This document shows positions 1 to 41,407 of a stretch of 41,407 bases of DNA, in pieces. The translations under genes were made by a program, and so were the position numbers. Below the pieces are notes generated by a model that worked only from the letters and a program-made list of their open reading frames with translations, made no database searches and had not been told where the DNA came from. How positions within the stretch are numbered: the first letter of the stretch is position 1; each line of letters starts with the position of its first letter. The stretch comes from Candidatus Bipolaricaulota bacterium (lineage in GTDB: Bacteria; Bipolaricaulota; Bipolaricaulia; RBG-16-55-9; DRXL01), in assembly GCA_025061735.1 (NCBI GenBank), contig JANXAU010000007.1, forward strand, positions 1 to 41,407. The letters are read 5' to 3'.

Positions 1-750
1 GATATTATCGAAGTGCAGGGCGAGCGCATCTCTTCAGAACAACTTCAGACGATCCGCGAGGTCACCCGCGCGCTCCTAGGGCTGCGCGTCGTTGAGGACA
101 CCAGCCGCTCGATCGTCGTGCAGAACGTGACCGACGCCAGCAAGCTCGCGCCTCCTGAGGTGTTAGACAACATCTTCTCGATCTCCCATAAGATGTTCAG
201 CGACGCTCTGGAAGCGTTGGTCAACCACGATCTAGGGCTGGCTCGTCATGTCACGGCGCGCGACGAAGAAGTAGATCAGCTCTTTCTGGTGCTCTCGCGG
301 CAGTTGCGCATTGCTCTGAAGGATCTGTTGGCCGAGGAGCGCTTGAAGCTCTCGCGCTTGCGACTCTTTGAGATTCACAGCGTCGCGCGGCAACTGGAGC
401 GCGTCGCCGATCACGCCGTCAAGATCGCCCGCGTCACGACGTCGCTGAAAGAGAAGCTTCCCCACAGAGTCGCCGAGGCGCTGCAGCGTGGTGGGCAGCC
501 TGTCTCTGCGCTTCTTAAAGAGACGTTTGAAGCGTTTCAGGAGCGCAGTGCCTCGCGGGCTACCCGCGTGATGGAGCGGGGAGAAGAGCTCGAAGAGCGG
601 CTCCTGCCCGCCGGCCGCCTCCTGCGCGATCTCGACCCCCACGAAGCCCAATTTGTAGGGATTGCTTTTGACAGCGTGCGCCGCGTCAAAGACTATTCGA
701 TCAACATCGCCGAGATGGCGCTCAACGCGTCGGTGGAGTTGCTCTCCTAA
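1..750 (+). CDS. PhoU-domain phosphate uptake regulator-like protein (5' truncated by window)
   Basis: Frame open from base 1 (DIIEVQGERISSEQLQTIREVTRALLGLRVVED...); helical PhoU-like repeats and AbrB/PhoU-type N-terminal remnant. Confidence 0.7.
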   Translation, partial: DIIEVQGERISSEQLQTIREVTRALLGLRVVEDTSRSIVVQNVTDASKLAPPEVLDNIFSISHKMFSDALEALVNHDLGLARHVTARDEEVDQLFLVLSRQLRIALKDLLAEERLKLSRLRLFEIHSVARQLERVADHAVKIARVTTSLKEKLPHRVAEALQRGGQPVSALLKETFEAFQERSASRATRVMERGEELEERLLPAGRLLRDLDPHEAQFVGIAFDSVRRVKDYSINIAEMALNASVELLS

Positions 751-1814
751 TCGCAGAGCGCAAAGCACTCCCACTGCGCGACCGCTCCAAACTCCGGTAT
801 CCCTTCGGAAGTGATCGGGACCGAGGCCCGCTCGATCTTGGGCGTGGGCGCTTGCGTTCCCATACGATAGATATAGACCCGCGGCCGATTCTCCACCGCG
901 TGCTGGAAGAGTTCCATGATCAGTTGGAGCTTTCTCAGCAGCAACGGCTTGCCTCGCTGGCTGCGCGTGAGGGCCTCGCGAAAATACAACTCGGTGTTGA
1001 ACGTGTAGGCTTCATACGTGACCGCAAAGTCTTCGTATTGGTTGGTCATGGCGTAGAGCGTTCGGTTGATCGGCTCCAGGGCGAAGTGATCGGGATCGCG
1101 TCCCGACTCGTTGAAGAGCCTCTCCCAGCGCTCTCGTTGTTCTGATGATGCGCGCGTGAAGTGTACCGTGTGGCCGATCTCGTGATAAGTCACGATCACG
1201 AAGGTCCGTCCGGCGCGCAGGCCGGGCAGAAAGATCGTGGTGCACGGCGGGAAGCAATACCCATACACAGAGGCGCTGGGCGCGACCGCGCGGATCTCGC
1301 GCAGCCGGCGAAAGTGATCGCTTGGGAGGGAGCGCAAGACGCTGTAGAGCTGCAGACAGTGAATCTCCCCGATCTCGGTGCCGGCCTCGTAGCCGATCTT
1401 GACCCGATATTGCGCGTTGACCTCTTGGCAATAACGCTGCGGGAAGATCAGCTCGATGCGCCCTTCTAGCGTCTGCTGGCTGGTGTTGGTAACGAGCAGA
1501 ACCAACGTCTGACCGACGTCGGCTTCGGCGACGGTGGCCGTGAGTTCATAAGGGAGCGAGCCGGTTCGCTCGGCGATGAGTTTGTTATCGCCTTTGCGCA
1601 CCACTCGCGTCAGCGCGCCTGCTTGAGAGGGTTGGAGGAAGACGCGCACGCGGATCTCCCCGGTCGCTGTGGGAATGAATTCGTAGTCGAGCGTCGTCCC
1701 AGGGGGGAGAAAGCGTTCTTCGAAGTACGCGCTGATGGTGGCTCTTGCGGGGGCAAAGAGCGCACCAACAAGTACGACCGTGACAATAACGAATTTGGAT
1801 GTACGAGCGAGCAT
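747..1814 (-). CDS. Secreted protein with HEIGH zinc-protease-like motif
   Basis: Signal peptide MLARTSKFVIVTVVLVGALFAPARA; HEIGHTVHF followed by downstream YEDFAVTYEAY; AGGAGG 8 nt before ATG at 1814. Confidence 0.6.
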   Translation of the reverse strand: MLARTSKFVIVTVVLVGALFAPARATISAYFEERFLPPGTTLDYEFIPTATGEIRVRVFLQPSQAGALTRVVRKGDNKLIAERTGSLPYELTATVAEADVGQTLVLLVTNTSQQTLEGRIELIFPQRYCQEVNAQYRVKIGYEAGTEIGEIHCLQLYSVLRSLPSDHFRRLREIRAVAPSASVYGYCFPPCTTIFLPGLRAGRTFVIVTYHEIGHTVHFTRASSEQRERWERLFNESGRDPDHFALEPINRTLYAMTNQYEDFAVTYEAYTFNTELYFREALTRSQRGKPLLLRKLQLIMELFQHAVENRPRVYIYRMGTQAPTPKIERASVPITSEGIPEFGAVAQWECFALCD

Positions 1815-1847
1815 CTCCGTCACCTCCTGAGCGCTCATTTTACGTTC

Positions 1848-2090
1848 TTATCGCGCTTTCTTCAACACCGCTCGCAGGGATTCTTTATCCACGCAATAGC
1901 GGCAGACCTCTTGGCCGTTAATAGCGATCACGGGGATCTCGTAGCGATAGAGTTCAAAGAGTCTCTCGTCCCTGGTGATGTCTATCTTCTCTAAGCGAAA
2001 AGGGATCTCGCGTTGTAGCTCGTGCAAAACGGCTTCGGCCTTTTCGCAGAGCGGGCAGTCGGGCTTGGTGTAGAGCGTGATCGTCTTCAT
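1848..2090 (-). CDS. Glutaredoxin/thioredoxin-like small protein
   Basis: MKTITLYTKPDCPLCEKAEAVL (CPLC active site), IPVIAINGQEV cis-Pro region. Confidence 0.85.
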   Translation of the reverse strand: MKTITLYTKPDCPLCEKAEAVLHELQREIPFRLEKIDITRDERLFELYRYEIPVIAINGQEVCRYCVDKESLRAVLKKAR

Positions 2091-2126
2091 ATCATCTCTT
2101 TTTTTCTTGCAGAATTTTTTCTGATT

Positions 2127-3077
2127 TTACACAGAGCGAAAGCGATGGTGAGGCAAGCGCTCGACGCGGCCGTCGGCGTGCAGCTCTTCCAGATGAGCGT
2201 AGACTTCGCCCGCCCCCAAGAGCACGTGGTGCTCGCGCATCGTGCCGAAGAGCTTTTGCGCGATCTCAAACGCCGTGTAGGGCTTGCCATCGCTCAAGAT
2301 GCCCAAGATCTTTTGGGTGCGCTCGTCGTGGTGTTTGAGGATCTTCTCGATGCGCGGTCGTGGGTCACGCCACGACGGGCCGTGTCCGGGGCAGATCTCC
2401 AGATGAGCGGCGTTGGGGAGCGCCAGAATCTTCTTCAGAGAATCTATGAAGCGCTGGAGCATCCGTCCCGACGTCACATCAGTTGCCCCGACGTTGGGGG
2501 TGTAGGTCGGCAAGAGATGGTCGCCGGTGAAGAGCCTGTCTTCGATGAGAAAGCACGCCGAGCCTTGGGTGTGCCCCGGCGTGTGCACGACGCGCACGGG
2601 CAGAGAGTCAAACGCGAGCGTATCTCCGTCGTGCAGAGCGATGGCCGAGGGCACCGAGCGCGCCAATTCAGAAAAACGCTCGCGTAGAGACCCCATCTGG
2701 GCGATCATCTCTGGGGGAAGCCCCCACTGTTGCATCGCGTTCAGATAGAGCCGGGAGATCTCGTCGTGGCGCTCGTCGTAGAACGCGACGTCCTTCCAGT
2801 CGTCTTGGTGGACATAGACGCGCGCGCCTGAGGCGTCGGCAACGGCGCGCGCCAGACCAAAGTGATCCATGTGCTTGTGCGTGAGCAAGATCGCCGAGAT
2901 CTCGTGCACGGGGCAGTGCAGCGCGGCGAGTTCTCTCTGCAATAGCTCTAGGGCTTCGGGGGTGCCGATGCCGGTGTCAATCAGCAGATTGAGAGAGCGC
3001 GTTCGCACCAGATAGACGTTGCTCGCCCCCTCGAAGTAGGGGTTGGGGACGGCGATGCGATCCACCGAGAGATTCAT
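2127..3077 (-). CDS. MBL-fold metallo-hydrolase
   Basis: LLTHKHMDHFG, HTPGHTQGSACF, FTGDHLL motifs. Confidence 0.9.
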   Translation of the reverse strand: MNLSVDRIAVPNPYFEGASNVYLVRTRSLNLLIDTGIGTPEALELLQRELAALHCPVHEISAILLTHKHMDHFGLARAVADASGARVYVHQDDWKDVAFYDERHDEISRLYLNAMQQWGLPPEMIAQMGSLRERFSELARSVPSAIALHDGDTLAFDSLPVRVVHTPGHTQGSACFLIEDRLFTGDHLLPTYTPNVGATDVTSGRMLQRFIDSLKKILALPNAAHLEICPGHGPSWRDPRPRIEKILKHHDERTQKILGILSDGKPYTAFEIAQKLFGTMREHHVLLGAGEVYAHLEELHADGRVERLPHHRFRSV

Positions 3078-3085
3078 ATAGCGTT

Positions 3086-3114
3086 ATAGTAGCGCAGATC
3101 GTTCGCGGGTGCAA
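3086..3114 (-). promoter_or_regulatory. Promoter of MBL gene: TTGCAC-N17-TACTAT, ATG 8 nt after the -10
   Basis: Direct reading of minus strand. Confidence 0.5.
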
Positions 3115-3158
3115 CGCGAGCGCTCAGGCTCTATAATGGGTCTAGCGAGGTGTTTGTC

Positions 3159-3374
3159 ATGAACAGCGCTGTAGTGATCGAGACGATGAAAGACGGCCCC
3201 AATCTGGTGCCCGGCCCGCTCAAGCTCGTAGACGCTCACGGCAAGGAGACGGTGATAGATCGCAAGTGGGTGGCGCTCTGTCGCTGCGGCCAGTCGAACA
3301 ACAAGCCGCTATGTGACGGCACGCACAGCCGGGTCGGATTCAAAGCCGACGAAGCGAAGTTCTATAGGCCGTAA
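3159..3374 (+). CDS. CDGSH iron-sulfur domain protein
   Basis: VALCRCGQSNNKPLCDGTHSRVGF matches the CDGSH (mitoNEET-type) Fe-S motif. Confidence 0.9.
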   Translation: MNSAVVIETMKDGPNLVPGPLKLVDAHGKETVIDRKWVALCRCGQSNNKPLCDGTHSRVGFKADEAKFYRP

Positions 3375-3401
3375 AAGACGCGCAAGAAGCTCAGCGGGTG
3401 C

Positions 3402-3430
3402 TTGACGCCGTCTCAGCCATCGCGTAAGAT
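3402..3430 (+). promoter_or_regulatory. Promoter of HAD gene: TTGACG-N17-TAAGAT, ATG 9 nt after the -10
   Basis: Direct reading; no Shine-Dalgarno before ATG 3440. Confidence 0.7.
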
Positions 3431-3439
3431 AGCGCCCTC

Positions 3440-4180
3440 ATGCGCGTGAAAGTGATCTTTTTTGATATGGACGGCACGCTCGTCTGGGTGCCGGGCCAGC
3501 GACAAGCCGATTGGTTCTTACAGATTCTACAAAAATTAGAGATCTTCCCCGATCCAGCCGAGCTGGAACGGGCCTATCGCCTCGCCGAACGGCGCTGGCA
3601 GCAGGAGGTGCGCCCGAAGCTGGGATTTAGCGCTCATTCGTTTGTCGAGTGGAACAAGCTGATCCTAGAAGAGCTGAAGATCGACGGCGATCTGTACGGG
3701 CTGGCGGAGCGCATCCAACGCTACTGGGAATCCCCCGCCGATCAGCTCTTCGCCGACGTGCCCGACGCCTTGGAAGAACTGCGCCGGCGTGACATCGCCC
3801 TAGGGATCATGTCCCATCGTCCCCTCGCAGGGATCGAACACTCTCTGCGCCGCCACCGGATCCGAGACTATTTCTCGTGGCTGGCCAGCCCCGATGCTCT
3901 GGAATCCCCGTGGGGAAAGCTCGACCCGGCGCTATGGACCAAGCTGCTGCACCTGGCAAAAGCCAATCCCCATCAAGCGATGCACGTGGGCGACGACTTC
4001 GAAACGGATATCCGCGGGCCTCGACGCGCCGGTCTGCACGCCGTCTGGATCGAGCGCCCCGAACTCCGGGGGCGCTTCTACCCCGGCCGGCTCTCCCCCA
4101 GCAGCCCTCAGCTCCCCTCCGAACAGGCCTCGGCCCGCATCGCCAACCTCCAAGAGCTACTTGACCTCGTGCCGACCTAG
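3440..4180 (+). CDS. HAD-superfamily hydrolase
   Basis: FFDMDGTLVW, ...MSHRPL..., HVGDDFETDIRGPRRAGLHAVW. Confidence 0.9.
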   Translation: MRVKVIFFDMDGTLVWVPGQRQADWFLQILQKLEIFPDPAELERAYRLAERRWQQEVRPKLGFSAHSFVEWNKLILEELKIDGDLYGLAERIQRYWESPADQLFADVPDALEELRRRDIALGIMSHRPLAGIEHSLRRHRIRDYFSWLASPDALESPWGKLDPALWTKLLHLAKANPHQAMHVGDDFETDIRGPRRAGLHAVWIERPELRGRFYPGRLSPSSPQLPSEQASARIANLQELLDLVPT

Positions 4181-4182
4181 GA

Positions 4183-4211
4183 TTGACAATTCGTTTCTCT
4201 TTTGATAAAGT
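4183..4211 (+). promoter_or_regulatory. Sigma70-type promoter TTGACA-N17-TAAAGT
   Basis: Upstream of CDS 4245, which also has an AAGGAGG SD. Confidence 0.7.
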
Positions 4212-4244
4212 TTCTTCTAAGCTCTTGTTAAGGAGGGATCCACG

Positions 4245-4568
4245 ATGCAGCTGACGATCTATTACACCAAGGACGATCTCTATCTGATCAAGCAGATTGA
4301 TGCCAAGGCCGAGCGCGAGCGCCGCAGCAAAAGCTCGGTCATCTTATCGATTCTGGAAGAGTACTTCGAGCGCAACAAGCGTTTGGGGGAGATCTTGGTC
4401 GATCTGGGCAAGATCAGCGAGGAGAAGCTGCAACAGGCGCTGGAGCTGCAAAAGAAGGAGGGCGGCACCCGCACGCTAGGACAGATCTTGCTCTCCAAGC
4501 GCTGGATCACCGAGCACGACCTCGAACGCGCGCTCCTGTTGCAAGACAAATCGAGCCATAAGAAATGA
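4245..4568 (+). CDS. RHH (CopG-like) N-terminus fused to GspE/MshE N-terminal-like helical domain
   Basis: [41 protein letters not shown] followed by LGEILVDLGKISEEKLQQALELQ..LGQILLSKRWITEHDLERALLLQ. Confidence 0.6.
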   Translation: MQLTIYYTKDDLYLIKQIDAKAERERRSKSSVILSILEEYFERNKRLGEILVDLGKISEEKLQQALELQKKEGGTRTLGQILLSKRWITEHDLERALLLQDKSSHKK

Positions 4569-4596
4569 AATCAAAATTAAGTGAAGGAGGAACCCG

Positions 4597-5634
4597 ATGC
4601 GCGCGTCGGCCCGTCTTGTGGGGATAGGGACGCTCGCGCTGGCGCTCTGCTTTGTAGAGACGCGCGCCCTGCTGATCTCTAACATCGAGTTCGATCTGGC
4701 CCTGCCGCGCGGTGCCACCGAGACGTTTGCGTTCCAGCTCATCAACAACGAGACCGATCCGTTAGAGATTCAGATCAGTCTAGCCGATTGGGATCGCGAT
4801 CTCTACGGAGAGAATCGCTTCTATCCCCCGGGGACGCTGCCGCGCTCGGCGGCCAGCTGGCTGAGCGTCAGCCCCCTGAGATTCGAACTCGCCCGCAACG
4901 AGCAGCGAGAGGTCAAGTTCTCGCTCAGGGTCCCGCGCGACATCGAAGGGACCTATTGGGCAGCGATCTTGGTAGAGGCCAGCCCCAAGCAAGCCCAGCC
5001 CCACCCCGGCACCACGGTCGTCGTGCGCCGACGCTTCGCCGTCAAGATCTTCGAGACGCCGCCGGGGACGGGCCGGCGCGACGGACGCATCACCCTGCTC
5101 GACGTGCGGGGATTGAACCCCCCTAACGTCTGGCTGGAGTTTGAAAACCGCGGAACGATTCACACCCCACGAGTGACCGGGCGCGTCGAGATCCGCGACG
5201 AGAAGGGCGCTCTGGTGGAGAAGATCGAAGTTGACAGCTTCCCCACGCTCCCGGGAGCCAAGCGCCAACTGAAAGCGACCAGCTCTCGCAAGAAGGGAGA
5301 TCTTCTCCCTCCGGGGCGCTACGCCGTCCTGGCGATCTTGGACTATGGGGGGGAATCGCTCGCGGGGGGACAGTATATCCTGCGCATCTTGCCCTTAAGA
5401 TTAGTCCCTCTCGGCGAAGCCAAAGCCCCTCCCCAAGACCTCGACAGAGACGGACTCTACGAAGACACCAACGCCGATGGGGCGCTCTCGCTGGACGATG
5501 CCGCGCTCTTAGGCCTACATCTAGAGAAGCCCGCCGTGCAAGAGAACGCCCGCGCCTTCGACTTCGACAACGACGGCGACGCCGATCTGGACGACGTCCT
5601 AACGCTGAAAAAGATGGCCGAAGAGTCCAGATAA
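4597..5634 (+). CDS. Secreted chaperone-like beta-sandwich protein with C-terminal dockerin-like repeats
   Basis: Signal peptide; WLSVSPLRFELARNEQREVKFSLRVPRDIEGTYWAAILVEA; DLDRDGLYEDTNADGALSLDDAALL and DFDNDGDADLDDVLTLKKM (dockerin-like duplicated Ca-loops). Confidence 0.6.
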   Translation: MRASARLVGIGTLALALCFVETRALLISNIEFDLALPRGATETFAFQLINNETDPLEIQISLADWDRDLYGENRFYPPGTLPRSAASWLSVSPLRFELARNEQREVKFSLRVPRDIEGTYWAAILVEASPKQAQPHPGTTVVVRRRFAVKIFETPPGTGRRDGRITLLDVRGLNPPNVWLEFENRGTIHTPRVTGRVEIRDEKGALVEKIEVDSFPTLPGAKRQLKATSSRKKGDLLPPGRYAVLAILDYGGESLAGGQYILRILPLRLVPLGEAKAPPQDLDRDGLYEDTNADGALSLDDAALLGLHLEKPAVQENARAFDFDNDGDADLDDVLTLKKMAEESR

Positions 5635-5640
5635 AAACGC

Positions 5641-5704
5641 CCTCACCCCAAACCCTCTCCCGTAGAGGGGCCTAGCCCCTGCACAGGAGAGGGGGGAGGT
5701 GAGG
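5641..5704. repeat. C/G-rich palindromic repeat, copy A; possible bidirectional terminator between convergent genes
   Basis: CCTCACCCCAAACCCTCTCCCGTAGAGGGGCCTAGCCCCTGCACAGGAGAGGGGGGAGGTGAGG, nested inverted repeat. Confidence 0.75.
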
Positions 5705-5715
5705 ACCCAGAGCGA

Positions 5716-6036
5716 TCAGCGGCGGACGGAGAGCTTGCCACCGGCCTCGACGACCTTGAGCTTCTTGCGCACCAACTCTTTCAGCTCGCGCCCGGCGCGG
5801 AATCCCGGAACGGCCTTGCTCGCCACCATGATCCGCTGCCCCGTCTGCGGGTTGATGCGCATCGAGCTCTTGCGCGGACGGGCCTCAAACGTGCCAAAGC
5901 CCGTGATCCGGACGGCCTCCCCATCGCAGATCGACTTGCTGATGGTGTTGAAGGTCGCGTCCACGGCCTCTTTGGCCGCCTTCTTCGACAGACCCGTCTG
6001 CTTCGCCACCAGCTCGGCCAACTCCGTCTTGTTCAT
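5716..6036 (-). CDS. HU-family DNA-binding protein
   Basis: MNKTELAELVAKQTGLSKKAAKEAVDATFNTI...ITGFGTFEARPRKSSMRINPQTGQ. Confidence 0.95.
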   Translation of the reverse strand: MNKTELAELVAKQTGLSKKAAKEAVDATFNTISKSICDGEAVRITGFGTFEARPRKSSMRINPQTGQRIMVASKAVPGFRAGRELKELVRKKLKVVEAGGKLSVRR

Positions 6037-6233
6037 ACTCGGCTACCCCCCTTTCGCTTGTGATCTTGTGACTAGGAAGGAGTGGCTCTAGCCACTGCCG
6101 TTCTACTAATCACTGACGTTTATTCTAAAGGCCCTCCCCCGCCGAAGGCAAATTTGGGGACAGACGTATCCTCACGCCTAGGCTCCTGTCCTTGGCCAAG
6201 CGCTTCAGAGCGCTTAAAATCCGTTCTGTTGCC

Positions 6234-9200
6234 ATGGTGCGCCTGGTGGTTGGCTGGGTCTTGGGGGTGAGCCTGTGGGGAGCGACGGCCCTGGCTCAAA
6301 TCGCGCTGACGGCTCCTCCGGCCCCTCCTCCCGTCGGCCCCTCCCAAGCGATCACCCTCGTCTTCGATCTGAAGAACAACTCCCAAACGAGAGAGATCTT
6401 TGACTTCTCTCTAGAGCTTCCCGAAGGCGTCGAATCGCTCTCGCCTCCAGACCCGCTAGAGCTAGCCCCCGGCGAGAGCGAAAAAGTCTTTGTCAGCGTG
6501 GTGATCACCGCGCGCGCCCGCGCCGGAGCGCAGACCGTTACGCTCCGCGCGCGTGGACGCACCAATCCCGCCCTCACGGCGCACGCGAGCGTGACGATCA
6601 CCGTCAAAGAGACTCCCGGCTTGCAAGTCCTCGCCCCGCCAGAGACGAGCGTCGAGCCGGGCAGCGCCCTCTTAGTGCGATTCACCGTGCGCAACACGGG
6701 GAACGCTCCCGATCGCATTGAACTCTCTGTCTCTGCGCGCGCGGGATTCTCTGTGCGGCTCTCGATCTTCCGGCGGCTCGATCTGGGGCCAGGGGAGGCG
6801 CGCGAAGTCCCCGTAGAGGTCGTCATCCCCAAAGAAGCCCCTCCCGGGCGCGAGCGCATCTTATTAAAAGCCGTCTCGCAGCGCTTTGAGAACCTCTCGG
6901 CCGAAGCCACAGCGATTCTCTCTATCTTGCCGCCGCTGCCCCAGCACGTGAGCGGCTCGCTCTTTTTGACCGTTCCGGCGCGCGTGGAGTTCCGCGCGGA
7001 AGGCCAGACGGGCGCGCCCGTCAACGCCTTTGCCCAGATTCAGAGCCTCGGCGGAGTCCTCCTCCCCGATACCCCCGCCTTCCATCTAGACGTGGGCGGC
7101 TCGCTGACCCTCTCCAACAGCTCTGGAGCGACGATCACCGTCACGGTCTCCGACGGCCGCCCGCCCGTGACGATCCTCAACGGCACCAGCGCGTCACTGC
7201 CCTTCTCTTCCTCGGGGATCTATCTCGTCACGGTGAGCGGCGGGGGATTGATCTCTACAACGATGATCGTCACCGTGCACGATCTGATCTTCCGGCAGCG
7301 GCTTTACGGGGCGGGGCCGATAGACCGAGAGGGCGAACTCTCCTTCTTGCTCGATCTGCAGAATCTCTTTGGGCTCAACGCGATCTTCTTCGGGTTGAAG
7401 ACCAAGCCGTGGGAGTGGGCGCTGGGGGATCTGCGCCGGCCGTTTGGGGAGCTGGCCTCTTTAACGGGTCGCGGCGGCGGGCTGCTCTGGAGGCCGGGTC
7501 TCTTCGAGACAAAGATAGTGCTGGGGGCCGTCGCCAGCTTGAGACGGCTGACCGAAGCTGAGCTTCTCCTCCCTGACGATCTGGGAGCACTTCCCTCTTC
7601 GTTGGCGGTTCGGCTTGGCCAACCGGTGCGCTTCCGCAACGTTGGGCTGCTGCCCAAGAGCGTGACGATTCCCGGCGCGAGCACGCAGATCCTGCCCCCG
7701 GGAGGGTCTTTGGTGCACATCTTCAGCAGCGTGGGACCGGTGCTCGTTGGCATTGACACCGCCACGGTGACTTTTATTGTCTTAGTAGGGTCTTTCTGTG
7801 AAGCTCCCTTTCTCTTCTGCGCGGCGCTGGCGGGGGAGACGACGCCGATCGCGGGCTTGAGGTGGGGCACGACGGGGCTGTTGGGAGTCACGGGCGGCTT
7901 CAGCCCTTCTTGGACAGCGACAACGCTGAGTCGGCTCGCTTGGGAGACCCCCGAGGGCAGCGCGACGACCGTTGAAGGCGGGCTGAGCTTTCTCAACGGC
8001 GCTTTTTCAGACTCTGCACTGCACGTGGGATCGGAAGTGCGCTTAGGGGATCTTACGATTCTTGCGCAGGTGCTGCGCGCCGGCCCGGACTTCGTCGGCG
8101 ACCGCCGCGACGAGCAGAGCTTGCGGGTCTTTCAGACGTTCAGCGGCGCGTTCTTCTCGTTCAGCAGCGGCATAGAGCGCTGGCGCAACAACGTCGACAA
8201 CAATCCCCTGCAACAGACGCTCTTCGATCAGAACCTCCGCGCGACTTTGCTCTTAAAGCTCTCGGAAGCTTGGCCCCAGTTGCGGCTCTCGGCGTCTTAT
8301 CGGCGGCGGGAGTCCAGCGGCCCTGGGCCTCTGATCCATCTCTCGGAGTTGGTCTTGTCGCTGCGCCTCACCCAACCCCTCGGACGCCACAGCGCCCTCT
8401 CGTTCTTCACAGATCAAGCCTTGAACAACAATTTTGCGCTGGGAATCAACACGGGCTTTAGCACCGTGGGCTTAGACTTCTCGATCTATTTTAACGAACT
8501 GAAGGCCTCTCTCAGACTGGAACGGCGCACGCAGGTTGACCTAGATACGGCCATCGTCTTGAGCCAGAGCATCTTAGCTGCTGCCGGGCTAGAGTGGCGT
8601 TCGGCTCCCTTCGCGTTGCGCTTCGGGTGGCTCAGTTCACCCGATCGCTTAGACCTGAGCGTTGGCTTAGAAGCCACGCTGGGGATCGTCTTGCTCTCGT
8701 TCTTCGCGCGCACGAGCCTGCTCAGCCCCAGCGGCCTGGAGTTCGACTTCGCCCTAGGCGTGACATTTAATTTCATCGCTCCGATTCCGTTTATTGTCAC
8801 AAATGGACGCGTCGAAGGATTTCTCTTCGTAGATGCCAACGGCAACGGACAACGCGACCCGAACGAGACCGGCATCAAGAATATTATTCTGAGTCTGAAC
8901 AACGAGAAAGCCCGCACCGACGAGACGGGCTTCTATCGCTTCCCTCCGATGCCGCCGGGGAGCTATAGGCTCACGATAGAGAAGCTGCCCTTGGGGGTAG
9001 CAACGGCCCTGCCGTTGCCCCTCGAGATCGTGCTGCGCGCAGGCCAGACGCTCCAGATCGAAATCCCCCTGGTCAGGGTCTCCGTCATCGAAGGGATCGT
9101 CTTTCATGACCTCAACCGCAATAGCAGACTCGACTCCGAGGAGCGGGGCCTGGCGCGCGTCCGAGTCTTCTTAACAGATAGTGCTGGTCAGACGAAAGAT

Positions 9201-9659
9201 CAGTTCACGGACTCCGAGGGGCGCTTCGCCTTCAGCGAGCTGCCCCCCGGCGATTATCTGCTCGCGCTCGATGGACGTACCCTCCCGGAGAACTTCGCCC
9301 TCACGACGCCCGCAGAAGTCCAAGTCACGCTCCGCACCCAAGAGCGCGTGACGGTCGCCTTCGGAGCGGCAGAGAGACCCCGAGCCGTGAAGTTCCCGCC
9401 CGTAGCAGAGTTTATGTTCACGCCCACCAGCCCCAAAGCCGGCGAGAGAGTTCGTTTCGACGCTTCGGAGTCGTTCGATCCCGATGGCCAGATCGTCAAG
9501 TACGAGTGGGACTTCGAGAGCGACGGGAAGATAGACGCGCAGGGCGTGCAGGCCGAGCACGTCTTCTCCCAAGCGGGAGATTATACGGTGACGCTCACCG
9601 TGACCGACAACGACGGGGAGCAGAGCACCGCCCGCAAGAGAGTCACGGTCGGCCCCTGA
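6234..9659 (+). CDS. Large surface protein: NEW3-like domains, putative beta-barrel region, SdrD-type domains, PKD domain
   Basis: Signal peptide MVRLVVGWVLGVSLWGATALAQ; EGFLFVDANGNGQRDPNETGIKNIILSLNN and EGIVFHDLNRNSRLDSEERGLARVRVFL (SdrD_B-like); FDASESFDPDGQIVKYEWDFESDG...TYTVTLTVTDNDG-type PKD; central alternating aromatic/hydrophobic strands. Confidence 0.65.
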   Translation: MVRLVVGWVLGVSLWGATALAQIALTAPPAPPPVGPSQAITLVFDLKNNSQTREIFDFSLELPEGVESLSPPDPLELAPGESEKVFVSVVITARARAGAQTVTLRARGRTNPALTAHASVTITVKETPGLQVLAPPETSVEPGSALLVRFTVRNTGNAPDRIELSVSARAGFSVRLSIFRRLDLGPGEAREVPVEVVIPKEAPPGRERILLKAVSQRFENLSAEATAILSILPPLPQHVSGSLFLTVPARVEFRAEGQTGAPVNAFAQIQSLGGVLLPDTPAFHLDVGGSLTLSNSSGATITVTVSDGRPPVTILNGTSASLPFSSSGIYLVTVSGGGLISTTMIVTVHDLIFRQRLYGAGPIDREGELSFLLDLQNLFGLNAIFFGLKTKPWEWALGDLRRPFGELASLTGRGGGLLWRPGLFETKIVLGAVASLRRLTEAELLLPDDLGALPSSLAVRLGQPVRFRNVGLLPKSVTIPGASTQILPPGGSLVHIFSSVGPVLVGIDTATVTFIVLVGSFCEAPFLFCAALAGETTPIAGLRWGTTGLLGVTGGFSPSWTATTLSRLAWETPEGSATTVEGGLSFLNGAFSDSALHVGSEVRLGDLTILAQVLRAGPDFVGDRRDEQSLRVFQTFSGAFFSFSSGIERWRNNVDNNPLQQTLFDQNLRATLLLKLSEAWPQLRLSASYRRRESSGPGPLIHLSELVLSLRLTQPLGRHSALSFFTDQALNNNFALGINTGFSTVGLDFSIYFNELKASLRLERRTQVDLDTAIVLSQSILAAAGLEWRSAPFALRFGWLSSPDRLDLSVGLEATLGIVLLSFFARTSLLSPSGLEFDFALGVTFNFIAPIPFIVTNGRVEGFLFVDANGNGQRDPNETGIKNIILSLNNEKARTDETGFYRFPPMPPGSYRLTIEKLPLGVATALPLPLEIVLRAGQTLQIEIPLVRVSVIEGIVFHDLNRNSRLDSEERGLARVRVFLTDSAGQTKDQFTDSEGRFAFSELPPGDYLLALDGRTLPENFALTTPAEVQVTLRTQERVTVAFGAAERPRAVKFPPVAEFMFTPTSPKAGERVRFDASESFDPDGQIVKYEWDFESDGKIDAQGVQAEHVFSQAGDYTVTLTVTDNDGEQSTARKRVTVGP

Positions 9660-10170
9660 AGTAGCGATAGAAATACTCCGCCCCCGAGACGACCGAGAGC
9701 ACTACGGTCAGCCACAGCAGCGCTGTCACCCAGAGCACCGAGCCGCCTTGGCCGAGGACGCGCTCGCCCAAGAGCGCCAAGACCAACGCCATCTGCGAGA
9801 TCGTCTTGAGCTTGCCCCCCAGCCCTGCGGCTATCACCCTTCCGCGCGCCCCCGCTGCGATCCGCAGCCCCGATACCAAAAACTCCCGCGCCAGCAAGAC
9901 CATCACCGGCACCGACGAGATCCGTCCAAACTCCACAAAGACCAACAAGACCGCCAGCACCAAGAGCTTGTCAGCAATGGGATCGGCGATCTTGCCCAGA
10001 TCGGTCTCGTCCGCTCGACGCCGGGCGATGTACCCGTCTACGAGATCCGAAAGCGCAGCGATCAGGAAAAGAACGAGCGCCGGCCATGCGCCTTGGGGCG
10101 CGAAGAGAAAGAAAACAATAAACGGGATGAGCAAGACCCGCAGAAGCGTCAACGCATTGGGCAGATTCAC
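9643..10170 (-). CDS. pgsA: CDP-diacylglycerol--glycerol-3-phosphate 3-phosphatidyltransferase
   Basis: MNLPNALTLLRVLLIPFIVFF; LSDLVDGYIARRRADETDLGKIADPIADKLL (CDP-alcohol phosphotransferase motif). Confidence 0.9.
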   Translation of the reverse strand: MNLPNALTLLRVLLIPFIVFFLFAPQGAWPALVLFLIAALSDLVDGYIARRRADETDLGKIADPIADKLLVLAVLLVFVEFGRISSVPVMVLLAREFLVSGLRIAAGARGRVIAAGLGGKLKTISQMALVLALLGERVLGQGGSVLWVTALLWLTVVLSVVSGAEYFYRYFRGRP

Positions 10171-10174
10171 GCGC

Positions 10175-10945
10175 TCATTCTAGAGAGCTTCTCAGCTCGA
10201 TGCAAAAGGCGCGCAGCGCCTCGGCGAGCGCCTGGGGCTGTTCGAGCATCGGCATATGCCCGGCGCGCTCGATGAGAACCAGCCGCGCGTGTGGGATATT
10301 TTTCTGCAAGAACTCCGAATACTTGGGCGGGGTGAGCTGGTCGTCGCGGCCACAGAGAACCAGCGTGGGAAGCCGAATCTCGTGCAGACGCCCTAAGACG
10401 TCAAACTCGTTGCAGCTAGAGAAATCGCGCAGGAGCGTCTCGGCACCGTTGCGCTCCATTTGGGTTTTAGAGCGCTGGCGCAGCTCCTCCGGCGCTTGGG
10501 GAGCAAACGCCCACGTCGCTATCAGATCGAGCGCGCCCGCGAAATCATTTCGACAGCGGTCTAAGAGGTGGGGATGGACTTTGAGCTTCGCCCCGGTGCC
10601 TACTAACGCCAAGGCTTTGAGATTCGTCGGGGGAGCGAGCGCCAGCGTCAGGGCGACAGCCCCGCCCATCGAGTGGCCGACCAAGACGATGGGAAGCCCA
10701 AGGGCCTCGCAGAGGGCGCGGACGTCTTCGACGTAGCTGGGGATGCCCACGTCGGCGCGGCGCGGGCTGCGCCCGTGTCCGTTCAGATCAATCGCCGCTA
10801 CCGTAAACTCCCCCGAGAGCGTTTTGAGCTGATCTCCCCAGAGGGTGTGATCGGCCCCCGCGCCGTGCACAAAGACGAGCGCGGGGACGCCCTCGCCGGC
10901 CCGCGCGTAATAGATCGTGCTCCCCTGGACGTTAAGCGTGGGCAT
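10175..10945 (-). CDS. Alpha/beta hydrolase
   Basis: FVHGAGADHTLW, LVGHSMGGAVAL, catalytic-type GHMPMLEQP. Confidence 0.9.
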   Translation of the reverse strand: MPTLNVQGSTIYYARAGEGVPALVFVHGAGADHTLWGDQLKTLSGEFTVAAIDLNGHGRSPRRADVGIPSYVEDVRALCEALGLPIVLVGHSMGGAVALTLALAPPTNLKALALVGTGAKLKVHPHLLDRCRNDFAGALDLIATWAFAPQAPEELRQRSKTQMERNGAETLLRDFSSCNEFDVLGRLHEIRLPTLVLCGRDDQLTPPKYSEFLQKNIPHARLVLIERAGHMPMLEQPQALAEALRAFCIELRSSLE

Positions 10946-10948
10946 CTC

Positions 10949-11299
10949 TTACAAATGCGCCTTCGCTCGCTCGACCAGCGCGGCAAACGCTTGCGGGTCG
11001 TGCAGGGCGATCTCGGCCAGCATCTTGCGATTGAGGGCGATTCCGGCCTTGCTCAGCCCACAGATGAACCGAGAATAGGGCAGCCCGTGAGCGCGCGCCG
11101 CCGCGTTGATCCGGATATTCCATAAACGGCGAAACTCACGCTTGCGCAGCTTGCGGCTGTAGTACGCGTTGCGCAGGGCGTGCATGACGCGCTGCTTGGC
11201 AATGCGAAAGCAAGTACGGCGCTTGCCTTTAAAGCCCTGGGCCATCTCTAAGATCTTCTTGCGACGCTGCAATCGCTTGTTGCCACCCTTGACTCTCAT
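10949..11299 (-). CDS. rplT: 50S ribosomal protein L20
   Basis: [69 protein letters not shown]. Confidence 0.98.
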
Positions 11300-11347
11300 A
11301 CGACTCCCTTTCTTCCCCCTTCCACCGTCATGTTGAGCGAGAGGGAG

Positions 11348-11536
11348 CTATAACAGCTCGATGTATTTCTTCGCTAGGGTCGCTGGGACTTGCAGGCCAC
11401 GACGCGCCTGGCGCTTGCGGCTGGCGCTGCGCTTCACCAATTTATGATGATACCCAGACTTGGCGCCGAGCACCTTCTTATGGCGCGTCACCTTGAAGCG
11501 CTTGGCGATGCCCTTGTGCGTCTTCTTCTTGGTCAT
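11348..11536 (-). CDS. rpmI: 50S ribosomal protein L35
   Basis: MTKKKTHKGIAKRFKVTRHKKVLGAKSGYHHKLVKRSASRKRQAR. Confidence 0.97.
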   Translation of the reverse strand: MTKKKTHKGIAKRFKVTRHKKVLGAKSGYHHKLVKRSASRKRQARRGLQVPATLAKKYIELL

Positions 11537-12083
11537 GTGCCTCTCTCCTTTCGGATCGCGGAGCCGCGGACGCTGCTCCCTTGCCGGGCACCAGCAGCAT
11601 CTGGAGGGCCTTGCCCCGCTCCTTGGGAACCTGCTCGACCCGCCCGATGTCCGCGACGGCTTGGACGATCTTGTCGAGCAGCTCGTGCCCGCGATCCATG
11701 TGCAGGATCTCGCGTCCGCGGAAGATCACCGTGACGCGTACTTTGTCGTCGTGCTCTAAGAATCGGCGAATGTGCCGGATCTTTGTCTCCAGATCGTGCT
11801 TCTCGATCTGGGTCGTCAGGCGGATCTCCTTGAGCTTGCTGGTGTGTTGGCGCTTCTTCTCGCGCTTCTCTTGGCGATATTTGAACTTGCCAAAGTCGAT
11901 CAGGCGACAGACGACCGGTTGCGCTTGGGGCGCCACCTCGACCAGATCTAGGTTGCGCTTGCGGGCCTCCTCGAGCGCTTGCGCGAGCGGCATCACGCCC
12001 AACTGCTGACCATTCTCGTCGATGACGCGGACCTCGCGAGCACGGATCTGCTGGTTCTTGCGAAAATATCGTCCTGCGGCGAT
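11478..12083 (-). CDS. infC: Translation initiation factor IF-3, probable AUC start
   Basis: Conserved N-terminus NQQIRAREVRVIDENGQQLGVMPLAQALEEA lies upstream of the first canonical start; frame is closed by TGA just upstream of AAGGAGG-N6-ATC (ATC at 12083-12081). Confidence 0.85.
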   Translation of the reverse strand: MAAGRYFRKNQQIRAREVRVIDENGQQLGVMPLAQALEEARKRNLDLVEVAPQAQPVVCRLIDFGKFKYRQEKREKKRQHTSKLKEIRLTTQIEKHDLETKIRHIRRFLEHDDKVRVTVIFRGREILHMDRGHELLDKIVQAVADIGRVEQVPKERGKALQMLLVPGKGAASAAPRSERREAHDQEEDAQGHRQALQGDAP

Positions 12084-12113
12084 ACTCTTCCTCCTTCAAC
12101 GTAGCGCTGTCGG

Positions 12114-12189
12114 TGGCGCTCCCAAGGGGATTCGAACCCCTGTTTCCGGCTTGAGAGACCAGCGTCCTGGGCCTCTAGACGATGGGAGC
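12114..12189 (-). tRNA. tRNA-Glu(CUC), CCA encoded
   Basis: GCTCCCATCGTCTAGAGGCCCAGGACGCTGGTCTCTCAAGCCGGAAACAGGGGTTCGAATCCCCTTGGGAGCGCCA; cloverleaf folds with anticodon loop CUCUCAA. Confidence 0.95.
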
Positions 12190-12200
12190 GGAGCGCCGCT

Positions 12201-12229
12201 AGTTTAGCAACTTCCCCAGCGAGATGCAA
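12201..12229 (-). promoter_or_regulatory. Promoter of tRNA-Glu/infC operon: TTGCAT-N17-TAAACT
   Basis: Direct reading of minus strand; -10 ends 11 nt before the tRNA 5' end. Confidence 0.6.
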
Positions 12230-12235
12230 GTGGGC

Positions 12236-12264
12236 TTGAGCCACAGGCAGGTAGGAGATAAGAT
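12236..12264 (+). promoter_or_regulatory. Promoter of rtcA: TTGAGC-N17-TAAGAT, ATG 10 nt after the -10
   Basis: Direct reading. Confidence 0.55.
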
Positions 12265-12274
12265 TACGAGCGTC

Positions 12275-13315
12275 ATGGTTCGAGAAGAGATACTCGTTCT
12301 CGACGGGGCAGTGGGAGGCGGTTCGGTCTTGCGCGTGGGATTGGGATTGGCCATCGCGTTGCAGAGATCCGTTAGAATCGTCCGTATTCGTCATGGACGT
12401 CCCAATCCCGGCTTGCAAGCGCAGCATCTGGCGGGTCTTCGTGCTGCCGCGCAGCTCTGTCAAGCTCGTCTGGAGGGCGCGCAGATCGGCGCGCGCGAGA
12501 TCGCGTTCTATCCCGGCTCAACATACACGGATTCTCTCAAGATTCAGATCGAGACGGCGGGTTCCGTCGCGTTGGCGCTTCAGCCCGTTCAGATCGCGCT
12601 GGCGCGTGCTGGTCGCTCCGTCACGGTCGAGATCGAGGGCGGGGGCACCTATGTTCAATGGGCCTCGCCCCTCGCGGCGCTTGAGCACGTCAATTTCGCT
12701 CTGTTGGGGCGTTGGGGGTTTCCGATGGCTGTGGCGGTCGAGCGCGAGGGCTTCTATCCCAAGGGCGGGGCACGGGTGCGCGCGCGCTTCGGCCCGGCGC
12801 AGATTACCCAAGCGTTCAATTTCCCAGAGCAAGGCCAACTTCGAGAGATTCGCGGGCTTTCGATCGCCTCGCATCACCTACAGAAGAGCAAAGTCGCCGA
12901 GCGTCAGGCGGAAGCTGCTCACAGACTCTTGAGCCGAGAGTTTTCTGGAATCTCTATCGGGATCGAGACGCGCTACGCCGAGACGCTCTCTCCCGGTTCG
13001 GCCGTGGTGCTCTGGGCGGACTGCGAGAAGACCATCTTGGGAGGGGACGCGCTAGGGGAGCGGGGCGTGTCTGCCGAGAGCGTGGGGGAGCGAGCGGCTT
13101 TGTCGTTAGTTTCCGAGCTACGCAGCGGGGCGACGCTCGACTGTCACATGGCCGATCAGATCATCCCCTTCTTGGCGCTCTTTGGGGGAAGGTTCTTCTG
13201 CGCCGAGCTGACGGATCACATTAAGACCAATATTTGGGTCGCGGAGCAGCTCACGGGCAAGCGATTTATAGTCACTGAGCGCGCGGGGATCTGGAAGATT
13301 TGTTGTTCTGGCTAG
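12275..13315 (+). CDS. rtcA: RNA 3'-terminal phosphate cyclase
   Basis: LVLDGAVGGGSVLRVGLGLAIAL; RPNPGLQAQHLAGLRAAAQL; FYPKGGARV; DQIIPFLAL; RtcA family pattern. Confidence 0.85.
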   Translation: MVREEILVLDGAVGGGSVLRVGLGLAIALQRSVRIVRIRHGRPNPGLQAQHLAGLRAAAQLCQARLEGAQIGAREIAFYPGSTYTDSLKIQIETAGSVALALQPVQIALARAGRSVTVEIEGGGTYVQWASPLAALEHVNFALLGRWGFPMAVAVEREGFYPKGGARVRARFGPAQITQAFNFPEQGQLREIRGLSIASHHLQKSKVAERQAEAAHRLLSREFSGISIGIETRYAETLSPGSAVVLWADCEKTILGGDALGERGVSAESVGERAALSLVSELRSGATLDCHMADQIIPFLALFGGRFFCAELTDHIKTNIWVAEQLTGKRFIVTERAGIWKICCSG

Positions 13316-13316
13316 C

Positions 13317-13345
13317 TTGACCCCGACTCTCTCTTCTGCTATAAT
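13317..13345 (+). promoter_or_regulatory. Promoter of carA leader: TTGACC-N17-TATAAT
   Basis: Immediately after the rtcA stop codon. Confidence 0.8.
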
Positions 13346-13351
13346 CGCGGC

Positions 13352-13457
13352 CAACGCGTGCGTGAGGTGATCCGGCTTAAGCCGTGCCACAGCGGGTCTG
13401 TAAAGCAAAACTACTCTGGGGCCAGCCGCTGTCGAGGCGGCGTGGCCCGTTTTTTTT
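13352..13457 (+). promoter_or_regulatory. Structured carA leader, candidate transcription attenuator
   Basis: Palindrome CGGCTTAAGCCG (13373-13384); ACAGCGG (13389-13395) can pair with CCGCTGT (13426-13432) inside the terminator 5' arm. Confidence 0.6.
13419..13457 (+). terminator. Intrinsic terminator in carA leader
   Basis: GGGCCAGCCGC/TGTCGAG/GCGGC-G-TGGCCC then G and eight T. Confidence 0.85.
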
Positions 13458-13475
13458 GAGTCGAGGACGATAACT

Positions 13476-14615
13476 ATGGCCCTCTTGGCTTTAGAAGACG
13501 GCCGAGTCTTTGAGGGGCGGCCCTTCGGTGCCGAAGGCCAGGTCTGCGCCGAGGTCGTCTTCAACACGGGCATGACCGGCTACCAAGAAGTCCTCACCGA
13601 CCCGTCTTATGCCGGCCAGATCGTCTGCATGACCTACCCCCATATCGGCAACTACGGGGTCAACTCCGAAGACGTCGAGTCGCTCCGCCCCTGGGTCACG
13701 GGGTTTGTCGTGCGAGAACTCTCGCAGAACTTCTCGAACTGGCGCGGACGCCTCACGCTCGATCAGTATCTCAAAAAATACGGGATCGTCGGGATCTGCG
13801 AAGTAGATACGCGCGCCCTCACGCGCCATATTCGCGAGCAAGGCGCGATGCGCGGCGCCCTCTCCAGCGACGAGAGCGATCCCCAAGAGCTGATCGAACG
13901 CGCCCGCCGCGCCCCCACGATCTCCGAGTTTGATCACGTCCGCTCCGTCACCTGCACGCAGCCCTACGAATGGAACGAACCCCTCCCCCGCGACTGGTAC
14001 GGCCCCCAAGAAGCCAAAGAGCTGCACATCGTCGCGGTGGACTACGGGATCAAACGCAATATTCTCAGACACCTACGCAGCCGCGCCACCAAAGTCACGG
14101 TCGTGCCCAGCTACTGGAGCGCCGAGCAGATCTTGCAGCTCAAGCCCGATGGGATCTTTCTCTCCAACGGCCCCGGCGACCCCGCTATTCTGAAAGACGC
14201 CATCCGCACGGTTCGTCAGCTCATCAAGTCCGAGCGCTGCCCGATCTTCGGGATCTGTCTGGGGCACCAAATTCTGGGCTTGGCCTTGGGCGCGCGCGCG
14301 TACAAACTCAAATTCGGCCACCGCGGCGCCAACCAACCCGTCAAGAATCTCCTCACCGAGCGCATCGAGATCACGACCCATAATCACGGCTTCGCCCTTG
14401 CCGATCTGCCCAAAGAGCTAGAGTTAACTCATATCAATCTGAACGATCACTCTATCGAGGGCTTTCGCCACAAGAAGCTCCCGATCTTTGCGGTACAGTA
14501 TCATCCGGAAGCGGCTCCCGGCCCGCACGATTCCCATAATCTCTTTGAGCAGTTTATCGAGCTTATTGGCTCACCCTCACCCCAGCCCTCTCCCTGGAAG
14601 GGAGAGGGGAGTTAA
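13476..14615 (+). CDS. carA: Carbamoyl-phosphate synthase small subunit
   Basis: [58 protein letters not shown] glutaminase triad region. Confidence 0.98.
14571..14611. repeat. C/G-rich palindromic repeat, copy B (carA 3' end)
   Basis: TCACCCTCACCCCAGCCCTCTCCCTGGAAGGGAGAGGGGAG. Confidence 0.8.
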
Positions 14616-14616
14616 T

Positions 14617-17600
14617 ATGCCCAAGCGCACAGATCTAAAGAAGATCTTGGTGATCGGCTCCGGGCCGATTGTCATCGGCCAAGCGGGAGAGTTTGACTAT
14701 TCGGGATCGCAGGCGTGCAAGGCCCTCCGCGAAGAGGGCTATGAAGTGATCTTGGTCAATAACAATCCCGCGACGATCATGACCGATCCTGAGAGCGCGG
14801 CGCGCGTCTACATCGAGCCGCTCATCCCAGAGTCGTTGGAGCAGATCATCGCGCGGGAGCAGCCCGACGCGCTCCTGCCCACCGTCGGAGGACAGACCGC
14901 GCTCAACTTAGCTGTTGCGCTGGCCAAGTCGGGGGTCTTGGCGCGCTACGGCGTCGAGCTGATCGGGGCGCAGCAACGCGCCATCGAGATCGCCGAAGAT
15001 CGCCTGCTCTTCAAACAGACGATGGAAGCAACAGGGCTAGAAGTCCCCCAAGGAGCGCTGGCGCGCTCGCTCGACGAAGCGCTCTCCATCGCGCGCGGGC
15101 TGAGCTATCCCATTCTCATACGGCCCTCGTTTACCCTTGGTGGCGAGGGCAGCGGCGTCGCCCACAACGAAGACGAACTCTACGAGAAGGCCAAACGCGG
15201 TCTTGATCTTAGCCCGGTGCACGAAGTCCTGATCGAAGAATCGGTGATTGGCTGGAAAGAGTTTGAACTCGAAGTGATGCGCGACCGCCGCGACAACGTC
15301 GTGATTATCTGTTCTATCGAAAATTTTGACCCGATGGGCGTCCACACCGGAGACTCGATCACCGTGGCGCCGGCGCAGACACTCACGGATAAAGAGTATC
15401 AGAAGATGCGCGACTGGGCGATAAGAGTCATACGCGCGGTGGGGGTCGAGACCGGGGGGAGCAATATTCAGTTCGCGGTGCACCCGCGCACCGGGCGGAT
15501 GCTGGTCATCGAGATGAACCCGCGCGTCAGCCGCAGCTCGGCGTTGGCGTCTAAAGCGACGGGCTTTCCCATCGCCAAAATCGCAGCGAAGCTTGCCGTC
15601 GGCTACACGCTCGACGAGCTGCCCAACGATATCACCAAAAAGACCCCAGCGAGCTTCGAGCCGACGATAGACTATGTCGTCGTCAAGATTCCACGCTGGA
15701 ACTTTGAAAAGTTCCCCCAAGCCGAGAGAGTTTTGGGGACGCAGATGCGCTCCGTCGGCGAGGTGATGGCGCTGGGGCGGACGTTCAAAGAAGCATTGCA
15801 GAAGGCCGTGCGCTCGTTGGAGATCGGGCGCAGCGGGCTGAGCGTAGGAGAAGCCCGCTTGCTCTCCGACGAGATGGTGCGCGAGTCTTTACAGAAGCCC
15901 AATCCCGACAGAATCTTCTATATCTATCAAGCGCTGCAAGCCGGGACTTCGATTGAGAAACTCTCTCGCTGGACGGGGATTGACCCGTGGTTTTTGGGTC
16001 AAATTCAAGAGATCGTGCTCTGCGAGAACGAGCTGCGTCGTTTAAGCTTGGACAAGATCACACGCGAGCAGCTCTGGACGGCCAAGCGATACGGGTTTTC
16101 GGATGCTCGTCTGGCTCAGCTCTGGCGCACCAGCGAGAGCGCCGTGCGCCGTCGCCGGCTCCAGCTGGGCGTAAGACCCGTCTACAAGAAAGTAGATACG
16201 TGCGCGGCTGAGTTTGAGGCCCAGACGCCCTATCTCTACTCCACCTACGAGACGGGAGAATGCGAAGCCGCGCCCACCGCGCGTAAAAAAGTGATCGTTC
16301 TTGGGGGGGGGCCGTATCGCATTGGGCAGGGGATCGAGTTTGACTATTGCTGTTGCCATGCGGCGTTTGCGCTGCGCGAGCTGGGATACGAAACGATCAT
16401 GATCAACTGCAACCCCGAGACGGTCTCTACCGATTACGATACGTCGGATAAGCTCTACTTTGAGCCGCTCACGCTGGAGGACGTGCTGCATATTATTGAG
16501 ATCGAGAAGCCTGCGGGGGTGATCGTGCAGTTTGGCGGCCAGACGCCGCTCAATTTAGCGTTAGCGCTTCACGAGCACGGGGTGCCCATCTGGGGGACCA
16601 GTCCGCAGAGCATAGATCTGGCTGAAGATCGCGAGAAGTTCGATCTTGTTCTCAGTGAGTTGGGCGTGCGGCGTCCGCGCGGCGGGATCGCCTCCTCCAA
16701 GAGCGAAGCCTTCCGCGTCGCCGAAGATCTGAGATTCCCGGTGCTAGTGCGGCCTAGCTACGTCTTAGGGGGACGGGCGATGGCCATCTGCTACGACAAA
16801 GACGATCTGGAGCGCTACATCGAAGAGGCCGTGCGGATCTCCCCGGCCCATCCCATCTTGATTGACGAGTTCCTCCAAGATGCCATCGAAATAGACGTAG
16901 ATGCCGTCGCCGACGGGCGCGACTGCGTCATCGGCGGGATTATGGAACACATCGAGCGCGCGGGGATCCACTCCGGCGATAGCTGCTGCGTGCTCCCGCC
17001 CTACACGCTGAGCGAGTCGCTGCTCTCGGAAATTCGCGAGACGACGCGCAAGCTCGCGCGGCGCCTCACCGTCGTTGGTTTGATGAACGTCCAGTATGCC
17101 GTGCAGAGAGGGCAGCTCTATGTGCTTGAGGTCAATCCCCGTGCGTCGCGCACGGTGCCGTTCGTCAGCAAGGCGACAGGGGTTCCGTTGGCCAAGATCG
17201 CGGCCAAAGTGATGGCGGGGATGACCCTCCAAGAGTTGGGGTTGAGCGACGAGCCGCGCGTGACGGGCTTTCACGTCAAGGCGCCGGTCTTCCCGTTTGA
17301 TCGCTTTATGACCGATCCCGTCTTGGGGCCAGAGATGAAGAGCACCGGTGAGGTGATGGGATCGGGCGCAACGGTGGGCGAGGCGTTTGCCAAGACGCAA
17401 CTGTATCTTCAAACACGGCTGCCGACGTCGGGAACGGTCTTGATCAGCGTCAACGATCGGGACAAGCCGGCGATCGTCCCGATAGCGCGAGCGCTCTTGG
17501 AGATGGGCTTCGAGATCGTAGCGACGCGCGGGACGGCAGAATTCTTGGCCAAGGCCGGTGTCGCGGTGAGCAGCATCAATAAAGTGAGCGAGGGGCATCC

Positions 17601-17835
17601 CCACATCGGCGATGCGTTGCGTCAGGGGCAGATTCGGTTGGTGATCAACACGCCGTGGGGCAAGCGCGCGCAAGAAGACGAGCGCGCGATCCGCATCGGT
17701 GCGGTGCGCTATCGCGTGCCCTATGTCACGACGGTCGAAGGGGCACAAGCCGTTGTAGAAGCGATCCGGGCCTTGAGAGCCGGGCCGCTGAGAGCCTACG
17801 CGCTCTCAGAGTTTCACTGCAAGCTCTGCAAATAA
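14617..17835 (+). CDS. carB: Carbamoyl-phosphate synthase large subunit
   Basis: [37 protein letters not shown]; two ATP-grasp halves. Confidence 0.98.
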
Positions 17836-18572
17836 GCCACCAGCGCTTGCAAGTCTTCTTCGGAGAGCTTGTCGAACCTAGGCATCGGCCAGGGAATTCC
17901 ATCGGTTGGCCCCAGCACGTAGACCGAGAGCGGGTCTTTTAAGTGTTGGAGCTGCCACTCGTCGGTGCGCCCGTGCTTGCCCGCGCGCGTCAAGTTCGGT
18001 CCTAGCGGGCCGCCCGCCGAGCCGACAATGTGACACCCGATGCACCCTTGGCTGCTGAAGAGCGCCTTGCCGCGCTCGACTTGCTGTGGGGTAAAGCGCT
18101 CCGGGATGACGAGATTGACCGTTTCGTTCTTCGGCTCATACTGGAGATTAAAGCTCTTGACGTAGGCAACTAAAGCGTCGAGTTCTTCGGGGGCCAGATA
18201 CGCAAACGAGTTCATCATCGAGCCGGGGACGAGCTTGTGCGGGTCTATATAGTGCTCGCGGAGCCATCGCTCATCGCGGCGCATCCCCACGTTGCTCAAG
18301 CTCGGCCCAACGGGGAATCCCACCAACGGCCCACCCGGCTCTAGACGCGCCATGTGGCACGAGAGACACCCCGCCCCCTGAAAGACGAGCTTGCCGCGCT
18401 CCAGGGGCGTCAGCTTCCCTAGCGGGGAATCGGGTTTATGCGGCGCAGGGGCGCTCGCCGATTCTGAATACGAAAAGCTCTCCAAGAGCGCTAGTCCCTT
18501 AGCCGCTAACGATCCAAGCACCATCAGCACACAGAGCGCTAAGACGAAGTTTCCCCAGCGTTCACGCGTCAT
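17814..18572 (-). CDS. Membrane-anchored diheme c-type cytochrome
   Basis: N-terminal TM; GCLSCH and GCIGCH heme motifs. Confidence 0.9.
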
Positions 18573-18654
18573 CGCATCAACCTCTTTGTGTCTTATTTGT
18601 GTCTTAATTAACGCTTCAGTATAGAGAACGCGAGCCTGATCTTCAAGCCCCCAG

Positions 18655-18683
18655 TTGCTCTCTCTGGAAGAGTCTATTATAAT
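18655..18683 (+). promoter_or_regulatory. Promoter of redoxin gene: TTGCTC-N17-TATAAT, ATG 9 nt after the -10
   Basis: Direct reading. Confidence 0.6.
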
Positions 18684-18692
18684 TTGCCCTAT

Positions 18693-19253
18693 ATGGGCAA
18701 GACCAAAACATCGTCAGCCACGCCCTCCAAGGGGATATTGGTGGCTGGGATCATAGCTTTCGCGCTGGGCGGTGCTATGATGCTTCTGGTGTGGAACCCG
18801 TTCTCGTCCTCCGAGGCGATCGGCCAGCGCGCGCCGGATTTTGCGCTCCATGACACCGAAGGCCGCACCGTGCAGTTGAGCGCTCTTCACGGAAAACCTG
18901 TCTTGCTCTACTTCTCCACGGCGTGGTGCATCACCTGCCGCGGCGAGACCCGCAGACTCGCTCGGTTCTATGAGCGCTACCGCGACCAAGTTCACGTCCT
19001 CTGGATCAGCTTTGATCCGTTCAACGATTCTGTAGAAGATCTAAGAGAGCACCGTCGTCTCTACGGCCACCCCGACTTTCGCTACGCCCTGGACTCCCGA
19101 ACGAAGCCCGTGGCCCATCTCTATCGCGTGCAGGAACGCGGCACGATGCTGCTCTTAAGCCCTCAGGGAGAGATTCTCTTTCGCGGCGTGCGCGCCATCG
19201 GCGATCCCAAGTTTCTTCAGCGGTTACACCAAGCTCTGAAAAGCCAGATATGA
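18693..19253 (+). CDS. TlpA/AhpC-like membrane-anchored thiol redoxin
   Basis: TM then GQRAPDFALHDTEGRTVQLSALHGKPVLLYFSTAWCITCRGE. Confidence 0.85.
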   Translation: MGKTKTSSATPSKGILVAGIIAFALGGAMMLLVWNPFSSSEAIGQRAPDFALHDTEGRTVQLSALHGKPVLLYFSTAWCITCRGETRRLARFYERYRDQVHVLWISFDPFNDSVEDLREHRRLYGHPDFRYALDSRTKPVAHLYRVQERGTMLLLSPQGEILFRGVRAIGDPKFLQRLHQALKSQI

Positions 19254-19984
19254 CAGACGGGACGCTCTTGAGCTACGCGTTTGGAGTGGGAGTCTTGGCG
19301 TTTTTCAACCCGTGCGGGTTTGCGCTGCTGCCCGCGTATGTCGCGCACTATCTGGGGCAAGCTCAAACTGAAAAATCTTCTTGGTTGGATCGGGGCTTGC
19401 AGGGGCTGAAGCTTGGGCTCGCCATGAGCGCGGGGTTCTTCACGGTCTTCGCGGGGCTGGGCGTGGCGCTCGTGTTGGCGGGCCAAGTGCTCTCGCGCTT
19501 TCTGATCGCGTATGCGCCGTGGATCGGTGCGCTGATCGGCCTGATCCTCATGCTCTTGGGCGCCACGATGCTCATTAGAAGAGAGTTCTCTTTCGGCTTA
19601 CCCGTAACGGGCTTGGCGAACAGATTGCGCGGCGGGCGCAAGCCCTCGGGGCACGGCTTGCTCTACTATTATCTCTACGGCATCAGCTATGCGATCGGCT
19701 CGCTGGGCTGCACGCTCCCGCTCTTTCTCTCGGTGACGCTGACAGCGTTTACCGCGTACGGCTGGGGCGGATTAGCGAATTTCTTCGCTTACGCTGGGGG
19801 CATGACGCTGATGATGCTCGCCTTCTCGCTCTCCGTGGTCTATGCCCGCGAACTGATTCAGCACTACTTTCAAAGAATCATCCCCTACGTGCGCCCGATC
19901 AGCGCGTGGGTCTTGCTGGGGATCGGGCTGTATCTGATCTGGTATCAACTGATCTACTCGGGGGCCTTATCGTCAGCGCTTTGA
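19250..19984 (+). CDS. CcdA/DsbD-type cytochrome c biogenesis membrane protein
   Basis: FFNPCGFALLPAYVAHYLG; six-TM-like; SLGCTLPLFLSVTLTA. Confidence 0.9.
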   Translation: MTDGTLLSYAFGVGVLAFFNPCGFALLPAYVAHYLGQAQTEKSSWLDRGLQGLKLGLAMSAGFFTVFAGLGVALVLAGQVLSRFLIAYAPWIGALIGLILMLLGATMLIRREFSFGLPVTGLANRLRGGRKPSGHGLLYYYLYGISYAIGSLGCTLPLFLSVTLTAFTAYGWGGLANFFAYAGGMTLMMLAFSLSVVYARELIQHYFQRIIPYVRPISAWVLLGIGLYLIWYQLIYSGALSSAL

Positions 19985-20329
19985 GGCAACGCTGCCCTCT
20001 GGCTCGCGCGGCTTGATGATAAACCGTCCATTGGGAAGTTGCATGGCCACCAACTTTTGCGCGATGAGTTCGCGCAGGGGTCTGCCCGGACGGAAGCGCG
20101 GGATCACGCGAGCACTCGTGGCGATAAGCTCCTTCCGTCCCACATGCCAGCGACGCTGGTGAGGCCACACCACCGGCAAGAACGTGCCAAAACTGCGCAG
20201 CCGCACCGCCTCCCCACGCGCCAGCTCTTCCCCCACAATATCGTAAAACGCCGTAAGAAAAGCTTGAACCGATTTTCGCCTCAACCCGCTCCGCTTCGCT
20301 ATCTGCTCGATCAGCTCCGCTTGCGTCAT
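19973..20329 (-). CDS. Divergent HU/IHF-family DNA-binding protein
   Basis: MTQAELIEQIAKRSGLRRKSVQAFLTAFYDIVGEELARGEAVRLRSFGTFLP; SD GGGAGG before ATG 20329. Confidence 0.85.
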   Translation of the reverse strand: MTQAELIEQIAKRSGLRRKSVQAFLTAFYDIVGEELARGEAVRLRSFGTFLPVVWPHQRRWHVGRKELIATSARVIPRFRPGRPLRELIAQKLVAMQLPNGRFIIKPREPEGSVASKR

Positions 20330-20450
20330 ATCCAACCCTCCCATATTTTTCTCCATTTTAGAAGAAATCGCCTCACAAAATCAATCTCGGTGATCTGCAT
20401 TACAGTCTGGAGACGGCTCCGCACGCCCTCAAGAGCCTCTTGTAGAGTGA

Positions 20451-20465
20451 CCAACGTCACGTTGG
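20451..20465. promoter_or_regulatory. 15-bp palindrome CCAACGT-C-ACGTTGG, possible operator
   Basis: Perfect 7-bp arms in the divergent intergenic region. Confidence 0.4.
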
Positions 20466-20544
20466 CCTCCGCACGCTGGGGGTACCGCTCTGGGGGTGGG
20501 TGCTATAGAGTAAAACCAACGTGAGAGCGCAAGGAGAGATCTCT

Positions 20545-21258
20545 ATGAAGAAGCCTTGGAGCTTGGTCATCTTGTTGATGTTGGCGGTGACGGGCTGCAC
20601 CCAGCCGGTACGCTTGGGCGAGAAGCCGGATCAGCCTCCTGTCGCAGACTTTACCCTTCAGTGTGCTGCTTGTCAGGGCGAGCGATCGGGACTGGCCCCT
20701 TTGAAAGTTCTCTTAGACGCTTCGCCCTCGACCGACGATCACGGGATTCTCTTGGTACACTGGAACTTAGGGAACGGGCGCGAGGCCACCGGCCTTCGCG
20801 TCGAGACGGTCTACGACAAACCCGGACGCTACGAGATCACCCTAACGGTCTACGACCAGAAGGGCCAGAAAGCCACGGCCAAGACCGAGATCACCGTGCT
20901 GGAGCCGCCGCCTCCTCCTTACCGAGTTGAGCGCGCCGAGAACGACCTGATGATCGTCGAGCGGATCCTCCCTAATAGAACTCTCCACGTGGGCGAGACG
21001 ATAGAGATTCGCGTGCGGGTCACGGCCAAGCGCGACATCGAGTACGTCTTCTGGCGCGAGCTGCCCGCCTATCCGCTCACCTCGCCGGAGCGCTTAGAGT
21101 TTATGATCCTATGGTTGCCCAAAGATATGACCCAAGAATGGGTGTACACGGTCACGGTGGAGGACTCCGGGCGAAGCCGGCTCGACGGAGACGGTCGCGC
21201 AGCATGGCGCGCCGAAGCCGCCGAACTGACGCTCAGCACGACGATAGAAATCCCCTAA
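20545..21258 (+). CDS. PKD-domain lipoprotein
   Basis: MKKPWSLVILLMLAVTGC lipobox; PPVADF..LKVLLDASPSTDDHGILLVHWNLGNG..YEITLTVYDQKG. Confidence 0.8.
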   Translation: MKKPWSLVILLMLAVTGCTQPVRLGEKPDQPPVADFTLQCAACQGERSGLAPLKVLLDASPSTDDHGILLVHWNLGNGREATGLRVETVYDKPGRYEITLTVYDQKGQKATAKTEITVLEPPPPPYRVERAENDLMIVERILPNRTLHVGETIEIRVRVTAKRDIEYVFWRELPAYPLTSPERLEFMILWLPKDMTQEWVYTVTVEDSGRSRLDGDGRAAWRAEAAELTLSTTIEIP

Positions 21259-21449
21259 CGGCGATTCGAGCCGCGCGCGACCAGACCCCCGCAGTGGGGA
21301 CAGTACGTCACGGGGCCGCGATAGAAGCTCCGGCAGTGCGGGCATTGATGAAAGTCACCGCTCTTCTGGCGTTGCAAGAACAGATAGCGCACGCCCAAAG
21401 CTAAGAGTCCGCCAAAGACAAGCACTAACAGCCAGAAGCGCCAGTTCAT
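21255..21449 (-). CDS. Small TM protein with zinc-ribbon
   Basis: N-terminal TM then CPHCRSFYRGPVTYCPHCGG. Confidence 0.7.
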   Translation of the reverse strand: MNWRFWLLVLVFGGLLALGVRYLFLQRQKSGDFHQCPHCRSFYRGPVTYCPHCGGLVARGSNRR

Positions 21450-21453
21450 TTCT

Positions 21454-22602
21454 CTAGCTTGCTTTTAGAAAGAGCTTGAGCTGCTCGGTGATCGCATCGC
21501 CGACCTCGCTGCAACGCGCCGCGCGCTCTTCGCCCACCAGATCATAGGTCAACGGCTGACCCGCTCTCAACACGGCGATCACCGCTTGCTCTATCGCCCG
21601 CGCAGATCGCTCCAAACGCTCGTCTTGATATTTATTCGCTAACCATTCGAGCATCATTTTGGTCGTCAAGATCGCGGCGATGGGGTTGACTTTATCTTTG
21701 CCGGCGTGCTTGGGGGCGCTGCCGTGGATCGGCTCGAACATCGCGTGCTCGTCGCCGATGTTGCCCCCCGCGGCCATCCCCAAGCCCCCCTGTGTCGTGG
21801 CCGCATTGTCGCTGATCACGTCGCCCACGAGATTGGGCGCGACCACGACATCGTACCATTCGGGGTTGCGGATCTGCCACTGGCAGAACGCGTCAAAATA
21901 CGCGTAATCCAACTGAATCTCCGGGAACTCGCTCCGCCCGATCTCGGTGAAGAGATCGCGAAAGTATTTATGCGCCCCGATAATATTAGATTTGTCGACG
22001 CACGTCACTTTGCCCAATCTCTTTCGCTGGCGCGCCAGGCGAAACGCGAAGCGCACGACTTTTTCGGTGGCCGTCTTGGTGATGCGAATCGGGGTCATCT
22101 TGCCGTTGGGCAGATCGAGGGTCTCCCCGGTGTAGGCGTCTTCGGTGTTCTCGCGCACGACGACGTAGTCAACGTTTTCGGGCTTCCAGATCTGTTGGAA
22201 TTCCCCAGAGATTCTGATCTTCACACCGGGGTAGAGCTTCACGGGGCGGACGTTGGCGTAGAGATTGAGCCTCTGGCGGTTGCCGATGACCTGAGCGTAG
22301 CCGGCGAGCTGAGGGGTAGGATAGGGCTTGCCCGGCTTGGTGAAGACGGGCTTGCCGTCTATCTCATGGCCGACGGCGCCCAGCAAGATCGCATCGGCCC
22401 TCTGGCACTTCTCGAAAGACCCGTCGGGCCACTCTTTCTCGTGTTGGGCGTAGTACCAGCCCCCGCAGGGGATCTCTTCGATCTCAAAACGCATCTGAGT
22501 TTGCTCGCCCACGGTGCGCAGAACCTTCAACGCTTGGGCGATCACTTCCGGCCCGACGCCATCGCCGGGCAGCACGACGATCGAGTAGCTCTGCTTCGGC
22601 AT
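21454..22602 (-). CDS. Isocitrate/3-isopropylmalate dehydrogenase family
   Basis: IVVLPGDGVGPEV; VVRENTEDAYTGE; DVISDNAATTQGGLGMAAGGNIG; FEPIHGSAPKHAGKDKVNP. Confidence 0.9.
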   Translation of the reverse strand: MPKQSYSIVVLPGDGVGPEVIAQALKVLRTVGEQTQMRFEIEEIPCGGWYYAQHEKEWPDGSFEKCQRADAILLGAVGHEIDGKPVFTKPGKPYPTPQLAGYAQVIGNRQRLNLYANVRPVKLYPGVKIRISGEFQQIWKPENVDYVVVRENTEDAYTGETLDLPNGKMTPIRITKTATEKVVRFAFRLARQRKRLGKVTCVDKSNIIGAHKYFRDLFTEIGRSEFPEIQLDYAYFDAFCQWQIRNPEWYDVVVAPNLVGDVISDNAATTQGGLGMAAGGNIGDEHAMFEPIHGSAPKHAGKDKVNPIAAILTTKMMLEWLANKYQDERLERSARAIEQAVIAVLRAGQPLTYDLVGEERAARCSEVGDAITEQLKLFLKAS

Positions 22603-22620
22603 CCTTCTCCCGTTCCTATC

Positions 22621-22650
22621 TTGGCACCCGTTAGGTTTTGGTATTATACT
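22621..22650 (+). promoter_or_regulatory. Promoter: TTGGCA-N18-TATACT, ATG 7 nt after the -10
   Basis: Direct reading; upstream of CDS 22658. Confidence 0.5.
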
Positions 22651-24076
22651 AGACGCGATGACCCTTGCCAATCTCGTCACGCTGTTGCGTCTGTTCGGGA
22701 TTGCCCCATTGCTCTATCTCTTCTTTGACGGTCCTAGGGAGCTGTTCTATGGGCTGCTGGTGCTCTTGCTTGTGGGGGATCTGCTCGATGGGGCCTTGGC
22801 GCGCGCCCTCGGTCAGATCAGCTCTCTGGGCAAGATTCTGGATCCCCTGGCCGATAAAGCCCTCTTTCTCAGCCTCTTCGTCGCGCTGACCCTCCGCGGC
22901 TATCTCCCGGCGAACACGTTGGTTCTCTTTCTCATCCCTCAAGGTCTCTTGATCATGGGGTCGCTGGTGCTCCGTTTGGCATACGGGCGCTGGATCATCA
23001 TCGAGGCGCGCTTCTTTGGCAAGGCCTCCTCGACCTTGATCGCCTTGGGGGTCTTGGCTCTCTTCTTCTGGCGCGAGTTCGCCCTGTATGTGCTCTACGG
23101 GGGGATTGGGCTGTCGTATCTGGCGCTGCTCGATTACAGTCGGATCGCTCTGCAGCAGCTCCGGCGCCAGGCGTAGAAACTCCGGCGGAGGAGGAGCGAT
23201 CAGGCGCAGCCGCTCTCCCGTCACAGGATGCGCGATGCTCAGTTGCCACGCGTGCAGCATCATCCGTCCTACGTTGGACTTCTTTTTTTGGCTCCCATAG
23301 AGAGGATCTCCAACGACGGGATGGCCTATCGCCCTCAGATGGACGCGAATCTGGTGGGTCCGCCCCGTGAGGGGCCGTACCTCCAGCAGTGTCTCTTGAG
23401 GGAGTCTCTTGCGCACGCGAAACTCGGTGATCGCGGGCCTCCCCGACGAGAGAATGCGCATCCGTTGACGGTCTGCTGGGTCTCGCCCGATCGGGCCTTC
23501 GATGCGGCCCTCGTCTTCGGTCACGACGCCGTGCACAAGCGCAATATAAATCTTCTCTACGGCTCTGCTCTTGAATTGCTCTATCAGATTGCGATGGACC
23601 TCGTCGGTCTTGGCGATCACGAGCACACCGCTGGTGCCCTCGTCGAGCCTGTGAACGATTCCCGGTCGCTCGGCTCCCCCTACCGTCGAGAACGGCCCAC
23701 GCGCTAAAAGTTGATGAACGACAGTGCCCTTGAGATGGCCCGCTGCGGGGTGGACGACCATCCCCGCAGGTTTATCAATCACCAAGAGTGCTTCGTCTTC
23801 GTAGAGCACCGGGAGCGTGAAGGGTTCTGGCGTTATCTTGTCTTTTGGCAAGAGATCGTCCGGCACGACGATCTCCACCACATCGCCCGGACGCAACAGG
23901 GTGGCCGCGCGTGCCACTTGAGCGTTCACCCGCACGGCCCCTGCCTCGCAGAGGGCCTTGATCCGCGAGCGCGTCAGCCCTTTTAAGTCTGTCGCCGCGC
24001 ACTCTTCGGCCAACCAGCGATCCAATCGCTTCCCCGCCCCCGACTCCCAGACCTTCAAGACCCGAATCATTGTCAT
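22649..24076 (-). CDS. RluD/RluA-family pseudouridine synthase; ORF runs on about 165 codons antisense to the whole of CDS 22658-23176
   Basis: S4-like N-terminus; GIVHRLDEGTSGVLVIAKT; LTGRTHQIRVHLRAIGHPVVGDPLYG. True 3' end uncertain. Confidence 0.85.
   Translation of the reverse strand: MTMIRVLKVWESGAGKRLDRWLAEECAATDLKGLTRSRIKALCEAGAVRVNAQVARAATLLRPGDVVEIVVPDDLLPKDKITPEPFTLPVLYEDEALLVIDKPAGMVVHPAAGHLKGTVVHQLLARGPFSTVGGAERPGIVHRLDEGTSGVLVIAKTDEVHRNLIEQFKSRAVEKIYIALVHGVVTEDEGRIEGPIGRDPADRQRMRILSSGRPAITEFRVRKRLPQETLLEVRPLTGRTHQIRVHLRAIGHPVVGDPLYGSQKKKSNVGRMMLHAWQLSIAHPVTGERLRLIAPPPPEFLRLAPELLQSDPTVIEQRQIRQPNPPVEHIQGELAPEEESQDPQGDQGRGGLAKEARLDDDPAPVCQTEHQRPHDQETLRDEKENQRVRREIAAEGQRDEEAEKEGFIGQGIQNLAQRADLTEGARQGPIEQIPHKQEHQQPIEQLPRTVKEEIEQWGNPEQTQQRDEIGKGHRV
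22658..23176 (+). CDS. CDP-alcohol phosphatidyltransferase family protein (second paralog)
   Basis: MTLANLVTLLRLFGIAPLLYLF; GDLLDGALARALGQISSLGKILDPLADKALFL. Confidence 0.9.
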   Translation: MTLANLVTLLRLFGIAPLLYLFFDGPRELFYGLLVLLLVGDLLDGALARALGQISSLGKILDPLADKALFLSLFVALTLRGYLPANTLVLFLIPQGLLIMGSLVLRLAYGRWIIIEARFFGKASSTLIALGVLALFFWREFALYVLYGGIGLSYLALLDYSRIALQQLRRQA

Positions 24077-24101
24077 CTTGATAAAATATAAGCGAAGCGC
24101 G

Positions 24102-24130
24102 TTGCGATCGCCATAGACAGCGAGTATAAT
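24102..24130 (+). promoter_or_regulatory. Promoter of rimP: TTGCGA-N17-TATAAT, ATG 10 nt after the -10
   Basis: Direct reading. Confidence 0.65.
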
Positions 24131-24140
24131 ACTCTTAGCT

Positions 24141-24596
24141 ATGGTAAACGCATGGGAGTCTCAGGTGCGCTCGATCGTCGAGCGGGTGGTCCGTCAGGAG
24201 CGTCTTCAGCTCTATTGGCTGGAGCTGCGCGCGGCGGGGCCGCGCTGGCGGGTCTGCGTCTACATTGACCACCCGCGGGGCATCAGCGTGGAAGACTGCG
24301 CGCGCGTCAGCCGCGCCCTGGAAGAGCCGCTGGACCAGATCACCGAGCACAGCTACGAGATCGAAGTCTCCTCCCCTGGCATAGATCGGCCCCTCTACAC
24401 CCGCGAGCACTACGAGAGCGCCTTGGGGCGCTCCATCGAGCTGCGCTTGCGTACCCCCCATCAGGGCCGACGCCATCTGACCGGATACTTAAAAGAGTTG
24501 ACCTCCCAAGCGCTCACCGTCCAAGACGCCGACGGGGTGCTGTGGCAGATCCCTTGGGAAGAGATCAGCCGCGGGCGCCTCAGCCCCTGTCTCTAA
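24141..24596 (+). CDS. rimP: Ribosome maturation factor RimP
   Basis: ERVVRQERLQLYWLELRAAGPRWRVCVYIDHPRGISVEDCARVSRALEEPLDQ..YEIEVSSPGIDRPL. Confidence 0.93.
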   Translation: MVNAWESQVRSIVERVVRQERLQLYWLELRAAGPRWRVCVYIDHPRGISVEDCARVSRALEEPLDQITEHSYEIEVSSPGIDRPLYTREHYESALGRSIELRLRTPHQGRRHLTGYLKELTSQALTVQDADGVLWQIPWEEISRGRLSPCL

Positions 24597-24636
24597 AATC
24601 CCTTACTCTGCCCCCTAACAAGGAGCGACGACCCTC

Positions 24637-25596
24637 ATGAACGCCGAATTTCTAGAAGCCCTCGAAGAGATGGCCAAGGACGAAGGTCTTGACAGAGAAG
24701 ACCTCTACGAGATCGTCAAGCACGGCCTCAAGGCCGGCTATATCGAGCAGTTCGGCGCGGTCCCCGGCCTGGAGATCGAGATTGACCGCGCCTCCGGTGA
24801 TATCCACATTATCATAAACGGCCAGAGAAGGGAGCTTTCGTACAGGGACTTCGGTCGAGTAGCGACGCGCAAAGCCGAGGAGACCATCCGCAACGAGATC
24901 CTGCGCAAGCGCCGCGAGAAGATCCTGGCACGCTACCAACCCAAGGTCGGCCAACTGTTGACCGGCACGGTCCATCGCTTCCACGGGGCCGACGTCTGGC
25001 TCAAGCTGAGCGATACCGAGGCGCTCTTGCCCGAAGAAGAACGAATTCCGGGGGAGCGCTACCGCGAAGGGGCGGCGCTCACCGCCGTCTTGATCAGAGT
25101 CGAGCGCACCTCGGGCGACCCTCGATTGATTCTGTCGCGAGCGGCCAAGGAGTTCGTCCAGCGCTTGCTGGAGCGCGAAGTCCCCGAGATCCAGCAGGGG
25201 CTGCTGCGCATCGAGGCGATCGCCCGCGAGCCGGGCGTGCGCACCAAAGTCGCGATCCGCTCGCTCACCGCCGATCTCGATCCCGTCGGGACTTGCGTGG
25301 GCAGCGGCGGCGGCCGCGTCAAGGAGATCACCCGCGCCCTCAGCGGCGAGAAGATCGACATCATCCGCTGGTCTCCCGACGTGCGCGATCTGATCAAGAA
25401 CTGCCTAGAACCGGCCAAGGTCCTGCAGATCGAATTGAACGAGCAGACCAAAGAAGCTCGCGTGATCGTCCCTCACGACGAGCTGTCGCTGGCCATTGGC
25501 AAGGGTGGCCAAAATGTGCGCCTCACCGCCAAGCTGACGTCTTATAAGATCGACGTCCTCAGCCCAGAAGAGAGTCAATCCTCCCCGCAAGCTTAA
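24637..25596 (+). CDS. nusA: Transcription termination/antitermination factor NusA
   Basis: MNAEFLEALEEMAKDEGLDREDLYEIVKHGLKAGY; S1 and KH regions (DPVGTCVGSGGGRVKEITRALSGEKIDIIRW; LAIGKGGQNVRLTAKLTSYKIDV). Confidence 0.97.
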   Translation: MNAEFLEALEEMAKDEGLDREDLYEIVKHGLKAGYIEQFGAVPGLEIEIDRASGDIHIIINGQRRELSYRDFGRVATRKAEETIRNEILRKRREKILARYQPKVGQLLTGTVHRFHGADVWLKLSDTEALLPEEERIPGERYREGAALTAVLIRVERTSGDPRLILSRAAKEFVQRLLEREVPEIQQGLLRIEAIAREPGVRTKVAIRSLTADLDPVGTCVGSGGGRVKEITRALSGEKIDIIRWSPDVRDLIKNCLEPAKVLQIELNEQTKEARVIVPHDELSLAIGKGGQNVRLTAKLTSYKIDVLSPEESQSSPQA

Positions 25597-25598
25597 GT

Positions 25599-28424
25599 AT
25601 GCGCAGCGCGCTCTTGGAAGGGATCTATCGAGTGGTGCGGCGCCGCGCGTGGTGGGTCCTGCTGGGGGCGGCCTCGCTCAGCCTCGCCGCCCTCTTCTAC
25701 ATCCGCGACCTGCCCATGCGCAGCTCCTTCTTGGATCTGCTCCCCCAAGGCGATCCGCTGGTCATCACCTTTCAGGAGCGCGAAGAGATCATCACGCGCA
25801 GCGATGCGCTCAGCATCGTCCTGAGGGTGAAAGACCCCCAAGACCCAACTCACAATGCCCAGCGCCTCCAAGCCGTGGCCGAGCGCCTCAGCGCGCGCCT
25901 GCGCGAGCACCCCGAGATCGTCTCGGTCAGCTACACCAAAGATATCCAGACCCGCCGCGGCGATGAGCTGCTCTCCCTCCAAGGGGAGATCTTGCTCAAG
26001 CTCAAAAGCTACCAAGAGCGCTTGCGCCAGCTCCTTCCCGCCTCCACTCCCCCAACCACCGCCCCCACGGGCGTGGCCGCGCTCATCGAGCACTATCGCC
26101 AGATCAATACCGAGCTGCGGCGGATCTTGCTGGGGCCCGAGCTGGATCTGCGCCAGTTGCGCTTCAACCCCGCTGATCTCATCCGGCGCCTCGACGAGTT
26201 CAAAGCCCTCAACGAGAGCGTTCAAGCGGCCTTTGAGCAAGCCCCCGCGCGCATCCAAGCCACCGATAAGCTCTTGACCGACGTGCTGGCGACCGTCAAC
26301 GAGATCCAAGCGATCTTCGACGAAATCCTCTCTTTCCCTCAAGAGCTCAATCTATCGCAAGATGGCACAAAGCTGCTCGTCAACGTGCGCCCGCGCCAAA
26401 GCTCCCAACACAGCCTAGAGTATAATCGCGCGCTGACGCGCTTTGTGCGCGAGACCCTCCAGAACGCCCAGCTCGAAGAAGAGGGCGTCACGTGGGGGAT
26501 CGGCGGCCCCTACGTGCTCTCCGCTGAGACCAACCTCCAGCTCAATATAGACATGCGCAACACTACAATCATATCAGCGATTGGCGTGTTCCTGGTGATC
26601 ACGCTAACGCTGCGCCAGCTCTTCTACCCGCTGCTGGCGCTCATCGTGCTCTTTCTGGCGCTGATCGTAACGTTAGCGTGGGCCAAGTTTGCCACCAACG
26701 GGTTGAATCTTGTCACGTCGTTCTTGCCCGCGCTCATCGTGGGGTTGGGGATTGACTACGGGATCAATTTTATCGCGCACTTCAGCGAGATGCGACGCGC
26801 GGGGGCGCGGTTTGAGGCCGCGCTCAAAGCCGCCTTGCTGCACAAGGGCAACGCCCTGGTCACTGCTTCGCTGGCGACGGCTTGCGTGCTCTTCGCGTTG
26901 ATGCTTGCGACCTCGCCGGGGTTGTACGAGATGGGGATCATCGCGGGGGTGGGGGTGCTGGTGGCGCTGCTGGCGACGTTGGTGATCCTGCCGGCGTTGA
27001 TGATCGTCACGCTCATCCTTCGGCGCCGTCGCGAGGGGCCTTCGCTGGCTGTTGTCCCGGCTCTGGTGATCTCCCCCCGGTACGAGACCCTCTGGAGGTG
27101 GGCACGCTGGCCCATCACGCTCGGTGTGCTCCTGGGAAGCCTCTTCATGCTCCAGCAGGCTCTGCACGTCGGGTTTCGCTTCGCCGATGAAGATTTAGCT
27201 CCTCAGGAGCTGCCCGCTCGTGAGATCCAACGCGAGGTGCGACGCGACTTCGAGATGGGCAGTGCGGGCCTAGGTGAATACTTTCTCTTCTTCACCCCCA
27301 ATGTTCAAGAGCTGCGGCGCGTCGTCGCCGCGCTAGAAGAGATCCAGAGTAACGGCTTGATTGACTCGGTGCGCTCCATCGCCATGTTCTTATCAGAAGA
27401 CGAGCAATCGTTGGAAGGGCTAGGCCCCCAACTAGAACGCGATCTGGAGCGTGCTCGCGCCGAGCTAGACCGCCAAAGCGCCGATCTGCGCCTGCTGCAG
27501 GAGCTGGCCGAAGAGATCGCCCGGCTCAAAGCGAACATCACCGAAGTCATTGGAAAGATCGAGTTCTTCGCCCTGACCAACGAGCTGCGCCGGCTCCAAG
27601 AGGAGCTGCAAGCGCTGACGCAGCAGCTGGAAGCCATCGAGGAGCGTATCATCGCGTTGGAGCGGCAACAGGGCAGCCTAGAGGAGCTCCAGATGGGCTT
27701 GGAGCGGCTGCGGGAGCGGTTGCGCGACCTGGTCGAGCGGCTCACGAAGTTCCAACAGATCCACGAGCTGCTCGCGGCGCTGCCCAAGGAGCTGCAAGAG
27801 CGCTTCGTTACCCCGGAGGGCGAGTTCGTGATCTACGTGCACCTCAAGCGCGAGACGATCAACGAGCCGGAGATCTATCGTCGGTTTATCCAACAGATTC
27901 AGCCGTTGGGGGTGGAGTATCTGGGCTATGCAATGATCCAAGAGAGCTTAGAGAAGAAGATGCAGCGAGATTTTCAGGTCTCGACGCTGGCCGCTGCAGC
28001 AATTATCATCGTCATTTTAGGGGTCAGCGTGGGCTGGAGATGGGCGATCGTCGGGGTCCTGCCCGTGGGATTGGGCTTCTTATGGATGCTGGGGGCGATG
28101 CGCCTCAGCGGAATTGACTTTAATTTTGCAAATATTATTATCTCTTCTCTGCTGATCGGCAACGGGGTAGACTACGCGGTCTATTTGATTCACGGGTTTC
28201 AGGAGGAGCGGTCGATTGGGCGGGCGTGGCGCCTGACGGCCCTGCCCATCTTGGGATCGGCGCTGACGACGATGGTCAGCTTTGGGAGCCTGCTCTTGGC
28301 GGCCACCCCAGGGTTGAGAGTCTTTGGGCTGTCGGCTCTCTATGGCGTGGGGTTCACCGCTCTGTTTACGCTCTTCTTCCTGCCGGCGGTCTTGGCGTTT
28401 ATCCCCGTGGCAAAGCGGGATTGA
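25599..28424 (+). CDS. RND/MMPL-superfamily exporter with long coiled-coil periplasmic insert
   Basis: Two sets of TM clusters; GLGIDYGINFIAHF and IGNGVDYAVYLIHGF; heptad-rich insert around residues 610-740. Confidence 0.88.
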   Translation: MRSALLEGIYRVVRRRAWWVLLGAASLSLAALFYIRDLPMRSSFLDLLPQGDPLVITFQEREEIITRSDALSIVLRVKDPQDPTHNAQRLQAVAERLSARLREHPEIVSVSYTKDIQTRRGDELLSLQGEILLKLKSYQERLRQLLPASTPPTTAPTGVAALIEHYRQINTELRRILLGPELDLRQLRFNPADLIRRLDEFKALNESVQAAFEQAPARIQATDKLLTDVLATVNEIQAIFDEILSFPQELNLSQDGTKLLVNVRPRQSSQHSLEYNRALTRFVRETLQNAQLEEEGVTWGIGGPYVLSAETNLQLNIDMRNTTIISAIGVFLVITLTLRQLFYPLLALIVLFLALIVTLAWAKFATNGLNLVTSFLPALIVGLGIDYGINFIAHFSEMRRAGARFEAALKAALLHKGNALVTASLATACVLFALMLATSPGLYEMGIIAGVGVLVALLATLVILPALMIVTLILRRRREGPSLAVVPALVISPRYETLWRWARWPITLGVLLGSLFMLQQALHVGFRFADEDLAPQELPAREIQREVRRDFEMGSAGLGEYFLFFTPNVQELRRVVAALEEIQSNGLIDSVRSIAMFLSEDEQSLEGLGPQLERDLERARAELDRQSADLRLLQELAEEIARLKANITEVIGKIEFFALTNELRRLQEELQALTQQLEAIEERIIALERQQGSLEELQMGLERLRERLRDLVERLTKFQQIHELLAALPKELQERFVTPEGEFVIYVHLKRETINEPEIYRRFIQQIQPLGVEYLGYAMIQESLEKKMQRDFQVSTLAAAAIIIVILGVSVGWRWAIVGVLPVGLGFLWMLGAMRLSGIDFNFANIIISSLLIGNGVDYAVYLIHGFQEERSIGRAWRLTALPILGSALTTMVSFGSLLLAATPGLRVFGLSALYGVGFTALFTLFFLPAVLAFIPVAKRD

Positions 28425-28449
28425 TTCCCTGACCCGTCCCAGCTATAAT
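28421..28449 (+). promoter_or_regulatory. Promoter TTGATT-N17-TATAAT upstream of rny
   Basis: Direct reading; overlaps the stop codon of the RND gene. Confidence 0.7.
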
Positions 28450-28594
28450 ACGTTAATACGTTGGTATTGGGACAACCGGGAGCTTCAAGCTCCCCCGGCA
28501 AGGAGGTCTAAGATGATCTGGTCCCGCATGGTGCTCGCCGTAAGCTTCTTGGGCATTCTTGCCGCGCGGGAGATCTTTGTGAGGTGGAGATGGC

Positions 28595-30151
28595 ATGAAC
28601 CCGATGGTTTTGCTTGCGGCTTTAGGAGTTATAGTGATGGTGGCGGTGGCGGTGTGGGGAGGGCGCTGGTGGGGGCGGCGGCAGGTGGAGCGCGAGCTGG
28701 CGCGCACGGGCCAAGAACGCGAGCAGATCTTGGCCGCGGCCCAGCGCGAGGCCGAGGCCCTCAAGCTGGCCAAGATCACCGAACTCAACGCGACGTACAA
28801 GGCCCGCGAGGAGGAGCTGGAGCGTCGCATCAAGCGCCAAGAGGAGAAGCTCGAACGGATCGAGGCGCGCCTCCTGAAGAAAGAGGAGCGTCTAGAGCAG
28901 AAGGGGCTGGAACTTCTACGGATTGAGAAATCCCTCAAAGAAGATCTGAAGCGGCTGGCCGCGTTGATCGAGCAGGGGGAATCGCTGCTAGAGGGGGAGC
29001 GCAAGCGCTTGGAGGAGCTTTCGGGGCTGTCGGCCGAGCAGGCCAAAGAGCTGCTGCTGCGCCAGATCGAAGAAGAGGCCGAGCGGTTCTTCGCCAAGCG
29101 CATTCGTCAGATCCGCGAGCGCGCCGAGGCCGAGGCCGAACGCCAAGCGCGCAAGATCATCGCCACGGCGATCCAACGCTACGCGTCCGACGAGATCGAA
29201 TCGGCTACCATGAGCCACGTCCCCTTGCCCAGCGAGGAGTACAAGGGGCGGGTCATCGGCAAAGAAGGTCGCAACATTCGAGCGTTTGAGGCGCTCACCG
29301 GTGTGGAGGTGCTTGTCGATGACACCCCCGATGCGATCTCGCTCAGCGGCTTTCACCCCGTGCGGCGAGAGATCGCGCGGCTGGCCATGGAGAAGCTCTT
29401 AGAAGATGGACGCATCCATCCGGCGCAGATCAAAAAGCAGGTTGAGAAGGCCAAGGAGCGCATCGCGCAGCGCATCAAAGAAGAGGGCCAGAAGGCTCTG
29501 CTCGAGCTGGGCATCGACGGGATGCACCCGGCTTTGGTAGAGTTGGTCGGCCGTCTGAGCTTCCGCACGAGCTATGGCCAGAACCAATTGCGCCACAGCT
29601 TAGAAGTGGCTTTTATCGCGAGCACGTTGGCGGCCGAGTTGGGGCTGGATGCGCAGATGCAACGCCTGGCCAAACGTGCCGGCATCTTGCACGATATCGG
29701 CAAGGTTGTGGATCACAAAGTAGAAGGGTCGCACTCGTTGATCAGCGCGGAGCTGGCGCGTCGCTATGGCGAGCCTGAAGAGGTCGTCCATGCGATTGCC
29801 GCGCACAACGAGGAGGTCGAAGCCCGCACGATCCTCGCGGTGCTCTTGCAAGCCGCGGATGCGCTCTCGGCGGCGCGGCCGGGGGCGCGGCAAGAGACCT
29901 TTGAAGCGTATATCCAGCGCTTGCAGAACTTAGAAGAGATCTGTCACAGCTTCCCCGGCGTCCAAGAAGCGTACGCGATCCAAGCGGGGCGCGAGGTGCG
30001 AGTCATCGTTCGTCCCGAAGAGGTGGACGACGATATGGCGGCCAAGCTCTCATACGACATCGCGCGCTGCATCGAAGAGCAGATGGAATACCCCGGTGAG
30101 ATCCGGGTGCACGTCGTCCGGGAGACCAGCTTTGTCGAGACAGCCAAATAA
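28595..30151 (+). CDS. rny: Ribonuclease Y
   Basis: N-terminal TM, long coiled coil, KH (GRVIGKEGRNIRAFEALTGVEVLVDDTPDAISLSGFHPVRREIAR), HD (AGILHDIGKVVDHKVEGSH). Confidence 0.97.
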   Translation: MNPMVLLAALGVIVMVAVAVWGGRWWGRRQVERELARTGQEREQILAAAQREAEALKLAKITELNATYKAREEELERRIKRQEEKLERIEARLLKKEERLEQKGLELLRIEKSLKEDLKRLAALIEQGESLLEGERKRLEELSGLSAEQAKELLLRQIEEEAERFFAKRIRQIRERAEAEAERQARKIIATAIQRYASDEIESATMSHVPLPSEEYKGRVIGKEGRNIRAFEALTGVEVLVDDTPDAISLSGFHPVRREIARLAMEKLLEDGRIHPAQIKKQVEKAKERIAQRIKEEGQKALLELGIDGMHPALVELVGRLSFRTSYGQNQLRHSLEVAFIASTLAAELGLDAQMQRLAKRAGILHDIGKVVDHKVEGSHSLISAELARRYGEPEEVVHAIAAHNEEVEARTILAVLLQAADALSAARPGARQETFEAYIQRLQNLEEICHSFPGVQEAYAIQAGREVRVIVRPEEVDDDMAAKLSYDIARCIEEQMEYPGEIRVHVVRETSFVETAK

Positions 30152-30163
30152 AAAAGATGGACT

Positions 30164-30439
30164 ATGCCGAAGGCACGGGCGGTCGTCAAGATCACGGGCG
30201 AGATTCAGGGAGTTGGGTTTCGCAATTTCACGGTGCGCCAAGCCCGCCCCTTGAAGCTGACAGGGTACGTGCAGAACTTGCGCGACGGCAGCGTGCGCGC
30301 CGAGATCGAGGGCGAGCGCGAGCAGATCGAGCAGCTCTTAAAGATTCTGCGCGAGCAAGGCCCCGGTCGCATCGAAAATCTCGAAGTGATCTGGCTCGAC
30401 TATCTGGGGGAGTTCACGGGCTTTGGCATTCAACTGTAG
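30164..30439 (+). CDS. acyP: Acylphosphatase
   Basis: GEIQGVGFRNFTVRQARPLKLTGYVQNLRDGSVRAEIEG. Confidence 0.95.
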   Translation: MPKARAVVKITGEIQGVGFRNFTVRQARPLKLTGYVQNLRDGSVRAEIEGEREQIEQLLKILREQGPGRIENLEVIWLDYLGEFTGFGIQL

Positions 30440-30464
30440 CGGCTGAGGCCAGTGCGAGTTGCCC

Positions 30465-33026
30465 TTAGGCTTTCTTCAACATGCAGCACTGTTTGTATTT
30501 CTTGCCCGATCCGCAGGGGCAAGGGTCGTTACGCCCTACGTGTGGGGCGACCCGTCGTGGCTGCGAGACCTTAGTAGGTTGCTTCTCTTGAGAGTTTCCC
30601 GCAAAGGGGTTCACGTTGTCATGGCGATAGACGAGTCGCTCTCCCGCCGTAGTGGGCAGCGGGCGTCCTGGGGTCTCGGGGGTGACCAAGCGCAGCTGCG
30701 GCTTGATGAGATAGGCGATCACTTGCTCTTCGATGCGGCTTAAAAGTTCTTGGAAGAGCTGGAACGATTCGCGTTTGAATTCTAAGAGGGGGTCACGCCC
30801 GCCGTAGGCTCGCCAGCCGATGGCGTCTTGCAGCTCGTCGAGCGCAAAGAGATGCTGTCGCCAATTCTCGTCGATCAGATTGAGAATCATAAAGCGAGCG
30901 ATCTGGGGAAAGGCCGGGCCGAGACGGGCAGCCTGCGCGCGATAGTTCTTCATCAGAAAATCGAGAATCTTGTTGCGCCACTCGTCGGAAGAGAGGGCGG
31001 CGTTTGGGTCAAACTCGAGCGCAGCGTTTTGGAAGCTGAGCAGCTCTTTGTGCAAGCCCGCCAGATCGGTCTCTTCTCCGGAGAGATAGCGCGCGATCAA
31101 CCGCTCGGTGTAGCTCTCTAGCAATCCAGAGAGATATTCGTCTAGATCTTCTCCTTCGCTCCCTATCAAGAAGCGATTGCGCAGGCTGTAGATCGCTTCG
31201 CGCTGGCGCGCCATGACCTGATCGTACTCCAGCAGGCGCTTGCGAATACCAAAGTAATAGACTTCTACGCGCTTTTGCGCGTTGCGGATGGCCTTGGTGA
31301 GCATGGGGTGCTCGAGGGCTTCGCCCTCGGCCATGCCCTTCTTCACAAACTCGAGCAATTTGTTGTCCCCGAAGAGTCTTATCAGATCGTCTTCGAGGGA
31401 GATATAGAACTGGGAGCTGCCGGGGTCGCCTTGGCGTCCGGCGCGTCCGCGCAGTTGGTCGTCGATCCTGCGGGATTCGTGGCGCTGCGCGCCGATGATG
31501 TGCAAGCCGCCCAGCTCGGCGACCCCCTCGCCCAACTTGATGTCCACGCCGCGCCCGGCCATGTTCGTCGCCACGGTGATCGCGCCCTTCTGGCCCGCGT
31601 CCTTGATGATCTCGGCCTCGCGCTCGTGGTGCTTGGCGTTGAGCACGTTGTGCTTCAAGCCGCGCCGGCTCAAGAGCGCGCTCAGATACTCGGATTTCTC
31701 GATAGACGTCGTGCCGATGAGCACGGGGCGGCCTTGTTGATGGAGTCTGTAAACTTCTTCGACGATCGCGTGGAATTTGGCCTTCTCGGTGGTGAACAAC
31801 CGATCGGGGAGATCCTGGCGGATCATGGGCTTGTGGGTGGGGATGACCACGACGCTCAGGCCGTAGATCTGTTTGAACTCCTCTTCTTCGGTGGCGGCGG
31901 TGCCGGTCATCCCCGCGAGCTTCTTGTAGAGCTTGAAATAGTGCTGCAGGGTGATCGTCGCCAGGGTCTGCTGCTCTTTGCGGATCTCCAGCCCTTCTTT
32001 GGCTTCGATGGCCTGATGCAGCCCGTCGCTCCAGCGGCGGTCGGGCATGAGGCGCCCCGTGAATTCGTCTACGATCACGACCTTGCCGTCTTTGACGATG
32101 TAGTCGTCGTTGCGCTGATAAAGATGGAGCGCGCGCAGGGCGGTCTCCAAGTGACGGACAAGCTCGACGTGTTCGGGAGAGTAGAGATTCTCGATTTTCA
32201 GAATCGCTTCGGCTTTTTTGATGCCGGCCTCGGTCATGTGGACGCGGCGGGCCTTCTCGTCTATCTCGAAGTCTATGTTCTTCTCAAAGCGCGGCGCAAT
32301 CGCGGCAAAGCGCTTGTAGAGCTTCACGGTCTCTGAAGTGCTGCCGGAGATGATGAGCGGGGTGCGGGCTTCGTCAATCAAAATATTGTCAATCTCGTCT
32401 ACGATAGCAAAATCGAGGCCCGTCTGGACGCGCTGCTCCAGAGAGATCACTAAGTTATCGCGCAGGTAGTCAAAGCCGAACTGGGCGTTCGTCCCATAGA
32501 TAATATCGCACTGGTAAGCCGCTTTGCGCTCGGCCAGGGAGCTGCTCTCTTGGAGCAGGCCCACGCGAAGCCCAAGGGCTTCGTAGATGGGTCCCATCCA
32601 CTCGCGGTCGCGCTTGGCCAAGTAGTCATTGACCGTGACGATATGGACTTTCCCCACTAGAGCATTCAGATAAGCGGGCATGGTGGCGACGAGGGTCTTG
32701 CCCTCGCCGGTCTTCATCTCGGCGATCTTGCCCTGATGGATGACCACGCCGCCGATGAGCTGCACATCGAACGGGCGCAGTCCCACCTTGCGCCGCGCCA
32801 CCTCGCGCACGACCGCAAACGCCTCGGGGAGAATATCGTCGAGCGTCTCGCCTTTGGAGAGCCGCTCTTTGAACTCGTCGGTCTTGGCGCGCAATTGCGC
32901 GTCGCTTAGGCTCTGAATTTCCGGCTCTAGAGCATTAATGCGATCAACGATGGGCTGAATCTTCTTCAGCCTTTGAGCGTTGGTCTCTCCGAAGATCCAG
33001 TCTATGGCGTGCTTAATCCAGTCCAT
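30465..33026 (-). CDS. secA: Preprotein translocase subunit SecA
   Basis: EMKTGEGKTLVATMPAYLNAL; DEIDNILIDEARTPLIISG; C-terminal NDPCPCGSGKKYKQCC. Confidence 0.98.
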   Translation of the reverse strand: MDWIKHAIDWIFGETNAQRLKKIQPIVDRINALEPEIQSLSDAQLRAKTDEFKERLSKGETLDDILPEAFAVVREVARRKVGLRPFDVQLIGGVVIHQGKIAEMKTGEGKTLVATMPAYLNALVGKVHIVTVNDYLAKRDREWMGPIYEALGLRVGLLQESSSLAERKAAYQCDIIYGTNAQFGFDYLRDNLVISLEQRVQTGLDFAIVDEIDNILIDEARTPLIISGSTSETVKLYKRFAAIAPRFEKNIDFEIDEKARRVHMTEAGIKKAEAILKIENLYSPEHVELVRHLETALRALHLYQRNDDYIVKDGKVVIVDEFTGRLMPDRRWSDGLHQAIEAKEGLEIRKEQQTLATITLQHYFKLYKKLAGMTGTAATEEEEFKQIYGLSVVVIPTHKPMIRQDLPDRLFTTEKAKFHAIVEEVYRLHQQGRPVLIGTTSIEKSEYLSALLSRRGLKHNVLNAKHHEREAEIIKDAGQKGAITVATNMAGRGVDIKLGEGVAELGGLHIIGAQRHESRRIDDQLRGRAGRQGDPGSSQFYISLEDDLIRLFGDNKLLEFVKKGMAEGEALEHPMLTKAIRNAQKRVEVYYFGIRKRLLEYDQVMARQREAIYSLRNRFLIGSEGEDLDEYLSGLLESYTERLIARYLSGEETDLAGLHKELLSFQNAALEFDPNAALSSDEWRNKILDFLMKNYRAQAARLGPAFPQIARFMILNLIDENWRQHLFALDELQDAIGWRAYGGRDPLLEFKRESFQLFQELLSRIEEQVIAYLIKPQLRLVTPETPGRPLPTTAGERLVYRHDNVNPFAGNSQEKQPTKVSQPRRVAPHVGRNDPCPCGSGKKYKQCCMLKKA

Positions 33027-33057
33027 GCCTCTCCCTTGGCTCGCTCTATCCCTAGAG

Positions 33058-33136
33058 CTGACAGCAGATTCGGGTAACGATTAGGCAGATTCATCCAGAG
33101 AGATCAGCTTAATCTGCTACCGCAATCCGCTGTCAG
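33058..33136. repeat. AT-richer palindromic repeat family, copy 1
   Basis: CTGACAGCAGATTCGGGTAACGATTAGGCAGATT...ATCAGCTTAATCTGCTACCGCAATCCGCTGTCAG. Confidence 0.75.
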
Positions 33137-33180
33137 ATTATCACCCAATGTCTGCAATGCAGTTTTTTATTATACTCTAG

Positions 33181-33218
33181 AATCTGCTTAATCCGCTACT
33201 GAAATCGGCTGTCCGCTC
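33181..33218. repeat. AT-richer palindromic repeat family, half copy
   Basis: AATCTGCTTAATCCGCTACTGAAATCGGCTGTCCGCTCC resembles the 3' half of the 37425 copy. Confidence 0.6.
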
Positions 33219-33220
33219 CC

Positions 33221-35458
33221 TCAGCGCGTGCTGCTCAGCAGTTGCTGAAACTGCTGTTCCATCTGCACCAGCCCGCTCGCGATATTCTGCAAGCGTTGCA
33301 GCTCGTCCACGTCGTGAAGGCGCTTGGTCTTCCAGATCTCGTCCAGTCTTTTGAAGATCTCTTCTTTCTTAGCGCGCACGATCCGGAGGCCCTGCTCATA
33401 TTGACTGCGTGCGGCTTCATACTGCCCCAACGAACGGTGCAGTTCGCCGCGCACCAGATACGCCCGCGCATAGTCGGGATGCTCTTGCAAGAACTTGCTG
33501 ATCTCCAGCCAGACGAAGTCGCGCTCGCCCTGCTGCAAGGGGATGAGCACGCGGCGCATGAAGTCGGCTTCGAGCTGTATCAACGGCTCTGGGATCAGCG
33601 AGAGCAACTTCTCCAAGCGCTGCCGCGCACGACCGTACTGCTTCAATTCCATATCCAACATAGCCAACTGAACATACGTGTTCTCAACGGGATAGCCTTT
33701 CAGCGAACGCTCGAGCATCTCTATGGCGCGCTCGAACTGCCGTTGTTCGGCATAGATCAGCCCCAGATAGTAAAGGGCTTTGCCGGGGGTGAAATCGAGA
33801 GCGACGCTCTGCTCGAGAGCGCTCTGGGCTAGCGCATATTTTCTCTCTTTAAATGCGATCTCTGCGGTATCCAAATAGAGATCGGCGATCCAGTCGCGCA
33901 CCGCAAAGACCGTCACTACGAATGCCAGTGTCACGGCACTAGCGCTGACGAGAAGACGAAGATTCTTCTTGGAGAGTGTTACGATCGGTTCGGGAGAGAG
34001 CAACGGGCGCGCGTGCACGAGCGCGATGAAGAGCACGAGATTCATCTCCGAAGCCGGCAGATGCAAGGGAAAACTGAAGAACGCTTCGGCCATCAGCGCG
34101 ACGCCGCCGGCGCTGAGGGCTAAGACCCACAACCGACGCTCCGGTTCTGCTGAAGAGTGCAGAAATCTCCACGCTCCCGAAATTAAAACCGCCAAGAAGA
34201 ACCCGATAGCGATCAAGCCCACCATCCCCAGCTCTGCAGCCAACTGCACGTAGTCGTTATGGGCTTGGATCGCTCTGGGCATGTAGAAGTTATAAAACTC
34301 CCCACGTGGGGTCTCTTTGAAGCGCGCCTTGTATTCGAGAAACTCTAACTTATAGTCTCCTAGACCAACGCCGATGAACGGATGCGCCCGTAGCATCTCA
34401 TAGCCGATCCACCAATTCCATGCCCGGATCCAGCCCGAGTTCTCTTCCCATACACGCTGAACCCATTGGGCGAGCTGCTCTAGGGGACTTGGGGGTTGGA
34501 GTGGCGCGGCTTGAAGCAAGAGCGAGTTGAGCGGTCCCGGCGGCGCTTGCAGCCAGACCGTCAGTCCCAAGAGCACGATCAGCGCCAACGCCCAGCGACG
34601 TTGACCATGTAATGCCTCTCCCAAGCGAAAGAGCAGAATCCCAACGAGAAAGACCAGCCCCGCTAAGAGAGCTGCTCCCCACGCGGCCACCGAGTTTGCC
34701 GCCACCAGAGCCGCGGTGATCAAGACCAAGCACAGCAATAAGACTAAACGCGCCCAGAGGCTGCGCACGCGCAAGAAGAGCCAACAGCCGGGGATGAGCA
34801 GGTGCGCGAGAAACCCCGCCAGATAGTTGGGATTCCCAAATGTCGAAATCATGGCTAGACTGCCGTTCTTGAAACCGGGCGTTCCCTTCAACCATGTCAA
34901 AGACTCGTGAAGATAGCCTACTCCGTAATACTGAAGCAGCCCATAGGCGCTGGCGATCGTTGCTGATAAGATCAACGCTCCCAGAATAATTTTGAGATCG
35001 CGCTCGTCTTCGACGGTGTTGGCGATCATCAGCCCGAACAGCCCAAAATAGAGAAGCCCGATCAAGCTCTCTAGCCCTAGGGCCAAATTCTCAGAATTTA
35101 TCAGCGAGAGCGCCGCTGCCCCGAATACTCCCAACGCCGGCCACGCCAGCCGCGTCAGCCCCACTCTAAACTGCGCGCTCACCAACAGCTCTATAGCCCA
35201 TATTATCAATAAGAGCGAGACACTTACATAGAATAAGATGCTCTTGGTGTAGCCGTATTCTGTGTTGGGGAGATAGATCACCAACGGGATGGCGAAGACC
35301 ACCAAGACGGCCAACCAGAAGCGCAGGCGTGTCAGAGAGAGAGAGGGGAGTCTGTTCTGGAGCCAGCTTCGCACCCACAGCCAACTTGCGGCTGCCCTCT
35401 CCCGGAGAGAGAGAGGACGGGGACGAGCTATGGGTTTGCGCTTCTTCAGCTTCGGCAT
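33221..35458 (-). CDS. O-antigen ligase/Wzy-like polytopic membrane protein with C-terminal TPR repeats
   Basis: Multiple TMs, ...HNDYVQLAAELGMVGLIAIGFFL (O-antigen ligase signature), C-terminal TPRs (KALYYLGLIYAEQRQFERAIEMLERSLKGYP). Confidence 0.88.
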   Translation of the reverse strand: MPKLKKRKPIARPRPLSLRERAAASWLWVRSWLQNRLPSLSLTRLRFWLAVLVVFAIPLVIYLPNTEYGYTKSILFYVSVSLLLIIWAIELLVSAQFRVGLTRLAWPALGVFGAAALSLINSENLALGLESLIGLLYFGLFGLMIANTVEDERDLKIILGALILSATIASAYGLLQYYGVGYLHESLTWLKGTPGFKNGSLAMISTFGNPNYLAGFLAHLLIPGCWLFLRVRSLWARLVLLLCLVLITAALVAANSVAAWGAALLAGLVFLVGILLFRLGEALHGQRRWALALIVLLGLTVWLQAPPGPLNSLLLQAAPLQPPSPLEQLAQWVQRVWEENSGWIRAWNWWIGYEMLRAHPFIGVGLGDYKLEFLEYKARFKETPRGEFYNFYMPRAIQAHNDYVQLAAELGMVGLIAIGFFLAVLISGAWRFLHSSAEPERRLWVLALSAGGVALMAEAFFSFPLHLPASEMNLVLFIALVHARPLLSPEPIVTLSKKNLRLLVSASAVTLAFVVTVFAVRDWIADLYLDTAEIAFKERKYALAQSALEQSVALDFTPGKALYYLGLIYAEQRQFERAIEMLERSLKGYPVENTYVQLAMLDMELKQYGRARQRLEKLLSLIPEPLIQLEADFMRRVLIPLQQGERDFVWLEISKFLQEHPDYARAYLVRGELHRSLGQYEAARSQYEQGLRIVRAKKEEIFKRLDEIWKTKRLHDVDELQRLQNIASGLVQMEQQFQQLLSSTR
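35393..35428. repeat. C/G-rich palindromic repeat, diverged copy D in the 5' end of CDS 33221-35458
   Basis: Minus strand CTCGTCCCCGTCCTCTCTCTCTCCGGGAGAGGGCA, encoding RPRPLSLRERA. Confidence 0.5.
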
Positions 35459-35460
35459 CG

Positions 35461-36150
35461 CTAGAAATATCCCAAGGCGCGCAGGCGCTCCATCATGCCC
35501 TCTTTGTCGGTGCCGCGCCCGCCGCGCTCCGGACCGGCGCTATCGCTCATGGGCTTGGTGCAGGGCAGACAGCCCAGACTGCGATAGCCTCGGTCGTAAA
35601 GCACACAATACGGCAGCTTGTATTTCTCGATATAGTCCCAGATATCGCCTTCACGAAAGTGCAAGATGGGATGGACTCTTATGTGATCAGGGCGCGGCGA
35701 GAAGTAGCTCTCTTGAGATCGTGCCGGGTGTTCGTCCCAGCGCACCCCGGTAATCAGAGCGCGCCACCGATATTTCTGAATCGCTTGATTGAGCGCTTCG
35801 GTCTTCAATCGTGTGGTGCAGAAGAGACAGAATTTCGGGTCGTCTGTAGGGGGCGCTTCGGCTAGCGCTTCACGGTTCTGATGCACAACAAGCTGCAAGC
35901 CCCACTCGCGCGCCAATCTATCCCGATATTCGTAGATTTCGGGGAAATCTACGGTGGTGTCCACGTGCAGCACGGGGAGAGCGATCTTGCCGTTGCTGGC
36001 GCGGCGCAGCAGATCAAGCGCCACGAGAGAGTCCTTGCCCCCGGTAAACGCAATGGCGATTTCATTCGGAGCGAACTGCTTCAACGCCGCCTGCAAGACT
36101 TCTAGGCTCTTGGCTTCGCGCTGTTCCAACGTCCAATGATCTGTGTTCAT
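35461..36150 (-). CDS. PAPS reductase/CysD-family protein
   Basis: FTGGKDSLVALDLLRRA (PP-loop), LHVDTTVDFPEIYEYRD, TGVRWDEHPAR, C-terminal ERGGRGTDKEGMMERLRALGYF; KFCLFC and GCLPC. Confidence 0.88.
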   Translation of the reverse strand: MNTDHWTLEQREAKSLEVLQAALKQFAPNEIAIAFTGGKDSLVALDLLRRASNGKIALPVLHVDTTVDFPEIYEYRDRLAREWGLQLVVHQNREALAEAPPTDDPKFCLFCTTRLKTEALNQAIQKYRWRALITGVRWDEHPARSQESYFSPRPDHIRVHPILHFREGDIWDYIEKYKLPYCVLYDRGYRSLGCLPCTKPMSDSAGPERGGRGTDKEGMMERLRALGYF

Positions 36151-36151
36151 T

Positions 36152-36199
36152 GAGAACCTCCAATATATTTCTGCTCAGCGTGAAATCATAGAGGTTCTC
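36152..36199 (-). promoter_or_regulatory. 9-bp inverted repeat GAGAACCTC/GAGGTTCTC, one arm over the SD of CDS 35461-36150
   Basis: Arms at 36152-36160 and 36191-36199; a TTGAAG-N17-TATGAT promoter (36185-36213, minus) overlaps the distal arm. Confidence 0.55.
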
Positions 36200-36215
36200 T
36201 GCGCGCTCTTCAACC

Positions 36216-37418
36216 TCATACGAGAAGCATCCTCAAGTACTGAGTAACTCCGAGAGGGAGCGCGGGCCAGATGTGCTTCCATAAGCGCGGACGTTTGATC
36301 AGCTCTTGGGCGATCTTGCTGGGATAGTCAATGTCGCCGTAGTGCTCTACCAGGGCGCGCAATTCCGGCTCGCGCAAGAGCTTCAAGAGCTGAGTGAGCT
36401 GTGCATCGGAGAGTTGCGTTAAGATCTGTTGCGCGTGGAAGCCCAGCGTCAGCTCGCGCTCCAGCTTGGCACGCCAGCGGACTTCGTACTCGCGCAGCGC
36501 TCTGGCGGTTGAATCTCCTTGCAGAGCGGCCTTGGCGGCGACCTCCCCGGCGATCTTTCCGCAGAGCATCCCCGTATAGATTCCGCCTCCGCTGGTGGGC
36601 TTCGCTTGCCCTGCGGCATCGCCGACGAGCACGACCCCATCGGCAACGGTGCGTTCCGGCAGCCCAATGGGGATCATCCCCGATTGGTAGCAGAGAATCT
36701 CGCCACCAGCGCAGCGCTCGGCTCGCAGATGCTCAAAGCTCTCTTTAGCTTGGTGCAGACGCTCCGTAGCTAATCCCACGCGAGCCGAGCCATCTCGTTC
36801 GGGGACGGCCCACGCAAAGAATCCCCCCGTCCAGCGCTCTCCAAAGAATACTTCGACAAAGTCTGGGCGCGGGGCAGTGTACTGAACAATCGCTTGCAAG
36901 CCCAACAAGCGCTTCTTGGGCGGGGGAAGCTCGGCCTGGCGCGCAACCAGACCGTGCGCCCCATCGGCGCCCACGACCACCCGCGCGCGCAGCTTCTCTT
37001 TAAGACCATCGCGAGATTCTACCCAGAGAGTTCTGTGATCGTTCTTGTACGCTTCCAAAGAGACCGCGCGCACACCCGTGCGGACCTCTACGCCCGTTTG
37101 TTTCGCCCTTTCGACGAGCGCTTGATCAAACCGATCGCGGTCGATCACATAAGCTCTGACGCGCTCTCCCCCAAGATCTATAAAAGAGCCGTCGGGGGCA
37201 TGAGCGCGGACCCCGGTGATCTCCCGCACGATGAGGGATTTCGGCAGCCGCGCGAGCCGCCAACCGCGAATGCTTAACAGCCCAGTGCACTGGATGGGTC
37301 GTCCGATCTGCGTGTGCTCTTCGAGCAAGAGCACCTTCGCGCCATGGCGAGCAGCAACGGTTGCCGCCGTCGCGCCCGCGGGGCCTGCCCCAACGACGAT
37401 CACGTCGTAGAGATTCAT
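36216..37418 (-). CDS. Geranylgeranyl reductase-family FAD-dependent oxidoreductase
   Basis: YDVIVVGAGPAGATAATVAARHGAKVLLLEE; VVGADGAHGLVAR; GVVLVGDAAGQAKPTSGGGIYTGMLCG. Confidence 0.92.
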   Translation of the reverse strand: MNLYDVIVVGAGPAGATAATVAARHGAKVLLLEEHTQIGRPIQCTGLLSIRGWRLARLPKSLIVREITGVRAHAPDGSFIDLGGERVRAYVIDRDRFDQALVERAKQTGVEVRTGVRAVSLEAYKNDHRTLWVESRDGLKEKLRARVVVGADGAHGLVARQAELPPPKKRLLGLQAIVQYTAPRPDFVEVFFGERWTGGFFAWAVPERDGSARVGLATERLHQAKESFEHLRAERCAGGEILCYQSGMIPIGLPERTVADGVVLVGDAAGQAKPTSGGGIYTGMLCGKIAGEVAAKAALQGDSTARALREYEVRWRAKLERELTLGFHAQQILTQLSDAQLTQLLKLLREPELRALVEHYGDIDYPSKIAQELIKRPRLWKHIWPALPLGVTQYLRMLLV

Positions 37419-37424
37419 AGAGAA

Positions 37425-37504
37425 AGCTGATAACGGATTCGGGTAACGGATTAAACTGATTTTGAGTAATCAGCTTAATCCGCCACTGAAATCTGCTGTC
37501 AGCT
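37425..37504. repeat. AT-richer palindromic repeat family, copy 2
   Basis: AGCTGATAACGGATTCGGGTAACGGATTAAACTGATTTTGAGTAATCAGCTTAATCCGCCACTGAAATCTGCTGTCAGCT; near-complete inverted repeat. Confidence 0.8.
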
Positions 37505-39396
37505 CAGCGCATGAGCAAGACCAAGATTACGTCCTCACCCTGGTCAAGCGCTTGGAGGGCCTTTCCAACAATAGCCCCCTCGCACCGGTTGAGACTCTCA
37601 CAGCGCATGGCATACCCCATCTTGGACGCGCTCGTCAGCAAGTCCCCAGGACGGATCGGCCCGCCCTCGGTCGTCGCCTTCACAGGGACCCGCCCTAACA
37701 ACGCCAGCAGCGCTCGCCCTTCGGGCTGCCCCCGCGCCCCCAAGATCACCCCCGGCACCGAGGAGACCACGCCCGCCACGAAGGTGCTATAAGGGCCACG
37801 CGCCTTGCGATAGTGCCCCGGACGGGAGGGGTCCAGCTCGAGGACGTCGCCGGGGGAGACCTCTTCGGAGACGCGCACGTACTCGGCCACGTCAGCCCCG
37901 CCCGCGTTGAAGCTCCCATCGGCACAGACGTTCCCCGTCGCGCGCTCCACCCGAAAGAGCGCCCCTGTGTTGCCACACGACAGCGGGTTTCCATACGTGA
38001 TCGTCACGCTGAACCCCGTCGCCGTGAGCGCGTTCACTTGGACCCGGATGTTGTTGGCAGCGTCAAGGAAGGTTTCGCCGGGCAGCCAGCGGGCACCCGC
38101 GTCGTCGGGATCGCAGTTGGAATCGGCTCCATCGCAGTCGCCATCCAAGTCGCCGTCGGCATCTACAACCCAAGCGTCGCTGGAGCGCGCAGCATCCACG
38201 TGATGAATGATGATCGCCTCGCCGGGGAGGTTGCCGTCATAGCCCGTCAACCGTCGCGCTTCGACGGTGTAGAACTGCGACGAATTGGGGATGGGAATCC
38301 GGGCCATCAGATAGCTAGTGCCGGAGAGGGGCTGATGCAAGCGCTCGATCTCGATCGTCGTGACGGTGTTGAGCGCGGGCACGAAGATTCTGGAACTGGG
38401 AATCCAAGGGGCCAGAACCCCCAGATGGTACGAGATCGTGCCTTGGCCGACGCATCCGTAGGTCGGATGATAGGGGGGACAGTTTCCCCACAGATCGCTC
38501 ATGACGTCCCAGCGAGAGTCATAAGTTGCCCCATAGGGGCCTGACGAGTGAGGCCAGCCCCAGCCGTGCCCCATCTCATGCGCGAGGACGCCCTGATTGT
38601 TGTAGCCCCACGGCGGCTCCCACGTGACTCGATAATTTTTGGTCACGCCGTCGAGCGTGGCGGTGCGGCTGCCGCCCCAGGCGCAGTTGCACGGGCCTTC
38701 CAACGTCTCATTGAACATGAGATTGATCCCGACGAAGTTGGGAAAATAGACATCGGCGTCGTGGATCGCGGTGCAGTCGTTGAAGAGTGCCGTGAGATTG
38801 ATGCTGGTGCCGGTCATGTAGTGCGAGCGGGGGTGGGGAAGGGTCTTCCAATTGCGGGAGGCGCTGCCCGTGAGATTGATGGTGTTATACGAGACTTGGC
38901 GCCAGTAGTGATCCAACTGGGGATACGCATTCCCCATCAAGCCTTCGAAGTACGACAACGGTTGGGGTTCGGCAGGGATGTCTGAGAACTTACAGAGCAG
39001 GTTGACCCAAGGTTGAGCCCCAGTCAGTTGGGGTTCGGGCTGTCCGATCTGTTCTAAGGCGATGCTCTGGACGCGAAGGGGGCCAGGGGCGGCAGCGGGG
39101 AGGGCATCGGTGGTGATCTTGACGCGTTGGCGGTTGAGCGCCAAGACGCCTCCGAAGGGCACAAAGAGCTTTGGATCTATCAAGAGCCGATAAGAGTCCC
39201 CTTGGTCGGTGTCGAGCCAGTACTGCTCGCCTTGGAGGCCCGATCCCGGCGGCCCGTCGTACCAGAGAATATGAAACCAACCGACAACGACGTTGGGCTG
39301 GGCGGTAGCTGGACGCAGCGCCATCCACCAGGGGGCGAGCATACTACAGACGAGCAGAATTGCAAGCCAGCGGCTTAGACGAAGATAGCGTCTCAC
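37504..39396 (-). CDS. Secreted metzincin-like protease with C-terminal peptidase_G2/IMC-like domain
   Basis: GTG start with AGGAGG SD; HEMGHGWGWPH fits HExxHxxGxxH; C-terminus DVAEYVRVSEEVSPGDVLEL...GRVPVKATTEGGPIRPGDLLTSASKMGYAMR...GAIVGKALQ. Confidence 0.75.
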   Translation of the reverse strand: MRRYLRLSRWLAILLVCSMLAPWWMALRPATAQPNVVVGWFHILWYDGPPGSGLQGEQYWLDTDQGDSYRLLIDPKLFVPFGGVLALNRQRVKITTDALPAAAPGPLRVQSIALEQIGQPEPQLTGAQPWVNLLCKFSDIPAEPQPLSYFEGLMGNAYPQLDHYWRQVSYNTINLTGSASRNWKTLPHPRSHYMTGTSINLTALFNDCTAIHDADVYFPNFVGINLMFNETLEGPCNCAWGGSRTATLDGVTKNYRVTWEPPWGYNNQGVLAHEMGHGWGWPHSSGPYGATYDSRWDVMSDLWGNCPPYHPTYGCVGQGTISYHLGVLAPWIPSSRIFVPALNTVTTIEIERLHQPLSGTSYLMARIPIPNSSQFYTVEARRLTGYDGNLPGEAIIIHHVDAARSSDAWVVDADGDLDGDCDGADSNCDPDDAGARWLPGETFLDAANNIRVQVNALTATGFSVTITYGNPLSCGNTGALFRVERATGNVCADGSFNAGGADVAEYVRVSEEVSPGDVLELDPSRPGHYRKARGPYSTFVAGVVSSVPGVILGARGQPEGRALLALLGRVPVKATTEGGPIRPGDLLTSASKMGYAMRCESLNRCEGAIVGKALQALDQGEDVILVLLMR

Positions 39397-39447
39397 GATG
39401 GCCTCCTTGAGCCTCTCACGGCTTCTATCGAGATCCGCCGTCAGCCG

Positions 39448-40332
39448 TTACTGACTGTCCTTGCTGATCAGAGCCTTGACCAGATCCACCGGCAGTGGGA
39501 AGATGATCGTGCTCGTGTTGCGCTCCGAGCTGATGTCTACGAGAGTTTGCAAGTAGCGCAGTTGCAACGAAGCGGGATTCTGCTGGAGGATCTGGGCCGC
39601 TTCTCGCAGCTTTTGCGCCGCTTGCAGCTCGCCCTCGGCGTTGATGATCTTGCTGCGGCGCTCGCGCTCGGCTTCGGCTTGGCGCGCAATCGCCCGCTGC
39701 ATCTCTTGAGGGATTCTCACGTCTTTGATCTCCACCGACTTGACTTTGATCCCCCATGGGTCGGTCTGCTCGTCAATGATCGATTGGAGCTGTTTGTTGA
39801 GCTTTTCGCGCTCGGCCAAGAGTTCGTCCAACTCGACTTGGCCCAAGACGCTGCGCAGCGTCGTCTGTGAGATCTGCGACGTCGCTTGGAGATAGTCCTC
39901 GACTTCGGTGATCGCCTGTTCAGGGGATATGACGCGGAAGAAGACGATCGCGTTCACGCTGACCGTGACGTTGTCGCGGGTGACGACCTCTTGGGGGGGC
40001 ACGTCCAGCGTCACCGTGCGCAGGTCCACCTTGACGACCTGATCAATGATGGGAATGATGAAGAACAGCCCCGGCCCTTTGGCCCCCTGCAGACGCCCCA
40101 ACCGAAAGATCACCACGCGCTCGTACTCGCGGACGATCTTGATCGCGTTGAGCAAGAAGAGCAAGAGAATCGCGAGGAGAATCAAGATAGCTGTGTTGGG
40201 TATCATAATCCCTCCTAGAAATCTGAAGATGAACTCCCACCCGAGCAACGATCCCAGCAGCACGACAAAGGCGAACAAGACCCCTATCAGCTCGGTCCAG
40301 CCCTGTCGTGGCGGTTGTCTCATCCGCTTCAC
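39448..40332 (-). CDS. SPFH/band 7 (stomatin/slipin-like) protein
   Basis: [71 protein letters not shown]. Confidence 0.95.
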
Positions 40333-40389
40333 CGTAGAGTATAATAGCGCTTACGAGGTGAAGAAGCAAATCGCTGGAATCGAGCAGAT

Positions 40390-41196
40390 ATGATGAGTGA
40401 TAGAGCGCGTCGCAAGTTGCTCGTGGCTAACTGGAAGATGCACTTTGTGCGCGCGCAGGCTCTTGAGTATTTGAGAGTCTTCACGGAGCGCGTGCGGGGA
40501 GTGCAGAAGACGGAGATCGTGCTCGCGCCGCCGTTCACACTGCTGGAGACCGTCGGGCGTGCCCTGCACGGCACGGGGATCAAGCTTGCCGCACAAGATC
40601 TTTTCTACGAGCGCGAGGGAGCGTTTACGGGAGAGATTTCAGCAATCATGCTGAAAGACTTGGGTTGCGCGTATGTGATCGTGGGGCACTCCGAACGACG
40701 ACGGCTCTTGGGCGAGACCGACGAAATAATCAATAAAAAGCTGAGAGCTGCGCTCGACGCCCAGATCGCTGCGATTCTCTGTGTGGGCGAGACGCTCGAA
40801 GAGCGTCGTGCGGGGAGGACTCACGCGGTGCTGGAGACCCAGATGCGCGGGGCGCTGGCGGGATTGAGACTCCCCTCTCCTTCTGAAGGGAGAGGGGATG
40901 GGGGTGAGGGTGAATGCCTCGTGATCTCTTACGAACCCGTGTGGGCCATCGGCACTGGCGTCAACGCTGCACCAGAAGAGGCCGAGGCAAGCGCGCTTTT
41001 CATTCGCGAGCTTGTGGCCCAGCTTTTCAATACAGAGATCGCGCAGAGAATTCGGATTCTTTACGGAGGCAGTGTGAAGCCTGAAAATTTTGGAGGCTTT
41101 GTGCAGCAGCCGAATATAGATGGAGCCTTAGTGGGTGGGGCGTCGCTCGACCCAGAAGCGTTTGCGCAGATGGCCAAAATAGCTGAGCGTTTATAA
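40390..41196 (+). CDS. tpiA: Triosephosphate isomerase with in-frame repeat-encoded insert
   Basis: RRKLLVANWKMHFV; VIVGHSERR; YEPVWAIGTG; ILYGGSVKPEN; insert LPSPSEGRGDGGEG. Confidence 0.97.
   Translation: MMSDRARRKLLVANWKMHFVRAQALEYLRVFTERVRGVQKTEIVLAPPFTLLETVGRALHGTGIKLAAQDLFYEREGAFTGEISAIMLKDLGCAYVIVGHSERRRLLGETDEIINKKLRAALDAQIAAILCVGETLEERRAGRTHAVLETQMRGALAGLRLPSPSEGRGDGGEGECLVISYEPVWAIGTGVNAAPEEAEASALFIRELVAQLFNTEIAQRIRILYGGSVKPENFGGFVQQPNIDGALVGGASLDPEAFAQMAKIAERL
40869..40914. repeat. C/G-rich palindromic repeat, copy C (inside tpiA, inverted relative to copy B)
   Basis: GACTCCCCTCTCCTTCTGAAGGGAGAGGGGATGGGGGTGAGGGTGA. Confidence 0.8.
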
Positions 41197-41355
41197 GGGT
41201 ATTAACCCAACACTCCCAACAGACCCATCCCCAGGTGCGCAATTTCCCGAGACGAAAGTGATGAAGCACACTTGACCGCTCGACTTCTGTTCCCTAGCTC
41301 GCGCGCCCAGAATTCTATAATGACTCCGAGAGCTTTGCGAAAGGGGGCTTTCATT

Positions 41356-41407
41356 ATGAAGAAGTTCTTTGCGTATAGCATCTTGGCACTCGGTCTCTTG
41401 GGTGTTG
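41356..41407 (+). CDS. Start of a secreted protein (truncated by window)
   Basis: ATG with signal peptide-like MKKFFAYSILALGLLGV; TATAAT at 41316-41321. Confidence 0.5.
   Translation, partial: MKKFFAYSILALGLLGV

Follow-up and report, generated by a model that had tools for sequence, protein, structure and literature searches.

Putative triplex-motif repeats read in frame through triosephosphate isomerase and other conserved proteins of a Candidatus Bipolaricaulota bacterium

How does a triosephosphate isomerase (TPI) come to be encoded in part by a dispersed palindromic repeat, and how does the enzyme tolerate it? The question is raised by tpiA in the window analyzed here, a 41,407-nucleotide stretch of a Candidatus Bipolaricaulota genome, for which a preliminary description had proposed that a mobile-like palindrome, inverted relative to a repeat at the end of carA, sits in frame within the gene as a tolerated surface-loop peptide. 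The gene (40390–41196, + strand) is an intact open reading frame of 268 amino acids whose product profile searches identify as TPI (TIGR00419 above cut-off; PF00121, E = 1e-83), and the catalytic residues K16, H100 and E182 are invariant in a 45-sequence TPI alignment. The repeat lies at 40870–40913 (+ strand), where it provides the codons for LPSPSEGRGDGGEG, a peptide adjoining LVISYEPVWAIGTG on its N-terminal side; no match to it is expected in shuffles of the window. Strand beta-6 starts just downstream with LVISY (40918–40932, + strand; model strand 177–181), immediately 5′ of the catalytic EPVWAIGTG. Sequence, coordinates and frame were as first described.

The repeat has the layout of an intrastrand triplex. 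Its predicted arms, all on the + strand, are a pyrimidine arm, CCCCTCTCCTT (40872–40882), with one of 11 triads mismatched, a purine arm, AGGGAGAGGGG (40887–40897), and a third strand, GGGGTGAGGGT (40901–40911), antiparallel to the purine arm. Under a rule requiring three consecutive arms with class II triads (C-G-G, T-A-A/T), stems of 6–15, at most one mismatch and loops of 1–6 nt, the tpiA copy is a predicted class II triplex with 10/11 triads, a first loop of 4 nt and a second of 3 nt, a result that none of 391 random windows matched; the carA copy and the tpiA copies of two relatives, G003 and G005, also gave 10/11. As single-stranded DNA, the tpiA repeat folds better than its shuffles (hairpin z = −2.9). 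The related copy at the carA/carB junction (14571–14612, − strand), which was also detected by similarity, codes for the C-terminal tail of CarA; it is indeed an inverted relative of the tpiA repeat, opposite in orientation and 82% identical over query positions 10–54. The carA stop lies directly after this repeat, which supplies the last carA codons, and the likely carB start is just beyond. A third, more diverged copy (5641–5704, − strand) falls between an open reading frame at 4597–5634 and another starting at 5699.

Across the 1.64-Mb genome, the pattern GAGAGGN{2,6}GGGTGAG had 62 matches, compared with one for the reversed control pattern, and the tpiA stretch used as a query matched 41 places with E ≤ 10; copies were read in separate stretches of the genome, and degenerate copies elsewhere may escape these counts. 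The repeat is thus abundant outside tpiA, the genome holding about 60 copies in all. Elements are about 36–70 bp in length and come in two types, one short (ACCCTCTCCCTTTCAGGGAGAGGGATGGGGTGAGGGT) and the other longer, with an extended hairpin (GGCCCTCACCCC...CCCTCTCCCGTAGGTCACTACGGGAGAGGGGCTGGGGGTGAGGGCC). A strict triplex search that allowed a first loop of up to 8 nt fitted 38 of 72 listed places, the remainder being mostly copies with a longer hairpin loop or weak pattern matches.

By every feature computable from its sequence, the repeat belongs to the G/C-rich intrastrand triplex motifs (TM, TM_ECO; formerly PIT elements), a class found in over 260 bacterial genomes. Holder et al. (2015, PMC4666352) showed triplex folding with E. 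coli oligonucleotides and associate the motif with locally unstable DNA in E. coli. Common to TM_ECO and the repeat here are the arms CCCTCTCCC / GGGAGAGGG / GGGTGAGGG, a length of about 34–37 nt, and dispersal in both orientations with inverted pairs; over the 36-nt motif, the second loop is the sole difference between the carA copy and E. coli TM No. 12. Whereas the E. coli copies were reported to be always intergenic (PMC4666352), many copies here lie in frame inside conserved genes, and a second subtype is present with a longer hairpin and the ends GGCCCTCACCCC...GGGGTGAGGGCC. In the literature searched, which included little subscription literature, we found no account of conserved proteins encoded in part by triplex motifs.

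When the 72 listed places were scored by the codon usage of their flanks, 16 were read through in one open frame; the match at L181 was a false one and that in an ABC-transporter ATPase (L122) a weak remnant, and both were left out. This leaves at least 14 copies read in frame in this genome, spread over 13 conserved genes: tpiA, priA, a heavy-metal P-type ATPase gene, pepA, a cytochrome b gene, hutI, recG, a C45-family gene, mutL, purL (two copies), a TolB-like gene, an arginase-family ‘speB’ and tilS. CarA, as a C-terminal fusion with the repeat, is a further case. Given this count, and with different palindromes in the same tpiA loop of other species, the preliminary description was too narrow. 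The two inserts in purL (L172:2619–4868, − strand) are separate, at about residues 380–390 and 602–614, and the second was absent from all three relatives with data.

The closest parallel in behavior is provided by the Rickettsia palindromic elements (RPE; Ogata et al. 2000), which are 105–146 bp long and occur in frame in 19 reading frames; guanylate kinase with an RPE insert stays active with a changed substrate affinity (review PMC2229807). As with RPE, palindromic repeats are found here in frame in conserved proteins, are absent from orthologues and appear to be tolerated. They are shorter than RPE, have a triplex-motif sequence, occur in an uncultured lineage and, unlike RPE, differ between species at orthologous loops. 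In mode of action the repeat resembles an RPE; by its size it is not an RPE proper. The non-autonomous repeats ERIC/RU-1, RU-2 and RU-3, which carry open frames inside coding genes, are likewise small and fused in frame, but are longer (103–168 bp) and of other sequence (review PMC2229807). With MITEs the repeat shares terminal inverted repeats (GGCCCTCACCCC...GGGGTGAGGGCC, present in full-length copies such as that in hutI), but a target-site duplication of the MITE type was not visible on comparing empty and filled sites. REP/BIME sequences mobilized by RAYT are also short dispersed palindromes, sometimes in inverted pairs; we rejected this system for the present genome (G000, 93% complete), which contained no match to RAYT (PF01797), the only match across the two genera studied being a weak one in G008. 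Presence/absence polymorphism among species speaks indirectly in favor of the proposal that the palindrome is mobile-like; the lack of a visible target-site duplication, and of a transposase tied to the repeat in the search for RAYT, speaks against.

We examined the setting of the insert in an AlphaFold2 model of TpiA built from the 45-sequence alignment. The model had a mean pLDDT of 92 and a pTM of 0.91 and kept the TIM barrel; only the N-terminus and the insert (residues 169–173 below 50) were of low confidence. The insert, predicted to be disordered, lies between helix 5 (144–156) and strand 6 (177–181), in a loop at the N-terminal ends of the barrel strands, on the face away from the active site. 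Intact catalytic residues, an intact reading frame and the predicted fold support the idea of a tolerated surface-loop peptide. We conclude that tpiA of this lineage very probably gained a triplex motif by insertion, and that this element behaves as a protein-coding selfish palindrome of the RPE type, its peptide being tolerated. The insertion was probably kept because its length is divisible by three, it brings no stop codon and it falls in a solvent-exposed loop away from the active site; the peptide need have no function. A copy from elsewhere in the genome could have been duplicated into the gene, such inserts would be near-neutral, and loop tolerance would filter which insertions survive.

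The tpiA loop in related species agrees with such a history. The tpiA genes of G002, a member of the same genus, and of G006 have no insert and are 12 codons shorter, lacking both the residues and the repeat DNA; shared residues without repeat-like DNA, which would tell against an insertion, were not seen in these relatives. Compared with such clean relatives, the net gain in our tpiA is 36 nt, or 12 codons, and in 1b9b, the best solved relative, a 10-residue gap falls exactly at the insert. The TPIs compared from outside the family have no such insert. A scan of named genomes yielded no close relative; its best match had 56% TPI identity, and one match carried the label Candidatus Bipolaricaulota. 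The insertion is not a clean one in the strict sense, however, as the ancestral loop residues were replaced rather than cleanly split. Other triplex-motif inserts occupy the same loop in G003 and G005, and G003 reads its whole element in a different frame from G005, although the DNA of the two elements is nearly alike. In G009 the same loop holds an unrelated palindrome. It is a member of E2, a second family of dispersed repeats of about 70 bp (for example G009:C11:275–349, L371), for which we found, among 10 family genomes, 64 matches in G009, 48 in G008, 28 each in G003 and G007, 26 in G005 and 14 in the genome studied here. E2 codes in frame in TpiA, an ABC ATPase, RecG, PurL and MutL of relatives; in G005 recG (L332) it is nested inside a triplex motif with the frame kept, and in the G009 ABC ATPase it follows a triplex-like stretch. 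Two unrelated repeat families thus use the same loops.

Looking beyond tpiA, we took orthologous stretches for 15 sites (the ABC remnant counted) from eight family members. For 14 of the 15 sites, one or more of the other species had repeat DNA at the corresponding position, and for 10 this was so in the other genus. In that sister genus, 27 of 62 orthologous cells were occupied, against 1 of 490 off-site control windows (Fisher P about 1 × 10−27, a measure of contrast rather than a strict probability, as the cells are related by descent); the single occupied control was an intergenic copy. With interval lengths a multiple of three in all 78 orthologous cells, this indicates that the same loops have been occupied repeatedly. 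Some inserts were evidently inherited, namely that of HutI in G000 and G002, that of PepA in G000, G001 and G002, and those of TilS, the TolB-like protein and cytochrome b in G000 and G001, while SpeB, C45 and the TolB-like protein have different elements in the same loop among species.

Inserts common to independently assembled genomes cannot be assembly errors, and we reject that explanation. More broadly, the notion that a GC-rich loop resembles a repeat through low-complexity coincidence or artefact draws on the GC-richness of the DNA and on the source of the tpiA insert, which is known from one assembly of its species, a single MAG (G001 has no tpiA match at all). Set against the shared inserts, the excess of pattern matches over the reversed control and a triad count found in no random window, we give it a negligible chance.

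How the loops came to be occupied in so many species is less certain. One possibility, to which we assign somewhat less than even odds, is that certain surface loops of conserved enzymes are standing landing sites, in which further copies, or even an unrelated palindrome, repeatedly overwrite what is there with the frame kept. Where a loop already holds hairpin or triplex DNA, ectopic recombination or faulty repair at the hairpin would readily exchange the element for another copy; overwriting might occur because such a repeat is already present, or else because the loop tolerates repeats. Were this so, repeat turnover, and not point mutation, would drive the evolution of these loops. Alternatively, each loop may have gained its insert once, in the ancestor of the family, the later differences being due to ordinary divergence and several losses without any re-insertion or overwriting. 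The RecG and PriA inserts of several species do share orientation and reading frame (EALTP..SPV..RERG..), and parsimony on a weak family tree requires three changes in tpiA either way. This scenario sits poorly with the nesting of E2 in the triplex motif of G005 RecG and with inserts that are more alike than their flanks in HutI (0.98 versus 0.80, G000/G002) and C45 (0.92 versus 0.81, G000/G005), and overall we consider it unlikely. For tpiA itself, the frame difference between G003 and G005 and the presence of E2 in G009 lead us to disfavor vertical descent of a single insert.

Could selection instead maintain the inserts, through a function of the peptide, of the hairpin in the mRNA or of the triplex in the DNA, such as slowing translation before a strand or tuning activity? 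Occupation of the same loops in many species would fit, as would an RNA hairpin of −22.7 kcal/mol in the tpiA repeat and inserts more conserved than their flanks, among them cytochrome b (0.96 versus 0.83) in addition to HutI and C45. The RNA fold is only modestly better than shuffles (z = −1.8), however, and the same loop is served by different elements, frames and lengths, with sister species having none. The PepA, PriA and P-ATPase inserts have identities equal to or below those of their flanks, evolving as fast as or faster than these. Insert and flank identities being so mixed, uniform selection to keep the inserts is unsupported, and we regard a selected function as improbable.

A widespread class of repeat, reported from E. 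coli as always intergenic, is thus found in the coding sequence of core enzymes. The TPI loop, in one of the best-studied enzymes, offers a natural series of a clean state, a triplex motif in two frames and another palindrome, with which both the spread of a repeat without a known transposase and the cost of an insert to an enzyme become testable. Caution is also warranted in annotation, since predicted proteins that contain peptides like LTPSPSPV..RERG..GVRA may owe these to coding repeats. In another family of the same class, triplex-motif-like matches were not dispersed but strongly clustered, within tens of kilobases, in two genomes, G022 (C1:13–33 kb) and G025 (C1:417–492 kb).
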